Source of the DNA: Natrinema caseinilyticum
Lineage (GTDB): Archaea; Halobacteriota; Halobacteria; Halobacteriales; Natrialbaceae
Length of the DNA: 64,000 bases
Direction of reading: 5' to 3'
Assembly: GCF_024227435.1 (NCBI RefSeq)
Contig: NZ_CP100445.1
Location: 2,849,369 to 2,913,368, forward strand
The translations under genes and the position numbers were made by a program. Positions 1 through 64,000 of this stretch are shown here, piece after piece. The notes below the pieces were generated by a model that ran no database searches, was not told where the DNA came from, and saw nothing but the letters and a program-made list of their open reading frames with translations. Position 1 is the first letter of the stretch. The number at the start of each line of letters is the position of its first letter.

Positions 1-181
1 ACGCAGCGCCACCAGCAGATCCGATCGAGTTTGTTCGCGACCGTGAGTGTCCGAATCGCCGACACTGAGGTTCTTTTTCGCTCGTCGTCGGTGAGAGGTC
101 TATGACCGATACGCATTCGAAGGTACCGAATCCGGGGACCCGCAGTGGCCGTCGACCGTCGATTCACCACCGGATATCACG

Positions 182-784
182 ATGAGCCGAGAGTACGACG
201 AAGAGTGGTTCGTCGTCGACAGCCGAACGAACGCCGTGATCACGTGGGCCGGTACCGGGATTCTCGCCAGCGCGGTAATTGCGTTTCTCTTCGCGGGCTT
301 CGTTGGCGGGGTCGCGTTCGCGGCAGTCGCAACGGCGGTCGCGTCTGTCCCGCCACTGGTTGCACGTTCGTGGACCCACACGCTCCCCTGGCCGCTCCTC
401 GGTATCGCGTCACTGCCGCTCGTACTCGTCCCGCTTCAGCCGACGTTCTTCGGCCAGTTCTTCGTCGGTGTCGGTATCGCAGCGCTCGCGATGCTCGTCG
501 TCAACGCGCTCCAGCTCACGACGTCGCTTCGCATGACGCCCGCCTTCGCCGTGGTCTTCGTCTGTATCGTCACGCTCGCCGTCGCCGGATTCTGGGCGGT
601 CGCCTCGGCGGTCAGCTCGGAATATCTCGGTGGCACGTTCGTCGAGACGAACGACGAACTCATGCTGATCTTCAGCGTCGCGCTCCTTGCCGGGCTCTTC
701 TCGGGTCTCGCTTTCTGGCTGTACTTCCGGCAGCGGCGCCGAAACGCACCTCGATCACCACCACAACGGGTGAAATCGACGTGA
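182..784 (+). CDS. Polytopic membrane protein of unknown function
   Basis: This 200-residue protein has a short acidic N-terminus (about 20 residues), then about six hydrophobic segments spread over residues 20-185, and ends in a basic tail (RQRRR near residue 187). It is therefore an integral membrane protein with a probably cytoplasmic C-terminus. No catalytic motif is visible and I do not recognise the family. Its TGA overlaps the GTG start of the next gene (GTGA), so the two are translationally coupled and probably work together. A tiny frame at 103-185 reaches the ATG in the same overlapping way but is too short to call. Confidence 0.75.
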   Translation: MSREYDEEWFVVDSRTNAVITWAGTGILASAVIAFLFAGFVGGVAFAAVATAVASVPPLVARSWTHTLPWPLLGIASLPLVLVPLQPTFFGQFFVGVGIAALAMLVVNALQLTTSLRMTPAFAVVFVCIVTLAVAGFWAVASAVSSEYLGGTFVETNDELMLIFSVALLAGLFSGLAFWLYFRQRRRNAPRSPPQRVKST

Positions 785-1443
785 CGGTCCGCGAGCGACT
801 GCGGCTCACCCCCGAGCGGGCCGCACTGCTGGTCCGCGTTCTGCAACTCGTCATGATCGCGATTCTCGTCGCCGGAGTCTGGTATGGAAGGCCGGGCGTG
901 GTCGTCAACGGAGGAATCGCCTTGCTCGTCACGCAGCTTCCCGCACTCTTCGAACGCCGCTACGCGTTCACGATGAACGAGATGCTCGTCCTCTGGATCA
1001 CGCTCTCCATGTTTCTCCACGCGTTCGGAACGCTCCCGCTGCCCGGTCTCGATTTCTTGACGCCGTACAAGGCCGTCTGGTGGTGGGATCACGTGACCCA
1101 CACGTTCTCGTCCTCGCTCGTGGCCGCCGTCGGGTATGCCACCGCGCGAGCCCTGGACGTCCACACCGACGCCGTTACGTTCCCGCCGACGTTCATGTTC
1201 GCGTACCTCCTCCTGTTCATGATGGCGTTCGGCGTCGTCTGGGAGCTCCTCGAGTTCTACGTCGGCGTCGTCTCCCAGTTACTCGGGATCCCGGGAATCC
1301 TGACGCAGTACGGGCTCGAAGACACCATCCTCGACCTCGCGTACGACACGGTCGGCGCCCTCCTCGTCGCCACCATCGGAACCGCGTACCTCACCGACGT
1401 TTCGGATCAGTTAGCCGAGCGACTGAGTTCTCGGACTCCCTGA
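781..1443 (+). CDS. DUF2238/YjdF-like membrane protein
   Basis: The protein has 220 residues and about six membrane segments. Three conserved-looking blocks recall the YjdF/DUF2238 family: WWDHVTHTFSS near residue 100, WELLEF near 155, and the GLEDTILDLAYDT block near 180. The buried His, Glu and Asp residues in these blocks could bind a metal or act in catalysis, but the family function is not established. The GTG start at 781 overlaps the upstream stop codon. A longer frame reading further upstream is a shadow of the preceding gene. Family assignment rests on motif memory only. Confidence 0.75.
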   Translation: MTVRERLRLTPERAALLVRVLQLVMIAILVAGVWYGRPGVVVNGGIALLVTQLPALFERRYAFTMNEMLVLWITLSMFLHAFGTLPLPGLDFLTPYKAVWWWDHVTHTFSSSLVAAVGYATARALDVHTDAVTFPPTFMFAYLLLFMMAFGVVWELLEFYVGVVSQLLGIPGILTQYGLEDTILDLAYDTVGALLVATIGTAYLTDVSDQLAERLSSRTP

Positions 1444-1901
1444 CGTGACGGATTCCGCCTCGCGGCACCCTCGTCGGGACCCTGGACGCTGCTCGAGCGT
1501 GTCGGCTCCGACAGTAGACTGTGTCCCCGCCGCGCTCGAGTCTCGAGAAGCGCGGTACCCGAGCCATCCGCCGAAGATACTCGCGTCGACTTTCGAAAGA
1601 TTAACGGCACACATATCTGTATCTAACGGCGGGGTGACGCCCTGCCCCTGGCGGAACAATAGGGCAGTCCGTAGCGGTCGGCGCCGAAGGTTACCGGCAG
1701 AAGGCGCACGACGACCCCGATGCGGCCGAGGACACGGCTGCCGTCGGGGCGCGTCCGAGCCGAAACCAGTCGCCGACAGGTACCGGCCGCCGGACTGTCA
1801 CACAAGAAGCCCCCCGGGGCCACGCGGGACGCCGAGGCTCGGCGACAGGCACCGTGCTGAAGCCGCGTCGAAGAACTCTCGCGGATCCGTTTCGTCCGAC
1901 G
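1444..1901. other. Gene-free region with promoter-like element and strong hairpins
   Basis: No convincing protein is encoded here on either strand. A BRE/TATA-like element lies at 1591-1605 (TTTCGAAAGATTAAC). Downstream are stable inverted repeats. One has a 6-bp stem (1715-1720 with 1744-1749) enclosing a 7-bp stem (1722-1728 with 1735-1741) with a six-base loop. A second is GACAG (1775-1779) with CTGTC (1795-1799) enclosing CCGG/CCGG. A third is CGCCGA (1830-1835) with TCGGCG (1839-1844). The layout would suit a structured non-coding RNA of about 230 nt, but I found no RNase P or SRP RNA signature. Confidence 0.3.
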
Positions 1902-2192
1902 TTACTCCGTTTTCGGCTCGAGTGCGCCGGCGTCGAGTTCTTCGTTGAGAAACGCTCGCCCATCGTCAGTGAGCCGGTAGAGCCCCTGCGCGATCCGATC
2001 GACCAGTCCGTACTCCGTCAGTTTCGAAAGTCGTACGCTGGCGTGACTCCGGGAACAGACGCCGAAGTTCTTGACCGCCTGCGGTGTCAAATTTCCCTCA
2101 TCTCGCATCGTTTCCAGGATGTGCTCGTCGACCGGACGCATCCAGTCGGCCCGTTGTCGTGCCACATCTACGGTGGGTGGGTTCGTAACCAT
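1902..2192 (-). CDS. Small winged-helix transcriptional regulator (PhiH1 repressor-like)
   Basis: This 96-residue single-domain protein has a helix-turn-helix around residues 28-60 (LTPQAVKNFGVCSRSHASVR) and a wing around 62-80 (YGLVDRIAQGLYRLTDDGR). This is the pattern of haloarchaeal phiH1-repressor-like winged-helix proteins that sense whether a target is active. A TATA-like stretch on the minus strand at about 2219-2228 lies 26-36 nt before the ATG, which fits a leaderless transcript. The gene is divergent from the one at 2392 across an AT-rich spacer that carries a palindrome (2258-2270), so it may control both. Confidence 0.8.
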   Translation of the reverse strand: MVTNPPTVDVARQRADWMRPVDEHILETMRDEGNLTPQAVKNFGVCSRSHASVRLSKLTEYGLVDRIAQGLYRLTDDGRAFLNEELDAGALEPKTE

Positions 2193-2257
2193 AGTTTTAC
2201 CGATATGTATGAAATTGATAATAAAACGTCTGAATCTAATATGGAAACGTTGTATTT

Positions 2258-2270
2258 CGATTGCGAATCG
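2258..2270. promoter_or_regulatory. Palindrome CGATT-GCG-AATCG in divergent promoter region
   Basis: A perfect 5-bp inverted repeat with a 3-bp spacer sits in the AT-rich gap between the winged-helix gene (1902-2192) and the gene at 2392. It is just upstream of the TATA-like AAAAATATATG at 2275-2285. The position suits an operator for the divergent winged-helix protein. This is inference from placement and symmetry only. Confidence 0.35.
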
Positions 2271-2391
2271 TTAGAAAAATATATGCGCACGGAGGGAAAC
2301 CTCTCGAGTGGGGCCGACTCCATCGGACCGTCGTGGTCCGACGTGCCACCTGCACGCCGGAGTCGGATCACCACCACAGGAGAGTCCGCTC

Positions 2392-2790
2392 ATGCAACCC
2401 GAACGCTCCGAACCTAAAGACGTTCATTCGCCAACCGAGAGCCGTATCGCCGCCGGTCCCGGCGTCCGCGAGGGCGACGAAGTCGACCGGCCGTCACCGA
2501 CCTCCCCTCGCCGCGACGAAGCGCTCACAGACGGCGGGCGCGACCCCGGATCAATCGAGTCCCGCCCCGAGGAAATCGACAAGCAGGCCGAAATCGTCCT
2601 CGAGTCCGTCGACGACCGGGGCCTCGAGGAGACTGCCAGACGCGCCGTCGAGAGCTACCTCGGGACGATTCGGTTCGAAATCGCGGCCGTGGACCACCTC
2701 CTCGAGTACGGCGCGCCGTCCGACGGTGCAACCGCGTCGGCTGATCGTGAGGGCGACGGCTCGTCGGTCTCGATATCGGATGGCGGGTAG
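2392..2790 (+). CDS. Hypothetical acidic protein
   Basis: This 132-residue protein has a disordered, Pro/Asp/Arg-rich first half and a predicted helical segment around residues 62-105 (EEIDKQAEIVLESVDDRGLEE and following), then a low-complexity acidic tail. No known domain was recognised. The helical core might mediate dimerisation. I chose the ATG at 2392 because AGGAG lies at 2378-2382 with suitable spacing; a GTG at 2308 would extend the frame and sits at leaderless distance from the TATA-like box at 2275-2285. It is divergent from the winged-helix gene. Confidence 0.6.
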   Translation: MQPERSEPKDVHSPTESRIAAGPGVREGDEVDRPSPTSPRRDEALTDGGRDPGSIESRPEEIDKQAEIVLESVDDRGLEETARRAVESYLGTIRFEIAAVDHLLEYGAPSDGATASADREGDGSSVSISDGG

Positions 2791-3020
2791 TCGGCACGCC
2801 CGGCACCCACTGCGGGGACTGTCACTCGCTTTGATACCGGTCGACTGACACCCTCTCACTTTTCGAGGCTCTGAACCCCGTGTTGCGCTGTTTCAAAATG
2901 GCTGATTGTCGCGAAAGCGGTCGTGCGGCGGTGCAGTTCGATTTCCGAACCACAACCACCGTGACCGACAGCGACCCGGGAGCATCCGGGGTTCGCCCGC
3001 TCGGTCACCGTGGACCGCCG

Positions 3021-3380
3021 CTAGTGGTTATCCACCAGCTCCGATTTTTTGATCCAGCACTCGTCGCTATCCGGTCCGGTACAATCCTCGAGTCGAATCC
3101 AGTCGGTTTGCCAGAACGGCCACGTTCCGGTCGTACACTCGTCGATCGGCGTGACGCAGGTCCAGTTCGCCAGACTCCACCCGGTGTCGTTACCACCGCA
3201 GCCGTCGTAGATCGTGGCGGCGTATCCACACCGCTCGTCCGAATCGCAGCCGCCACAGTTCGAGTGGGTGGCTTGCACGGACGACGTCGCGGCGGTCAGT
3301 CCGCTCCCGGCCACGATCGCGCTCCCGGACGACTTCAGCACGTTCCGCCTCTTAATTCGATCGCTATCGGACATCATCAA
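3021..3380 (-). CDS. Tat-exported cysteine-rich miniprotein
   Basis: The protein has up to 119 residues; the start could also be the third Met, at 3374. The N-terminus carries a twin-arginine signal (KRRNVLK at residues 10-16) and a hydrophobic stretch to about residue 37 ending near VQA. The predicted mature part of about 80 residues contains eight cysteines at roughly 42, 45, 51, 61, 75, 82, 100 and 108, plus five tryptophans. It would be exported folded and could form four disulfides. I do not recognise the family. Halocin C8 is also Cys-rich and Tat-exported, but I see no sequence similarity. The gene stands alone between gaps of about 230-270 bp. Confidence 0.75.
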   Translation of the reverse strand: MMMSDSDRIKRRNVLKSSGSAIVAGSGLTAATSSVQATHSNCGGCDSDERCGYAATIYDGCGGNDTGWSLANWTCVTPIDECTTGTWPFWQTDWIRLEDCTGPDSDECWIKKSELVDNH

Positions 3381-3647
3381 CAGTTATAATACACGAAAAT
3401 ATGAATGTGTCCCCTCCTTTCATTTCGTGAATGGAGTCGCAAACCGTCTCGGACTCTTCGGGACAGACGTCCGGCCGATCCGTCGATTCCGCCGCTGAGA
3501 ATAGTCAGCACCGGCGGCGCAACCCAGGCGATGGACCGAAACCCGCGACCGTTTCGACAGTTGGCCGATAGCCGCGGCGACAGCGATCCGCATCGGCGGT
3601 CGCACGAGGGGGACTCGAAGAGAACGGTGGCCGAACGAGAAACGGCG

Positions 3648-5288
3648 TTACTGGTCGGTCATGAGGCGCCGCAGGATGTCGCCGTAGGCGGGCCGGGTGA
3701 TGATGACCCCGATGAACACGCCGAGGATGGTGATGATGGCGAACCCGCGGAGGTCCCCGAGACTCAACACGGCCAGCGGCGAGAGGGCGACGACCGTCGT
3801 CGCGGCGGCCCCGCCGATGACCCAGAACGCTTTGCGGAACCGCGACTGGAATACTCGAGCGGAGCTGACGTCGCCTTCGTCCATCACCTCGTCGGCGATG
3901 ATCACGAGGTCGTCCACGCCGGTCCCGACGACCGCGATGAACCCGGCGACGTGGGACAGATCCAGTGGCATGCGTATCAGCGCGGCGAACCCGAGCAGGA
4001 TCACCACCTCCGACATCGCCGTGACGATCATCGGCAGGGCGACGCGGGTGTCGGTGTAGCGGGCGTAGACGACGCCGCTGACGGTGACGACGGAGAGCAG
4101 GCCGATCAACAGCGAGTACTGCTTGAACTGCTCGGCGTGGGACGGCTCGATCGAGTAGACCTGGCTCCCCTCGAAGTCGAGCGGTGCGCGCAGGCTGCCG
4201 GCCCGGAGGTTGACCGAGAGCGACTGGGCGTCCTGCTGGTTCTGGGCTCCCATCAGGAAGGTTGGATTGTCGGCCCAACTGCCGCTGTCCATCGAACTGG
4301 CCAGACCATCCGACATGCTGTGAGCGTCGACGACCTCTCCGTCGACGACGGTCAGGAGACAGTACTGTTCACCCTCGTGGTCGAAGCTGATTTCATCACT
4401 ATCACCGCGGAGGTTACACATTCGGATCCCCTCGCTGGTGAAGCCCAGATCGTTCAGCTGCTGTTGGAACTCGGGGGCGGCTTCGTCTTTGACCTGGACG
4501 GGGACCTCGTATCCCGATATCGGTTGCCCGTTCGGTCCCGTTGCCTGTTCTGGCGGATCGACGTTCGCGATGTCCTCTCCTGTCAGTACCGTCTCGTTAG
4601 TCTGGTTGGTCTGGTTGCCGCTCTCGTTCGGGTAGTAGGCGACGACCTCGACGACCCCGCGTTCGGAGAGCAGGGTTCGAAGCTCGTCGGACCCCATGTT
4701 CGGCACTTCGACGACGATGTAGTGTTCGTCGTCGAGCGTCGACGCCTCGTAGACCGTGCCGCCGGAGAGTCCCGCCGCGTTGATCTTCGTCTGTATCGTC
4801 TCGATCATCTGCCCGCGGGTCTGCTCGGTGACGCCGTCTCGAATGTCGTCCTCGGTGGCGTCGACGTTCGCCGCCTGCAACGCGGCCGCGAACTCCGCTT
4901 CGGTCACGTTCCCGGTGAACACCTCCGCGGTGACCGTCCCGTCGTCGTGGACGTCGACGCTGGCGTCCGCCTGATCGACGCCGAGTTCCTGATACAGCGT
5001 CGACTCGATCGATTCGAGTCGGTCCTCGTCGACATCGCCGGTGTCGCTGACCGCGTCCGGCGCGATGTCTTCGGCCGTCATCCCGGTGACCGGGACTCTG
5101 ATTCTCGTCCCGCCGTCCAGGCTGAGGCCGAACTCGAGGTTGGTGGGGCCGCTCTCGACGGCGTCTTCGGCGAGGCCGTCGTCGGCGACGATGCCGCCGG
5201 GGACGAACAGCGCCACGACGGCGAAGCCGATGAACAGGACGAGCAGGAGGACCCGCCAGTTGGATTTGATCGTGCCGATCGGGCTCAT
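3648..5288 (-). CDS. secD: Protein translocase subunit SecD
   Basis: SecD works with SecF to drive and complete Sec-dependent protein export at the cell membrane, probably using the ion gradient. The 546-residue protein has one N-terminal membrane segment (about residues 9-31), a large extracytoplasmic region containing the family signature FGLSLDGGTRIRVPV (about 53-67), and five C-terminal membrane helices (about 355-540) with the GTGVDDLVIIADE block of the RND-type permease core. The length suits archaeal SecD. The start overlaps the secF stop by 4 bp (5285-5288), giving a secF-secD operon as in other haloarchaea. Confidence 0.97.
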   Translation of the reverse strand: MSPIGTIKSNWRVLLLVLFIGFAVVALFVPGGIVADDGLAEDAVESGPTNLEFGLSLDGGTRIRVPVTGMTAEDIAPDAVSDTGDVDEDRLESIESTLYQELGVDQADASVDVHDDGTVTAEVFTGNVTEAEFAAALQAANVDATEDDIRDGVTEQTRGQMIETIQTKINAAGLSGGTVYEASTLDDEHYIVVEVPNMGSDELRTLLSERGVVEVVAYYPNESGNQTNQTNETVLTGEDIANVDPPEQATGPNGQPISGYEVPVQVKDEAAPEFQQQLNDLGFTSEGIRMCNLRGDSDEISFDHEGEQYCLLTVVDGEVVDAHSMSDGLASSMDSGSWADNPTFLMGAQNQQDAQSLSVNLRAGSLRAPLDFEGSQVYSIEPSHAEQFKQYSLLIGLLSVVTVSGVVYARYTDTRVALPMIVTAMSEVVILLGFAALIRMPLDLSHVAGFIAVVGTGVDDLVIIADEVMDEGDVSSARVFQSRFRKAFWVIGGAAATTVVALSPLAVLSLGDLRGFAIITILGVFIGVIITRPAYGDILRRLMTDQ

Positions 5289-6157
5289 GAGCGGATCCCC
5301 TCGAACTTGTACCAGCGGAGTAAGCTCAGATTCAGCATGTAGGTGTTCATCAGGTCGGCCGCGAGGCCGACGAAGAGGATGGTCCCGATCGCCGACAGCA
5401 GGTCGATGCCGAACAGGGTCGCCGCGATGGCCATCACGAGCATCGCGGTCATCGACGTCACGGTCATCGTGACGCCGGTGCGCATCGCGCGGTACGTGCT
5501 CTCGTAGAAGTCACCGCTGCGGCGCAGGATGTGGTTGTTCAGCAGGATGTCGGAGTCGACCGAGTACCCGATCAACATCAGGAGGCCGGCGACCGTCCCG
5601 AGCGAGAGCGGAATGCCGGCGAGCGACATGAACGCGAGCGGGATCACGAGGTCCGAAAACGCCGAGATGATGATCGCGATCGAGGGGACGAACGTCCGAA
5701 AGAGCAGAAACGCGACGGCGCTCATGCCGACGAACGCGACGACGAGCCCCAGCAGGGCCGTCTGCTGGCTTTGCTCGCCGAAACTCGCCGACGTCGAGGA
5801 GACCGACTGGACGATTTCGCTGTTGCCGTCTCCCGCGAGATTCTCCTCGGCCTGTTCGGAAAGCGCCTGGGAGTCGGTCTCCGAGAACCGGACGATGTAT
5901 TCGTTGTCTCCGGCGCCCGTCACCGATTCGGGTTGCGCGTCGAACGCCGCGGGAATCTGTCCTTCCGGCGTCGTCGTCTGAACGGTCAACTCCGTCCCGC
6001 CGGCGAAGTCCATCCCGAGCGGGACCGGGGTTCCATACATCAGAAACGACCCGCTCAAGACGAGCAGTGCCACCGCGAGAACCGCGAGCGGAACCGCCGC
6101 GAGTTGGCGGTTACTGTACCGGGGATAATCGATCTCCGGTACGTCGAAATACGCCAT
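5285..6157 (-). CDS. secF: Protein translocase subunit SecF
   Basis: SecF is the partner of SecD in the export-assisting complex. The 290-residue protein has an N-terminal membrane helix (about 20-42), the conserved GMDFAGGTELTVQ block just after it (about 52-64), a short extracytoplasmic domain, and five further membrane helices. The segment YSVDSDILLNNHILR (near residue 200) matches the RND/SecF permease motif. It is the first gene of the secFD operon and overlaps secD by 4 bp. Confidence 0.97.
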   Translation of the reverse strand: MAYFDVPEIDYPRYSNRQLAAVPLAVLAVALLVLSGSFLMYGTPVPLGMDFAGGTELTVQTTTPEGQIPAAFDAQPESVTGAGDNEYIVRFSETDSQALSEQAEENLAGDGNSEIVQSVSSTSASFGEQSQQTALLGLVVAFVGMSAVAFLLFRTFVPSIAIIISAFSDLVIPLAFMSLAGIPLSLGTVAGLLMLIGYSVDSDILLNNHILRRSGDFYESTYRAMRTGVTMTVTSMTAMLVMAIAATLFGIDLLSAIGTILFVGLAADLMNTYMLNLSLLRWYKFEGIRS

Positions 6158-6304
6158 ATATCCGCCACCAGGACGCCCCCCGAAGTAAGTTTTCTCAATT
6201 CCGACAGCATTCGCGTCGGGCGTGCGACGACACGGTAGTGAACGCCGTGGACGGATACCGGTCGTGACAGTCGTGACTGGGGTCCGCTCGTGTCGCCCGC
6301 GATA

Positions 6305-6778
6305 TCAGTCCGGCAGATACCGAACGCTCACCACGCCGTCGTCCGCCGAGCGACGGACTTCCACGCGAACGGCCTCGAGTCGGGCCGCTCGGGCGATCGT
6401 CTCCTCGTCTTCGAGGACGTCCCGAGCCGCGGATTCGACGTCCGATTCGGGGACGCGGAAAACGTGGATCTCGCCGGTTCCGGCCCGTTCTTCCCGGACG
6501 AGGTCGCCGATCTCGGCCTCGCTCGCGAGGTCGGCGGCGTGACGGGTCGGCTCGAGGTCGCTGTCGACGAGATCGATCGAACGCCGGTCCGCGACGTCGA
6601 TCACCTCCCAGGCGACCTCCAGGGGCGGGTCGGGCGCGACGGTGGCCTCGAGAACGTCGCGGACCTCGAGGCCGGGGTTCGACGCGAGGGTGTGGACCTG
6701 TGCGGTGTCGACGTCGCGGACGACCGCCGACTCGCTCTCGGCGTGCGTGACGACGAACGTGCCCGTCTTTTCGCTCAT
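6305..6778 (-). CDS. DUF5812 family protein
   Basis: This 157-residue soluble acidic protein starts with a compact beta-rich part (GTFVVTHAESESAVVRDVD). A central part reads like a small alpha/beta module, and the C-terminus resembles a ferredoxin-like fold (residues about 85-155). The sequence is typical of the haloarchaeal family DUF5812, whose function is unknown. It lies between secF and the beta-propeller lipoprotein, all on the minus strand but with gaps of 73-147 bp, so separate transcription is likely. Confidence 0.8.
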   Translation of the reverse strand: MSEKTGTFVVTHAESESAVVRDVDTAQVHTLASNPGLEVRDVLEATVAPDPPLEVAWEVIDVADRRSIDLVDSDLEPTRHAADLASEAEIGDLVREERAGTGEIHVFRVPESDVESAARDVLEDEETIARAARLEAVRVEVRRSADDGVVSVRYLPD

Positions 6779-6851
6779 GGTCGGCCGTAGTGGGCGTATC
6801 GGCTTTGGGGTTTCGTCTCGCGGAGACCGTCCCGATCGCCGGGTCCGGCGG

Positions 6852-8051
6852 CTACGAGAGGCGCTGCAGTTCGAAGGCGCTCCCCTCGTCCTTGTGCACG
6901 ACCACGAAGAGGCTCCCGTGAGCGGCGCTGACGAACGAGACGCGGCCGTCGACGGCGTGTTCGAAGCGGGTCTCGCCGAATCGGTACTGCCGAACGCCGG
7001 TTCCGCCGCCGATGGCGATCGCGCGCAGCCGATCGCCGCCGATGTAGACGGTATCTCCGACGAGGATCGGCGGATTTCGGTGGTCGCTCCCGATATTCAC
7101 CCGCCACTCGTGATCACCGTTGTCCGCGTTGATCGCGTAGAGCGTCGATCCAGACCGGATGAAAACCATCCCGTGACCGATGGCGATCGGCCCGTCGGCG
7201 AACGGACCGGCGCTGGCGCGCCATTCGCGATTCCCGTTCGTGTCGAAACAGTAGACGTGGCCGTCCAGGCAACCGACGACGATTCTCCTGCCGCCCCGGC
7301 GGTCGTCCGATCCGAGCAGCGTCGGCGTCGTCGTGATCTCCTTCGGAAGTTGTCGCCGCCAGCGAACTCGGCCATCGCTATCGAGTGCGTACAGCTCTCC
7401 ACCCTGCGTTGGAACGATCAGGTTGATTGACGGCGCATAGTTGAACGCAAGCGAGCCGCCGACGATGCCGAACAGGCGCCGTTCCCAGACGGCGTCACCG
7501 GATTCGGCATCGAACGCCCGAACGTACTCGCCCGCCGCGGCGTAGACGGTTTCGGACCGTGCCCGGTACGTCGGCGAGTGATCGATGAACGGGTACTCGA
7601 ACCCGAACTTCCAGCGCTGTGCTCCGCTCTTGAGGTCGATCGCCCGAAACGTCTCGTCGCCGGCCACGTACACCGTTCCGTCGGCGATCGTTGCCGTTCC
7701 ACCGTAGGACACGCCCCTGTTCTCGGGATCGACCGACCACCGCCGCTCGAACGTTTCCGCGTCGAACGCGACGACGTCACGGCCGGTCGTGATCACGATC
7801 GCGCTGTCGGCGACTGCCGGCGCTGCGGTGACGGGGTGGGCCTCGAACTCGAACGTTTCGTCGACCGTGGCCTCCTCTCGTGGCGCGACTCCGTCGGGGA
7901 TCGCCCGCGACCGCCGGTCGTCGGCACCACCCGTCGACCAGTCGTACTCGCGGGCCGACCCGGAATCGACGCCACGACCGCCGAGACAGCCGGCGACGGC
8001 TGCGAGACCGGTCGCGCCTACCCCGGCGAGTACCTCTCTTCTCGCTCTCAT
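6852..8051 (-). CDS. PQQ-type beta-propeller Tat lipoprotein
   Basis: The 399-residue protein begins with a Tat lipoprotein signal: RARREVLAG at residues 2-10, then a lipobox LAAVAGC with the lipidated Cys near residue 22. The rest is a repeated beta-propeller of the PQQ/BamB type, with blades recognisable by recurring units such as GTVYVAGDETFRAIDLKSG, VYCFDTNGNREWRA and TLYAINADNGDHEWRV. Haloarchaea have many such surface-anchored propellers. They probably act in binding or scaffolding; enzyme activity cannot be inferred. AT-rich DNA upstream (about 8052-8085) fits a promoter. Confidence 0.9.
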   Translation of the reverse strand: MRARREVLAGVGATGLAAVAGCLGGRGVDSGSAREYDWSTGGADDRRSRAIPDGVAPREEATVDETFEFEAHPVTAAPAVADSAIVITTGRDVVAFDAETFERRWSVDPENRGVSYGGTATIADGTVYVAGDETFRAIDLKSGAQRWKFGFEYPFIDHSPTYRARSETVYAAAGEYVRAFDAESGDAVWERRLFGIVGGSLAFNYAPSINLIVPTQGGELYALDSDGRVRWRRQLPKEITTTPTLLGSDDRRGGRRIVVGCLDGHVYCFDTNGNREWRASAGPFADGPIAIGHGMVFIRSGSTLYAINADNGDHEWRVNIGSDHRNPPILVGDTVYIGGDRLRAIAIGGGTGVRQYRFGETRFEHAVDGRVSFVSAAHGSLFVVVHKDEGSAFELQRLS

Positions 8052-8247
8052 TACGATTTAAATTACCATCGGATATATTGTAAGTTCCGCAATCGATTTG
8101 AACTGATTCGACGAGTTCGAGTTGCAGTTCCTGATCTTACGCGTTATCGGACGACCGACATCCCCGGGGCTGGCTGGGACGGATCGATCCGCCGCCCGAG
8201 AAACGGATCACGGAACGACTTTAATCGCGGCGGTCGCCTGCTCGAAT

Positions 8248-9543
8248 ATGGACGTCGACATCGGTAACGCGCTCGCGTCCGTCGCGTCGCCGGGCGTCTC
8301 GAGGGACTCCCTCGAGCGACTGGACGAGCAGGTGGCGGTCGCCCACGAACGCATCGAACGCGGGATGGCGAACGGAGAACACGGGTACGAAGCGCTCAAT
8401 CTGCCGGAACGGACCGACCCGGACGAAATTCGAACGGCGGTCGAGCCGGTCGCTGACGTCGAGACGCTGCTCACCGTCGGCATCGGCGGGAGTTCGCTCG
8501 GCGCGGCGACGATCACGAACGCGCTCGAGTCGGGGACGGAGGCGATCTATCTGGACAACGTCGACCCCGAGTGGGTCTCGCGACAGCTCGAACGCGTCTC
8601 CTTCGAGAACGCGGCGATCAACGTCGTGTCGCGATCGGGGACGACGGCGGAGACGCTAGCGAACTTTCTGGTCGTACGCGAGGCCTTCGAGTCGGCCGGC
8701 GTCGATTGGACCGAGCGGACCATCGTCACGACTGGCGAATCGGGACCGCTCCGCGACCTCGCGGACCGCCACGACTTGCCCTCCCTGACCGTTCCCGACG
8801 GCGTCCCGGGGCGCTTCTCGGCGCTCTCCGCCGTCGGCATGGTCGCCGCGGCGGTCTGCGGCCACGACCTCGAGGCGCTGCTCGCGGGGGCTGCCGCCGA
8901 GGCCGACACGCTGTCCGGGTCGCTGTTCGACTGTCCCGCCTACGCCTACGGCACGACGACCTACGCGCTCGACGGGCGCGGGGCCGGCGTGAACGCCGTG
9001 ATGCCGTACGCGGAGTCGCTCGAGACGTCCGCGGAGTGGTTCGCCCAGCTGTGGGCCGAGAGCCTCGGGAAAGACGATCTCGGCCAGACGCCGGTGCGGG
9101 CGCTGGGGGTGACGGATCAGCACTCGCAGTTGCAGCTGTACCGGGCCGGCCCGCGGGACAAGCTCGTCACCTTCGTCACGCCGCGAGACGGTGGTGACCG
9201 GCCGATCCCCGACACCGGCGTCGAGGAGTTGGCTTATCTCGGCGATTCGACGCTGGGAACGCTCCTCGAGGCGGAGTTCGAAGCGACGGAGGCAAGCCTC
9301 GCGGCCGCCGGCCGGCCGAACGTCCGCGTAGAGATCGAGCAGGTCGACGAGTACGAACTCGGCGGCCTGCTCTACGGCATGGAAGCAGCGTGCGTCCTCG
9401 CGGGCGAACTGTACGGCGTCAATACCTTCGAGCAACCGGCCGTCGAGTGGGCGAAAAAGGCGACTCGCGGGTTACTCGGTGGCGGTGAGTTCGCGGAAGC
9501 GGAGGCCGTCGCCGAGAAGACGGAACTTCGAATCGAACGATAG
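8248..9543 (+). CDS. pgi: Glucose-6-phosphate isomerase
   Basis: Interconverts glucose 6-phosphate and fructose 6-phosphate in the cytoplasm, a step of gluconeogenesis in haloarchaea. The 431-residue product shows the family motifs in order: GIGGSSLGAATI (about 76-87), the sugar-phosphate-binding SRSGTTAETL (about 130-139), LWAESLGKDD (about 270-279), QHSQLQLYRAGPRDK (about 292-306), and the C-terminal NTFEQPAVEWAKK. The ATG at 8248 was chosen because a TATA-like CTTTAATC lies about 26 nt upstream (8219-8226), giving a leaderless message. A start at 8122 would add an unrelated N-terminus. Confidence 0.97.
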   Translation: MDVDIGNALASVASPGVSRDSLERLDEQVAVAHERIERGMANGEHGYEALNLPERTDPDEIRTAVEPVADVETLLTVGIGGSSLGAATITNALESGTEAIYLDNVDPEWVSRQLERVSFENAAINVVSRSGTTAETLANFLVVREAFESAGVDWTERTIVTTGESGPLRDLADRHDLPSLTVPDGVPGRFSALSAVGMVAAAVCGHDLEALLAGAAAEADTLSGSLFDCPAYAYGTTTYALDGRGAGVNAVMPYAESLETSAEWFAQLWAESLGKDDLGQTPVRALGVTDQHSQLQLYRAGPRDKLVTFVTPRDGGDRPIPDTGVEELAYLGDSTLGTLLEAEFEATEASLAAAGRPNVRVEIEQVDEYELGGLLYGMEAACVLAGELYGVNTFEQPAVEWAKKATRGLLGGGEFAEAEAVAEKTELRIER

Positions 9544-9630
9544 TTCGCTCGCACAGCCGTCCCGGTGGCGGCGTCCGGCCGTGGTCAGATCGTCGTGATT
9601 GCGGCAGCCCGTGGACGATTGCCGTCGGCC

Positions 9631-9669
9631 CGCGACCCGATTGTGATGAACCGCGACCCGATTGTGATG
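9631..9669. repeat. Short tandem repeat, 21-bp period
   Basis: An 18-base unit (CGCGACCCGATTGTGATG) at 9631-9648 is repeated exactly at 9652-9669. A third, degraded unit may follow to about 9705. It lies in the gap between pgi and the CPBP protease gene. The period of 21 bp equals two helical turns, but no function is evident. Confidence 0.6.
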
Positions 9670-9769
9670 GACTGCAACTCGAACTCGAGCGTGATGAACC
9701 GCAATCCGCTCGGACGGGACTGCTGTCCGGTTGCGGTGAGCCTATGAGTCCTCGCACGAACACACCCAT

Positions 9770-10903
9770 ATGACCGAGACTGCACAGGCCGACGACACCG
9801 GACCGATCGCCTCCGACGTCGTTCCCGGGATCGGGACCACTCTCGCGGGGATCACGATGATCGCGATGCTCGTTCCTGTCCGCCGCGGCGTCGGCGATCC
9901 CGTCGTCTGGGCGGGGGTCGCCTTCGCCGTCGCCGCCGTCCTCTCTTTTCTGGTTCGCCGTCACAGCGACGTCGAGCGCCGTATCGCCGCACCGATCGCC
10001 GCGGTCTCGAGCGGTGCCGTCGTCTTGCTCGCCGGCTACGCCCTGAACCAGGGCGTCACGGCACCCACCACCGTGCCGGCGATCTCGATATCGATACCGG
10101 TCGTTTTCATCGGCTTCCTCACGGCCGGACTGACCGCCAGCATCAGCGTCGCGGACTACTACGGGATCGGGATCGCCGGTCTCAAACGGCGGAGCCAGCT
10201 GACGCTCACCCTTTCGGTCGTCGGGCTCAGCGGTCTCCTCGTCCCGCAGCTCGTGATGTTCGTCCTCGCGATTCCGGTCTACCCGTTCCTCGAGACGCTT
10301 TCCGAGATCGAACGGCTCGTCGCGACCCAGCTCGTCAGCCAGATCGGCGTGGTCGTCGGAACGGCTCTCGTCGTCGTGGCGTTCCTTCGGACGACGGATC
10401 GCGATCTCTCGTTCATCGACCTTCGACGGCCGACGCTGCGTGAGGTCGCCTGGACCGTCGCCGGGCTGCTCGTCCTCTTCGGGACGCTCCAGGCCATTAG
10501 TATCCTCATGCAATCGACCGGCGTCGAGAGCGCGGAGCACGCGACGGCCCAGCGGGCCCAGGAGAGTCCCGAACTGCTGTTGATCCTGGTCCCGATCGCG
10601 ATTCTCGTCATCGGCCCGTTCGAGGAACTGCTCTACCGAAACGTGATCCAGAAATCGCTGTACGGAACGTTTTCGCGGTTCGGCTCCGTGGCCGTTGCCA
10701 GCGTCATCTTCGCGGGTGTTCACGTGCTCGCGTACGCCACGGCCGGCCTGGGCGCGGTGATCGCCAGTCTCGGCACCGTCTTCGGGCTCTCGGTCGTTCT
10801 GGGGGGGATCTACGAACGCACCGATAACCTGCTCGTCCCGGCGCTGATCCACGGCCTGTACAACGCGGCCGTCTTCGCGAACCTCTATCTCATCTACCGG
10901 TGA
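9770..10903 (+). CDS. CPBP family intramembrane metalloprotease
   Basis: This 377-residue protein has about nine to ten membrane segments. The C-terminal third carries the CPBP/Abi (type II CAAX protease) motifs: EELLYRNVIQ near residue 285, a His in FAGVHVLAYA near 312, and HGLYNAAVF near 362. These residues form the intramembrane active site, so it probably cleaves membrane-associated peptides or prenylated proteins. The N-terminal half is an extra membrane region common in haloarchaeal members. It stands as a single gene, convergent with nob1. Confidence 0.9.
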   Translation: MTETAQADDTGPIASDVVPGIGTTLAGITMIAMLVPVRRGVGDPVVWAGVAFAVAAVLSFLVRRHSDVERRIAAPIAAVSSGAVVLLAGYALNQGVTAPTTVPAISISIPVVFIGFLTAGLTASISVADYYGIGIAGLKRRSQLTLTLSVVGLSGLLVPQLVMFVLAIPVYPFLETLSEIERLVATQLVSQIGVVVGTALVVVAFLRTTDRDLSFIDLRRPTLREVAWTVAGLLVLFGTLQAISILMQSTGVESAEHATAQRAQESPELLLILVPIAILVIGPFEELLYRNVIQKSLYGTFSRFGSVAVASVIFAGVHVLAYATAGLGAVIASLGTVFGLSVVLGGIYERTDNLLVPALIHGLYNAAVFANLYLIYR

Positions 10904-10924
10904 GAACGACCCTGCGACGCCCCG

Positions 10925-11383
10925 TTACGACGGGTTCTTGCGCGCCAGTTCCGACCCACAGATCGGACAGCGGTCTTTCTGCTCGTCGAACTCGCGGCCA
11001 CAGCCCTGACACTGGAACGACCAGTGACGCTGTTCGTCGATCCCCTCCCGCGCGATCACTTCGACGGCGACGTTCAACTTCTCCGCGACGTTTTGCATCG
11101 CGTAATCGTCCGTGACGAGGACGCCGTCGAGTTCGAAACTCGCCGCGATGAGGCGAACGTCGGTGTCGGAGAGGACCTCGAGGTCACCCGATTCGCGGGC
11201 CGCGCGCTGGACCTTTTCCGTCGTGTCCTCGTTCGGAATGTGAATGTGCATCCCGGAGCCCTCCATCGCGTCGTAGCGATAGGCGCTTTCGTCCTCGAGT
11301 TCGTCGCGAACGAGCGGAATGGTCGCGGTCTGTTCTGTCGTATGAAAGTCGTGGATAAAAGCCGAGGAGTCGAGAACGTACAT
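10925..11383 (-). CDS. nob1: NOB1 family endoribonuclease
   Basis: NOB1 cleaves the 3' end of precursor 16S rRNA during small-subunit maturation. The 152-residue protein has a PIN domain with acidic residues in VLDSSAF (residue 5), SDTDVR (about 72-77) and VTDDYA (about 89-94). It ends with a C-terminal zinc ribbon, CQGC (about 125-128) and CPIC (about 139-142). This PIN plus zinc ribbon layout and length are diagnostic of archaeal Nob1. It lies 4 bp downstream of the PRC-barrel gene and is almost certainly cotranscribed with it. Confidence 0.95.
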   Translation of the reverse strand: MYVLDSSAFIHDFHTTEQTATIPLVRDELEDESAYRYDAMEGSGMHIHIPNEDTTEKVQRAARESGDLEVLSDTDVRLIAASFELDGVLVTDDYAMQNVAEKLNVAVEVIAREGIDEQRHWSFQCQGCGREFDEQKDRCPICGSELARKNPS

Positions 11384-11387
11384 ACCG

Positions 11388-11633
11388 TTAGCGCTGGACG
11401 ACGATGTAATCTTTCACCGCTTGGACGCGGTTGACGGGAACGAGAAAGCGGCCGGCGTCGTTGAGTTCGAAGTCGACGGCGCGACGCGAAATCGCTTCGT
11501 CGGGTTCGATGACGAGGTCGTGGAGCGCGCCCGATTTGAGGTCCATCGTGATGTTGTAGAGCAATCCGAGCTCGGTTCCGTCCGACCCCATGACGGACTT
11601 CCCCGAGAGGTTTTCAGCGAGTATATCGCTCAT
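11388..11633 (-). CDS. PRC-barrel domain protein
   Basis: This 81-residue protein consists of a single PRC-barrel (LSGKSVMGSDGTELGLLYNI at about 9-28 is the signature strand pair). PRC-barrels bind other proteins or RNA, for example RimM and photosynthetic reaction centre H subunits; archaeal stand-alone versions have been linked to RNA processing and cell division. The tight pairing with nob1 favours a role near ribosome maturation, by inference. A TATA-like TTTTTAATACC on the minus strand at 11652-11662 gives a leaderless start. Confidence 0.9.
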   Translation of the reverse strand: MSDILAENLSGKSVMGSDGTELGLLYNITMDLKSGALHDLVIEPDEAISRRAVDFELNDAGRFLVPVNRVQAVKDYIVVQR

Positions 11634-11903
11634 GCTACCCCGTACTTACTAATCGGTATTAAAAACCATGGAGTGCGTGCGAAACGGTGCCGAAATCCCG
11701 CTCTCATCGGTTCGAGAGGCCTCGTACCTCCCGAATGGGTGTCGAACCGAAGCGAATGCCGTTCGGGTCACGTTCCCCTCGTGGCCGTTTCGAGTCGGAG
11801 CGTTCGTCCCCGGCGGCGACTCCTGCGTCCGGAACGGGGATGACGATGGGTTTAACTACGGCGCTACGGACGATTTAGGTAAGACCTTCTCGGGTGGTTC
11901 ATC

Positions 11904-13703
11904 ATGTCGGACACGAACACGCGCGACCCTACATCCCTCAGAACGCCGATCGTCGCCGTCCTCGGACACGTCGATCACGGCAAGACAAGTCTCCTCGACA
12001 AAATCCGCGGGTCCGCGGTTATCGAGGGCGAAGCAGGCGCGATCACCCAGCATATCGGTGCGACTGCCGTCCCGCTGGACATCATCTCCTCGATCGCGGG
12101 CGACCTCGTCGATCCCGACGATTTCGACCTTCCCGGCCTCCTCTTCATCGACACGCCCGGTCACCACTCCTTTACCACGCTTCGGTCCCGCGGGGGTGCG
12201 TTAGCCGACATCGCGATCCTCGTGGTCGACGTCAACGACGGCTTCCAACCCCAGACGCTCGAGGCCCTCGACATCCTTCGGCGCTCGCAGACGCCGTTTA
12301 TCGTCGCAGCCAACAAAATCGACACCGTTCCCGGCTGGAACGCGACGGAGGACGCCCCGATAACCGCCACCTACGAATCGCAGTCGGATCGCGTGCGCCA
12401 GCGCCTGGACGAGAGCCTCTACGAGATCATCGGCAACCTTTCGGACGAAGGCTTCTCCGCGGATCTGTACTGGCGGGTACAGAACTTCCAGCGCAACGTC
12501 GGCGTCGTCCCCGTGTCGGCGATGACCGGCGAGGGGGTCCCCGACCTCCTGACGGTCATGATGGGCCTCTCCCAGCGCTACATGAAAGAGGAGATGGAGA
12601 TCGACGTCACCGGTCCCGGCGTGGGGACCGTCCTCGAGGTCAAAGAGGAGAAAGGCTTCGGGACGACGATCGATACGGTGCTGTACGACGGAACGATCAA
12701 GGCGGACGACACGATCGTCGTCGGGGGGATGAACGAGCCGATCGTGACCGACGTCCGTGCGTTGCTCCAGCCGCGTCCGCTCGCCGAAATTCGCACCGAA
12801 AGCCGCTTCGAGAAAGTCGACGAGGTTTCGGCCGCGGCCGGGATCAAGGTTGCCGCTCCCGAACTCGCAAATGCGATGGCCGGCGCACCGGTCCGAGTCG
12901 TCCGCGACCGCGACGTCGACGACGTCATCGACGAGGTCCAGGCCGAACTCGCGGATATCGCCGTCGATACCGCCGAGGAAGGCGTCGTCGTCAAAGCCGA
13001 CACGCTGGGTAGTCTCGAGGCGATGGCCGACGCGCTCGGCGACGCGGAGGTCCCGATCGTCCGCGCCGAAGTCGGCGACGTCGCACCCCGGGACGTCTCG
13101 GTCGCCTCGACGGCCGACGATTCGAAACAGAAGGTCATTCTCGGATTCAACGTCGACGTCCTCGACGATGCGGACGACCGCGCGGACATCGAGGACGTGA
13201 CGATATTCACCGACGAGGTGATCTACCAGTTGATCGACGAGTACGAGGACTACATCGAGGGGATCGAACAGGCCCAACAGGATACGATCCTCGAGAACAT
13301 CACCCGGCCCGCTCGATTCCGCATCCTGCCGGACCACACCTTCCGCCAGAACGATCCCGCGGTCGTCGGGGTCGAGGTGAATTCGGGGACGATCAAGAAC
13401 AACACGCCCGTCGTCAAATTCGAGGGGAACGAACCCGACCGAGTCGGCCAGATCAAGGGGATTCAAGAGCAGGGCGAAGACGTCGACGAGGCCCGCGCGG
13501 GCAACCGCGTGTCCGTCGCCATCGACGGCCCGACCGTCGGCCGCCAGATCGAGGAAGACGACGAACTCTGGGCCGAAATTCCCGAGAAACACGCGAAGAT
13601 TCTCGAACAGGAACTCGCGAGCGAAATTCCGGGCGACGAACTCGAGGCGCTGAACATGTATCTCGACAACCAGCGCAGCCGTGATCCGTTCTGGGGGAAG
13701 TGA
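11904..13703 (+). CDS. infB: Translation initiation factor IF-2 (aIF5B)
   Basis: A GTPase that promotes ribosomal subunit joining and initiator tRNA positioning. The 599-residue product has all GTPase motifs: GHVDHGKTS (G1, about residues 19-27), DTPGHHSF (G3, about 75-82) and NKID (G4, about 136-139). The domain II barrel follows (GTVLEVKEEKGFGTT near 240), then the alpha/beta domain III and the C-terminal C1/C2 domains. The length is that of archaeal aIF5B without the long bacterial N-terminus. A TATA-like TTTAACTA near 11850 would place the transcript start about 25 nt before the ATG. Confidence 0.97.
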   Translation: MSDTNTRDPTSLRTPIVAVLGHVDHGKTSLLDKIRGSAVIEGEAGAITQHIGATAVPLDIISSIAGDLVDPDDFDLPGLLFIDTPGHHSFTTLRSRGGALADIAILVVDVNDGFQPQTLEALDILRRSQTPFIVAANKIDTVPGWNATEDAPITATYESQSDRVRQRLDESLYEIIGNLSDEGFSADLYWRVQNFQRNVGVVPVSAMTGEGVPDLLTVMMGLSQRYMKEEMEIDVTGPGVGTVLEVKEEKGFGTTIDTVLYDGTIKADDTIVVGGMNEPIVTDVRALLQPRPLAEIRTESRFEKVDEVSAAAGIKVAAPELANAMAGAPVRVVRDRDVDDVIDEVQAELADIAVDTAEEGVVVKADTLGSLEAMADALGDAEVPIVRAEVGDVAPRDVSVASTADDSKQKVILGFNVDVLDDADDRADIEDVTIFTDEVIYQLIDEYEDYIEGIEQAQQDTILENITRPARFRILPDHTFRQNDPAVVGVEVNSGTIKNNTPVVKFEGNEPDRVGQIKGIQEQGEDVDEARAGNRVSVAIDGPTVGRQIEEDDELWAEIPEKHAKILEQELASEIPGDELEALNMYLDNQRSRDPFWGK

Positions 13704-14099
13704 CGGTCCGCTTGCGGTGTCCGCTGCGGACGAACCAACACGAACGAACACGGTGCGTCGTCGACTCGCGTCCACTGAGGCCGCGCACTCTTCTCGCTGA
13801 GCGGGGTTGCGCCTGACCCCGGGGACACACGCGAGTTCGTTCGAGTCCGCTTTATTCCGCGTCTACGTGGAGGTGGGCGTCCGTCGTAACCCACAACCCA
13901 CGATCGACGACGCGTCCGTTCAGCCCATACTTACTCGTTGCTAGAAACGAAATGACGTCTATCGAGCGAGGTACTATGTCGATCTATCTTTCCGTCTACC
14001 CCCCCTCTCGTCGCACTTTCCGCTGTCGTATCGTGCGGAATCACGGTCACCGCCTGGCGAAACCGGGACATCCCGGGCGCTCGCTGGATCGCCGTCCTC

Positions 14100-15719
14100 A
14101 TGGCCGGGGTGACGGTCTGGGGACTCACGAAATTACTCGAGATATACAGCGCCGATCTCTCGGTGATGCTCTTCTGGTCGAAGGTTCAGTACGTCGGAAT
14201 CGTCGTGGTTCCCGTCGCCTGGGTGGTGTTCGCGTTCCAGTATACGGGGCGAGACGGGTGGATAACTCGTCGGACCCTGGCGGCGTTGCTGATCGTGCCC
14301 GCGCTCGTCTTCATTTTGATCTGGACGAACGACGTCCACGGCCTGTTCAGGACGGTAACCGGCGTCGAGCGGTACGGGTCACTGTCCGTTCCCGCTGCTT
14401 CGTTCGGACCGGTGTTCTGGTTCCATACCCTGTACTCCTATCTGTTACTGATCGCCGGAACGTGGCTGATCCTGCAACTGGTATTCCTCTCGAACCAACG
14501 ATTCGACGGCCAGGCGATCGGCTTACTGGTCGCCGTCCTCGTCCCGTGGGTTGGAAACGGGATCTACATCACGAACGTCGTCCCGTTCGGCTTCGACCCG
14601 ACGATCATGATGTTGGCGAACAGCGGGTTGATTCTGCTGGGACTCGTCGCTCGTCATCGGCTCTTCGAACTCGTCCCCGCCGCGAAAGAGGTCGCGCGCG
14701 ACGAACTCATCGACACCATGAGCGACGCGGTCCTCGTCGTCGACGCTCGAGGGATCGTCGTCGACGCGAATCCGGCCGCACAGGCGATCGTCGGGTCCGA
14801 GGGTTCGGCCGTGACTGGCCGCGAACTGGAGGTCGTCTGTCCGCCGCTGGCTGACGTCGTCGAGACGCCGATCCCCGACGACGGTGAGACGCTTCAGACC
14901 GAACTGTCGCTCGTGGACGACGACAAACGCCGCTATTACGACGTTCGCGTGTCGGTGATGACGCGGGGGTACGGACTCGTCACGGGAAAGCTGATTAGCC
15001 TTCGAGATATCTCCGAGCAGCGCCAGCACGAACAGCGGCTGAACGTCCTCAACCGGCTCCTTCGTCACGACCTTCGAACCGAGTTGAACGTCGTCAAGGG
15101 CCACACGTCGTTACTCGCCGACGAACTCGAGAACTCGACGCTGCAAGAACACACCGACCGTGTCGATACCGCCGTGACGACCATCATCGACCGAAGCGAA
15201 AAATTCGCGCGCGTCGTCAAGCGGTTGGATGCCGACGAGTCGGGCCCGGTCGATCTCGCGGCCGAAATCGCGACGCTCGTCGAAACCACGCGCCAGGCCC
15301 ACCCCGACGTCAGGATCACGATGACGAGTTCGGACGCGGCCTGGACCACCGCCGGTCCGTTCGTCACGACCGCCCTCGAGGAACTCGTCACGAACGCGAT
15401 CGAACACGCCGACCGTCCCGACCTCGAGATTTCGATCACCGTGGCGGTCGATCGGGAGGACGATCGCGACGTCGTCCGCGTGCAGGTGGCCGACAACGGA
15501 CCCGGCATCCCCGAGGACGAACTCGAGCCGATCATGCAGGGCGTGGAAACGCAACTGGCACACAGTACGGGCGTCGGACTCTGGCTGGTGACGTGGATCG
15601 TCCAGGAAACCGGCGGATCGATCGATATCGAGAGCGGTGACGACGGATCGGTGGTGACGATCACGCTCCCCGGCGCACCCGCCCGTGATCGCGAGCGCGA
15701 AACGGAGACGGTCGTCTGA
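14100..15719 (+). CDS. Seven-TM/PAS histidine kinase, 5' end frameshifted at a poly-C tract
   Basis: Sensor kinase with a truncated membrane N-terminus (haloarchaeal 7TM histidine-kinase input domain) and a PAS domain (about residues 205-305, DTMSDAVLVVDARGIVVDANP). The phosphoacceptor His is near residue 322 in LLRHDLRTELNVV. The ATPase N-box is ALEELVTNAIEHA and the G-boxes are ADNGPGIPED and GVGLWLVTWIV. The only in-frame start, 14100, lies inside the first membrane helix. Upstream in the same frame the helix continues (PLVALSAVVSCGITV, then an AWRNRDIPGARW block) back to a run of seven C at 13999-14005, whereas the natural ATG at 13976 is in another frame. One extra C, or two fewer, would join them into MSIYLSVYP plus the kinase. 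It is a sequencing error, a null allele or a phase-variable tract. Confidence 0.88.
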   Translation: MAGVTVWGLTKLLEIYSADLSVMLFWSKVQYVGIVVVPVAWVVFAFQYTGRDGWITRRTLAALLIVPALVFILIWTNDVHGLFRTVTGVERYGSLSVPAASFGPVFWFHTLYSYLLLIAGTWLILQLVFLSNQRFDGQAIGLLVAVLVPWVGNGIYITNVVPFGFDPTIMMLANSGLILLGLVARHRLFELVPAAKEVARDELIDTMSDAVLVVDARGIVVDANPAAQAIVGSEGSAVTGRELEVVCPPLADVVETPIPDDGETLQTELSLVDDDKRRYYDVRVSVMTRGYGLVTGKLISLRDISEQRQHEQRLNVLNRLLRHDLRTELNVVKGHTSLLADELENSTLQEHTDRVDTAVTTIIDRSEKFARVVKRLDADESGPVDLAAEIATLVETTRQAHPDVRITMTSSDAAWTTAGPFVTTALEELVTNAIEHADRPDLEISITVAVDREDDRDVVRVQVADNGPGIPEDELEPIMQGVETQLAHSTGVGLWLVTWIVQETGGSIDIESGDDGSVVTITLPGAPARDRERETETVV

Positions 15720-15909
15720 TGGTGTCCGTCGGTTCGGCGTCGAGCCGGTCGGTGGCCGACGATCGACGGCGGGCGCCGTTTACCCGTCACAACCGCTCCC
15801 GCTTCGGTGATGCGGACAGCGTCTCGTCGCCGGCTTCGTCCGCGGTGAGCCACCGGTCCACGCGACTGCGCGTGTAAGCATTACCGTGCGGTTCGTCGTG
15901 GATCGGCAC

Positions 15910-16263
15910 ATGCTCGTAACGTTCAGTCAGTACAAACACGAGGAGGTCCAGTTCGACGATAATCGGACGACCGGCGAGTCCCAGACTGAAGACACCGTGA
16001 ACCCGGATTCGGAGGACTATTTCGGTGCGGACATGGACGACATGGACGTGGAAACGTGGGAGACGATCGAGTACGAAGGTGATCCGATCCAGCGCCGCGT
16101 CGTCACGCTCGACGGCGTCACGGCTGTTTCCGTCCCGTCGGACGCGAGCGGCGGGGACGATTCTGCCCTCCCAGGACGGACGCTCCAGTTCCGTCTGGGC
16201 GGCGACACGCAGCGCGTCGACCAGGCCGAAATCGTCGAAATACAGGACGACGGCCCTCAGTAG
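15910..16263 (+). CDS. Acidic hypothetical protein
   Basis: This 117-residue strongly acidic protein has no membrane segment. A disordered first half contains a run of Asp and Met (GADMDDMDVETWETIEYEGD, about 48-67), followed by a likely small beta domain (VVTLDGVTAVSVPSD). The family is not recognised. The ATG at 15910 is preferred because the TATA-like GCATTACC at about 15875-15882 sits close to leaderless distance; an alternative GTG at 15886 adds eight residues. It lies between a histidine kinase and pyrG, with its own promoter. Confidence 0.6.
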   Translation: MLVTFSQYKHEEVQFDDNRTTGESQTEDTVNPDSEDYFGADMDDMDVETWETIEYEGDPIQRRVVTLDGVTAVSVPSDASGGDDSALPGRTLQFRLGGDTQRVDQAEIVEIQDDGPQ

Positions 16264-16421
16264 ACGGGGTCCATCCGACGGAATCGGACGAATTTCCCGA
16301 CTGCCGCCGCGGCGAAGCGCCGTCCCGCCTGGATGGCGATGCCAACCGAAGAGAGTGACAACCTGTCTCGGGGACAGTGCGTTCCCGAAATCGTTTTCAA
16401 TCGGTCGCGCGCACACTCGGT

Positions 16422-18122
16422 ATGCCGACGGAATCGGACACTCATTATGACCCCTCGCTGGGGAACAAATTCATCTTCGTCACCGGCGGCGTCATGTCGG
16501 GACTCGGCAAAGGGATCACAGCCGCGAGCACCGGCCGACTCCTCAAAAACGCCGGGTTCGACGTCACCGCGGTGAAGATCGACCCGTACCTGAACGTCGA
16601 CGCCGGAACGATGAATCCCTACCAGCACGGGGAAGTCTACGTCCTCGAGGACGGCGGCGAGGTCGACCTCGACCTGGGGAACTACGAGCGGTTCCTCGAC
16701 ATCGACATGACCTCGGACCACAACATCACGACCGGCAAAACCTACCAGCACGTCATCGAGAAGGAGCGGGCCGGCGACTACCTCGGGAAGACGGTCCAGA
16801 TCATCCCCCACATCACCGACGACATCAAGCGCCGGATCCGCGAAGCCGCCGAAGGCACCGACGTCTGTATCATCGAAGTCGGCGGCACCGTCGGCGACAT
16901 CGAGGGGATGCCCTACCTCGAGGCGCTGCGCCAGTTTGCCCACGAGGAACCCGAGGAGAACGTCCTCTTTACGCACGTCACGCTGGTTCCGTACTCGAAA
17001 AACGGCGAGCAGAAGACGAAGCCGACCCAGCACTCGGTCAAGGAAGTCCGCTCGATCGGCCTCCAGCCGGACGTCATCGTGGGCCGGTGTGACGACCGCC
17101 TCGACCGACAGACCAAAGAGAAGATCGCGCTGTTCTGTGACATTCCTACCGAGGCGGTGTTCTCGAACCCCGACGTCGACGACGTCTATCACGTGCCGTT
17201 GATGGTCGAAGAGGAGGGACTCGACCAGTACGTCCTGGAACACTTCGGCCTCGCGGACGAGGCGCTGCCCGAGGGCGAACGGACGAACGACTGGCGCGAA
17301 ATCGTCACGACCGACAAGACCGGCACGGTCGACGTCGCGCTGGTCGGCAAATACGATCTCGAGGACGCGTACATGTCGATCCACGAGTCGCTGAAACACG
17401 CCGGCTTCGAGGTCGGTATCGACGTCGACGTCCACTGGGTGGCGGCCGACGACCTGAGCGACGGTCACGACGGCCAACTCGAGGGTGTCGACGGGATCAT
17501 CGTCCCTGGCGGGTTCGGCATGCGGGGCTCCGAGGGCAAGATCGAAGCGGTCCGGTACGCCCGCGAGAACGACATCCCCTTCCTCGGGCTGTGTCTGGGA
17601 TTCCAGATGGCCGTCGTCGAGTACGCCCGGAACGTACTCGGCCTCGACGGCGCTCACTCGGCCGAAATGGACGAGGACACGCCCCACCCCGTCATCGACA
17701 TCCTGCCCGAACAGTACGAGGTCGACGACATGGGCGGGACGATGCGACTCGGCGAACACACGACGGTCATCGAACCCCGGACGCTGGCCTACGACCTCTA
17801 CGGCGATACGTCCTGCTCCGAGCGACACCGCCACCGATTCGAGGTCAACCCCGAGTACTTCGACCGGTTCGAAGACGAGCCGCTGGTATTCTCGGGTACC
17901 GCCGGCAACCGGATGGAGATTCTCGAACTCGAGACGCATCCGTTCTTCCTCGGGACGCAGTTCCATCCCGAGTACACGTCCCGACCCGGCCAGCCGAGCC
18001 CGCCGTTCCTCGGGCTCGTCGAAGCCGTTCTCGAGCGATCCGGCGCTGACGGCGCCACCGACGAAACCGCTGCAGACACAGACGATACCGACGCGGACAC
18101 CGAAACGGAGGTAACTCACTGA
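16422..18122 (+). CDS. pyrG: CTP synthase (glutamine hydrolysing)
   Basis: Makes CTP from UTP, ATP and glutamine. The 566-residue enzyme has an N-terminal amidoligase domain beginning [16 protein letters not shown] (P-loop, about residues 16-31) and the UTP/Mg site [16 protein letters not shown]. The C-terminal class I glutamine amidotransferase domain has its nucleophile Cys in [14 protein letters not shown] (near 390) and the His-Glu pair in FHPEYTSRP (near 515). The C-terminal tail of about 30 residues is acidic and Thr/Asp-rich, a halophilic extension. The ATG at 16422 lies about 26 nt after GTTTTCAAT (16393-16401), giving a leaderless message. Its TGA overlaps the guaAb ATG (TGATG). Confidence 0.98.
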
Positions 18123-19039
18123 TGGTAGATACGGACACGTTCGTCCCCGACGCAGTCGCAGAGATCGACGAGGAAATCGGCGATGCCAACGCTGTCATCG
18201 CCCTCTCGGGCGGTGTCGACTCCTCGGTCGCCGCCGCCCTGGCCTACGAGGCCATCGGCGATCGCCTGACCCCGGTGTACGTCGACACCGGGTTGATGCG
18301 GAAAGGCGAGACCGATCAGATACGAGAGACGTTCGACTACATGGAGTCGCTTCGCGTCGTCGACGCGAAAGACCGCTTCCTCGAGGCGCTGTCCGGCGTC
18401 ACCGACCCCGAGGAGAAACGTGAGGTCATCGGCGAGCAGTTCATCCGCGAGTTCGAGCGCGAAGCGACGGACGCGGACGCGGACTATCTCGTTCAGGGGA
18501 CGATCTACCCCGACCGCATCGAGAGCGAAGGCGGGATCAAGTCCCACCACAACGTCGGTGGCTTGCCCGACGTGGTGGACTTCGAGGGTATCGTCGAACC
18601 GGTCCGGGACCTCTACAAGGACGAGGTCCGCGAGGTCGCCCGCCACCTCGGTCTCGACGAAATCGTCGCCGAACGGATGCCGTTCCCGGGTCCCGGGCTC
18701 GCAGTTCGGGTCATCGGGGAAGTCACCGAGGAGAAACTCGAGGTGGCCCGCCAGGCCTGTTACGTCGTCGAGGACGAACTCGAGGAGTACGATCCGTGGC
18801 AAGCCCTCGCGGCCGTCATCGGTAAAGCGACGGGCGTCAAGGGCGACAACCGAGTTCACGGCTGGGTCGTCTCCGTGCGCTCGGTCGACTCCCGCGACGG
18901 GATGACCGCTCGCGCCCAGGAGATCGACTGGGAGACGCTCCAGCGCATCCAATCGCGGATCACGGGAGCGAACGAGAACGTCGCCCGCGTCGTCTACGAC
19001 GTGACCCACAAACCGCCCGCGACTATCGAGTACGAATGA
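18122..19039 (+). CDS. guaAb: GMP synthase subunit B (ATP pyrophosphatase)
   Basis: The synthetase half of the split archaeal GMP synthase, which aminates XMP using ammonia from the separate GuaAa glutaminase subunit. The 305-residue protein has the PP-loop [15 protein letters not shown] (about 28-42) and the C-terminal dimerisation domain with [16 protein letters not shown] (about 185-200), ending KPPATIEYE. The glutaminase subunit is not in this window. It is coupled to pyrG by a 1-bp overlap, placing two glutamine-dependent nucleotide synthetases in one operon. Confidence 0.97.
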
Positions 19040-19368
19040 GTCCGGTCACGACCGCAATCGTCGCCGGCCCCGACGAGAACGACCTCGCAGCGGCACTCGA
19101 GACCGAAGGCGTCGACGTGACCCGCCTTGAGGGCGTCATCTCTCGGCCGCAACTCGAGGAGGCGGGGATCGTCGCCGCCGATCTGTACGTGCTGACCGAT
19201 ATCGGGCAGGCGACGACGATCCCGATCGTCTGCGACCTGAACGGAGACGTCCGCACCGTCGTCTACGCCCGCAGGACGGTCCCCGAGTTCGTCAAAGGTC
19301 AACTCGATCTGGCGATCGACCCACAGCTCGTCGACGCGAGCGTCGTCGCCGACGAACTCGTCGACTGA
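19036..19368 (+). CDS. Small conserved haloarchaeal protein (DUF7126-like)
   Basis: This 110-residue protein has alternating strands and helices resembling a small Rossmann-like fold ([18 protein letters not shown] at the start, then [18 protein letters not shown] near residue 56). I associate it with the haloarchaeal family DUF7126, which is sometimes mislabelled 'CTP synthetase' because of its position. No active-site residues are evident. It overlaps the guaAb stop by 4 bp (ATGA), so it is the third gene of the pyrG-guaAb operon and may act in nucleotide metabolism; this last point is inference from context. Confidence 0.8.
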
Positions 19369-20021
19369 CGCGTCGAGCGGTCGGCCGACGGTCGGGCCGA
19401 GCGGCCAAAGCCCAGATACGGTTTCTCCGATCCCGGTTCCGTGACCCGTTCGGCCATCCAGACGCTATAACCGTCGTATGAACAGTCTCGAGTCCGGTTT
19501 CGGCGGACTGAATTCGTATTAAATTCGGCGGAATTCGGTGTAAGATCGGTATACCATCACCGCCGTTCAAGTAGCAGTCGCGGGTACCGACGGACGGAGG
19601 TCGACGGGCAGACCCCACCGATGGCACCCACCACCTGTACCCGCGACTTCCAGCAACCCCACCACAGCACCCTTCCCCCACTACTGCCAACCGATTCTCG
19701 TTGACGCGGGCCCGCCCCACCGGCTCGCGTCACACCCTGCGATTCTGGCAATCGGGGCGCGGTGATTACGCCGCGTCCCGGGGATGGACCACTCCGAGAC
19801 CGCGCTGCTTGTCCACCGAGTCCACGTTACCGACAGTCAGCGACGGCACCCTCGTCAGCGACGACGACTCGTTTCCATGGAGTTATCGAACCCGAATCAC
19901 CGCGGACCGCTCTTCGAGTCGTATCGCACTCCCGGTGAGCGAGTTCGGGACCGGCCGAAACCAGGTGTACGCGGCCGCTTCCATCCAAACGCAGCCTCGA
20001 CGAAGGGAATCGAGCGGAGCG
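19369..20021. other. Gene-free region with a 12-bp inverted repeat
   Basis: No convincing protein is encoded. AT-rich DNA at 19498-19560 contains a TATA-like TTCGTATTAAATTC (about 19512-19525). Thirty to fifty bases on is a perfect 12-bp inverted repeat, AGTCGCGGGTAC (19576-19587) with GTACCCGCGACT (19637-19648), spaced by 49 bases. It could be a small structured RNA starting near 19545. It is not a tRNA, as it has no T-arm or anticodon arm. The rest, to 20021, is GC-rich and shows nothing I can name. Confidence 0.3.
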
Positions 20022-20624
20022 TCACGCCTCTCTGTCGGCCGCCTCGTCGTCGGTCCCTGCGCTGGCACGGTCGCCCCCGGTTTCACCGCGTTCGCCTTCG
20101 GTGTCCGGGTCGTCCTCCCGGGCGAGTTCGACGACCGTCTCCGCCTCGGAGAGAATGATTTCCTCGAGCGCGAGGGTGGCCGTGTCCGCGGTGCCCGGGA
20201 GACAAAAGACGGGTGTTCCCTCGGCGACGCCCGCGAGCGTTCGGACGGTGACGACTCGCGTCCCGATCCGGTCGTACGCCAGTGCAGTGACCAGTTCGGC
20301 GAAGGCGGTCAGCTCCTTTTCGAGCAGCGGCTCGACGGCTTCGAGGGCGTCGTCGTCGGGTTCGACGCTCGTTCCACCGGCGGTGATGACGAGCTCGACG
20401 TCCGTGCGGTCGATGAGTCGCGAAACGATCGACTGGACCTGGTCGTAATCCGAATTGACGTGTTCTCGCACCGTGATCTCGATTCCCGCGCCCTCGAGTC
20501 CCTCGACGAGCGCCGTTCCCGCCGGATCGTCCTCGAGACCCCGATCGGACGAAATAGTGACGACGGCGACACGGAGCGACTGCGCTGCGGACCCGTGACT
20601 ATCGTTCGCGCTCGATTCGCTCAT
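20022..20624 (-). CDS. moaB: MoaB/MogA family molybdenum cofactor protein
   Basis: Member of the MogA/MoaB family, which adenylates molybdopterin or helps molybdate insertion. The 200-residue protein has the typical start of the fold (VAVVTISSDRGLEDDPAG, about 19-36) and the nucleotide-binding segment VITAGGTSVEPDDDALEAVE (about 86-105). The usual family sequence is GGTG, so the Ser in GGTS is a variation. A disordered acidic C-terminal tail of about 40 residues follows. The Met at 20624 has a TATA-like GGTTTTATTCG on the minus strand 26-34 nt upstream (about 20647-20657); upstream residues in the same frame are not needed. Confidence 0.88.
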   Translation of the reverse strand: MSESSANDSHGSAAQSLRVAVVTISSDRGLEDDPAGTALVEGLEGAGIEITVREHVNSDYDQVQSIVSRLIDRTDVELVITAGGTSVEPDDDALEAVEPLLEKELTAFAELVTALAYDRIGTRVVTVRTLAGVAEGTPVFCLPGTADTATLALEEIILSEAETVVELAREDDPDTEGERGETGGDRASAGTDDEAADREA

Positions 20625-20727
20625 AGGCTTTGTTCGAGGGCCGGCGAATAAAACCACTGGCCGAAAAAGAGGCACTGCGGACGGATTGCCGAAGTGTTAT
20701 GCACCGTGTTTCCGTTGCCCACTGTAC

Positions 20728-21753
20728 ATGCAGTCAGTCAAAGTTACCGAACACGGCGACACGGACGTCCTCGAGTACGGCGAAGTGCCCGATCCCGAGG
20801 TCGGACGGGGCGACGTACTGGTCGACGTCAAAGCAGCAGCGCTCAACCACCTCGACATCTGGACCCGACGGGGGATGCCGGGGCTGAACCTCGAGATGCC
20901 ACACATCCCGGGAAGCGACGGGGCGGGGATCGTCGAGGAAGTCGGCGAGGACGTCACTCGGTTCGAGGAAGGCGACCGCGTCGCGCTCTCGGCCGGTGTC
21001 GGCGACCTGCGGATGGACGACCCGACGCTCGATCCGCGCTTTCACATCATCGGCGAGCACGTTCCGGGTATCCACGCCGAGTACGCCGCGATCGACGAGG
21101 ACAACCTGATTCCGGTCCCGGAAGACGTCGACTGGACGGTCGCCGGCTCGAGCTGTCTGGTCTTCCAGACCGCCTGGCGGATGCTGATCGAACGAGCGGA
21201 CCTCGAGGCCGGCGAGTCGGTCCTGGTCCTCGGTGCGAGCGGCGGGGTCGGTCACGCGGCCCTCCAGATCGCGGATTACGCGGGTGCGGAGGTCTACGCG
21301 ACTGGCAGTTCCGAGGAGAAACTCGACTACGCCCGCGAGCACGGTGCGGATCACGTCTGTAACTACGAGGAAGAGAACTTCGCGGACTGGGTCCGCTCCG
21401 AGACGGGCGGGCGCGGGGTCGACGTCGTCGTCGAACACGTCGGCGCGCCCACCTGGCAGGACTCGCTCGCGAGCCTCGCCAAGGGCGGCCGACTCGTCAC
21501 CTGCGGCGGCACCGCCGGCGGCAACCCGGAGACTGACATCCCGCGCATCTTCTGGAACCAACTCGAGATCATCGGCTCGACCATGGCCACGCCCGACCAG
21601 GTCGACGACGTGATGGACCTCGTCTGGGACGGCACCTTCGAACCGGCGATCCGCGAGGAACTGCCGATGAGCGAATCCCGGCGCGCCCACGAGATCATCG
21701 AGAATCGCGAAGGGTTCGGCAAGGTCGTCGTCCGTCCCGACAGCGAACTGTAG
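20728..21753 (+). CDS. MDR-superfamily NAD(P)-dependent oxidoreductase
   Basis: This 341-residue medium-chain dehydrogenase/reductase has a GroES-like catalytic domain (about 1-145) and a Rossmann domain with LVLGASGGVGHAALQIA (about 167-183). In zinc alcohol dehydrogenases the catalytic and structural zincs are held by Cys and His in the N-terminal domain. Here the region after GDRVALSAGVGDLRMDDP contains no Cys cluster, so it is closer to zinc-free quinone or enoyl reductases. The substrate cannot be inferred. A TATA-like GTGTTATGC at about 20694-20702 gives a leaderless start at 20728. Confidence 0.88.
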   Translation: MQSVKVTEHGDTDVLEYGEVPDPEVGRGDVLVDVKAAALNHLDIWTRRGMPGLNLEMPHIPGSDGAGIVEEVGEDVTRFEEGDRVALSAGVGDLRMDDPTLDPRFHIIGEHVPGIHAEYAAIDEDNLIPVPEDVDWTVAGSSCLVFQTAWRMLIERADLEAGESVLVLGASGGVGHAALQIADYAGAEVYATGSSEEKLDYAREHGADHVCNYEEENFADWVRSETGGRGVDVVVEHVGAPTWQDSLASLAKGGRLVTCGGTAGGNPETDIPRIFWNQLEIIGSTMATPDQVDDVMDLVWDGTFEPAIREELPMSESRRAHEIIENREGFGKVVVRPDSEL

Positions 21754-21850
21754 CGGGTCGGCGCGCTCGAGCGGCGCCGTTCGAGACTGGTCGAGTCCGG
21801 TCGGCCCCGGAATCGTGAGGGCTTTCACTGCGCGCCCGAAACTGACGACC

Positions 21851-22171
21851 GTGAGTTCGAGCGACGACAGCGGCTACGTCCACGACCCTGCGGCGTTCGA
21901 CGGCGACGCGGACGGCGACGGGCGAGTCGCGACGTCGGGCGACCGCGACCCGCGGAGCGGATCGCGCCACCCCGACGCGGCCGATCGCAGGTTCGACTGG
22001 CGCGGCTGGTTGCTCGTCGCCGTCATCGTTTTCGCGTTTCTCGTCGCTCCGGCCGCCATCTTTCTGGTTCCACCCGGTGGGGAAGGCTATCGCTTCGCGC
22101 TGTTGATCCTGCCGCTTGCGCCCGCCGTCGTACTCGCGATCACGGCCGTCTGGGCGACGACGCGCCCGTGA
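21851..22171 (+). CDS. Small membrane protein
   Basis: This protein of about 106 residues has a 50-residue hydrophilic acidic N-terminus followed by two membrane helices (about 54-75 and 84-103) separated by a short Pro/Gly turn (VPPGGEG). It is a two-helix integral membrane protein of unknown function. The GTG at 21851 begins the acidic part (SSSDDSGYVHD); an ATG at 21815 in the same frame would add 12 basic residues and is less likely. Confidence 0.65.
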   Translation: MSSSDDSGYVHDPAAFDGDADGDGRVATSGDRDPRSGSRHPDAADRRFDWRGWLLVAVIVFAFLVAPAAIFLVPPGGEGYRFALLILPLAPAVVLAITAVWATTRP

Positions 22172-22232
22172 CGACGGGTCGGGGTAGTTGATTCGGATAG
22201 CCGACTAATTGCGCGAAAAGACGGCCGACGAG

Positions 22233-22550
22233 CTACGCTCGCGCGTTGCGGACGTCCTCGAGTCGGTCGAGGACGGTCGATCCGTCGCTGACGTCCCGGT
22301 CCGGCGTCTCCTCACGGTCGACGTACGCGGTCACCGCGTCGTAGAGACGGTCGGCCTGGGTGCCGGTGAATCGGTCCGTCTCGCCGCCGGTCTCGACGGT
22401 TTCGAGTACCTCGAGAATCCACTCCGGCGGGGTTTCGTCTGCGTCGAGCGCGTCGTCGAGGCGGTTCGACACGACGTAGTGGACGACCCATCGTTCGTCT
22501 CTGGAGAGCGTGACTTCGTACGTTTCGGTTTCCGGTGGTGAGGAGCTCAT
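22233..22550 (-). CDS. Conserved haloarchaeal hypothetical protein (DUF7853-like)
   Basis: This 105-residue soluble acidic protein opens with a strand-rich start (YEVTLSRDERWVVHYVVSNRLDDAL) followed by helices rich in Glu and Asp, ending VLDRLEDVRNARA. It resembles the haloarchaeal family DUF7853, of unknown function. A stand-alone gene facing left, with its upstream region shared with the divergent sulfatase-like operon. Confidence 0.75.
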   Translation of the reverse strand: MSSSPPETETYEVTLSRDERWVVHYVVSNRLDDALDADETPPEWILEVLETVETGGETDRFTGTQADRLYDAVTAYVDREETPDRDVSDGSTVLDRLEDVRNARA

Positions 22551-22785
22551 TTCGTCACACGGACCTGTCTCGTCGGTCCTCGAACAACGCTACGAACAGC
22601 GGTGTAATAAGCCTTGTTACCGTATGGCATAGTTTCGGACGAGTCCCAACGGCGTTCGTCAGACGGCGCGGGGTGGGAGGGACGGCTCGTGGACGCGTCG
22701 TCCGTCGTCGGGGATTGCGAAATAGTCGCACGATCAAAAGCTTCTAACAGAATCGCATCCAGAAATCAGATAGGAGCAGACGCCG

Positions 22786-23844
22786 ATGGACTTTGCGACG
22801 TTACCAGGAAAGATCGCGACCGGCCGTCTCGGGGTCGCACTTTCGCGATTTCTCCCAGCGACGCCCATCTGGGAGCGCGAGTGGGACGTCTGTTGTATAC
22901 TCGACGGCTGCCGCCTCGATCTCATGCGCGAGGTCGCGGCCGCGGGCCACCACGCGCTTCCCGACCCCGACCGGGTCGGCTCCCTCTGGTCGGTCGGCTC
23001 GCAGTCCGCCGAGTGGATGGATCGGACTTTCAGTCCGGCGTACAACGAGGTGATGTCACGGACCGCGTACGTGACCGGGAATCCGTTTTCGTCACAACCG
23101 TGTGACCACCTTCTCGTCACCTCCGACGACGTCCTTCCGTTGACGAGCGACGATTTCGCCGTCTTTCACGAGGCCTGGCGGGACGACTGGGTCGACGACG
23201 ACATCTCGACGATTCCGCCGGAGTCGCTGACCGACGCCGCGATCGCAATCTGGCGCGAGCGCGAGCGACTGGACGTCGACCGTATCATCGTCCACTACAT
23301 GCAACCGCACGCGCCCTTCCGATCGCGCGCGGAGTGGTTCTTCGGCTCGGCCGACATCGAACACTGGGGGCAGTTCACCGACGATGACGGCCACCAGGAC
23401 GACCTCGACCTCGCCGATCTCTCGCCCGAGGAACGCGAGGCGCTGGAGGCCATCGCCGAGGCCGAGGCCGAAGCGGACGACGACGGGGATTCCATGAACG
23501 ACCCCTGGTTGCGCCTTCGCGACGGCGACCTCTCGTTCGACGCGGTCTGGGGTGCCTACCGGGACAACCTCGAGTGGGTCTTAGACGACGTCTCCCGACT
23601 GCTCGCGAACTGTGACGGGACCGTCGCGATGACCAGCGATCACGGGAACGGCCTCGGCGAGTTCGGCGTCTGGTCGCACCCGCCAGGGACACCGGTCCCC
23701 GCGCTCCGGCGGGTTCCCTGGGTGGTCAGGCAGGGACGGAACCGGGACACCTACGATCCGGCCCTCCCCGACGCGATCCGCGACGAACGGACGACGACGA
23801 ACGACGACGTCGGCTCGCGCCTCGAGGCGCTGGGGTACCGGTGA
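22786..23844 (+). CDS. Sulfatase/alkaline-phosphatase superfamily protein
   Basis: This 352-residue member of the alkaline phosphatase-like fold has metal-binding motifs in CCILDGCRLDLM (near residue 40), IIVHYMQPHAPFRS (near 170) and MTSDHGNGLGEFGVWSHPPG (near 285). Cys and Asp around residues 37-42 occupy the place of the formylglycine/phospho-nucleophile loop, but the nucleophile is not certain. Haloarchaeal homologues occur near surface glycan and methyltransferase genes. An acidic Glu/Asp/Ala-rich insert lies around residues 205-235. AGGAG at 22772-22776 supports the ATG. The gene overlaps the next by 4 bp (GTGA). Confidence 0.85.
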   Translation: MDFATLPGKIATGRLGVALSRFLPATPIWEREWDVCCILDGCRLDLMREVAAAGHHALPDPDRVGSLWSVGSQSAEWMDRTFSPAYNEVMSRTAYVTGNPFSSQPCDHLLVTSDDVLPLTSDDFAVFHEAWRDDWVDDDISTIPPESLTDAAIAIWRERERLDVDRIIVHYMQPHAPFRSRAEWFFGSADIEHWGQFTDDDGHQDDLDLADLSPEEREALEAIAEAEAEADDDGDSMNDPWLRLRDGDLSFDAVWGAYRDNLEWVLDDVSRLLANCDGTVAMTSDHGNGLGEFGVWSHPPGTPVPALRRVPWVVRQGRNRDTYDPALPDAIRDERTTTNDDVGSRLEALGYR

Positions 23845-24569
23845 CGCGACTCGGCTCCGTTCGCGACGCGATCTACGCGCTCCGGAAGGCCCGACTGGGA
23901 CTCGAGCGCCGCCGCCTCGACTACGGTCGCGAGACCCGCGAACGCGCCGACCGTCTCGCCGAGATTCTTCCGGCGTCGGCCGCCGAACTCCGGGAGTACG
24001 AACGCGAGTACGAGTCCCTCGAGTGGTTCCACGACACCTACGCCGATCGCGTCGCCGAGATTCACGAGGCCGGGGTCGCCACCGACACCACCCACTGGCG
24101 CGACGGCGTCACCGTCTACGTCGTCTGTCGCGCGCTGGGCATCGAGACCGCCGTCGAGACCGGCGTCCTCTTCGGCTCGTTCGACGCCCACATCCTCGCC
24201 GCGATGGTCGAAAACGGCGGCGGAACGCTTCACTCTGTGGACCTCCCCGGCGGGCCGCCCGGCCCGTTCGAGTACGGTCACCTGATCCCCGACCGGTGTC
24301 GCGAGCACTGGCACCTCCACCGGGGCGATGCGCGGGAGGTGGTCCCCGACCTGCTCGAGCGCGTCGGCCCCGTCGACCTGTTCCTCCACGATTCGGATCA
24401 CCGGCTCCCGCACATGCGCTTCGAGTACGAGACCGCACTGGAGCATCTCGAGGACGGCGGCGTGCTCGCGAGCCACGACGTCCGGCTCTCTGCGTTATTC
24501 GATCGGTTTTCGGACGCGAACGGGCTTCGATCTCGCGTGGTCTGTGATACGGGCATCGCGCGGTTGTGA
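23841..24569 (+). CDS. Class I SAM-dependent methyltransferase
   Basis: The 242-residue protein has a charged helical N-terminus, probably coiled coil (about residues 8-60, rich in Arg and Glu), then a Rossmann methyltransferase core. The SAM site is ETAVETGVLFGSFDAHILA (about 103-121), motif II is TLHSVDLPGG (about 133-142) and the catalytic or metal region is DLFLHDSDHRLPHMRFE (about 180-196). This pattern fits the Methyltransf_24/cephalosporin-hydroxylase-like group acting on sugars or small molecules. The GTG start overlaps the sulfatase-like gene's stop, so the two products are made together and probably act on the same surface substrate (inference). Confidence 0.85.
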   Translation: MTRLGSVRDAIYALRKARLGLERRRLDYGRETRERADRLAEILPASAAELREYEREYESLEWFHDTYADRVAEIHEAGVATDTTHWRDGVTVYVVCRALGIETAVETGVLFGSFDAHILAAMVENGGGTLHSVDLPGGPPGPFEYGHLIPDRCREHWHLHRGDAREVVPDLLERVGPVDLFLHDSDHRLPHMRFEYETALEHLEDGGVLASHDVRLSALFDRFSDANGLRSRVVCDTGIARL

Positions 24570-24660
24570 GCCGGCGGCGGTGTGACGGACACGTCGCAGC
24601 CTGTCGAATTCATCGGATCCTGAGATAGGCTATTTATCCCGGATTGGGATATGATAGCGT

Positions 24661-24849
24661 ATGGAGCCACGAGCCGAACGAATCTGTCACGTTCTCATCG
24701 GCATTTCGTTAGTTCTGCTAACGATCGCTATCGGATACGACTTCGTCGTCGGCACGAAACTGGCAGATTTCCTGGTGATAATCGGGGGGCTCTTCATCGG
24801 GTGGGTGGCGTTTCTCTACTGTCTTGGCAACGCGACGTTCTGGGGGTAG
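24661..24849 (+). CDS. Small two-helix membrane protein
   Basis: This 62-residue protein consists almost entirely of two membrane helices (about 10-28 and 34-55) joined by a short charged turn. No family was recognised. Expression is likely because a TATA-like CTATTTATCC at 24629-24638 is at leaderless distance from the ATG. It lies at the border where the intact core genes give way to degraded DNA. Confidence 0.6.
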   Translation: MEPRAERICHVLIGISLVLLTIAIGYDFVVGTKLADFLVIIGGLFIGWVAFLYCLGNATFWG

Positions 24850-25161
24850 CATTAGTCGCCGGGTGGTTCGTTCGAAATCCTCCTGCGTTTTCGCGAACCG
24901 CAGCAGTCGCCCCTCTCGGCTGTTCGCCGACCTTGCCTCGACAGAGGACGGCGAGGCGTTCGGCGCGCTGGATGAGGAGCGTGTCCGGCACCGGTGAGTC
25001 GGTCGGTGGTCGCGCGGTGGTCCGGGTCGTCGGGATCGGTGGGGTCCTCACGCTCGACCGGGCGTGGGCCTCAAGACAGTCTCGCTGGAAACCGGTGAGT
25101 CGATCCAGGCGCGGCGGCCGTCTCTCGGCCGGTAATTCGTGGGCGGTGCGTCTGCTCGAGC
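24850..25161. other. Degraded intergenic DNA
   Basis: GC-rich stretch without a credible start, promoter or domain on either strand. It joins the last small intact gene to the orphan fragment and the IS remnant at 25348, and is probably relic coding DNA. Confidence 0.4.
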
Positions 25162-25359
25162 GAGGAGTTCAAGACTCCGCGTCTCGTCGTCTGGCAAGGC
25201 TTTCAGTGGGTAACGGAAGCCACGCGGGCCGGCGGTCACGACACCGAGTTCGCATACTTTCTCGAGGGCCGATTCGGATCGTCCTGGGTCCGTCTGGCCT
25301 CCGTCGACTGGACTAACAACCGCACGGAATTCAGAAGTAGTGTACCGGGCATTGCCTAG
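25162..25359 (+). pseudogene. Orphan C-terminal gene fragment next to an IS remnant
   Basis: A protein-like open segment of 65 codons (beginning EEFKTPRLVVWQGFQWVTEA, with FAYFLEGRFGSSWVRLASVD further on) has no start codon and ends at a TAG inside the terminal repeat of the adjoining IS6-type remnant. It looks like the 3' end of a gene whose 5' part has decayed. I could not name the family. The preceding stretch 24850-25161 has no intact gene. Confidence 0.35.
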
Positions 25360-26013
25360 TTTAGCACCTCTGCTGGCGTCTGTCGATTAAATGTCAGGTG
25401 TGGTCGTTGTGTGTTATAGTAATGTACAAACTATTCAAGCTACTCTCTGATGCTCGTCCGACTGCCGACCCACGAGTTATGGAAGCGACCGACCCGCATT
25501 TTGAGGGTGTGAAACCACTTCTCGATCAGGTTTTTCTCGACGTAGTCGAACTGACCGCTCAACCCGAACCGAGCGAGGGTAGTCAGATAGCCGTAGCCGT
25601 CGACGAGAAACACAGTTTCGGAGCGATCGTGTTTCTCGGACAATCTACGAACGAATGCAGCGGCTGGATCAGTCCCTCTCTGTCCGAAGACTGTGACATC
25701 GAGAATCAACCGTGAATCGATGTCTATTGTAGCCTATACCCAAGTCCAGTTTTCATTGATCTTAACAGCTGTCTGATCAATGGTGGCCCGCGACGGCGAA
25801 TCCGTCGCGGGTCTAGAACGCTGTCAGCCAGCCGATGTACTCGGTGCCAGATTGCTTGATGAGGGTGTTCGCCGTCCGCTCACGCTCCCAAGACTCATCA
25901 AATTCCGCCGCGTAGCCCTCGCTGAGCAGGTCTACGAGCATCATTTCAGACCCACTCTCTGACCTGCTCACATCTCAAACCGCGCTACCTGGACGGTGTC
26001 AACTAGTCCAATC
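25348..26013 (-). mobile_element. IS6-type insertion sequence remnant with dead transposase
   Basis: The left end reads GGCATTGCCTAGTTTAGCACC (25348 on). The right end at about 25995-26010 (GGTGTCAACTAGTCCA) is its imperfect inverse, together giving an element of about 0.67 kb. On the minus strand are pieces of a haloarchaeal IS6-family transposase: a start region (LLSEGYAAEFDESWERER), the first catalytic Asp in ATIDQTAVKIN, the second in TVFLVDGYGYLT, the Glu in NLIEKWFHTLKMR, and a C-terminus FVHYYNTQRPHL. The pieces are separated by a deletion, frame changes and in-frame stops (for example TWV-stop-ATIDIDS, and two stops before FVHYY), so it cannot transpose itself. Confidence 0.85.
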
Positions 26014-26021
26014 TGACATCG

Positions 26022-27205
26022 CTACGGATAATATCGATCGCGGTGGATTTCCTCGCGCTCGTCGTCGTCCGTCAGCGTCACGACAACTTCGTCGCCCCCT
26101 GGGTCAATGCCGACGGTGAGATGCATCACACTCTCTGCTGGCCCAATCGACGTTTTGTCGCCCTGGACTGTCGATGCGACGGCGGCTCGATCGCCCGTTT
26201 GCTGGCCCGTGAACTCGACCCGGGCGATCGCGTCGACCAGTGCGTTGTCGGGTCGCTCGTCGAACGCGATCTCATCGACGACTCGCTCGGACGGCGGGTA
26301 CTGCTCGCGGTGGACGGGTCGGGTTTTGCCGTCGACCGTCGCGGTCACGAGCACCTCGTCGCCTTCCGGATCGAGAGAGAGAGGTCGAAGTAGTCGATCG
26401 GCTTCGGAGTATTCGACGACCTCGAGGAGTACGCGTTCTCCGCTGTGGCGGTCACGCTGTCGGCTACCGGCGAGTTTACGAAGTGGACTCGAGCGAGATC
26501 GGCTTCGGTGTCGAACGTGACGTCCTCGACGACCCGCGCGTCGAACGACGATGGCACGTTCGACTTGTCGCTCGGTTCAGTAGATTCGTCGCCCGCTCTG
26601 ACCGCCCATGCGAGGATCGTCCACTCGCCATCGGCCGTGACGGTCACGGCGTTGAAATCGGTAGTCTCCCCGTTCTCGCCCGTCACCGTCACGTCGACGA
26701 GCGCCGTCCGCTCGCCGTCGATCGCATCGGCGATCGCGTCCCGTTCGACGCTCGTCGCCTGCAGGATCGGGACCGAGAGGACGGTCTCGGGGGTCACGTC
26801 CCGGTCCCGTATCTCGGTCTCGATCACGGATATCGGGTCGTCTTTCAACAGCCGTTCCTCGGCATTCTCGGCGTCTAGATTGTCCGGGTGGAAGGGGTGG
26901 ACGGGGTGGAAGTAGGTGCCGACCGCGGCCGGATCGTCCCCCTCCGCGCTGGCCTCGACGTACTGTCGGAGCGTCCCTTCGGGCGTTTCTGACACGTCGT
27001 CGGACCGGGTCTGCTCTTCCTTCCCGGGATCCGATTTGCTGCTCGAGCCGTTGCCCCCGTCTGCGTCGTGGTGGTCGTTTTCCGCGGTGTCGCCGAGACA
27101 GCCAGCGAGGGAAGCGCCGGCCGCGGTTGTTAGTCCGCTGAGGCATCGTCGTCTCGTCTTTCGTGCGTCATGTACAGGGAGGGATTGCGATCGTCCCATT
27201 ATCAA
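26022..27205 (-). pseudogene. Tat lipoprotein gene with a frameshift
   Basis: The 5' part (26345-27205) encodes a Tat lipoprotein signal (RKTRRRCLSGLTTAAGASLAGC, split here only for description: twin Arg near residues 18-20, lipidated Cys near 36), an acidic linker, then a domain starting GTLRQYVEASAEGDD that resembles NTF2-like folds. After DSVTATAE the frame runs out in a nonsense tail. A second frame continues naturally as RVLLEVVEYSEADRLLRP, LSLDPEGDEVLVTATVDGK, and on to 26022. Removing two bases near 26436-26441 (GAGA on the coding strand) restores one protein of about 394 residues. It is either a true pseudogene or a sequence error. It lies just beside the IS6 remnant. Confidence 0.75.
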
Positions 27206-27298
27206 CCAGTAATTACAATCTCTCTGTCAGAAACGGGGGGAGAGTGGCCGCTACAGTCAGGTGGCGCGGAGAGGTGACGGGGACGATGTGGCGGCGTC

Positions 27299-27817
27299 TC
27301 ACGTTCCGGCCAGGTCCGAGAGGCTCTCGCCGACGCGGAATTCGATCGGTTCTTCGACGTCGTCTAAGCCGAGCGCGACGCCGAGGATCTGCACGTCGGG
27401 ATCGTCGATGGTCAGCGTATCGCTGGCGTGCGAACGCCCGTCGATCTCGGTGTCGTCCAGTTCGACGGTCGCTTCGTACGACCCTGCCTCGTCCCATACG
27501 TCGTCGTACGTCGCGACCGATCGTTCGTCGTCCTCGGAGTCCGACCCGTCAGCGCCGTTTTCGTCAGTAGACGGAGCGAGATCGAACGCCCCGTTGAGCA
27601 CGCTTTCACCGGCGGGACCGGCGACAGAGATGGTGCCGGCGACTCGCCGATCGGTTTCGTTGAACACGTTTACCTGTTCGAGCAGTCGGTTCCCCACGTA
27701 GTCTACGACGGCTGTACAGCCCGCTGTCACCGTCAGTATGGCCGTTCCGCTCGCGGCGAGGAACGCCCGCCTCGAGCGGGTGCCGGCACGGTGCGTCTGT
27801 GCAGTCACGTTTCCCAT
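27299..27817 (-). CDS. Tat-exported lipoprotein
   Basis: The 172-residue protein carries a Tat signal (TRSRRAFLAASG, about residues 13-24) and a lipobox ending TAGC near residue 35. The mature part looks like a single beta-sandwich (VNVFNETDRRVAGTISVAGP, then YEATVELDDTEIDG) with an acidic Asp/Glu/Ser insert near residues 80-95. Haloarchaeal genomes hold many such Ig-like surface lipoproteins of unknown role. The Met at 27817 is chosen because it directly precedes the signal sequence; upstream in-frame residues do not resemble a signal peptide. Confidence 0.75.
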   Translation of the reverse strand: MGNVTAQTHRAGTRSRRAFLAASGTAILTVTAGCTAVVDYVGNRLLEQVNVFNETDRRVAGTISVAGPAGESVLNGAFDLAPSTDENGADGSDSEDDERSVATYDDVWDEAGSYEATVELDDTEIDGRSHASDTLTIDDPDVQILGVALGLDDVEEPIEFRVGESLSDLAGT

Positions 27818-28121
27818 ACGCCAAATCGTGCCGAGATGACAGTAAACGGCCACAACGAATCTCTCGGGGAGAAACACCGTCGTCTCCGCGACGGCGATAG
27901 GCCGGGCCGCCCTCGTGCCGTCGACCGAAGTCACCTCACGATGCTGGGACGTCGGGGCGAGTGTTTCCGTGGCAGAGACCCTGCCTCGGGACCTATTTGG
28001 TAGCCGATCCATCGATCAGACATGGAGGTGAGCAAGACGAGGATTGCGAGCATCGTCGCGGCCACGACCGCGCTCGGAGACGCGCTCTATCGGCGCAGCT
28101 CGATCACCCCCTCTGACACCC

Positions 28122-28382
28122 ATGGCGACGAATAGGTCACCCGCTGACGACGACGGACGCCAGGAACCGGCGATCGCTGACAAGTCCACGCCCGTCGCAC
28201 TCGTGCTGGCGCTCGTGCTATCGCCGGTCGCGTACTACTACGTCGGCCGAACGAAGCTGGCAGTGATCAACCTACTGACGTTGAACTACCTGCTGCTGGG
28301 CATCGTTATCGTCCCGGTCCACGTGTACACGATCATCAACGACGCCCGGACGGAACGAGGTTCCCAGACCGAGGACTGGTAG
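28122..28382 (+). CDS. Small membrane protein
   Basis: This 86-residue protein has a hydrophilic start of about 23 residues and two membrane helices (about 25-45 and 50-72), with the sequence SPVAYYYVGRTKLAVINLLT between and within them. This resembles the short TM2-like or 'YIP-type' membrane proteins that wrap a Tyr/Arg/Gly turn. Function is unknown. A 38-codon open frame at 28021-28137 overlaps its start in another frame and has a TATA-like sequence upstream, so a short upstream reading frame is possible. Confidence 0.65.
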   Translation: MATNRSPADDDGRQEPAIADKSTPVALVLALVLSPVAYYYVGRTKLAVINLLTLNYLLLGIVIVPVHVYTIINDARTERGSQTEDW

Positions 28383-28424
28383 GGAAAGCACACCCGGCCG
28401 ACGATACCAATTTTTTCAGAAGCG

Positions 28425-30086
28425 TCACGAGACGTACTCGGCGTCGTAGAGACGGACTGTCACGACGCTCCCGGTCGGATCGTTCTCGCGGAAGGAGAGG
28501 TCACCGCCGAGTTGCGTGACGGCCCAGGTAACGAACCAGAGTCCGATGCCGCTCCCGTGCTCGAGTTGTGTCTCCGTTCCGGCGTCCAAAATCTCCTGTT
28601 CCCGGTCCGGAATTCCAGGCCCGTCGTCCGAAACGACAAGTTCGGCGGCACCACCAGGGGCAGCGCTAACAGTGACCTCGACGCGGGGCGACCCGTCGGC
28701 GTGCGCAATCGCGTTGTCGACGAGTTCCGACAGCACCTGACGGACGACGGACCGGTGCGACGAAACGATCAGTTCGTCCGGGCGGGACAGTGAGAGATCG
28801 CACGAACGGTCCTCAGTTCGGTACTGCTCGACGACGTCCTGGGCGACGGCAGCGAGATCTACCGCTTCCGGCGAGCCCGCACTGGCCGTCATCACGTCCT
28901 CGGCATCCCGGGCCTTGGTGCTGAGTTCGACGAGGTCGGTCGCGCTATCGCGGATCCTGTCTCGAACATCCTCGTCTTCGATCCGATCGGCGTACGCGAG
29001 GACGACGTCCAATTCGTTCCGAACGTTGTGCCGTAGGACGCGGTTGAGCACCGAGAGCCGCTGTTCGCGCGTCTGGCGGTCGGTAACGTCCCGTAACAGT
29101 AGGGTTCTGGCGACCGGGTCGGCCCCTCTTTCGCCGTCGGCTTCGGCGTCGTCGACCGCCGAGACGCTGAACTGGAACCGTCGTCGCCCCTTCGTCGTCT
29201 GGAGGCTGACCGTCCCCGTTGCGCCCGCCGAGAGATCGCTTCCCTCGAGTCCGTCGACGACCGAGTGGATCGGTTCGCCGATCATGGACGCCGGAGACCG
29301 GTCGAACAGCTCCGTGGTCGTCGCGTTGGCGTCGAGTACGTGGCCCTCCCAGTCGAGCACGACGACCGCTTCCCGGAGCGCCTCGACGACGCGCGTTCGA
29401 GCGACGTAATCGGCCTTGGGGAAGCCGGTCATCACTGGATAGCGCCGTACCGCGACCGCGAACAACCCGCCGGAGGCGAGGAGGCCGACGGTCACGCCGT
29501 CCGTGATGGATTCGCTATTCCCCATCGCACCGGCGACATACGGCGCCGCGACCGCCGAGATCACGATCGCGATCTGCCCCTTGGAGATGCGGGCGTGGTT
29601 CCAGCCGTGTCCGATCAGGAGGTACGTCCCGTACGTAAAGAGCCCCAGCAGGAACATGATCTCCGTCCCGAGAAACGACGCCACCAACGGTTCGATGACG
29701 GAGGTCGGGGGCCGGGCGGCGATGACGATGGCGCTCAGGACGATCGGCATCCCGATCCCCAGGAACATGGCGACCCGAAATCGCGTCAGACCGGTTCCCC
29801 GGCCGGTGTAACTGAGCGCGTACACGACCCACACTCCCGGGAGGACGATGCCGACGCCGAACTGGCCGAAGTCGACCACCGTCGACAGTACCGGAACCGC
29901 CGACGCGCCGGGGAGTTCCGCCAGCAACGAGAGAAACCCCATGATCGTCAGGAGGGCCAGTATGGCGATGAATGGGAGTGCACTGGGCCGGTCCCGTGAT
30001 CGGACGCCGAGCCAGGTCGTCCAGGCCAGCAGCGCGACGGCTCCCGCGTCGAGACCGACTGCCGCGAACGTCTCGATGAGCGACAT
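28425..30086 (-). CDS. Seven-TM/PAS histidine kinase
   Basis: The 553-residue sensor kinase starts with the haloarchaeal 7TM input domain (about 1-215; seven hydrophobic helices, ALSYTGRGTGLTR between helices). A PAS domain follows (about 220-330, LREAVVVLDWEGHVLDANA). The phosphoacceptor His is near residue 352 (RVLRHNVRNELDVV), with an ATPase N-box ELVDNAIAHADGSP and G-boxes SDDGPGIPDREQ and GIGLWFVTWAV. Same architecture as the kinase at 14100, which gives an intact reference for that gene's missing N-terminus. No response regulator is adjacent. The start at 30086 (MSLIETFAAVG) directly precedes the first helix. Confidence 0.93.
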   Translation of the reverse strand: MSLIETFAAVGLDAGAVALLAWTTWLGVRSRDRPSALPFIAILALLTIMGFLSLLAELPGASAVPVLSTVVDFGQFGVGIVLPGVWVVYALSYTGRGTGLTRFRVAMFLGIGMPIVLSAIVIAARPPTSVIEPLVASFLGTEIMFLLGLFTYGTYLLIGHGWNHARISKGQIAIVISAVAAPYVAGAMGNSESITDGVTVGLLASGGLFAVAVRRYPVMTGFPKADYVARTRVVEALREAVVVLDWEGHVLDANATTTELFDRSPASMIGEPIHSVVDGLEGSDLSAGATGTVSLQTTKGRRRFQFSVSAVDDAEADGERGADPVARTLLLRDVTDRQTREQRLSVLNRVLRHNVRNELDVVLAYADRIEDEDVRDRIRDSATDLVELSTKARDAEDVMTASAGSPEAVDLAAVAQDVVEQYRTEDRSCDLSLSRPDELIVSSHRSVVRQVLSELVDNAIAHADGSPRVEVTVSAAPGGAAELVVSDDGPGIPDREQEILDAGTETQLEHGSGIGLWFVTWAVTQLGGDLSFRENDPTGSVVTVRLYDAEYVS

Positions 30087-30209
30087 AATTCTATTCGTCC
30101 CGCGTTCTTGAGAACCGACTGTAATGAACACAGCGGTCTGGGCCCCGGCGTCTGATCGCCGTTTCGGTGGCCACCGCTGTCGCCGAAACGGTTGAGCGAA
30201 CCGACTCGA

Positions 30210-31022
30210 TCACAGATCACTGGCCCCGAACCGACGGTGGCCGACGGCTAGTGACACCGCGATCCAGACGAGCAGGACCGCCAGGGTGGCCCACCAGTCG
30301 ACGAACGCCGGGGCTCCGTCCCCCACGTACCGACTCGCTCGTTCGACGTCGAACCCCACGTCAAGGAGGCGGGCGTACGCTTCGCCGGGTTCGACTAACT
30401 GGAGCACCAGCGCCCAGTCGGGCGTTCCCAGGCTGGGGTCGAAGCGGTGGAGGAACGCCACGGCGAACGAAACAAGGCTGCGCCAGAGAACCACCACTAG
30501 CAGGTACGCCCCAACGGCACCGTAGGTGATCCGGCGGTCGTTCGTGGTCGACGCCGAGAGCGCGACGGCGACCGCGACGAACGACCCGCCGTAGAGGGCG
30601 GTGGCGAACAGGAACCACGGATACGCGATTGCGCCCTCGATCCCGTACCGCAGTGCCGCGTAGAGCCCGGCAATCGACAGCCCCAGGAGCGTCGGAACCA
30701 GCAACACGACTGTCCGACCCAGCGTCTTCCCAACGAGCAGGTCCCCTCGCGACTGCGGGAACGCCATGGAGAGCAAGAGACTCCCGGCATTCCGGTCGTC
30801 GGAGATCGCCCGGTAACCGAGCAGAATTCCGAGTAGCGGCAGGACGCGGTCGACGAGCCCGACGACGCCGGTGACGAATCCTGTGAACGTCCCGTCGCCG
30901 ACGGAGGCGTACGCGGCCGCGTAGCCGACAAACAGGAGCGACAGGAGTCCGAACAGCACCCAGATAGTCCGGGATCGGCTGGCATCGTAGATGTCCTTGT
31001 GCGCGACGTCTCGCCAGCTCAT
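30210..31022 (-). CDS. ABC transporter permease (ABC-2 type)
   Basis: The 270-residue protein has about six membrane helices. The first follows the short basic start SWRDVAHKDIYDASRSRTIW, and a cytoplasmic loop carries the family-typical segment YRAISDDRNAGSLLLSMAFP (about 69-88). The latter resembles the conserved loop of haloarchaeal ABC-2 (NosY-like) permeases that couple to the ATPase. It overlaps the previous permease by 4 bp (31019-31022), making the third gene of an ATPase-permease-permease operon. It is probably an exporter; the substrate is unknown. Confidence 0.88.
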   Translation of the reverse strand: MSWRDVAHKDIYDASRSRTIWVLFGLLSLLFVGYAAAYASVGDGTFTGFVTGVVGLVDRVLPLLGILLGYRAISDDRNAGSLLLSMAFPQSRGDLLVGKTLGRTVVLLVPTLLGLSIAGLYAALRYGIEGAIAYPWFLFATALYGGSFVAVAVALSASTTNDRRITYGAVGAYLLVVVLWRSLVSFAVAFLHRFDPSLGTPDWALVLQLVEPGEAYARLLDVGFDVERASRYVGDGAPAFVDWWATLAVLLVWIAVSLAVGHRRFGASDL

Positions 31023-31828
31023 GACAGATCACTGCCGGCGAAGCGGCCGTAGGCCAAGGCCAGGGGGACGACCAGCCAGAGAACGAAAACGGCGAGCGCG
31101 ACCCACTCGCCGAGATACCAGGGGCCGTCGACGTCGGTACTCGGGTCGAGAAAGCCCACCGTCACCCGCTGGAAGACGACGCCGGGCTCGAGATCGAATA
31201 CGAACTGGACGGGACCGGGCAGGGCGCCGTCGACGACGCCGGCTCGGTTTAGACTGAACCGGAGGGCGCCGGCAAGGCCGTCCCAGGCCAGTACGAACAG
31301 AATGGACAGCCCGAACGCGAGCACGAAGGCGCGCTGTTTGGTCGCGGTCGAAAGCGACGCAGCGATTCCGAGATTGGTCCAGATCGCCCCGAATGCGACG
31401 GTCGTCGCGACGAAACCGACGAACCGCACGGCGTCGAGTCGGCCAAACGGATACACGACGAGTCCCGCGCCGACGACCATCGCGGCGAGGATGGCGCCGC
31501 TCAACAGCCCGACGCGGCTTACGACCTTTCCGAGGACGATGTCGTCCCGTCCGTGGGGCAGCGACAACGAAAGCAACAGCGCGCCGGATTCGCGCTCGCT
31601 TACGACCGCGTCGTATCCAAGCACGGTGCCGGCCAGTGGAATGACGGTGGCGAGCCAGCCGTCGACGAACCCGGCGAAGCGAGCGGTCGTGATCGGGTCG
31701 GTGCCGAGCACCGGATAGAGGTACGCCGCCGCGAGAATCGCCGCGAACGGGAGCCCGAGAAGCAGGCGAGTCGACCGCGGCTTCGCGGCAAGCGCGCCGT
31801 CCGTTCGCGCGATGTTCTGCCAGTTCAT
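31019..31828 (-). CDS. ABC transporter permease (ABC-2 type)
   Basis: The 269-residue permease has about six helices and the loop YDAVVSERESGALLLSLSLP (about 73-92), which aligns with the corresponding loop of the downstream permease. The two are paralogous and probably form a heterodimer. The Met at 31828 gives the start MNWQNIARTDGALAAKPRS; the frame remains open further upstream only because it shadows the ATPase gene. It overlaps the ATPase stop by 4 bp. Confidence 0.88.
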   Translation of the reverse strand: MNWQNIARTDGALAAKPRSTRLLLGLPFAAILAAAYLYPVLGTDPITTARFAGFVDGWLATVIPLAGTVLGYDAVVSERESGALLLSLSLPHGRDDIVLGKVVSRVGLLSGAILAAMVVGAGLVVYPFGRLDAVRFVGFVATTVAFGAIWTNLGIAASLSTATKQRAFVLAFGLSILFVLAWDGLAGALRFSLNRAGVVDGALPGPVQFVFDLEPGVVFQRVTVGFLDPSTDVDGPWYLGEWVALAVFVLWLVVPLALAYGRFAGSDLS

Positions 31829-32739
31829 TCTCGTTTGCCACCCGTGTACGCGACGAACATGTCTTCGAGTGACGCCTCCTCGGTCCGAAAATTCATCACG
31901 TCCGCCTCGAGGCGCTGGAGTTCGACCACGACGTCCATCTTCGCATCGTTCGTGCAGGTCACCTCGAGCGTCGATCCGTCGCGGACCGTGGCCGTCTCGA
32001 CGCCGTCGATCAAGCGGATCGCCTCGGGCGTCGAATCGTCCAGTTCGTCGATGTCGATCAGGAGCTTGGTGCCGCCGCCGATCGACTGTCGGAGCCCGTC
32101 GATCGAGTCGACGGCGACGAGTTCGCCAGCCTGGAGGATGGCGACGCGGTCGCAAATCGCCTCGACCTGTTCGAGGATGTGACTGGAGAAGAATATCGTC
32201 GCGCCGCGCTCGCGCTCCTCACGGAGGATCGACCGGATTTCAGCGGCGCCGTTCGGGTCCAGACCCGACGTCGGTTCGTCGAGGATCAACAGGTCGGGAT
32301 CACCGACGAGCGACATCCCGAGTACGAGGCGCTGTTTCATCCCCTTGGAGTAGTCGCTGGCCGGACGGTCGGCTGCCTCCCGGACGCCGACACGGTCGAG
32401 GATCTCGACCGGATCGTCGTCGGCGTTCTTGGATCGAACGGCGTACTCTACGTGTTGGCGGCCGGTGAGCCGGTCGAATACCGAGTATCCCTCGGGAAGC
32501 ACGCCGACGCGCTCGCGTGCCGTGACGCCAGCTAATTGGCAGTCGTGACCTAACAGCTCGACCGATCCGTCGGTCGGCCGCGCGAAGTCCAGCAGGATGT
32601 TGATAAACGTCGACTTGCCGGCCCCGTTCGGCCCGAGAAACCCGAAAATCTCACCCTCTTCGACGGAGAGGGACACCCGATCCAGCGCCGTGACCGTTGC
32701 ATATCGCTTCGACAGCCCGTCGGCGATGATTGCCGTCAT
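31825..32739 (-). CDS. ABC transporter ATP-binding protein
   Basis: The 304-residue ATPase energises the two permeases encoded downstream. Walker A is GPNGAGKST (about 37-45), the signature is YSKGMKQRLVLG (about 131-142) and Walker B is LLILDEPTSGLD (about 153-164), followed by SSHILEQVEAICDRV with the switch His. A C-terminal extension of about 85 residues follows the nucleotide-binding domain, as is usual in ABC-2 exporters of the CcmA/NatA kind. First gene of the operon; the whole set of three genes is tightly overlapping. Confidence 0.93.
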   Translation of the reverse strand: MTAIIADGLSKRYATVTALDRVSLSVEEGEIFGFLGPNGAGKSTFINILLDFARPTDGSVELLGHDCQLAGVTARERVGVLPEGYSVFDRLTGRQHVEYAVRSKNADDDPVEILDRVGVREAADRPASDYSKGMKQRLVLGMSLVGDPDLLILDEPTSGLDPNGAAEIRSILREERERGATIFFSSHILEQVEAICDRVAILQAGELVAVDSIDGLRQSIGGGTKLLIDIDELDDSTPEAIRLIDGVETATVRDGSTLEVTCTNDAKMDVVVELQRLEADVMNFRTEEASLEDMFVAYTGGKRE

Positions 32740-33076
32740 AGCTGCGATTTCGGAGGCGGTGGGAAAAACGACCGCCGCCGCTTATCGCGCCGAGAAACAC
32801 CTTTTCTCGGGTGCCAACGCTATCGACGAGAACAGCGACTATGGCGCAGTGCGGCGCGGATGGCGGGTTCGACTGCCGTCGGAGCGGCTTCGTGTCGGTC
32901 AGTCGAAACACGTTTCACATCGAATTTCGGTATTACTAGAGTGTGCGTCTATGGGAACAGAGCAACAACGATGAGCGCATGACTTCGACAGCACTACGCT
33001 GGGCGGCGGTTCGAACGCCCGACGCGATTCGTCGGATGGACCCACCTGATCGTGTACCCCCAGAGGCAGGGAGTCG
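32740..33076. promoter_or_regulatory. Divergent intergenic region
   Basis: This 337-bp gap separates the ABC operon (leftward) and the kinase gene (rightward). An AT-rich stretch at about 32912-32940 (ACATCGAATTTCGGTATTACTAG) may hold the rightward promoter. The leftward promoter is probably within the first 50 bases. No gene is visible. Confidence 0.35.
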
Positions 33077-34177
33077 GTGATCTCCATGACGGAGCCTCGG
33101 GGGGGTGCTCGGACGGATGAGCCCGACGCCGTCGCGATCGACGCAATTCCGGAGCCAGTCCTCGGCTACGACCTCGTGGACGGAACTCCAAAGATATCGG
33201 TGACGAACGATGCGTTCGATGCGGCGTTCGACGCCGCGTCGAACGGAACGAGCGTCCACGAGTGGCTGGTGCGAAACGGCGCGGTCGACGAGGCGACGGT
33301 CGGTGACGCCTGCACCGCGCTCGCCGATGGGAACGCGATTGACGTCGAGATTGGAGTCCGATCAGCCGACGATGCCGACCCCCAACGACGGCCAGTTCGG
33401 CTTCGCAGCGTCGGCAGATCGAACCGTGGCAACAGCGATGACGGAACGGACGGCGGCGACGCAGTCGACTGGGACGGGTACGTCCTGGTGACCCAACCGG
33501 CATCGAAGAGCACCGGAAACGTCGAACTCGACCGCGTCGCGAGTGTCATCACTCACGACCTGCGGAACCCGCTCGACGTCGCGAAGGCGCACCTCCGGGC
33601 GGCCAAGGAGACGGGCGAGTCGGACCACTTCGACCAGGTCGAGGACGCCCACGATCGGATGGAGCGGATCATCCGGGATGCGCTCACGCTGGCTCGGGGG
33701 GAGCGCGCCCTGGACGTGACCGCGGACGTCGAGATCGGCGCCGTGGCGTCGGACGCCTGGGCGATCGTCGACACCGGGACGGCGTCACTCGATGTTGCGG
33801 AGAATCTTCCGAGGATCGACGCCGACCCCGACCGGTTGCAGCGGCTGTTCGAGAACCTGTTCCGAAACGCTGTCGAACACGGTTCGACGGGCGGGCAGGA
33901 CGCAACGAATTCGAACCGCACCGACGTGGTCCGTGTCCGGGTTGGGAGCGTCGACGGCGGGTTCTTCGTCGCTGACGACGGGGTCGGGATCCCGCCTGAC
34001 GAGCGCGAGCGGGTGTTCGAGCCCGGCTATTCGTCGACCGAAACCGGGAGCGGAACCGGCCTCGGGTTGACGATCGTCGAGCAAATCGCCCGCGCGCACG
34101 AATGGTGCGTTTCGATCGCGGAGGGCTCGAGTGGCGGCGCCAGGTTCGGATTTCGACCGATCGCGGACGATGACTGA
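33077..34177 (+). CDS. PAS-like sensor histidine kinase, soluble
   Basis: This kinase of about 366 residues has no membrane helix. The first 140 residues form a PAS-like sensor (AIPEPVLGYDLVDGTPKISV). The phosphoacceptor His is at residue 160 (ASVITHDLRNPLDVAKA), the N-box is FENLFRNAVEHGST, and the G-boxes are VADDGVGIPPDERERVFEPG and GLGLTIVEQIA. The start could also be the second Met at 33086. Its stop overlaps the start of the Bat-like gene by 8 bp, so the kinase and the regulator are coupled, and a HalX response regulator follows on the opposite strand. No transmembrane segment suggests a cytoplasmic signal. Confidence 0.9.
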   Translation: MISMTEPRGGARTDEPDAVAIDAIPEPVLGYDLVDGTPKISVTNDAFDAAFDAASNGTSVHEWLVRNGAVDEATVGDACTALADGNAIDVEIGVRSADDADPQRRPVRLRSVGRSNRGNSDDGTDGGDAVDWDGYVLVTQPASKSTGNVELDRVASVITHDLRNPLDVAKAHLRAAKETGESDHFDQVEDAHDRMERIIRDALTLARGERALDVTADVEIGAVASDAWAIVDTGTASLDVAENLPRIDADPDRLQRLFENLFRNAVEHGSTGGQDATNSNRTDVVRVRVGSVDGGFFVADDGVGIPPDERERVFEPGYSSTETGSGTGLGLTIVEQIARAHEWCVSIAEGSSGGARFGFRPIADDD

Positions 34178-35819
34178 ACGATCCGACGACGCCGATGCGG
34201 AGGAAAACGGCGGTGATTCAGACACGATGGACGATCGATTACGACGGGCCCCAATTGGGGTCATCGAAACGACGGACGAAGGTGTCGTTATCAACGTCAA
34301 CGACACCGCAGGAACGCTGCTTGAGACCGACCCGTCCGCGCTGTGCGGGTCGGCGATCGAGGAGGGATTCCCGAAGTCGGCCGCCGGGACGCTGCGAGAG
34401 GCTTTCGATGGCGCGTCGCCAACTCACACGTCGTTCGAGGAATACTACCCGCTGATCGACCGGTGGCTCGCGGTCGACGTCCGCGTCGACGATGGTGCGC
34501 TCGTGTACGTCCGGGACTGCACGCCGAGCAAGGATACCGAGCAGACCGTCGAACGGTTAGCCCAGCAACTCGACCGGGTCCAGCGGATCAACTCGCTGGT
34601 TGCGACCGTGATGCAGCAGGTCATCGGCGCCTCGGACCGCTCGGATGTCGCCCGAACGGTCTGCGAGCGGCTGGGTGGGACCGACCTCTACAGGTTCGCG
34701 TGGGTCGGCGACCGGGAGTTCCCCCAAAAGCGCCTTCGGGTGCTCGCCGCGGCGGGCAACGCGGCCGACCTGCGCGAACGGATCGACGAGAATCTGGGGG
34801 ACGAGCGAACGCTGCCCAGCCAGACGGCCGTCAGATCGGGCAAGACGCACCTCATCGAGGCGATCGCGGAGGATGACACCGTCCCCCGCGGCGTCCGTCG
34901 AGCGGCGTTCGGCAACGGGCTCCAGTCGTGTCTCGCGGTCCCGCTCGCGTATCAGGGGACTGTCTACGGCGTCGTGACGGTGTACTCCTCGCAAGAAGAC
35001 GGGTTCAGCGAACAGGAGCGGATTGGCCTCGAAACGCTGGGAAGCGTCGCGGGGTTCGCGATCAAGGCCGGGCGCCAGGAGGACCTGCTGGTTGCCGACA
35101 CGATCACCGAGGTGACGCTCGAGGTCCGCGACGAGACGGTCCCGTTCGTCGCCGCCGCGCGAGACAGCGATCGCAGCCTGTCGCTCGACGGCGCGGTTCC
35201 CCGCGGCGATGGGGCCGTCGTCTGCTATCTCACCGCCGACGGCCCGGTCGGGGCCGTCGAAGAGTCACTGGCGGATCGGGATACCGTCGTCGACGTGCGA
35301 CGAATACGGTCGGAAACGGAGCCGCTCCTCCAGGCGACTGTCGTCGACGAAACGCCCGTGGCCGCACTCGCAGCGTGGGGTGCGACGATCAGAGGCGGCG
35401 AATACAGTGCCGATTCGGCTCGGCTCGTCGCCGAAGTCCCGGCAGACGGAGATGTCCGGCGGCTGGTCGAAGCCGTCGATGCCGCGGTCGAGGAGACGCG
35501 CCTCGTCGCCAGAGAGGAGACGTCCCGGACGCCCGAGCCGGTCGAGGCATTTCAAGACGGCCTCGACGAGCAGTTGACCGACAGGCAGCGGACCGTGCTG
35601 CGGACCGCCCACCTGTCGGACTACTTCGCGTCCCCGCGCGGTAGTACTTCGGAGGAGGTGGCTGAGACGCTCGACATCGCCGGATCGACGATGCTATACC
35701 ACCTCCGGCGGGCGGAGAAGAAACTCGTCGAGGCCTTTTTCGACACCGCCTCGACGGTCGAAACAGTCGACTCGGAGACAGGTGCGGCCGACTCGGAGGC
35801 CAGTGTGACAAACGATTAG
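34170..35819 (+). CDS. Bat-type transcriptional regulator (PAS-GAF-HTH_10)
   Basis: This 549-residue protein has the layout of the haloarchaeal bacterio-opsin activator family. In order it has a PAS-like domain (about 17-115, APIGVIETTDEGVVINVND), a GAF domain (about 140-290, with VCERLGGTDLYRFAWVGD and SCLAVPLAYQGTVYGVVTVY), a Bat-specific middle part (about 300-470), and a C-terminal helix-turn-helix HTH_10 (about 480-535, LTDRQRTVLRTAHLSDYF, then TSEEVAETLDIAGSTMLYH). Such proteins regulate transcription in response to oxygen, light or redox. The ATG at 34170 overlaps the kinase gene's end. The target genes are not known. Confidence 0.92.
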   Translation: MTERSDDADAEENGGDSDTMDDRLRRAPIGVIETTDEGVVINVNDTAGTLLETDPSALCGSAIEEGFPKSAAGTLREAFDGASPTHTSFEEYYPLIDRWLAVDVRVDDGALVYVRDCTPSKDTEQTVERLAQQLDRVQRINSLVATVMQQVIGASDRSDVARTVCERLGGTDLYRFAWVGDREFPQKRLRVLAAAGNAADLRERIDENLGDERTLPSQTAVRSGKTHLIEAIAEDDTVPRGVRRAAFGNGLQSCLAVPLAYQGTVYGVVTVYSSQEDGFSEQERIGLETLGSVAGFAIKAGRQEDLLVADTITEVTLEVRDETVPFVAAARDSDRSLSLDGAVPRGDGAVVCYLTADGPVGAVEESLADRDTVVDVRRIRSETEPLLQATVVDETPVAALAAWGATIRGGEYSADSARLVAEVPADGDVRRLVEAVDAAVEETRLVAREETSRTPEPVEAFQDGLDEQLTDRQRTVLRTAHLSDYFASPRGSTSEEVAETLDIAGSTMLYHLRRAEKKLVEAFFDTASTVETVDSETGAADSEASVTND

Positions 35820-35829
35820 AAAGTCTGTG

Positions 35830-36414
35830 TCAGTATCCTCCGCGGTCGATGCCCGAAAACTCGGTCAGCAGTTCCTCGGCTTCGGGGAGGAGCCCCAGAA
35901 CCCGCTCCTCGATGGCAGCTCGACGCGCTTCAATCTCGGCGAGCCGATCGTCGTTTTCTATCTCGTCAGCGGGGAGTTCGGCGTCGACGACCACCCTCGT
36001 CGATTCCAGGCGAAAGTACTCGCCGAGGAGTTCGTACGCGAGGACCTGACACTGCTGATCAATGACCGCACGGAGATCCTCGCGCTCGACCGGCTTCGAG
36101 AGGTAGTCGTCGAACGGCATGTCGACGATACCTAGTCCGGGGTCGATCGCCGTCACCATCACGACTCGAGTCCTGAGATCCCGTTCTCGGATGCGATCGA
36201 GCACCTCGTCTCCCGAGAGCCCGGGCATGTGCCGATCCAGCAAGACGACGTCGGGTACCGGCCGGTCGTCGACGACCGCGAGCGCTTCCTCACCGCCGTA
36301 CGCGACAGACACGTCGGCGACGTCATCGAGGCGCAGTGCGTATGCGTCGGCCACCTTCTTCTCGTCGTCGACCATCAGGACTCGAGGCCCGTTTACTCGC
36401 ATCACGTTCCCCAT
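35830..36414 (-). CDS. HalX-domain response regulator
   Basis: This 194-residue protein has a receiver domain (about 10-122) with acidic residues DD at 16-17, the phosphoacceptor Asp at residue 60 (DVVLLDRHMPG), Thr in MVTAID, and Lys in DYLSKPVE. The C-terminal HalX domain (about 125-190, EIEARRAAIEERVLGLLPEAEELL) is a helical module found with haloarchaeal receivers. There is no DNA-binding domain, so it probably acts by protein contacts. It is convergent with the kinase/Bat-like pair, ending 11 bp after that operon, and is a plausible partner of that kinase. Confidence 0.92.
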   Translation of the reverse strand: MGNVMRVNGPRVLMVDDEKKVADAYALRLDDVADVSVAYGGEEALAVVDDRPVPDVVLLDRHMPGLSGDEVLDRIRERDLRTRVVMVTAIDPGLGIVDMPFDDYLSKPVEREDLRAVIDQQCQVLAYELLGEYFRLESTRVVVDAELPADEIENDDRLAEIEARRAAIEERVLGLLPEAEELLTEFSGIDRGGY

Positions 36415-36490
36415 GCTACCGGCCGATTGGGTGTCATCGTACTAATATCCCGGCAGGAATTGGACGTGGTCGCACACGTGGCGTCTTCCG

Positions 36491-36531
36491 ATAGCTAGAG
36501 TGGCTGCGCAACGGAATTGCGAATAGTAGCG
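36491..36531 (+). promoter_or_regulatory. Upstream block shared by two paralogous HTH genes (copy 1)
   Basis: ATAGCTAGAG at 36491-36500 and ATAGTAGCG at 36523-36531 recur with almost the same spacing before the second winged-helix gene (36972-36981 and 37005-37013). In each case the second block lies about 41 bp before the ATG. In copy 2 the second block is part of an inverted repeat, TAGTA-GCGGGA-TACTA (37006-37021). This is probably an operator used by both regulators, copied with the gene. Confidence 0.5.
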
Positions 36532-36571
36532 CTAACGTACAGACACTGTCCCGTCCAAATAACAGTCACCG

Positions 36572-36979
36572 ATGTCGAAATCAGTGCCGTGCCCCAGCGG
36601 GAAGCGACCGAACGGTCGACGAGGGATCTCGTTCGAAAGAGACGAAACGACGATCGATGCAGATGCGGTGCTCAGTCTCCTGAGCAACGACCACGCACAG
36701 GGCGTGTTGGACGAACTCGACGAGCACCCGCTCTCCGCCAGGGAGTTGTTCGAGCGCCTGGACAGTTCCCGCCCCACCGTGTATCGTCGTCTGGACAGCC
36801 TCGAGTCTGCGGGACTCGTCCGGAGTTCGATCAGCGTGCGGGCGGACGGCCACCACCGACGGCGATACCGCGTCGCGGTCGACCGAGTGCGGCTCAGCTT
36901 CGGAAGCGACGGGGTCACGGTCGAAGCGACCGATCGAACGGACGGCGAACGCGGCTGCGATCCGTCTCCGCATAGCTAG
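36572..36979 (+). CDS. Winged-helix transcriptional regulator (ArsR-like), paralogue 1
   Basis: This 135-residue protein has a winged helix at about residues 27-85: AVLSLLSNDHAQGVLDELDE, then the recognition helix SSRPTVYRRLDSLESAGLV and a wing VRADGHHRRRYRV. The C-terminal part (VDRVRLSFGSDGVTV) forms two strands. This is the haloarchaeal ArsR-like or TrmB-like regulator pattern. The N-terminus has a Cys (PCPSGK) of unknown relevance. The next gene is a paralogue with the same recognition-helix sequence RPTVYRRL, and the upstream regions are shared, so both may bind similar sites. Confidence 0.88.
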   Translation: MSKSVPCPSGKRPNGRRGISFERDETTIDADAVLSLLSNDHAQGVLDELDEHPLSARELFERLDSSRPTVYRRLDSLESAGLVRSSISVRADGHHRRRYRVAVDRVRLSFGSDGVTVEATDRTDGERGCDPSPHS

Positions 36980-37021
36980 AGGCCGGCGCCGGCCGGGATG
37001 CCGTATAGTAGCGGGATACTA
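36972..37021 (+). promoter_or_regulatory. Upstream block shared by two paralogous HTH genes (copy 2)
   Basis: Contains ATAGCTAGAG (36972-36981, partly inside the stop region of paralogue 1) and ATAGTAGCG (37005-37013), matching copy 1 at 36491-36531 in order and spacing. It also holds the 5-bp inverted repeat TAGTA/TACTA at 37006-37010 and 37017-37021. The downstream sequence up to the ATG also resembles copy 1 (…ACCGATGTC in both). Confidence 0.5.
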
Positions 37022-37054
37022 CACGACCGTCCAGCGGGACAGTTGACGTAACCG

Positions 37055-37465
37055 ATGTCCGACGACGAATCCGAGACACGACCGGATAGAGCGTCCGAGA
37101 GCTCCTCGAACGGGACGGAGCGACCGAGCGATAGAGACGACCTTCTCGCGGTACTGGCCGCGGAGTACACGACCGAGATCCTCGCGGCGCTGAGCGAGGA
37201 TCCGGTCCCAGCCCGCGAAATCGCCGAGAGTTCGGGTGCCTCTCGCCCGACGGTCTATCGGCGGCTCAACAGACTCGAGGCGATCGGCGCGGTCGAGACG
37301 ACGACCGTTCCATCACCCGGGGGGCAACGCCGGAAGGTGTTCCGTCTCGCCCTCGAGGAGGTCGAGGTCTCGCTCACGAGCGATGCAGACGCCGTCGAGG
37401 ACGAGAACCGACAGGCGGTGTCAGGGGAGGCGGCGTCGCGAAAAATCGCACGCGCGTCGCGGTAG
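37055..37465 (+). CDS. Winged-helix transcriptional regulator (ArsR-like), paralogue 2
   Basis: This 136-residue protein has an acidic disordered start (about 25 residues) and a winged helix at about 30-90: LLAVLAAEYTTEILAALSED, recognition helix GASRPTVYRRLNRLEAIGAV and wing SPGGQRRKVFRLALEEV. It aligns with the preceding protein over the whole domain, so the pair arose by tandem duplication that included the upstream DNA. Haloarchaeal genes of this type often precede a small membrane protein of family DUF7521; only a membrane-like remnant is seen downstream here. Confidence 0.88.
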   Translation: MSDDESETRPDRASESSSNGTERPSDRDDLLAVLAAEYTTEILAALSEDPVPAREIAESSGASRPTVYRRLNRLEAIGAVETTTVPSPGGQRRKVFRLALEEVEVSLTSDADAVEDENRQAVSGEAASRKIARASR

Positions 37466-37835
37466 GCGCTGATCGATCTCTCATACTTGGTCCGCGCCAT
37501 CGCGTGTCCCGCTCTGGTCCACTCGAACGGCTGAGGTGCACTGAACCCTCCGTTCGACGTTCGTACTCGTCGCGATTGTCGCTGGCTCGAACCCTCGGAA
37601 AACCAGGGGGTGGCGGCCTGTCGGGTCGCAACGACGAGTCCGACCGGTGTGAGCGCGAGCAGCGCCGCGCGTATTGCGACCGCCGACACCGATGTCGACT
37701 GGGCGATCGGGGTTCCGACGAAGGCGAGCGCCACGTATTCGACGACGGGGTCGTAGGTGACCGTCAAGAGAACTCGCCGTACCGAAGAACCTCACGTCCG
37801 ACCGCATGGCCACGTGGGCTGGAATTGCCGGCCAG
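37466..37835. other. Gap with a membrane-protein-like remnant on the minus strand
   Basis: On the minus strand a frame from 37767 to about 37575 reads like part of a membrane protein (TYDPVVEYVALAFVGTPIAQ and AALLALTPVGLVVATRQ) before losing sense and running antisense through the winged-helix gene. It resembles a DUF7521-type partner of ArsR-like regulators but is on the opposite strand and lacks a clear start, so I treat it as a relic. Nothing else is seen. Confidence 0.3.
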
Positions 37836-38270
37836 CTATTTCGAGTTCCGCTCGGACAGTCGATCGACACCCCTCGAGAGGAGGATGCCGATAGCGAATG
37901 CGATCGTTCCGAAACCGATAGCGGCGACCCAGGAGAGGCCGAGCGAGACCGGGTCGAACAGGAACGCGAGTTTCCCGGCGAGCGTCTGACTCGACAGACT
38001 GAGGGATGCCCATTCGGCGAAGAACGCGAAATACGCCGCGAACAGGGTTACCCACGCACCGAGGAGGCTCCCGTGTCGATACCCGATGCTGACTGCCGCG
38101 ACGACACCGACGAGCGTCGCGTCCGCCGGAAGGAAAACGACACCGCCGTCGACAGCGAAGACGCCCGTCGCATACCCGATAAACGTCCCGACGGCGATGA
38201 CGACCGCGGTGAGCAAGTCGAGTGAGCGCTCGAAGCGGTCCGCGAAGAGGAATTTATTGAGAACCGACAT
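37836..38270 (-). CDS. Membrane protein of unknown function
   Basis: This 144-residue protein has four hydrophobic helices (about 18-38, 44-66, 72-95 and 108-132) with a short basic/acidic N-terminus (NKFLFADRFERSLD) and a charged C-terminus (RGVDRLSERNSK). Family not recognised. The Met at 38270 is preferred over 38285 because the latter only adds MSITS. The start region faces the RDD gene, with a shared upstream gap of about 260 bp. Confidence 0.65.
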   Translation of the reverse strand: MSVLNKFLFADRFERSLDLLTAVVIAVGTFIGYATGVFAVDGGVVFLPADATLVGVVAAVSIGYRHGSLLGAWVTLFAAYFAFFAEWASLSLSSQTLAGKLAFLFDPVSLGLSWVAAIGFGTIAFAIGILLSRGVDRLSERNSK

Positions 38271-38534
38271 ACTGGTAATCGACACCGAACCCCTACAATC
38301 GTTTCGCCATCCGGACCTCCGTGTGGAACGCTCTACTCGTGAGAACGCCCGCTCGTCGACGACAGGTCGGACGGACAGGTCGATCTGGACTCACGACAGC
38401 ACGACGCTTACGAGACGCTCACTGCCGCCGCGGAGCGTAGTAGCTCCGTTGTCGAACACGCTTCTCGAGGCATTTCCAGCTGAGAGACTCTGCTCTCGGT
38501 TGTTTATGTCCACCTGACCACGCATCGAGTGAAC

Positions 38535-38993
38535 ATGGAAGAGACAGACCATCCCCAATACTGTGGGATCGGTATTCGAGGTGTCGCTATCGGAATCGAT
38601 TCGTTCGTATGGATCGCGCTCCTGTTCGTTGCGATCTTCATTACGGCTGCATTCACTGGACAGCTCGAAACCGGGTCTCCCGGACTGAACGCAGAATTGA
38701 GCGGTGCGCCCGCGTCTATGGCACTGGGTCTGTGGTTCGTGCTGGCACTGGGCTATCACACGGTATTCGAGTGGCGATTCGGGAAGACGATCGGGAAGGC
38801 GCTCGTGAATATCCGTGTGACGAGTGAGGACGGGTCGTCCCTGACGTTCACGTCGTCGCTGATCCGAAACGCGATGCGTTTCGTCGATTGGTTACCGGCA
38901 TTATACCTTATCGGAATCGTTGGGATAGCAGTTTCTGGCCAGCGAAAACGCCTCGGCGACAGAGTAGCCGGTACAGCGGTGGTCGGTTCGTAA
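38535..38993 (+). CDS. RDD family membrane protein
   Basis: This 152-residue protein (two residues longer if GTG 38529 is the start) matches the RDD family. It has three membrane helices, the first following an Arg-rich-type segment modified here to GIRGVAIGIDSFVWIA, and the typical intracellular loop EWRFGKTIGKALVNIRVTSE (about 78-97), ending QRKRLGDRVAGTAVVG. RDD proteins have been proposed to transport small ions or organic solutes; the substrate cannot be predicted. A TATA-like sequence is not obvious. Confidence 0.88.
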   Translation: MEETDHPQYCGIGIRGVAIGIDSFVWIALLFVAIFITAAFTGQLETGSPGLNAELSGAPASMALGLWFVLALGYHTVFEWRFGKTIGKALVNIRVTSEDGSSLTFTSSLIRNAMRFVDWLPALYLIGIVGIAVSGQRKRLGDRVAGTAVVGS

Positions 38994-39112
38994 TCGACTG
39001 ATCGCTCTTTGCCGCTGAACGAATATGCTGGCTGAATACGAGTCGCGTCTCTTTCGGACACGGGGAACTTTTCTCGATGTGATGGCTTCGGCGACCGTCC
39101 ACGTGAGACCAG

Positions 39113-39591
39113 TCACGTTGGGAGATTCGCAAACATCACCGCAAAACCGATGAAAACGAATCCGAGAGACGTGATGACCGCATACCAGACGACGCCGATT
39201 CCGAGAGCAAGCCGGCTACTCAGCCCACCCTCTTTGGACGTTCGATAGCCACCAGCGGACAGGATTCGCGGCGCAGCCAGCGCGCTGACTCCAGGACTAA
39301 CAGATTGGCGATACCGATACCACCGACGATACGAACTGCATCGCCCCCTGTGATCATTCCGGTTCTCGCGACGAGAAGAATAACCAAAAGATATGATAGA
39401 CACTGTATTACGAGTAGACAGGTTCCGATAAGGAGATAGTTCAGGACGAACCATCGAGTCGGCCAGCAAAACAACTGACGGAGGTGCGTGATCGTCAAGA
39501 GTGGTGACCAGAACAGCAATACGACGGCTATAAAACTAGTGACGATCCCTAGTTTGGGGAATACCATACTGGAGCTTGCGCGCTCAGACAC
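39113..39591 (-). pseudogene. Small membrane protein gene with a frameshift
   Basis: The first frame (39220-39591) encodes three membrane helices (starting MVFPKLGIVTSFIAVVLLFW, later LNYLLIGTCLLVIQCLSYLL) and ends AIERPKRVG. A second frame continues with GGLSSRLALGIGVVWYAVIT and a final helix, ending FANLPT at 39113. Adding one G near 39237 joins the two as a four-helix protein of about 159 residues. It is either inactivated in this strain or a sequencing error. It lies in the gene-poor tract before the DUF3592 gene. Confidence 0.55.
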
Positions 39592-40092
39592 AAATCATTG
39601 CGATCAGTGTTTCTACATGTGAAGTGCGAATCGGCTCATCGATCCCCTGTAATCGTGTCCGAACGGTAGATCTGAGCCGTTCACCGCGCTGCCGAGGACT
39701 GCGATTTTCCGTCATCTCTAGTGGTATCCGGCGTTTCTGACTCGGAAACACGATATCCGTATTTACACTGTTTCCACCTCGGAGTACTGATGAAGCCATT
39801 CTACACCGGCTTCGTAACCTATGGACATCGACCAATTCGCCTCCGAGCGCGAAACAACGGAGACCGATGCACCGTTGTGAACCCAGACAGACCTGCAAGC
39901 GCGAAGATTCTCCCTCGCGAATGGGATCGTCCCGTTCTTTCCTCGTGTCCCATCGTAAAAACTCTCGATTCGAATAGCTGCTCGTTCCCTCTCAATTAGA
40001 GTAACGCGGAATCAAGCGCCCGTTTTGCGTGCAGAATATCCGGTTTCAGATTCGTTCTACGACGTTACTGGTCGTCACTGCGTCGATAGCAG
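39592..40092. other. Gene-free stretch
   Basis: About 500 bp of lower G+C DNA without a credible gene. Open frames on both strands (up to about 100 codons) lack domain-like sequence and typical haloarchaeal third-position bias. It may contain decayed coding DNA like its surroundings. Confidence 0.4.
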
Positions 40093-40563
40093 TCAGTCAC
40101 GCAGAACAGTGAAAATCGTTCCCATCACGACGATACCGCCGAACCCGACTACGAGCAACGGTTTGTTGCTACTTTCGTGCTTGAGGAACGCGTTTCCGGG
40201 AGAGTTCGGGGGTACGTAGGCTGTCACAGTATCTCCCGGTTCGTAGCCATCTAGTTCTGCTCTGGCGTCTTCTTTGCTCCCGAACTCTCTCGGAAGTTTT
40301 CCAGGGTACACGTTCGAGGCTGTGTAGGTCTCCCCCTCGTATACATAGTTGAAAGTCACGTGAGGGGTGTAATCAGTCCCCCGTCGTTCCTCGCGGGTCT
40401 CTATAGAGGTGGAAACAATCGTGGCATCGACCGTCTCTGCGGTGTCCAACGCTGACGATTGCGCCGAATAGCTATAAGCACCGTAACCGATCGTTCCGAG
40501 GCCAATAATCAGCGCGATTGCGATCTGGATCGCTCCGGACGGTCCATTGAAGTCGAGTTCCAT
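40093..40563 (-). CDS. DUF3592 domain protein
   Basis: This 156-residue protein has an N-terminal membrane helix (about 12-32) and a C-terminal one (about 135-154). Between them is an extracytoplasmic beta-rich domain of the DUF3592 type: TVDATIVSTSIETREERRGT, then TPHVTFNYVYEGETYTASNV and DGYEPGDTVTAYVPPNSPGN. Function is unknown. The Met at 40563 starts just before the first helix. It is divergent from the CPBP protease gene with a 101-bp AT-rich gap, so they may be coregulated. Confidence 0.85.
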   Translation of the reverse strand: MELDFNGPSGAIQIAIALIIGLGTIGYGAYSYSAQSSALDTAETVDATIVSTSIETREERRGTDYTPHVTFNYVYEGETYTASNVYPGKLPREFGSKEDARAELDGYEPGDTVTAYVPPNSPGNAFLKHESSNKPLLVVGFGGIVVMGTIFTVLRD

Positions 40564-40664
40564 ACCGCCATGTTGGAATGATAGACTAGTAAAGTGGGAG
40601 TCCGTGTTTCTCAACCAGTAACACTTCTTAACACTTTTCGTCAATTCGGTTGCTATGATGCGCT

Positions 40665-41522
40665 GTGTCGGACGCTCTTCGTAAGACGATCCATCGAAAC
40701 CAACTTGCATCGTTTTTCGTCATCGCATTCGGGTGGTCGTGGATGTATGATGGGATCGTTTTCCTGACGGTAGGGCCGTCTCCGGGTATTGTGATTCGGA
40801 GCATCGTGCGGGCGTGGGGTCCGTTGATCGCAGGAGTAACGGTGACGTGGGCGAGCAATGGTGATCTCCGTACGTATCTCGGCCAGATCGCGACGTGGCG
40901 AGTCAGGCCCCGGTGGTACATCCTCGCAATTGTCTTGCCATTCGTGCTCGATGGCAGCCTTACCGTGAGTGTCGTTCACGTGTTCACCGGCGGAGCCGTC
41001 CGGATTGCGCCATCGCCTTGGTGGCAGTATATACTAGGTTTCTTACTGGTTATGTTCCTTCTAGGCGGACTCGAGGAGTTCGGGTGGCGAGGATTCGCCC
41101 AGTCGAGACTCCAAGAGCGGTACACCGCGTTCACTGCGGCTGTTGGAATCGGTATCGCGTGGGCACTCTGGCATCTCCCCATGTTCTATCTCTATGACGT
41201 GCCTGCATACGACGTCTCGGGGTTCTGGACGACGTACCTATTTACGCTTATCGTCCAATCGATCACACTTGCCTGGCTGTATAATAGCACGCGCGGAGCA
41301 GTCTTGCTTCCGATGCTCTACCACTCACTCGGGAACCTTCCCGCACTTGTCGAGCCCGTTGGGGACGTTGGGATAATTGCTGAACGGATCCCGGAGGTAC
41401 TCTCGATTCTCCTCGTTGTAAGTCTGATCGCGTTCTACGGACGAAGATCTCTCGCGTCGTCTGCACCCGACCCACTCATCCCCGGAGCAATCGCAGAACA
41501 GGTTTGGACTAACACTGACTGA
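40665..41522 (+). CDS. CPBP family intramembrane metalloprotease
   Basis: This 285-residue protein has about eight membrane helices. CPBP motifs are present: EEFGWRGFAQ near residue 136, ALWHLPMFYLYD near 168 and MLYHSLGNLPAL near 215. The motif EExGWRGxxxPxLxxR is close to the form found in proteases of the bacteriocin-immunity or CAAX type. A GTG start is used (MSDALRKTIHRNQL). Third-codon G+C is clearly lower than in the CPBP gene at 9770, which suggests a different origin. Confidence 0.9.
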   Translation: MSDALRKTIHRNQLASFFVIAFGWSWMYDGIVFLTVGPSPGIVIRSIVRAWGPLIAGVTVTWASNGDLRTYLGQIATWRVRPRWYILAIVLPFVLDGSLTVSVVHVFTGGAVRIAPSPWWQYILGFLLVMFLLGGLEEFGWRGFAQSRLQERYTAFTAAVGIGIAWALWHLPMFYLYDVPAYDVSGFWTTYLFTLIVQSITLAWLYNSTRGAVLLPMLYHSLGNLPALVEPVGDVGIIAERIPEVLSILLVVSLIAFYGRRSLASSAPDPLIPGAIAEQVWTNTD

Positions 41523-41665
41523 TAGTCCGGTCCCTGGACGAGAGCAGTCGGCGAAACAAAATCATCGGGAGTCCAAGATATCTGGACTTCGTGCTAATAA
41601 TCCAGACTCAAAGTTCTGTTCCTTCGAACTGCGGAATAGACGCATTGTATATGTTTTCCAACCAC

Positions 41666-42069
41666 ATGATGGATAAAGAGACGCTCAAGCCAGAGATGTT
41701 AGCCGAATATGCATCGCGGCTCGAGAACGAATGTGGTCTTCCGCGTGTGTCGACGCTCTTTACCACGTTCGGGAACGCACCAGGAATCCCGAGCACGCAT
41801 CGGTTGACGAGGTGGTCGACCTCGTCCTCGAACGAGCGCAGCATCCCCGGGTGGAGCACCAGGACGGACATCTCGACGAGATGATGGCGATTGTCGTCGA
41901 CAGGTACGGGATCGACCCCGTCCGAACCGTTATCCACCGCGTCCTCGTCGACCACTACCCCTTCCGAACCGCCACGCACGACCTCGAACTGCGCAACGTC
42001 GACGGCGTTCGTATCGGGACGACCGCCGGCCAGTTCCTCGAAGAACTGAACGCACAGGACGACGGCTGA
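41666..42069 (+). pseudogene. Accessory haloarchaeal gene with a frameshift
   Basis: The 5' frame starts at ATG 41666 or 41669 (MDKETLKPEMLAEYASRLE). After ENECGL the sense moves to another frame, which reads VDALYHVRERTRNPEHASVD, then EMMAIVVDRYGIDPVRTVIH and ends with TTAGQFLEELNAQDDG at 42069. Joining the two requires a change near 41735-41745. The function is unknown. The frameshift, the neighbouring broken toxin-antitoxin genes and the IS remnant at 42833 mark this as decaying accessory DNA. Confidence 0.5.
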
Positions 42070-42135
42070 GGCTGGCGTGAGCGATTCCTGTCTCACAGGC
42101 GTTGGTGTGTGCATACGCCGCAACTGTCACGCGCC

Positions 42136-42156
42136 TATGTGCAGAACTTGCACATA
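42136..42156. promoter_or_regulatory. Perfect 8-bp inverted repeat at the antitoxin start (operator)
   Basis: TATGTGCA (42136-42143) and TGCACATA (42149-42156), separated by five bases, form a perfect dyad directly at the first codons of the ribbon-helix-helix antitoxin gene. Antitoxins of this type repress their own operon, so this is probably the autoregulatory operator. Confidence 0.6.
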
Positions 42157-42527
42157 GAACGGGTGAAAGCGACGATCCACGACGGGTTCACTTCCAGTCG
42201 CCGGAGTACCTCGTCGACCGGCTCGCTGCCATCGCCGACCTCTTCGACAAGGATCGGACGGATCTCCTCGTCGAGGCCATCCGGGAGTACATCGAAGACA
42301 CCGCCGACAGCGGGACGTTCCAGGAACTCGTCGCGACGAAGTACTACGACGACCAGCTCGAGTTCGAGACGGTCAAGCAACTGGCCGGTGCCGAAACTGC
42401 CCAGCGGCTCCGCCTCCTCAAAGCGGACCTCGAGGACGAGCCACTCGATATCGCTGCCCCCGACGACGCTGACGTCTACGAGGACGATGTGACGACGGTC
42501 GTCACCGCAGCCGACGACGACCGATGA
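42139..42527 (+). pseudogene. Antitoxin-like (ribbon-helix-helix) gene with a frameshift
   Basis: From GTG 42139 the frame reads QNLHIERVKATIHD, then loses sense. The sense continues in another frame with VHFQSPEYLVDRLAAIADLF, DKDRTDLLVEAIREYIEDTA and an acidic C-terminal tail ending TAADDDR. One missing base near 42182 explains the break. The DLLVEAIREY segment is typical of a ribbon-helix-helix or CopG-like antitoxin. The stop overlaps the start of the PIN gene by 4 bp (ATGA). A shorter product from an alternative start at 42102 in the second frame is possible but has an unnatural N-terminus. Confidence 0.65.
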
Positions 42528-42775
42528 GCGGTCCAGGACTGCGAACAGTCGTCGCCGATACCAGCGCGCTCGTCAGTCTCGCCGTGCCCCGTGCTGACGG
42601 TGCCGTCGATACCAGCGCTCCGGACCCACTCCAGTACCTGCTTACCTCCTGTGACGTGTTCGTTCCACCGGAAGTGGTCGAAGAACTCCGCGACATCACA
42701 CAGTATCAGGATATCCACGCCGCGGCTGCGAGTAACGTCCTGGTTGCCGAGCGACGTAGCCGGCTGGTCGGGTAA
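42524..42775 (+). pseudogene. Truncated PIN-domain toxin
   Basis: The 83 codons encode the N-terminal half of a PIN-domain nuclease: TVVADTSALVSLAVPRADGA carries the first catalytic Asp, followed by CDVFVPPEVVEELRDITQYQ. PIN toxins are usually 130-180 residues with three or four acidic residues; the distal ones are missing because the frame breaks off after SNVLVAERRSRLVG. It is therefore inactive. Decay of the toxin removes the need for the antitoxin, consistent with the frameshift upstream. It ends about 58 bp before the IS6 remnant. Confidence 0.75.
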
Positions 42776-42832
42776 GTCAAAGACCAATCAATTCCAAACC
42801 CAGTATATATAAGTCGGTCATCAAGTGGTATA

Positions 42833-43470
42833 GGACACTGTCTAATTTAGCACCTCTTCTGGTATATGTGCTAAGTGACTGGTATAGTCGTTGCATGTTA
42901 TAGTAATGTGCAAGCTGCTCAAGAATCCCTCTGACGATCGCCCGACTGCCGGCCCACGAGTTATGGAAGCGGCCGACCCGCATTTTGCGGGCGTGAAACA
43001 ACTTTTCGATCAGGTTTCTCTCGACGTAGTCGAGCTGACCGCTCACCTCAAATCGAGCGAGGGAAGTCAGATAGCCGTAGTCGTCGACGAGAAACACAGC
43101 TTCGGAGAGATCGTGTTTCTCGGCGAGTCCATGCAGAAACTCAGCAGCTGGATTGGTGTCTCGTCGTCCAAAGAGCGTGACATCGAGAATCAATTGGGAG
43201 CCGAAGATAATTGCATAATATGCCCAAGGCCAAAAGCTGCCAACATTAATAGATATATGACTAATTGCGGCCCGCTGACGAAGCCGTCGCGGGTCTGGAA
43301 CGCTGTCAGCCAACCGATGTACCCCGTGCCAGACTCTTGATGAGAGCGTTCGACGCCGATCAAGCGAAGAATCGCTTGTGTCTCTCGGAGCGAACAACCA
43401 GTCGCGTGGAGGCGGACGGCGAACACCCTCTGGAAGAGTAAAGGACTTCCGTGCTGACGAGACGCCGGAG
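42833..43470 (-). mobile_element. IS6-type insertion sequence remnant, second copy
   Basis: The left end (GGACACTGTCTAATTTAGCACC from 42833) and the sequence after it match the copy at 25348 over several hundred bases. The right end near 43451-43466 (GTGCTGACGAGACGCC) is a degraded inverse of the left. Minus-strand reading pieces include AVRLHATGCSLRETQAILRL, then WHGVHRLADSVPDPR, LILDVTLFGRRDTNPAAEFL, the catalytic Asp in AVFLVDDYGYLT, Glu in NLIEKLFHARKMR, and LEQLAHYYNMQR. A frameshift separates the N-terminal pieces, the first catalytic Asp is lost, and the final frame runs past the element end (to 42777), so the transposase is dead. Confidence 0.82.
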
Positions 43471-43500
43471 GCACCCCGAATCACTTGACCTCGAGGAGAT

Positions 43501-44415
43501 TCACGTAGAGGGAAACTTTCGGAGTTCCATTCTTAGCTCTCGACGCTTGATGAGGGCAAATCCTGTGAAGATAATGACGAACCCGATAATACTCAACAGA
43601 CTAAGCGTTTCTCGGAGGATCAGCCATCCAAAAATAGCGGTGAAGATGGGGGCCGCGTAGGAGACGAGATTGATTTCGACTGCTCCGAGTTCATCCAACA
43701 GGATAAAGTAGAGAATCGCGCTCACACCGCTTCCGATAACTGCCAAGTACAGTAGTGCACCCAATCCAGTTATTGTGATATCTACCTGTGCGAACGATTC
43801 AGATGGTAATCCAAAACTGATACCATGGAGGAATAGCGCTCCCAGAACGTTCGACCAAGCAACGAACGTTTCCGTCGACATACCACTTGACGCTCGTTCG
43901 ACGAGTACACTACCGAAGGCGAGGCAGGCAGTAGAGAGGAGAACGAGGAGAGCACCGAGAGATTCGCTTTGAACGGGGGCCGAGAGATCGGGCCGAGCAA
44001 CGAATGCAACCCCGACAAAACCGAGCAAAAGCCCGCCGACACTCGGGAGAGCGAGCCGCCGCTTTGGAATCAAGCCCCATCCAAAGAGTGCTGCCAGAAT
44101 CGGATTCATTGCAACAAGAATTGCAGCCATTCCCCCTGTGACCTCCTGTTGGCCCACAAAAAGCAAACCATTGTACAGACCGACAAAGAACACGCCACCG
44201 AGAGCCACGAGCCACCAGTCCTCTCGTCCTCGTGGCGTCCACTGTGTGGTAAAGTATGCAGCATAGATGAGCGTGATTACGGCTGCGAGGTCATGACGAA
44301 GCGCGGCAAACAGCACTGGTGGAATATATGGAAGGCCGAGTTCGATGAAGATGAACAGTGACCCCCAAATTAGTGCTAACAGAACGAATAGTATCGATAT
44401 CGTCTTTGATTTCAC
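43501..44415 (-). CDS. EamA/DMT family transporter
   Basis: The 304-residue protein has ten membrane helices in two EamA repeats: the first from ISILFVLLALIWGSLFIFIE and the second from LGALLVLLSTACLAFGSVLV. Characteristic points are the conserved WGS in helix 1 and SYAAPIFTAIFGWLILRETL in helix 9. Members export amino acids or other metabolites, but the substrate cannot be read from sequence. The gene begins just right of the IS6 remnant and its G+C is lower than the left part of the window. Confidence 0.9.
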   Translation of the reverse strand: MKSKTISILFVLLALIWGSLFIFIELGLPYIPPVLFAALRHDLAAVITLIYAAYFTTQWTPRGREDWWLVALGGVFFVGLYNGLLFVGQQEVTGGMAAILVAMNPILAALFGWGLIPKRRLALPSVGGLLLGFVGVAFVARPDLSAPVQSESLGALLVLLSTACLAFGSVLVERASSGMSTETFVAWSNVLGALFLHGISFGLPSESFAQVDITITGLGALLYLAVIGSGVSAILYFILLDELGAVEINLVSYAAPIFTAIFGWLILRETLSLLSIIGFVIIFTGFALIKRRELRMELRKFPST

Positions 44416-44955
44416 TGGTAATCCCTACGGGTAATGAAGATCCCCGAAAATTCTGTTCTGTTCACGTAAGAAGTCTCTACAGATGGCATCATCATATGTG
44501 ACATGAACATTCATTCGATAATGGTTTATAGTTTTTCATTGGGATAGGTCACAAGCGCAAGCAGAAAGCAAGGAGGATGATTCTCTACTGGAGAAGTGCC
44601 AGTGGTTCAGATGAGATATATGTATATAGGAAGTTACAATAAATTCGCATCGTGAGATAGAGTATATGTGCGGTGTATATAAGGGGTCGAAGTTACTTGA
44701 GCGAAATGGTATTCGGCTGTCGCAGATTAGATGGTGGGAACGATCCCTCGTAGAAGATGATTCTCAAAATTATTATAACGTGTCTCGCAGTTTCACAGGA
44801 GATTATGTTGGCTTTCGTCCCCATTCATAGGAGCGATATTCGGTGTCGATACACCATCCGTTACAATCCTATTATTGTAATCCGAACTCGATCACGGCCA
44901 AAACTCAATCGAGACAGCTGCACCGGCCACGAACTGGTTCGCCAGACAATAATTC
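44416..44955. other. AT-rich gene-free region
   Basis: About 540 bp of AT-rich DNA with several TATA-like runs (for example near 44615-44690) but no protein or known RNA that I can identify. It probably contains the promoter of the EamA gene and otherwise relic DNA. Confidence 0.4.
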
Positions 44956-45744
44956 TCATCGGTCGACTGCAGACACACCGTTATATTTAATCCGAATGAT
45001 GTCAGCGACTTCTTTCACCTTCTCCGGTAGCACATCATGGAAATATTCGTCTTTTATCCGGCTCGCAGGGCCGGAGACGGACACTGTCCCGATAACTCCG
45101 TCCAACCCATTGACGGGAGCGGCGACCCCACAGATACCAACAGCCGCTTCTTCTTTGTCTCGAGCAAACCCTTGCTCTCGAATCTTCATCAGTTCTGATT
45201 TCAACTTTTCTCTGTCGGTGATCGTGTTCGGTGTCATCGAAGTCAGCCCGTGCGTGTCTAATACCCTGTCGAGACGAGTTTCATCCATATCGGCGAGAAC
45301 TACCTTTCCGCTGGCACTCGCGTTGAGATGCCATCGACTGCCCATGGTATACGCTCCGCTTTCGACGGCTCTCTCGCCAGCAGACTTGTAGAGATAGTAG
45401 CCACGTCCTTGTTCTGCTACCATCAGCCAGACGTACTCCCCAGTTTCGGCGGCCAGATCGTCCGCGGGTCCCGTTCCGTGTACGTAGAGCGGATAGTTTT
45501 CCTTGATGTTATTTCCAATTTCGTAATATCGAAGCCCAGGACGATAACAGCCGTTTTCTTTGACGGCGAACCCCCGTCGCTGTAGAGTTCGCAGATGAGC
45601 CAGAACGTTACTAGGCGACCTATCAAAGCTCTCAGCCAGTTCAGTAAGGGTCATCGGACCAGCGCGTGTGAGCTTTTCTACGATATCGAGAGAGGTGTCA
45701 ACCGATTTGATCGTGGTGGTGCCGTCTGCCGGCGGTCCGGTCAT
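44956..45744 (-). CDS. IclR family transcriptional regulator
   Basis: This 262-residue regulator has an N-terminal winged helix (about 10-68, TIKSVDTSLDIVEKLTRAGP, then LTELAESFDRSPSNVLAHLR) and a C-terminal IclR effector domain (about 82-255, including GAYTMGSRWHLNASASGKVV and AAVGICGVAAPVNGLDGVIG). IclR proteins bind small carboxylic acids or sugars and control the adjacent catabolic genes. It is divergent from the oxidoreductase gene at 46287 across a 542-bp region with a spaced direct repeat, so it most likely regulates this cluster. Confidence 0.93.
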   Translation of the reverse strand: MTGPPADGTTTIKSVDTSLDIVEKLTRAGPMTLTELAESFDRSPSNVLAHLRTLQRRGFAVKENGCYRPGLRYYEIGNNIKENYPLYVHGTGPADDLAAETGEYVWLMVAEQGRGYYLYKSAGERAVESGAYTMGSRWHLNASASGKVVLADMDETRLDRVLDTHGLTSMTPNTITDREKLKSELMKIREQGFARDKEEAAVGICGVAAPVNGLDGVIGTVSVSGPASRIKDEYFHDVLPEKVKEVADIIRIKYNGVSAVDR

Positions 45745-46286
45745 GTTGACTGTCCACTCAGCCTAAGGTAATCAGCGTATCGCCTGTCACCCACGAAGAG
45801 GCCTCGTGTGCGAGACGGAATTCGCTGCAATCTTTTCGATATCTATGAGTCTCGGACTCTCTCCTGAAGAGTTACCGAATCGTCCATCTTAACGTGTGAA
45901 GAACCGCGGTTAACGTGTCAACCTCCAATTTGAATTTTCTTCATGAGAGAATATCGTCTGTCGTTCATTGGTTCGAATATCATCAGTGGAGGGTTGAGAG
46001 ACCAAAAGGAGTCGATCGACTCAATAGATCGCAGTTGGATATCAGCGGTTGTTGGCGTGGATTACAGGCTCTTGAGGAATCGTTCGCACCGCCCCATTTT
46101 CGGTTCTCTTCTGAAGAACCCCCATATCGGATATGGGTATTCCCTAACTGGCATTCAAGTTCACCACGTAGAACAGCATACACAGGCCCTGAATTGCGGG
46201 TTATGATCGGGAGAAATTGAACACAACGGCGACGTCATCACCGACAAAATCTTTAATTACCCCCCGTTAGTCAGTATAATCCACGG
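45745..46286. promoter_or_regulatory. Regulatory region of the catabolic cluster
   Basis: This 542-bp region lies between the divergent IclR and oxidoreductase genes. TTAACGTGTGAA (45889-45900) is repeated as TTAACGTGTCAA (45910-45921), 21 bp apart, i.e. two helical turns, with the palindrome AACCGCGGTT (45902-45911) between them. A TATA-like CTTTAATTAC (46251-46260) precedes the rightward gene by 27-36 bp. No gene is seen. Related halves (ATGTTCACC) occur twice before the aldehyde dehydrogenase gene (about 47664 and 47700). Confidence 0.5.
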
Positions 46287-47594
46287 ATGAACGTACTGTC
46301 CGACCTAGAGACGCGAATAGACGATCCGCTATCGGTGGCCTTGATCGGCCCCGGCGTATACGGTTCCCACCTCGCATACCAGATAGAGGAGACCCCAGGC
46401 GTCAAGCCGACAATTCTTGCGGACTTGGAACTGGAAAAGACAACAGAAACGTACCGGAAAGCCGGTGTGCCGGAAGAAGAAATCTCTGTCGAGGAGACTG
46501 CCACCGGTATCCAAGACGCACTCGCTGCGGGCCAGCGCGTGGCAACGACCGATGGCGCCGAAGCGGCGGGCGCACCTGTCGATGTGGTCATCGAAACCAC
46601 GGGGGATGCCGCGGCAGCCGCAGTCCATGCGTGGGAAGCCATCGCCGCGGACAACGACGTTGTCATGGTTAGTGTCGAAGTGGATGCGACCATCGGCCCG
46701 CTACTCGCTCGCTTTGCCGAACACCGTGGCGTCACCTATTCCATGGCGTACGGTGACGAACCTGCTCAGGTGGTCGAACTCTGTGACTGGGCACGTGCGC
46801 AAGGATTCGACATCGTCGCCGCCGGACAGGGGACCGAACTCACGTTCAAGCCGCATGCGACTCAGGAGGACTCCCTGCAACGGTACGACCTGCCTGACTC
46901 GTTTATCGAAAACAGCAAGCCCAACGCGCGAATGTACAACACCTTCCTCGATGGGACGAAGGTAGCTGTAGAACTCTGTGCGGCGGCCAACGCACTGGGA
47001 TACTCGACAGACTCGGACGGTATCCACATGCCCAAGACCGACAAAGATGGTTTGCTAAAGACGCTTCGACCGACTGAGGATGGTGGCGTCCTAAACCGGA
47101 CGGGAGTCATCGACTCTGTGACGCCGACGGACAAGAACCCGAGCGCCTTCGTCGTGACAGCAGCGACGAACGAGGCTACGCAGGACTATCTCAGCCAGCG
47201 TTACAACATCAACACAGTCAACTCGGGAAAGTACCAGCTTTTCCATCGCCCGTACCACCTGCCGCAGGAAACAATCGTCAGCGTTGCGATGGCGGGCTTA
47301 CACGATCGGCCGACAGGCGTCGTGACCGAACAGACGACTGAAGTCGTCGCGGCAGCGAAACGCGACCTAGAACCTGGCGAGACGATAGTCGGTGGCGGCG
47401 GAGACACCATCTACGGTCGGCTACAGGACGCGACAGTCGCGGCTGAGGCAGACCTCGTACCCTTCGAACTGCTCGCTGGCGCCGAGGTGACACAGTCGGT
47501 AAACACTGACCAGCCAATTTCAGCTTCCGACGTTAGTCTGGATACGGAGACGCCGCTCTATCATCTCCGACAGCTACAGGACGCGCTCATCTAA
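46287..47594 (+). CDS. COG4091-type NAD(P)-binding oxidoreductase with SAF domain
   Basis: This 435-residue protein has an N-terminal Rossmann domain (SVALIGPGVYGSHLAYQIEE, about 15-34) related to homoserine dehydrogenase, with VVIETTGDAAAAAVHAWEAI (about 98-117) in the cofactor-substrate region. The C-terminal part (about 355-420) includes RDLEPGETIVGGGGDTIYGR, resembling a SAF domain. It belongs to the predicted homoserine dehydrogenase-like group COG4091, for which I know no firm activity; it is not the threonine-pathway enzyme by architecture. Here it opens a sugar-acid-type cluster, so reduction or oxidation of a keto or hydroxy acid intermediate is likely. It starts near a leaderless TATA box. 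Confidence 0.85.
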   Translation: MNVLSDLETRIDDPLSVALIGPGVYGSHLAYQIEETPGVKPTILADLELEKTTETYRKAGVPEEEISVEETATGIQDALAAGQRVATTDGAEAAGAPVDVVIETTGDAAAAAVHAWEAIAADNDVVMVSVEVDATIGPLLARFAEHRGVTYSMAYGDEPAQVVELCDWARAQGFDIVAAGQGTELTFKPHATQEDSLQRYDLPDSFIENSKPNARMYNTFLDGTKVAVELCAAANALGYSTDSDGIHMPKTDKDGLLKTLRPTEDGGVLNRTGVIDSVTPTDKNPSAFVVTAATNEATQDYLSQRYNINTVNSGKYQLFHRPYHLPQETIVSVAMAGLHDRPTGVVTEQTTEVVAAAKRDLEPGETIVGGGGDTIYGRLQDATVAAEADLVPFELLAGAEVTQSVNTDQPISASDVSLDTETPLYHLRQLQDALI

Positions 47595-47824
47595 CGAATC
47601 CCACGAGTCCGCGGAGTCAAACGGAGACCTGCTCGGTGTGCGATCTCCTTATAAACTATCGACTATGTTCACCTGTTCCTTTGAGTGTGAGAGGTGCACA
47701 TGTTCACCCGGTTCCGAAAGTCGTGTTCTCTGTCGATTCAGCCGATAGAATCGGTGAGGCGCCACTCAATCCGGCGCATCCGTGTTCCCGAAGAAATATA
47801 CAGATCCTCTCGGAAGGGAGACGT

Positions 47825-49267
47825 ATGGTGGAGACACCCAAGGCTAGCCACTACATCGATGGAGCGTGGCGAACAGGCACACCAGAGATAGACGTACTTA
47901 ACCCGACAACCGAGGAGTCGCTGGCGACCATTCCAAGCGCCGACGAGGACCTCGTTGAGGAAGCGCTGACGGCCGCCCAAACGGCACAGGCAGAGTGGGG
48001 TGCGACGCCAGGAGTTGAGCGTGCGGCCACGATCCGCGATATTGGCTCGGTTATCGAAAGCAACGTCGGCGATATCGGCGACCTTCTCATGGCGGAACAA
48101 GGCAAGCCGAAGTCCGCGGCCGACGGCGAAGTGACCGGCACGCTCACGCTAGCGGACTACGCTGCTGGTTGGGGGCGACGTATCGAGGGCGATATTGTCC
48201 CGAGTGACAATCGGGAGGAACAGATTCAACTCCAGCGCCATCCCATGGGCGTCGTCGCGGCCATCATTCCCTGGAATTATCCTATTGCGGTGCTGATGCG
48301 AAAGATACTCCCGGCACTCATCGCGGGCAACGCCGTCGTCGTCAAGCCCAGTTCAACGACGCCGTTGTCGACGATTCGGGTATTCGAACTGCTGGACGAG
48401 GAACTCGACCTACCCGATGGGCTGCTCAATCTCGTCCTCGGCGGAAGCAACGTTGGAGATGCGCTGGTCACCTCACGACAGACAGACATGGTGACGATGA
48501 CCGGGTCGACTCGCGTAGGCAAGGAAATAATGCAGGCCGCCTCACAGAATCTCACACCTGTTTCGCTCGAACTCGGCGGAAAAGCACCTGCTATCGTCGC
48601 CGCCGACGCCGACATTGACGCCGCCGTCGAAGACATCCTCACGGCGCGTATCACCAACGCCGGTCAGGTCTGTACCTGTGCTGAGCGCGTTTTCGTCCAC
48701 GAGGACATAGCCGAAGAGTTCACCGAGAAGTACGTCGCCGCGACGGACATGCTCGAACTCGGTCCGCCGAAGAGCGACCCCGATATGGGACCGCAGGTCA
48801 CGAAGGGCGAACTCGAGTGGACGCATTCCTCAGTGAAGTCTGCCATCGAGAGTGGTGCAACTGTTCTCTCAGGTGGTGAACCGCTGAAAGGCAGTGATTT
48901 CGAGACGGGATTCTGGTATGCCCCGACGGTTCTCGGCGATGTTGATCCGTCTATGGACGTCGTCGAAGAGGAGGTGTTCGGCCCGGTGACGCCGATCGTT
49001 ACTGTCGACTCTGTGGAACAGGCTGTCGAATACGCGAATCGGTCGCGCTATGGCCTCTCCTCGTATGTATTCACCGAGGATTACCAGACCGCAATGCAAA
49101 CCGTCGACGCGCTCGATTACGGTGAAACCTACGTCAATAGGACGCTCGGCGAAGCGTGGCAAGGCCACCATATCGGCTGGAACGAATCCGGAATGGGCGG
49201 CGACGACGGGAAGTACGGCGTTTTGAAATACACCCAGATCAAGAGCGTGTATCACGATTACAGCTAA
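47825..49267 (+). CDS. NAD(P)-dependent aldehyde dehydrogenase
   Basis: This 480-residue aldehyde dehydrogenase has the catalytic Glu in PVSLELGGKAPAIVAAD (about 245-261), the catalytic Cys near 282 in NAGQVCTCAERVFVHED, and the nucleotide-binding motif MTGSTRVGKEIM. The length and the motif IPWNYPIAVLMRKILPALIA suit the lactaldehyde/glycolaldehyde or glyceraldehyde-type group. It probably oxidises an aldehyde of the sugar pathway to its acid. The Met at 47825 is preceded by AAATATACAG (about 47796-47805) and purine-rich GGGAGACG; longer in-frame starts add unrelated sequence. Confidence 0.92.
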   Translation: MVETPKASHYIDGAWRTGTPEIDVLNPTTEESLATIPSADEDLVEEALTAAQTAQAEWGATPGVERAATIRDIGSVIESNVGDIGDLLMAEQGKPKSAADGEVTGTLTLADYAAGWGRRIEGDIVPSDNREEQIQLQRHPMGVVAAIIPWNYPIAVLMRKILPALIAGNAVVVKPSSTTPLSTIRVFELLDEELDLPDGLLNLVLGGSNVGDALVTSRQTDMVTMTGSTRVGKEIMQAASQNLTPVSLELGGKAPAIVAADADIDAAVEDILTARITNAGQVCTCAERVFVHEDIAEEFTEKYVAATDMLELGPPKSDPDMGPQVTKGELEWTHSSVKSAIESGATVLSGGEPLKGSDFETGFWYAPTVLGDVDPSMDVVEEEVFGPVTPIVTVDSVEQAVEYANRSRYGLSSYVFTEDYQTAMQTVDALDYGETYVNRTLGEAWQGHHIGWNESGMGGDDGKYGVLKYTQIKSVYHDYS

Positions 49268-49406
49268 CCGAAGTAATCGATATCCCGACTTCACTCCGCT
49301 TCGTTGCCACCAATTCTACTCCGTCGAAGTTGGCCACTTCCTTTCAGCAAAGACTGAAGTGCCCCTGAGCCGTGAGTCAGATCCGTTGGAATTGCCAACT
49401 GATAAT

Positions 49407-50531
49407 ATGGAGATTACAGACATCAATTCGTACCATATTGACTACGAGATGGACGCTCCGTTCGAACCGTCGTGGTATCCGGGATTTGAACAACACGTCC
49501 ACAAGATCCAACTTTACGAAGTCGAGACCGACACAGGTATCAGTGGAATTACCTCTGTCACCGGCGACGCGTCCCGTGTCGATTCGCTCGAGCTCGCGCG
49601 GGAATATCTAGTTGGAAAGGACCCAAGAAACATCGAGCAGCGACTGGACGACCTGGCCTCGCTTAACTCGTACGGGCCACGCCCGTGGCACTTCGAAATA
49701 GCCTTTTGGGATATCAAGGGTAAGGAGGTAGGAAAACCGATTTACGAAATGCTCGGCGGCGATAGTAACCCGATTCCCGCCTACGCGTCGAGCGGAGAGC
49801 TCCGGCCCCCGGAGGAGCGATTGGCGTACGTCGCCGACCGCGTCGATGAAGGATTCGAGGCAGTCAAACTTCGATTTCACTCCGACGACATGGAAGACGA
49901 CCTCGAAGTCGCTCGCGCGGTCAGAGACGAGTTCCCCGATCTGACGCTGATGGTCGACCTGAATATGGGTTGGAGCGTCTCCCACCCTGGCGGTGGTACT
50001 TGGACATTCGACGACGCGCTCTCGGTCGCCCGCGATCTGGAGGGAATCGGAAACATCGGGTGGCTCGAAGAGCCTTTCGACCAGTTGAATTACGATGCAC
50101 TCGCTCGCCTGCGCGAGAAAACCAGGATTCCCATCGCCGGTGGTGAGTTCAACAACGGGACACACCACTTCCGCGAGTTCGTCGAACGCGACTCGCTGGA
50201 TGTGCTCCAGCCAGACGTGATGCTCAGTGCCGGTATTCTCAAGACAAAGCTCATCGCCGGTCTCGCAGACATAAACGGCTTACAGTTTGCACCCCACACG
50301 TGGAACGACGGCATCGGATTTGCTGCGAACGTCCAAGTACTCGCCTGTACCAACCCAAGCTGGTGTGAGTACCCTATCGAACCGCCGGGCTGGTCGCTCG
50401 ATACGCGGGATTTCCTGCTCGAAGAACCACTTATCGCAGAAGATGGCGCAGTCGCACCGCCGGCGGGGCCGGGACTCGGAATCGACCTCGATTGGGATAA
50501 GGTGGACGAACTGGCCGACAAAACGGTCTAA
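49407..50531 (+). CDS. Enolase-superfamily acid-sugar dehydratase (mandelate racemase group)
   Basis: This 374-residue protein has the enolase-superfamily layout: capping domain (1-125) and barrel with metal ligands Asp184 (LMVDLNMGWS), Glu221 (GWLEEP) and Glu247 (AGGEFNNG). The base pair is Lys154-x-Arg156 (AVKLRFHS), with the His297-Asp270 dyad (APHTWND, QPDVM) and Glu321 (WCEYP). These match the mandelate racemase subgroup, whose members mostly dehydrate sugar acids (aldonates, aldarates) to 2-keto-3-deoxy acids. The exact substrate cannot be assigned. A paralogue with the same catalytic residues lies at 59844-60962. It is followed 5 bp on by the convergent alcohol dehydrogenase gene. Confidence 0.9.
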   Translation: MEITDINSYHIDYEMDAPFEPSWYPGFEQHVHKIQLYEVETDTGISGITSVTGDASRVDSLELAREYLVGKDPRNIEQRLDDLASLNSYGPRPWHFEIAFWDIKGKEVGKPIYEMLGGDSNPIPAYASSGELRPPEERLAYVADRVDEGFEAVKLRFHSDDMEDDLEVARAVRDEFPDLTLMVDLNMGWSVSHPGGGTWTFDDALSVARDLEGIGNIGWLEEPFDQLNYDALARLREKTRIPIAGGEFNNGTHHFREFVERDSLDVLQPDVMLSAGILKTKLIAGLADINGLQFAPHTWNDGIGFAANVQVLACTNPSWCEYPIEPPGWSLDTRDFLLEEPLIAEDGAVAPPAGPGLGIDLDWDKVDELADKTV

Positions 50532-50536
50532 GGCGT

Positions 50537-51589
50537 TTAGAATTCAGTGACGACTTCCATCCCGAGCGTGTCGTAGTCGTCCATCGACGCAAGCCGGTCG
50601 GAAACGTCTTCGAGACCAACTTCGTTCGTAACGAGTTCCGCAGGTGTGAGTTTGCCGCCGGCTATCATCCGAAACAGTTCCGGATAGCGACTCGGCGGCA
50701 TCCCCTTTACGCCGACGAACTCTAGTTCCGTATTCACAATGTCGTCGACGGGGAGTGGAATCTCGCCATCCTCATCGTCGGTCGTCATCCCGACCTGGAC
50801 GTGCTGGCCTTGGGGCGCGAGACTGTCGATGGAGTTGCGGCAGGTTTCAGCGATACCGAGCGCGTCGACGGAGATGTTCGCCCCCCCATTTGTGATATCC
50901 GTGACGGCCTTCGGTACGTCTTTCTCGCCAGCAGCAACCGTTGCTGTTGCACCGACCCTTTCTGCCAATTCGAGGGCGTCTTCGTCGAGGTCGATTGCAA
51001 CGACGTTCGCTCCGAGCGCAGCCCCGATGTTGACAGCCGAGAGACCGATACCGCCACAACCGTGAACAGCCAGCCAGTCGCCCGCGTGCACGTCTGCCTT
51101 ATGCGCAAGCCCATGGAACGCAGTGGCGAACCGACAGCCGAGCCCTGCCATCTCGACGGCGTTCATCCCATCAGGCAAGTGAACAGCATTGAAATCCGCG
51201 TGTGGGATCGCGAATTCCGAGGCGAAAGCACCGGGGAGGTCGCTGGTGAACCCCAGACTCAATCCATCCGAACAGAGATGCGAGTCGCCTCCCCAGCAGT
51301 TATCGCAGTGTCCGCAGGCGACGTTAAACGGGATACCGACCTCGTCGCCTACTGAGAAATTTTCGACCTCGTCGCCCACTGCCGTGACCGTACCCGCGGG
51401 TTCGTGACCGAGTACGTGATTATCTGTCGGTACTGATGGCCAGTGTCCTTTCCAGGCGTGCCAGTCACTCCGACAGATACCACAGGCGTTGGTTTCGACG
51501 ACGATTCCCTCTGGACCCGTGGTCGCAGAATCGACTTCGGTCACCGCAAGCGGTGCATTATACTCTTTGAGAATTGCTGCTGTTCGCAT
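50537..51589 (-). CDS. Zinc-dependent alcohol/polyol dehydrogenase
   Basis: This 350-residue MDR enzyme carries both zinc sites. The catalytic one is in ACGICRSDWHAWKG (about 36-49) with GHE (about 61-63). The structural one is CGHCDNCWGGDSHLC (about 93-107). The cofactor site is AVHGCGGIGLSAVNIG (about 173-188), and an Asp at VVAIDLDED suggests NAD. It could oxidise a sugar or polyol at the entry of the pathway. It is transcribed leftward, away from the transporter genes, with a TnpB remnant just upstream. Confidence 0.9.
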   Translation of the reverse strand: MRTAAILKEYNAPLAVTEVDSATTGPEGIVVETNACGICRSDWHAWKGHWPSVPTDNHVLGHEPAGTVTAVGDEVENFSVGDEVGIPFNVACGHCDNCWGGDSHLCSDGLSLGFTSDLPGAFASEFAIPHADFNAVHLPDGMNAVEMAGLGCRFATAFHGLAHKADVHAGDWLAVHGCGGIGLSAVNIGAALGANVVAIDLDEDALELAERVGATATVAAGEKDVPKAVTDITNGGANISVDALGIAETCRNSIDSLAPQGQHVQVGMTTDDEDGEIPLPVDDIVNTELEFVGVKGMPPSRYPELFRMIAGGKLTPAELVTNEVGLEDVSDRLASMDDYDTLGMEVVTEF

Positions 51590-52330
51590 CGTGTGTCTGA
51601 ATCACAGGGTCACATATTAAACCTTCTCGGAATGTCTGCGGCATGTAAACATCCTCGAGCACGATGGCCCGAGGCTTTTGTCGGTTCCCTCGGACGTGCG
51701 CTAGCACCCCCTGCTCGGCAAGCGAGCGGGATGAGGTTGGGCGGCTTACGCGCCCCGACCCGGACAGACGCACCAACTGCACCTGCGGCTGGATTTTGTG
51801 GGTTCGGTAACTCGTGTTAACATCGTCGAGTTTCGCCTTCTCGCGCCACGCAACTTTACGCTCCCGTTCCGGTCGGCAGGCCTTGCACCACGTCACACTC
51901 GTCGTTCGTACACCGGAACCGACGCCCCTGCGATACCCACGTTCATCACAGCACGATCACGCCTGCGATTTATACCAGGCGTCCACCGTGTCCGTGGGAA
52001 TCTCTCGCCACAACGCCGTGTACGAAACAAACGTCTCGAACTCGTGGAACGGGAGCTTGTGCAACCGCCTGTTCGTATACCTCCCGTACTGCATTTCCTC
52101 GCGGATCCCCTCCACATCCTCGAACACGATCACCGGGTTCGAGAACTGTTCCGAGAACTCCACGACAGCATAGGAGAGACGGTGCAACATCCATTCGGTG
52201 AACTGTTCTTCCTTGTCACAGAGTTTCCGGTGGACGCTTGTCTTCCCGTGTTCTTGACAGCGGGAGGTGATGGTGAGGAGTCGTTGGCGTTCCTGTTTCA
52301 CACGACCGTAGTCGAGGACGAGTGTTCCCT
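51558..52330 (-). pseudogene. TnpB (IS1341/IS200-type) remnant
   Basis: C-terminal part of a haloarchaeal TnpB-type RNA-guided nuclease. The minus-strand pieces are YGRVKQERQRLLTITSRCQE, AVVEFSEQFSNPVIVFEDVE (RuvC Glu region), HKLPFHEFETFVSYTALWRE and IPTDTVDAWYKSQ, then a stop. In another frame follow remnants of the zinc ribbon (SCCDERGYRRG), AWREKAKLDDVNTSYRTHK, and GSGRVSRPTSSR. The N-terminal third is absent and at least one stop and frame change break it, so it is inactive. It separates the dehydrogenase from the ABC importer genes. An omega-RNA downstream is possible but not demonstrable. Confidence 0.8.
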
Positions 52331-52480
52331 TCGTCGGCAGTGTCTCTCGGTAAGCGAGCCAGCGAGGGCGAACGAAGGTTCACGGGGCATTTCCACTGTT
52401 CCAACCGCATTTCGGTGTCAAATGGAGAAATGAGAATGTGTGTCTATGTCTTAGTACTAGTGATATATCCACCAAAGTCT

Positions 52481-52490
52481 TTATTATATA
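52481..52490 (+). promoter_or_regulatory. TATA box of the ABC importer operon
   Basis: TTATTATATA lies 22-31 bp upstream of ATG 52512, matching the haloarchaeal TATA-to-start spacing for a leaderless message. This supports 52512 over the in-frame ATG at 52497 as the start of the binding-protein gene. Confidence 0.6.
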
Positions 52491-52511
52491 TGATTCATGA
52501 TTGATTATCGT

Positions 52512-54167
52512 ATGGCTTCGGTAGACACTGACACGACTATCGGGACGGACAGACGATCGATTCTGAAACTCGGTGCAACGCTTGGAACCCTCGGTATCAC
52601 GGGTCTTGCTGGGTGTGCCGACAATGGTTCGAGCAACAAGAAGAACATTCAATCCAACGACGATGTAACACAGGATTACGACTCACTTCCGACGGGCGGA
52701 ACATTCGTAATTGGTGCTCAGCAAGGCATTCAAACGATGGTGCCGTTCCAGGGGTTCTTAGCAGATTACCTCGTCGCGGAGATGATGTACGACAGGTTGA
52801 CCCGCGTCGACCAGAACTTCGAAGTTCAACCGAATCTCGCGAAGGACTGGGAAATCAACGACGATTACACTGTCTTCACGTTCATGCTTGAAGAGAATGC
52901 GATGTACTCGAACATGGACGGTGAGACGGTCACCGCAGAAGACGTGAAGGCAACCTACGACTACCTGACTTCCGATGACTTTTCCGGATCACCGTCCAGT
53001 CTGAGTGGCGTGAACGAGGTCGAAGTGATCGACGAGACGACAGTCGAAATCACGCTCGACGAGCCCGACCTCAACTTCACGAAGCGAATTTCCGAGACTG
53101 GTGGTGCCTTCTTCATCGTCCCGAAATCGATTCTGGACGAGGACCCCTCGAAACTCGAAGATACTGACTACGGAAGCGGGCCGCTCGAACTGACTGAATG
53201 GAACCAACAAAACAATATCACTTTCACTGCAGCCTCAGATTACCATATCGACGGCGTCAACGGCGATCCGTTGCCGTACGTCGACAAAATCGAATGGGAT
53301 ATCCTCTCGGACGAAATCCAGCGAGCGAACGCGCTCTCTGACGGCAGTATCGACGCAGTGAGTCGGATTGGCCGGAACGTCACCGATCGTGTTCAGGGTG
53401 ATGCCCAACTCGTCAAGCAGACGTCAGGGCTTCAGTATCCGATCGTTCTCAACACGACCGTCGAACCTCTCGACGATCCCAACGTTCGGAAAGCCATCAA
53501 ATACGCGCTCGACCGAGAAGAAATCCTCGAAGGAGTGACCCCCGAAGGGGTTCTGGGTCTCCACGCTGGCGTCACCCCGGTGCACACTTACTACAACGAT
53601 GAACTGGACACCGGTGATACCTTCGGCACGACAGCGGATACCGAAAAGGCTCAGGAAATGCTCGACCAGGCCGGGTACAGTAATGGTCTGGAAATACAGC
53701 AGCTCCACTACGACGATGGGGTCCCAGCGAAGGAAATCATCGCCCAACTGTTCCAGCAGCAGATGAAGGAAGTCGGTATTGAGTTCGAAATCAATCGACT
53801 GACCGAGGAGACGTGGCTTGCAGATTACTGGAATCAGGACGGTGTCTGGTATATCACGAACTATTCCACGCGAGTGCTCGGCAGCACCGTCCCACAGTTG
53901 GCGCTGCGCTCGGACGGTCCGTGGAACGAGGCGAACTGGAGCAATGAAGCCTACGACGAGGCGTTCCAACGAGCGGCCTCAGCTACCGACGAAGAGACGA
54001 AAGCGGAAGCACTCAAAGAGTGTCAGAAAATCAGCCACAGAGAAGGTGCTTGGGTCGGAACGTTCCACCCACAGATTTACGGCGGGTACCAGAGTTACGT
54101 CAAGAACTACAATCTCTATCCGACCTACATCAAAGACTTCGTCAGCCGATGCGCAGTTGATAAATAA
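52512..54167 (+). CDS. ABC transporter substrate-binding lipoprotein (Opp/Dpp family 5)
   Basis: This 551-residue protein begins with a Tat lipoprotein signal: TDRRSILKLGATLGT near residues 12-26 and lipobox TGLAGC with Cys near 35. The mature part is a family 5 solute-binding protein: TFVIGAQQGIQTMVPFQGFL at the start, LAKDWEINDDYTVFTFMLEE (about 104-123), and ALDRE (near 330). Family 5 members bind oligopeptides, nickel or, in archaea, often oligosaccharides and sugars. With the sugar-acid enzymes around it, a carbohydrate is more likely than a peptide (inference). It leads the operon of two permeases and a fused ATPase. Confidence 0.93.
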   Translation: MASVDTDTTIGTDRRSILKLGATLGTLGITGLAGCADNGSSNKKNIQSNDDVTQDYDSLPTGGTFVIGAQQGIQTMVPFQGFLADYLVAEMMYDRLTRVDQNFEVQPNLAKDWEINDDYTVFTFMLEENAMYSNMDGETVTAEDVKATYDYLTSDDFSGSPSSLSGVNEVEVIDETTVEITLDEPDLNFTKRISETGGAFFIVPKSILDEDPSKLEDTDYGSGPLELTEWNQQNNITFTAASDYHIDGVNGDPLPYVDKIEWDILSDEIQRANALSDGSIDAVSRIGRNVTDRVQGDAQLVKQTSGLQYPIVLNTTVEPLDDPNVRKAIKYALDREEILEGVTPEGVLGLHAGVTPVHTYYNDELDTGDTFGTTADTEKAQEMLDQAGYSNGLEIQQLHYDDGVPAKEIIAQLFQQQMKEVGIEFEINRLTEETWLADYWNQDGVWYITNYSTRVLGSTVPQLALRSDGPWNEANWSNEAYDEAFQRAASATDEETKAEALKECQKISHREGAWVGTFHPQIYGGYQSYVKNYNLYPTYIKDFVSRCAVDK

Positions 54168-54187
54168 CCACTCCACGAGGTGATCAT

Positions 54188-55144
54188 ATGAATTATATAT
54201 ATCTGGTGAAACGAACGGTGATTGCACTTGTCTCGGTGTTCATCGTGACGTCAGTTGTGTTCGGGGTGACGACCCTCCTCCCCGGCAGCGCCGCAAATAT
54301 CGTGCTCGGGACAGAGGCGACAGAGGAGGCGATACAACAGGTGAACGAAGATCTCGGTCTGGATCGACCGTTGATGGTCCAGTACGTCGATTTCGTTATC
54401 GGCGTCTTTACTGGTGATTTCGGAGAGAGCCTGATCTCGGGACAACCGGTGATGGAGATGGTCTGGCCGCGGCTACTCCGCACGCTCCAGCTCGCATTCG
54501 TCGCCACCCTCATTTCCGTCGTCACAGCGATTCCACTCGGAATACTGGCTGCAGCAAAGCGCGACACCATGTTTGATTATCTGACAACGGGCGGGTCGTA
54601 CGTCGGACTGAGTATCCCCTCTTTCGTTAGCGCTACCCTGCTGTTGTTGTTCCTGACTACTCCACCGTTGGCGCTCTTTCCCAAGGGCGGATATGTCCCC
54701 ATCAGTGAGGGGGTGATCCCTTGGTTGTATCACCTCCTATTGCCAGCATTAGCGATGAATACTATCATCCTCGCGTACGTACTACGTCAGACGCGGTCGT
54801 CGATGGTCGATACGCTGGAGTCAGACTACATCAGAACGGCGCGACTCAAAGGCATCGCGGAGCGTAACGTGCTGTTCAAACACGGTCTACGAAACGGGCT
54901 GTTGCCGACCGTGACCGTTCTCGCCCTCAACTTCGGGTGGATGATGGGGAGTGTCGTCATCATCGAACAGATATTCGCGTTCCCGGGCATGGGTGAACTC
55001 ATCGTTCAGGCTATCGATAACCGGAACCTGCCGGTCATACAGGCAGGGATTCTGGTGCCAACCATCGCATTTATTCTTGCTAATTTTGTAGCGGATATCA
55101 TATACACCATGCTCGACCCGCGAATCAGCCTGGGTGAACAATAG
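54188..55144 (+). CDS. ABC transporter permease (DppB-like)
   Basis: The 318-residue permease has six membrane helices and the characteristic extracytoplasmic loop with DLGLDRPLMVQYVDFVIGVF. The EAA-type coupling motif is SDYIRTARLKGIAERNVLFK (about 215-234). It starts 20 bp after the binding-protein gene. A strong Shine-Dalgarno, GAGGTGATC (54177-54185), lies just before the ATG, unusual in a genome with many leaderless messages and consistent with an internal operon gene. Confidence 0.93.
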   Translation: MNYIYLVKRTVIALVSVFIVTSVVFGVTTLLPGSAANIVLGTEATEEAIQQVNEDLGLDRPLMVQYVDFVIGVFTGDFGESLISGQPVMEMVWPRLLRTLQLAFVATLISVVTAIPLGILAAAKRDTMFDYLTTGGSYVGLSIPSFVSATLLLLFLTTPPLALFPKGGYVPISEGVIPWLYHLLLPALAMNTIILAYVLRQTRSSMVDTLESDYIRTARLKGIAERNVLFKHGLRNGLLPTVTVLALNFGWMMGSVVIIEQIFAFPGMGELIVQAIDNRNLPVIQAGILVPTIAFILANFVADIIYTMLDPRISLGEQ

Positions 55145-56029
55145 ATGGCGACAGATAATTCATCACAGAAAAAATTGAGTCGGTTCGAAGTTCCGCCGAT
55201 AGTCTGGAAAATCCTACGCAATCATAGAATTCTCATCGGGCTATCAATACTAACCCCAATCGTACTGGTTGCCATCTTCGGCGACACAATTGCGCCCTAC
55301 GACCCGACGGCTACACACGTCGCTGATCGATACGCCGGGCCGGGCGGGAAATTCATCCTCGGAACCGACCACCTCGGACGTGATTTGCTTTCGCGGATCA
55401 TCCTCGGTGGCCGAACCAGCCTCTTACTCGGCTTCGGTGCCACGGCACTGGCACTCGCTCTCGGTGTACCGATCGGTCTGACCGCCGGCTACGCCAAAGG
55501 TCGAGTCGACGAGGTTCTGATGCGCATTATGGACATCATCATGAGTGTGCCGACGCTCCTCCTCGGTCTGCTCATCCTCGTCGTTCTTTCTTCGAACATA
55601 ATCAACGTCGTAATGGCAATCGGTGTCGTCTACGCGCCGCGAATCGCACGAGTAACGCGCTCTGCAACGCTGGCGGTCAGCGAAGAGGAGTACGTGATGG
55701 CTGCGAAGGCTCGCGGTGAGTCGCGTCCCTATATCCTCTTCCGCGAGATTTTGCCAAACGTCACCGGTCCCATCGTCGTTGAGGGATCGGTTCGCGTCGG
55801 CTACGCGATAATGATCGGTACGTCACTGTCGTTTCTTGGTCTCGGAACGGGACCACCGAATCCCGACTGGGGATTCATGATTTCGACGGCGCGAGAGCAC
55901 ATCTATCAAACGCCGTGGTTCCTCATCTGGCCCAGCCTCGCGTTACTGTTAACGGTAATGGCGACGAACCTCATTGGCGACGGCCTGCGGGACGTTCTCG
56001 ACCCGCACGAGACGGGTGATCATTCATGA
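55145..56029 (+). CDS. ABC transporter permease (DppC-like)
   Basis: The 294-residue permease has an N-terminal helix (IGLSILTPIVLVAIFGDTIA), then FILGTDHLGRDLLSRIILGG (about 72-91), which is the DppC signature block. The EAA motif is EEYVMAAKARGESRPYILFR (about 181-200). Five more helices follow the signature block. It directly abuts the upstream permease (stop and start adjacent at 55144/55145) and overlaps the ATPase gene by 4 bp, so the heterodimeric channel and ATPase are coproduced. Confidence 0.93.
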   Translation: MATDNSSQKKLSRFEVPPIVWKILRNHRILIGLSILTPIVLVAIFGDTIAPYDPTATHVADRYAGPGGKFILGTDHLGRDLLSRIILGGRTSLLLGFGATALALALGVPIGLTAGYAKGRVDEVLMRIMDIIMSVPTLLLGLLILVVLSSNIINVVMAIGVVYAPRIARVTRSATLAVSEEEYVMAAKARGESRPYILFREILPNVTGPIVVEGSVRVGYAIMIGTSLSFLGLGTGPPNPDWGFMISTAREHIYQTPWFLIWPSLALLLTVMATNLIGDGLRDVLDPHETGDHS

Positions 56030-58098
56030 GTACGCAAAAACAGATTCGTCGAAGCGAACAGGAAACACTGTTGAGTGTCGACTCCCTTGACGTCAAATTC
56101 GAGGTTGCAAATGGGACGATCCACGCGCTCCGCGATGTCTCGCTGGACATACAAAAGGGCGAGACTGTCGGGTTGGCCGGTGAGAGTGGGAGCGGGAAAA
56201 GCACGCTCGCACTCGCAATCGTGCGGTATCTCGATTCTAACGGGTGGGTTGACGACGGTTCAATTACCTTCGAGGGAGAAGATTTACTCTCTGCCTCGAA
56301 GGGAGATCTGCGCTCGATTCGAGGTAATCGAATCGCTCATGTCGCACAGAATCCAGGCCGGTCACTGAACCCCAGTATGACCATCGGTGCGCAGGTTCGC
56401 GAAACAATAAAACTTCATCAGGGGACACGAGGAAAAAAAGAGGCTGTCGAGCGCGTTCATCAGGTGTTGGACCAGGTCAACCTCCCCGATCCTGAGTCGA
56501 TCGCCGACCGCTATCCCCACGAACTCTCTGGCGGACAACAACAGCGCGCACTGTTGGCGATTGGCCTCTCTTGCAACCCGGATCTCCTCATCCTCGACGA
56601 ACCGACGACGGGACTTGACGTGACGACGCAGGCAAAGTTCCTTGACCTCGTCGAAGACCTCAAATTGGAGTACGACGCGGGGATCCTACTCATCACGCAT
56701 AACCTCGGAGTCATCTCCGAAATTGCCGATCGGGTTAACATCCTCTATGCCGGTGAAATGCTCGAGAAAGGGCCGGTAGACGATGTGTTCACTGCCCCCT
56801 CAAATCCATACACACAGGCATTACTGGCGACGACGCCGGAGATTGACGCGAACAAAGAAGTCAAACCGATCCCAGGACGGATACCGGAACTTGACCAGAC
56901 CCCGGACGGCTGTATCTTCGCTGACCGGTGTGAGTTCGCCACTGAAGAGTGTCGCTCGGGTGAGATCAGTATGGTTACCGTCGACAGCGAACGCGACCAC
57001 GGGTCGCGTTGCCTCCACTGGCAGGACGTGATCGACAACCCGATAGAAGTGTCGGAAAAGACCGCATCCCAGCGCTCCGCCGGGAAGCCGATACTCACCA
57101 TCGACAACCTGAGCAAGTACTACGACGAAGGTGGCTACATCAAGAACCTCATCGGTGACCACAATCCCGTCAAAGCTGTTGACGGTGTCTCGTTGGATAT
57201 TCACGAATCCGAAGCCGTGGGCCTCGTCGGTGAGAGTGGCTGCGGGAAGAGTACGCTTGGGCGAACATTGCTGAAACTCCACGAGGTTACGAACGGCCGA
57301 ATCGCGTACAACGGGACCGATATCAACGCGATGTCGAAACAGGAACTCAATGAGTTCCGATCGGAGTGCCAGATCATCTTCCAGGATCCGGAGGCGAGTC
57401 TGAATCCAAACCGGACGATGCGGAAAATTCTCGAACGGCCGCTGAAGTTGTTCACTGACAAGTCCGCAGAGGAACGACGAACGCGGGTCACCGAATTGCT
57501 GGCACAGGTTAATCTTGGCAACGATATTATCGATAAAAAACCACACGAACTCTCCGGCGGGCAACAACAGCGCATCGCGATCGCACGCGCGTTCGCGGCC
57601 GAACCGTCGCTTATCGTTCTCGACGAACCCGTCTCTTCACTGGACGTGAGCGTTCAGGCGAGCATTCTCAATCTACTCGAAGACCTCTGTGAAGAATACG
57701 GAACCTCGTACCTGCTAATCAGCCATGATCTGAGTGTCATCGAGACGCTCTGCGACCGGGTCGCCGTGATGTACCTGGGTGAAATCATCGAGACAGGTTC
57801 CACAGAGCAGATCTTCGAACCGCCGCATCACCCCTACACTCGAGCGCTCCTGTCGAGCATTCCGACGCTTGACCCCCACGACAAAAAGGACCGCATCCGA
57901 CTGGAGGGAGACGTGCCAAACGCGCGAAATCCGCCGAGTGGTTGTTCTTTCCACACACGTTGTCCACAGAAAATCGGCGATGTCTGTGAGGCCACCGATC
58001 CAGAACTCGAAGACGCTGCTGGTGGTCACTGCATCAGTTGCCACCTCAGTGAGGACGAGATGAACGACCCTCTCGATACTGGCATCGACCAGTCCTGA
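56026..58098 (+). CDS. Fused ABC ATPase (DppD-DppF type)
   Basis: The 690-residue protein holds both ATPase subunits of an Opp/Dpp importer in one chain. Half 1 has Walker A GESGSGKST (about 51-59), signature LSGGQQQRALLA and Walker B LLILDEPTTGLD. Half 2 has Walker A GESGCGKST (about 401-409), signature LSGGQQQRIAIARAF and Walker B LIVLDEPVSSLD. Each half ends with the Cys-containing oligopeptide-type C-terminal domain (CIFADRCEFATEECRSGE and CSFHTRCPQKIGDVCEATDP), which may bind an iron-sulfur cluster as in some relatives. In bacteria the two halves are usually separate genes; fusion is known in archaea and some bacteria. Four-bp overlap with the DppC gene. Confidence 0.93.
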   Translation: MSTQKQIRRSEQETLLSVDSLDVKFEVANGTIHALRDVSLDIQKGETVGLAGESGSGKSTLALAIVRYLDSNGWVDDGSITFEGEDLLSASKGDLRSIRGNRIAHVAQNPGRSLNPSMTIGAQVRETIKLHQGTRGKKEAVERVHQVLDQVNLPDPESIADRYPHELSGGQQQRALLAIGLSCNPDLLILDEPTTGLDVTTQAKFLDLVEDLKLEYDAGILLITHNLGVISEIADRVNILYAGEMLEKGPVDDVFTAPSNPYTQALLATTPEIDANKEVKPIPGRIPELDQTPDGCIFADRCEFATEECRSGEISMVTVDSERDHGSRCLHWQDVIDNPIEVSEKTASQRSAGKPILTIDNLSKYYDEGGYIKNLIGDHNPVKAVDGVSLDIHESEAVGLVGESGCGKSTLGRTLLKLHEVTNGRIAYNGTDINAMSKQELNEFRSECQIIFQDPEASLNPNRTMRKILERPLKLFTDKSAEERRTRVTELLAQVNLGNDIIDKKPHELSGGQQQRIAIARAFAAEPSLIVLDEPVSSLDVSVQASILNLLEDLCEEYGTSYLLISHDLSVIETLCDRVAVMYLGEIIETGSTEQIFEPPHHPYTRALLSSIPTLDPHDKKDRIRLEGDVPNARNPPSGCSFHTRCPQKIGDVCEATDPELEDAAGGHCISCHLSEDEMNDPLDTGIDQS

Positions 58099-58234
58099 CT
58101 CCCTCCATCCGCGAGGCCGCCCATCTTCCCAGGACTCTGCCTTGGTACGAGTGTATTCAATGAGTTGTATTTCAGTATAAATTCATATATGATCAGAACA
58201 TTAATAAGCCCTGGTACAAATATCCAGAGTAGAC

Positions 58235-59713
58235 GTGAGACCTACGACACTGAGCGACGACCGCGAGGTACAGAACTACGTCGATGGAGCGTGGCACACT
58301 CCTTCGAGCGAAAACGGACAGCCAGTCCAGAATCCGGCGACCGGTGAGGAACTCGCTTACTTACCGTTCAGCGACGGCCAAGATCTCGATGCGGCAGTCA
58401 AAGCGGGCAATCGGGCTTTTGAGGAGTGGAGACAGACTGCCGTTGAGGAACGAATCCAGCCGCTCTTTCGACTGAAGCAACTGCTGGACGAGAACATCGA
58501 AAAGTTGGCGGAGTTACTCGTCACCGAGCACGGCAAGACGCTGGCCGAGGCCCGCGGTGAGATTCGCCGGGGCATTCAGAACATCGAAGTCGCCTGTGGA
58601 ATCCCGAGTATGATGCAGGCAGGCAGTCTCACGAACGCGGCACCGGACATCGACGAGACAGCAATCCGAGAGCCGCTCGGTACTTTTGTCGGGATTACAC
58701 CCTTCAATTTCCCCGCGATGATCTCGCTGTGGTTCTTACCACACGCCGTCGCTACCGGGAACAGTTTCATCCTCAAACCGAGCGAACAGGACCCGCTTGT
58801 CACCCAGCGCATCTTCGAGTTTGTCGATCAGGCTGGCTTCCCCGACGGCGTCGTACAGCTCGTCCACGGAGGCCCTGACACAGTCAATGCGATACTCAAG
58901 CACGACGGCATCGAAGGTATTTCCTTCGTGGGAAGCACTCCGGTCGCCCGTCATATCTACGAGACTGCCGCGGCCAACGGCAAGCGCGTCCAGGCACAGG
59001 GGGGCGCGAAAAACCACATCATCGTCACTGAGAGCGCAGACATCGACTATGCCGCAGAGAAGACCGTCTCCTCTGCGTGCGCCTGTGCCGGGGAGCGCTG
59101 TCTCTCAAACGACGTCATGATCGTCGAGGAACCAGTCTACGACGAATTCGCCGAGGTGCTGGCCGAAAAGACGCGCGAGCAGACTGTCGGCTACGGCCTT
59201 GCCGATGGTGTCGATATCGGTGCAATCATCAGCGAAGACCATCTCGACACCGTCCACAGCTACATCGACTCCGGCGTCGAAGAAGGTGCAGAACTACTCG
59301 TCGATGGTCGCGATGTCACTGTCGAAGACTACGACGGGACGTTCATCGGCCCGACCCTGTTCGGCGAGGTGACCCCGGATATGACTATCGCACGCGAGGA
59401 ACACTTCGGCCCGATCATGGGGTTGACCAGAGCCGAGGACTTCGATGAAGCTGTCGACATCGTAAACCAGAGCGAATTCGGCAACGCGGCGAGCCTCTTT
59501 ACCGACAGTGGCCACAAGGCCGACCGCTTCAAACACGAAGTAGAGGCCGGAAACCTTGGTGTCAACCTCGGTACCGCCGCGCCAATGGCGTTCTTCTCTT
59601 TTGGCGGCCGGAAAGATTCCTTTTTCGGCGACCTGCACGCGCAGGGACAGGATATGATAAATTTCTACACCGACAAGAAGAGTTTCATCGAGCGGTGGCC
59701 GAACCAAAAGTAG
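58235..59713 (+). CDS. mmsA: CoA-acylating (methyl)malonate-semialdehyde dehydrogenase
   Basis: This 492-residue aldehyde dehydrogenase has the MmsA-type pattern. The catalytic Cys is near residue 288 in CACAGERCLSNDVM, and SFVGSTPVARHIYETAAANG is in the cofactor domain. VTESADID appears in place of the Glu-containing motif of ordinary aldehyde dehydrogenases; this loss of the general-base Glu is characteristic of MmsA. Such enzymes convert malonate or methylmalonate semialdehyde with CoA to acetyl- or propionyl-CoA. In this cluster it would give an acyl-CoA end product. A GTG start is used, 23 bp after CATTAATAAG (about 58200). Confidence 0.9.
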   Translation: MRPTTLSDDREVQNYVDGAWHTPSSENGQPVQNPATGEELAYLPFSDGQDLDAAVKAGNRAFEEWRQTAVEERIQPLFRLKQLLDENIEKLAELLVTEHGKTLAEARGEIRRGIQNIEVACGIPSMMQAGSLTNAAPDIDETAIREPLGTFVGITPFNFPAMISLWFLPHAVATGNSFILKPSEQDPLVTQRIFEFVDQAGFPDGVVQLVHGGPDTVNAILKHDGIEGISFVGSTPVARHIYETAAANGKRVQAQGGAKNHIIVTESADIDYAAEKTVSSACACAGERCLSNDVMIVEEPVYDEFAEVLAEKTREQTVGYGLADGVDIGAIISEDHLDTVHSYIDSGVEEGAELLVDGRDVTVEDYDGTFIGPTLFGEVTPDMTIAREEHFGPIMGLTRAEDFDEAVDIVNQSEFGNAASLFTDSGHKADRFKHEVEAGNLGVNLGTAAPMAFFSFGGRKDSFFGDLHAQGQDMINFYTDKKSFIERWPNQK

Positions 59714-59843
59714 CCTGCGCCTCCACTCTATCTGCTGTCACTGAGGAAAACGACCCGCATCAGTTCCGTTTTGTCGAACGACTCATGGTATACACTGACG
59801 CTCACCAGGCGACGAACATCCTACGGGGTGCGAACAACGGGTC

Positions 59844-60962
59844 TCAGGATTCGTCCAGTTCGTGGATGAGATCCCAATCAAGTTCGACGCCCAAGCCGGG
59901 GCCGTCCGGCGGCGTGACCGCGCCGTCTTCTGCGGTAACCGGCTCTTCGAGCAGGAAGTCCCGCGCCTCGGGCGTCCAGCCCGGCGGGTCGAGCGGATAT
60001 TCACACCAGTTCGCATCCGTCGCCGCGAGCACGTGGAGATTAGCGACGAAACCGAGTCCGTCGTTCCACGTATGCGGTGCGAATTCCAGGCCGTGAGTGT
60101 TGGCCATCGCAGCAACTTTCGTTGCGCCGCTGATACCCGTCGCTAAGACGGCGTCGGGTTGGAGAACGTCAAGTGAACCCTGCTTGATGAATTCACGGAA
60201 GTGGTGTATCCCGTTGTTGAACTCACCACCGGCGATGGGAACATCGCTCTTCTCGCGCAAGCGAGCGAGCCCGTCGTAATTGCGGCGGTCGAGAGGTTCT
60301 TCCAACCAGCCGATGTTTCCGATCCCCTCCAGATCGCGGGCGACCGAGAGCGCGTCGTCGAACGACCACGGTTCCACCTCGACCATCGGAACGCTCCAGC
60401 CCATGTTAGCGTCCATCATCAGCGTCAGGTCGGGGTATCTTTCACGGATTTGTCGCATAATCTCGATATCGGGCGACGGATCATCGCCGTGACAGCGGAG
60501 TTTGACGGCCTCAAACCCGTCGTCGACGACGGTATCGACGTACGCCAGTCGCTCTCCGGGACTCTGCCGTTCCCCGGTGGAGGCATATGCGGGTATCGGA
60601 TCGGGGCTGCCACCGAGCAGTTCGTAGACTGGCTTGTCGGCGTCTTTCCCAACGATATCCCATAGCGCGACTTCAAAGTGCCACGGGCGCGGTCCCCAGA
60701 GATTCAGCGGGTCCATCTTCTCGACGAGCGACTCTATCTCTCGCGGGTCTTCGCCGACGAGGAACATCTCAGCGAGTTCGAGATAGTCCATTCGGCCCGC
60801 GAATCCCGAAGCTGTCGCCACACCCGAGATGTCGGTGTCCGTTTCGAGTTCGAACAGGAGCACTTCGTGTTCCGTCTGCTCGAAGCCCGGCTTCCACGCT
60901 GGCTCGAAGCTGTCGGCCATATCGTACCGCAGGTGATACTGGTTGATGCCCGTTATTTCCAT
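59844..60962 (-). CDS. Enolase-superfamily acid-sugar dehydratase, paralogue
   Basis: This 372-residue paralogue of the protein at 49407 appears to be about 60% identical by eye. It has the same catalytic residues: AVKLRCHG (Lys-x-Arg), LMMDANMGWS (Asp), GWLEEP and AGGEFNNG (Glu), QPDAV/APHTWND (Asp-His dyad), WCEYP (Glu). Differences cluster in the capping domain (EPAWKPGFEQTEHEV versus EPSWYPGFEQHVHKI, and the 20s-50s loops), which controls substrate choice. The two may therefore act on different sugar acids or epimers. It is on the minus strand, oppositely oriented to its neighbours, with its own promoter in the AT-rich gap to 61089. Confidence 0.9.
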   Translation of the reverse strand: MEITGINQYHLRYDMADSFEPAWKPGFEQTEHEVLLFELETDTDISGVATASGFAGRMDYLELAEMFLVGEDPREIESLVEKMDPLNLWGPRPWHFEVALWDIVGKDADKPVYELLGGSPDPIPAYASTGERQSPGERLAYVDTVVDDGFEAVKLRCHGDDPSPDIEIMRQIRERYPDLTLMMDANMGWSVPMVEVEPWSFDDALSVARDLEGIGNIGWLEEPLDRRNYDGLARLREKSDVPIAGGEFNNGIHHFREFIKQGSLDVLQPDAVLATGISGATKVAAMANTHGLEFAPHTWNDGLGFVANLHVLAATDANWCEYPLDPPGWTPEARDFLLEEPVTAEDGAVTPPDGPGLGVELDWDLIHELDES

Positions 60963-61088
60963 TCTCGTCTCTGATTGTCCGGTCCATTTTGTTAAGCTTT
61001 CACCTATACATGTACAGGGGAAAACGGGTAGACAGAAAGCAATATGAACGCACGAATATGTTCAGCAAAACCACAATAGGAGACGGAG

Positions 61089-62552
61089 ATGGAACTGTAC
61101 TCCATGGCGACACAGACAAACCTCAGTGAATACGATCTCCTCATCGACGGTGAACTAGACTCTTCCGAGACCGGAGAGAGGTTCGAGACGGTAAATCCAG
61201 CGACTGAAAAAGCATTTGCGACGGTTCCACGCGCTCGTAAAGAAGACGTTGATCGCGCTGTCGAAGCGGCGAACGACGCCCTTGAGGGCTGGCGGTCGAT
61301 GCCGCCACAGGAACGTGGTCGCCTCCTGAACGAGCTCGCCGAGAAAATCCGGGACCAACGGGAGAGCCTCGCGCTGCTGGAGACCCGAGACAACGGGAAA
61401 CCGCTCTCGCACGCCCGTGCCGACGTGGAAACGTGTGCACGCTACTTCGAATACTACGCCGGAATCGCCGACAAGCTTCACGGCGACTCGATTCCGCTCA
61501 CAGACGAGTACCTAGACTACACGGTACGCGAACCGCTCGGTGTGACGGCACAGATCATTCCGTGGAATCTTCCGACTAACATCTTTGGTCGAAGCGTCGC
61601 GCCGGCACTGGCGACCGGCAATACCGCTGTTGTCAAACCAGCCGAACAGACACCGCTCACTGCCGTCGAAATCGGCCGACTCGCCACCGAGGTTGGCCTC
61701 CCAGACGGTGTCCTTAACGTCGTCACCGGGTTCGGAGTAGAAGCAGGCGCTCCGCTGTCTGAACACCCCGACGTGGACGGTATTAGTTTCACCGGCTCGG
61801 TTCCGACTGGTATCGAAGTCGGGAAGTCTGCCATCGAGAACGTTACCAACGTCCACCTCGAACTCGGCGGCAAGAGTCCGAACGTCGTCTGGCCCGACGC
61901 TGACATCGATTCGGCCGTCGAGAGCACGATGACAGGAATCTTCGCCAACGCCGGCCAAGTCTGTTCTGCAGGCTCTCGTCTCCTCATCCACGAGGACATC
62001 AAAGACCTGTTTCTCAACGAGCTTACCGACCGTATCGAGGAAATGAACATCGACTCCGGCGAAGTCGACCCCGATATGGGACCGCTCGTCTCCGAGGGTC
62101 ACTTCGAGAAGGTCACCAGGTACCTCGAAATTGGGAAGTCAGAAGCCGGTGAGCCGCTTATCGGCGGAGATGCACTGGACCGCGACGGCTACTTCATCGA
62201 GCCAACGGTTTTCACCGACGTCGACAACGATATGCGAATTGCTCAGGAGGAAATCTTCGGTCCGGTACTCTCGGTCATTGAGTTCAGCACTGAAGAAGAG
62301 GTGATGGATATCGCCAACGATGTTGATTACGGCCTCGTGGCAGGTATCCACACGCAGAACATGGGCCGCGCCCACCGTTTCGCCCGCGACGTTCGCGCCG
62401 GTCAGATCTACATCAACGAGTGGTTTGCGGGCGGTGAAGAGACGCCATTCGGCGGCTTCAAAGAGAGCGGCTTCGGTCGCGAAAAAGGTCTCGACGCGGT
62501 CGATTCATACACTCAGGTGAAGAACGTCTGTGCTGACATCACCCCGAATTGA
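61089..62552 (+). CDS. NAD(P)-dependent aldehyde dehydrogenase
   Basis: This 487-residue aldehyde dehydrogenase has the catalytic Glu in VHLELGGKSPNVVWPDAD (about 255-272), the catalytic Cys in ANAGQVCSAGSRLLIHED (near 292), the cofactor motif SFTGSVPTGIEVGKSA and, at the end, FGGFKESGFGREKGLDAV. This matches the classical (betaine/general) aldehyde dehydrogenase group rather than the MmsA type. An AGGAG at 61078-61082 supports the start at 61089, with ATG 61104 as the alternative. It would oxidise another aldehyde intermediate of the pathway. Confidence 0.92.
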   Translation: MELYSMATQTNLSEYDLLIDGELDSSETGERFETVNPATEKAFATVPRARKEDVDRAVEAANDALEGWRSMPPQERGRLLNELAEKIRDQRESLALLETRDNGKPLSHARADVETCARYFEYYAGIADKLHGDSIPLTDEYLDYTVREPLGVTAQIIPWNLPTNIFGRSVAPALATGNTAVVKPAEQTPLTAVEIGRLATEVGLPDGVLNVVTGFGVEAGAPLSEHPDVDGISFTGSVPTGIEVGKSAIENVTNVHLELGGKSPNVVWPDADIDSAVESTMTGIFANAGQVCSAGSRLLIHEDIKDLFLNELTDRIEEMNIDSGEVDPDMGPLVSEGHFEKVTRYLEIGKSEAGEPLIGGDALDRDGYFIEPTVFTDVDNDMRIAQEEIFGPVLSVIEFSTEEEVMDIANDVDYGLVAGIHTQNMGRAHRFARDVRAGQIYINEWFAGGEETPFGGFKESGFGREKGLDAVDSYTQVKNVCADITPN

Positions 62553-62853
62553 TTGACAGACACGATGGACAGTGTCGCTGCCTTTGTATTATCTGAACTG
62601 AGGTGCGAGGTCCGTTCCGCAACGACCGAACAAATTGGGTGAGAAGTAACACGCTGTGTTGCTATTGACCCGAATAAGAGTGGGTCGTGGAAATGTCCGG
62701 TTTCATCCGTAAGCGCGATAGCATCAGCCCGGGCAAATAAGGAGTATTTCACAGTTCTCACCGTGTCTTGGCTGGGTGTAGAAGGAGGTCTTAAAAAGGC
62801 AGAACTATGTTTGCCTCAAAGGGTATGCGAGATTGTCGCATTGAGTAATGTAG
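62553..62853. other. Intergenic region
   Basis: About 300 bp without a gene. A TATA-like TCTTAAAAAGG (about 62789-62799) with upstream purines probably drives the NTF2-like gene. Two short hairpin-forming repeats are visible near 62555-62580 and 62825-62845, without clear function. Confidence 0.4.
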
Positions 62854-63264
62854 ATGAGCGTCGAAGTTGCCAAACGGTACTTTGAGCTAATGGATAGTGC
62901 TGATGCTGGAACCGATGAAGTCCTTGAACTGTACGGGGACGACCCAGTCGTCCACTCATCACGCGCCGGCGTCGTCCGCGGCCTCGATGATATCCGACAA
63001 TTCTACGTGGACAACTCCGACTTCTTCACTGGCGGGGAGCATCATATGACGGATTTTCATCAGGACGGGAACACGGTCGTCTGCGAGGGATACCTCGACG
63101 GCGAGACGACTGTCGGTCGTGAGGCGAACGGTGTCCCCCTCTGCGATGTGATGGAATTCAACGACGACGGTGAAATTGTTGCCTTCCGTGCATACCTTGA
63201 CTATCGAGGATATGTTGACGAAGTTCCCGAGGATGTTCCAAACGTCCGAGCGGAGGCAGAATGA
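62854..63264 (+). CDS. NTF2-like (SnoaL-type) protein
   Basis: This 136-residue single-domain protein of the NTF2-like fold has helices at VAKRYFELMDSADAGTDEVL, a curved sheet with RAGVVRGLDDIRQFYVDNSD, and MTDFHQDGNTVVCEGYLDGE. Such proteins are enzymes (isomerases, hydratases) or ligand binders. A His/Asp-rich cavity (GGEHHMTDFHQ) could be catalytic. Its stop overlaps the ATG of the dehydrogenase gene (ATGA), so the two act together. Confidence 0.8.
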   Translation: MSVEVAKRYFELMDSADAGTDEVLELYGDDPVVHSSRAGVVRGLDDIRQFYVDNSDFFTGGEHHMTDFHQDGNTVVCEGYLDGETTVGREANGVPLCDVMEFNDDGEIVAFRAYLDYRGYVDEVPEDVPNVRAEAE

Positions 63265-64000
63265 GGACCGAATCTGCAGTAGGGGACGAAGAGGCGAACA
63301 CCGGCCATCTCGTATACCTAAACGGCCCCAGGGATCTCGAATTCCGCGAATACGAGATTCCGGACCCCGAGCCCTACGCCATCGTGACAGAAGTTGTTCG
63401 GTCGAACGTGTGTGGGTCAGAACTGCACGTTTGGAAGGGCGACCATCCTCTGAAAGACTGCGTGCTTGGTCACGAGGCGCTCTGTCGAATCTCCGATCTC
63501 GGGGAGAAGGTCGATACCGATAGTGCGGGAAATCCCGTCGAAGAAGGCGACCTCGTCGCACCCGTGTACTTCCAGACTTGCCAATCCTGTGACTTCTGTC
63601 GGCGTGGTGAATTCTACGCGTGTGACAACGACTATGAACACACCGGAAAGTCGCCGGAGATCTGGCCACACTTTCACGCACCTTGGGGGACACACTATTA
63701 TATCTACCCGGACAACCAATTCTTCAAAATACCCGAAGAACTCGAAGAGAACTTGAATGTCGCCGCAGCAGCAAATTGCGCACTCTCGCAGGTGTTGTTC
63801 GGTATCGAGGAAGTGGGAATAGATTACAACGACACCGTCGTCATACAAGGTGCGGGTGGCCTCGGCCTCAACGCGACAGTCGTCGCAAACGAGTACGGTG
63901 CGGAGACAATCGTCATAGACGGTGTGGACAAGCGACTCGAGCAAGCAGCGGCATTTGGTGCCGACCACACTATCGACTTCCGCGAACTCGATTCGGTCGA
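63261..64000 (+). CDS. Zinc-binding alcohol dehydrogenase (partial, runs off window)
   Basis: The first 246 residues of an MDR dehydrogenase are present. The catalytic-zinc Cys is in SNVCGSELHVWKGDHP (about 50-65) followed by GHEALCRI (about 72-79). The structural-zinc segment is CQSCDFCRRGEFYAC (about 111-125) and the cofactor site is VIQGAGGLGLNATVVANEYG (about 194-213). It differs from the dehydrogenase at 50537 in the structural loop. It is truncated by the window end, so the size and the following gene are unknown. Confidence 0.88.
   Translation, partial: MRTESAVGDEEANTGHLVYLNGPRDLEFREYEIPDPEPYAIVTEVVRSNVCGSELHVWKGDHPLKDCVLGHEALCRISDLGEKVDTDSAGNPVEEGDLVAPVYFQTCQSCDFCRRGEFYACDNDYEHTGKSPEIWPHFHAPWGTHYYIYPDNQFFKIPEELEENLNVAAAANCALSQVLFGIEEVGIDYNDTVVIQGAGGLGLNATVVANEYGAETIVIDGVDKRLEQAAAFGADHTIDFRELDSV

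Follow-up and report, generated by a model that had tools for sequence, protein, structure and literature searches.

In this work we have asked what is made from a short reading frame which follows secF-secD, on their strand, in the genome of Natrinema caseinilyticum. The DNA analysed, called the window below, is a stretch of 64,000 nucleotides on the 3.94-Mb contig of a 4.77-Mb genome. Does this frame belong to a real gene, is its product exported, and what could such a small protein do outside the cell? Our answer, which is tentative and held with less than even confidence, is that the gene encodes a soluble, Tat-released SH3b-like barrel of 82 residues with up to four disulfides, which would act outside the cell as a module that binds a glycan or a peptide.

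The reading frame and its predicted export signal

The listed ORF (3021..3380, minus strand) has a TTG start and 119 aa. Two ATG codons directly follow the TTG at 3380, so that the likely protein has 118 aa and runs from 3377 to 3021; judged from the sequence, translation more probably begins at the ATG at 3377 than at the TTG. The layout of the gene and its product is as follows.

3021..3377, minus strand: CDS of a cysteine-rich miniprotein of 118 aa, predicted to be exported by Tat (ORF listing, sequence, codon score, simulation)
3270..3377, minus strand: signal peptide of 36 aa, ending VQA, with the twin arginine codons at 3345-3350 (sequence, motif rule, weak Pfam TAT_signal match)
3024..3269, minus strand: mature protein of 82 aa with 8 Cys and 6 Trp, predicted to be all-beta and SH3b-like over residues 9-82 (sequence, AlphaFold2 model, structure matches)

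An initial annotation of this DNA had claimed a Tat export signal, and we come to the same reading. The signal consists of the twin-arginine motif KRRNVLK, an uncharged stretch longer than 20 residues and a signal peptidase cleavage site between VQA and T, which are the features of a Tat substrate under the general twin-arginine rule that we coded for this analysis. The predicted Tat export rests on this motif rule, since the curated models match the ORF only below their cut-offs (12.9 bits against 22.7 for Pfam TAT_signal and 16.5 bits against 48.45 for NCBIfam formate_TAT). The signal contains no lipobox cysteine and the protein has no hydrophobic anchor at its C-terminus, so that we expect a free product on the outer side of the membrane. 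The same annotation had counted eight cysteines and five tryptophans in about 80 residues; the cysteines stand, at positions 5, 8, 14, 24, 38, 45, 63 and 71 of the mature part, and the tryptophans number six. The mature part is acidic and hydrophilic by computation, with a pI of 4.05, a mass of 9.1 kDa and a GRAVY of -0.67. By analogy with Tat substrates, it is reasonable to suppose that its eight cysteines would form four disulfides and that the protein would fold before export.

The gene in its locus

How probable is such an ORF by chance? A rule of our own, which combines a Tat-like signal with at least eight Cys in a short ORF, gave one match in the window, this ORF, and none when 40 sequences of 64 kb were simulated with the window's dinucleotide make-up. 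Of the 13882 simulated ORFs with 90 residues or more, 33 were Tat-like, and 0 of these had 8 Cys. Some 82-aa stretch with at least eight Cys occurs in eight ORFs of the window, against a mean of 0.9 in 20 simulations. Because Cys-rich stretches are commoner in the window than in the simulated DNA, Cys richness alone is less telling and it is the pairing with the Tat signal that carries weight. We assume that most Cys-rich open frames of the window are frames which are not translated. Codon usage was scored as well. With +0.24 bits per codon, the frame of the mature part scores higher than the other five. The 27 reference ORFs of the window span 0.06 to 0.63 with a mean of 0.40, so that its value lies within their range and under the mean; over the whole ORF the score is 0.11 bits per codon.

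The surroundings of the gene contain four further features.

3396..3403, minus strand: putative archaeal TATA box (CATATTTT), 19-26 nt upstream of the ATG (read from the sequence)
2956..3013, minus strand: strong hairpin starting 8 nt past the stop codon (inverted repeat, fold z-score)
3648..5288, minus strand: secD, the upstream neighbour, on the strand of the miniprotein gene (Pfam SecD_SecF_C)
2726..3647, no strand: stretch that separates secD from the next conserved DNA and contains the gene (DNA comparison, 28 congeners)

By the usual rule for the distance between an archaeal TATA box and the start, the spacing of the TATA-like element would fit a leaderless transcript. The hairpin, which has 13-nt arms with 92% complementarity and a fold z-score of -2.94, is a possible transcript end. 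For the comparison with 28 congeners, the 1500 bases after secD in each were set against positions 1-3660 of the window. Three of the 28 match, all inside window 1483-2725, and in none of the 28 is there a DNA match to window 2726-3647 at the corresponding place. The conserved DNA starts 196, 211 and 327 bases past secD in the three matching congeners, against about 920 in our species, and the gene therefore sits in some 600-730 extra bases of this species. Could a transposable element have carried these bases in? The 922-bp stretch has no further copy in the genome (there are short matches only, with E 0.02 or worse), its ends carry no terminal repeats, and the arrival of the gene by this route is not supported by the sequence.

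Two observations were made in passing elsewhere in the window. A DUF5812 protein (6305-6778, E 2.5e-59) adjoins secF. The G+C content is 0.49-0.59 in positions 38000-64000 and 0.61-0.67 in the first 38 kb. The ten ORFs scanned in 38000-64000 include three aldehyde dehydrogenases, an enolase-superfamily protein, a DRL-type oxidoreductase and an alcohol dehydrogenase, together with a solute-binding protein, a permease and a fused double ABC ATPase, and judging from its sequence this part is probably an acquired island for uptake and catabolism.

No relative of the miniprotein was found in 61 genomes (60 relatives and its own), in 125 genomes of the family or in 391 genomes of the class, three sets which overlap. 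The searches of genome_contigs and of viral contigs returned 187 and 43 pattern matches, none of which was confirmed as a relative, and plasmids and phages gave no match at E 1. Nor was there a match of weight in Pfam, NCBIfam, PADLOC or the PDB sequences. In other genomes than its own, the lowest E-values were 0.001, reached by the signal peptide in the set of 61, and 0.0036, reached by the mature part in the family and class sets. Sixteen weak matches were read as open frames: three of them (L031, L032 and L035) encode Tat-exported, Trp-rich proteins with no Cys in the mature part, and the other 13 do not have the Tat-plus-Cys layout and look unrelated or out of frame. Among the PHROGs, phrog_2231 (a virus family, 674 positions, function unknown) was matched with E 0.00065, where residues 3-68 align to its positions 122-195. 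We set this kinship aside, as the match spans the signal peptide and the stretch which follows it and is probably compositional. The initial annotation had recognised no known family here, and with the genome, viral, plasmid, phage and family-profile searches all empty we agree. It had also proposed a search for homologues with a comparison of their cysteines; no certain homologue came to light, so there was no Cys conservation to compare.

Is it possible that the frame is a spurious or decaying ORF within a species-specific intergenic stretch? Its occurrence in a single genome, with no relative in any collection searched, and the low codon score of the ORF as a whole would fit this. However, the simulated windows never paired a Tat signal with eight Cys, the frame of the mature part scores above the other five, and the ORF is flanked by the TATA-like element and the hairpin, so that we regard a spurious ORF as quite improbable. 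Our preference, again a tentative one, is that the gene is a real, lineage-restricted orphan; we make this judgement jointly with that on Tat release and an SH3b-like binding module.

Predicted fold and similar exported proteins

AlphaFold2, run with the single sequence of 82 residues, gave one model with a pLDDT of 68 and four with 38-40. The best model is all-beta and ends with a strand, a short helix and a strand. Foldseek ranks four PDB matches to this model highest, all of them weak (E 0.25 to 0.81): an NlpC/P60 protein, NlpC2, YrvJ and, from the S-layer protein SlpA, the domain that binds teichoic acid. The list from VIA-align consists almost throughout of SH3-like barrels, from Z 6.1 downwards, and includes 2krs, 2kt8, 9ovi and 8b2f with Z 5.3-5.8 over 59-61 residues (for 2krs, Z 5.8 over 59 residues at 2.1 Å and 20% identity); by the tool's own warning, a Z near 6 is in the range that possibly reflects only a common arrangement. 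Phage NlpC/P60, lysozyme, SH3 and SH3b proteins are among the BFVD matches. In neither PDB Foldseek nor BFVD did a structure match to the best model fall below E 0.001, and no SH3 family profile of Pfam matched the whole or the mature protein up to E 10. We take the C-terminal half of the miniprotein to resemble SH3b sequences. When the first eight mature residues, which include two Cys, were left out, the best model had a pLDDT of 48 and retained three strands and the short helix, with the C-terminal hairpin and short helix appearing again. From these models, the drop in confidence may mean that the first cysteines are part of the fold, or that the first model arose by luck.

The known proteins which the model calls to mind are the bacterial SH3 domains (SH3b; Pfam SH3_3, PF08239) of NlpC/P60 hydrolases, endolysins and S-layer proteins. 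The likeness lies in the predicted barrel over residues 9-82, in the strand, short helix and strand at its end, in export and in a size of about one domain. Unlike these domains, the miniprotein has no detectable sequence similarity to SH3b and has eight Cys, no enzyme or repeat is attached to it, and the confidence of the model is low. SH3b-like working is thus weakly predicted by the modelling and is best taken as a lead, not as membership of the family.

Do other exported proteins of this kind exist in Natrinema and its relatives? A set of Trp-rich miniproteins (L097-L106, L108 and L121) has a Tat signal followed by a single domain of about 75-85 residues. Their mature domains contain 0, 2 or 4 Cys, with four in L106, from a congener, and two in L121, from another family of the order. 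One of these Trp-rich proteins is matched at E 1e-4 in 11 of the 125 family genomes, where one of the 11 matches, L107, is a longer protein that has mainly the signal in common. A profile built from eight mature parts (A3) has matches at E 0.01 in 9 of the 391 class genomes, and two of its eight rows are matched by Pfam SH3_3 (best E 0.00091), from which it follows that exported one-domain SH3-like proteins exist in the group. The cysteine-rich miniprotein has the layout in common with this set, whereas the Trp-rich proteins have fewer Cys. Homology between the two was not found: hhalign of the mature miniprotein against A3 gave a probability of 0.2%, and A3 has no match at E 0.01 in the miniprotein's own genome. 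In alignment A1 the miniprotein is 28-30% identical to three Trp-rich proteins, signal peptide included; A1 and a further alignment, A2, place the N-terminal half poorly and were left out as evidence of homology.

What the protein may do

We hypothesize that the miniprotein would leave the cell through the Tat pathway and be set free as a soluble domain of 82 residues, an SH3b-like beta barrel which up to four disulfides would hold together. Its ligand, a glycan or a peptide, could belong to the surface of haloarchaea or to material present in the brine, and the tryptophans would form part of the binding face. Of the two roles suggested in the initial annotation, antimicrobial or surface, it is the surface role, in the form of this extracellular binding module, that we favour.

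Many disulfide-rich miniproteins are enzyme inhibitors. An exported inhibitor, for instance of extracellular proteases, would be a general fit to the size, the Cys content and the secretion of the protein. Nevertheless, no inhibitor family was matched in Pfam or NCBIfam and the structure matches point to SH3-like domains, which makes this reading very unlikely.

More could be said for an exported metal-binding miniprotein, in which the CxxC and other Cys would hold a zinc or iron centre. Loading of the metal in the cytoplasm would be a reason for the use of Tat, a CGGC is found near the mature N-terminus and there is a weak match to Pfam Zn_ribbon_16 (PF21957, E 0.06). Yet that match has 13.8 bits against a cut-off of 27, and E 0.52 on the mature part alone. 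There is a single CxxC and the remaining Cys are irregularly spaced. The use of Tat also needs no special reason, as Tat substrates are predicted to make up 39-55% of the proteins that haloarchaea secrete, according to the part of the source drawn on here (PMC2945643). Altogether we consider metal binding quite unlikely.

Could the protein instead be a microhalocin-like antimicrobial peptide, released into the medium? Halocin C8 is Cys-rich, like our miniprotein, and the small size and predicted Tat export of the latter would suit such a role. The excerpted review describes halocin C8 (ProC8) as a Tat-exported protein that is found in Natrinema, and the two are also alike in their small mature part (PMC11509114). 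However, the halocin C8 precursor has 283 aa and includes its own immunity protein (PMC11509114), whereas ours consists, in its 118 aa, of a signal peptide and one domain, with neither a pro-domain nor an immunity domain. All halocins so far described are hydrophobic, in the words of the same excerpts (PMC11509114), and the miniprotein is hydrophilic and acidic. No immunity-like neighbour was recognised among nine neighbouring ORFs scanned, and NCBIfam gave no match of weight. The halocin or antimicrobial role put forward in the initial annotation is therefore not upheld by the acidity, the GRAVY and the short precursor, and we assign it very little probability. A different antagonistic precursor, HFX_0892, acts through alpha-helices, and the main text of that paper contains no mention of SH3, disulfide or cysteine (PMC12893001). 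Our literature search found nothing on disulfides in halocins or in haloarchaeal Tat substrates, nor on SH3 together with a twin-arginine signal in haloarchaea, nor on an archaeal secreted Cys-rich SH3b.

The extracellular binding module, then, is the reading that we carry forward. Perhaps one could go further and see in it a newly arisen or very fast-evolving SH3b-type domain, locked by cysteines, which would be folded and oxidised before Tat export and act as a lone secreted recognition protein, a new archaeal family of disulfide-rich miniproteins with its own cysteine framework; this we think unlikely. To our knowledge, much work has been done on the Cys-rich secreted miniproteins of animals, plants and fungi and hardly any on those of archaea. 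Because the gene is an orphan at the level of the species, it will be of limited general importance until relatives turn up or a function is established. If the four disulfides do form before exit through Tat, the protein would offer a small and well-defined system for the study of oxidative folding in the haloarchaeal cytoplasm. If the proposal is true, it would also be a test case for the use of lone SH3b-like modules as secreted binders by archaea.
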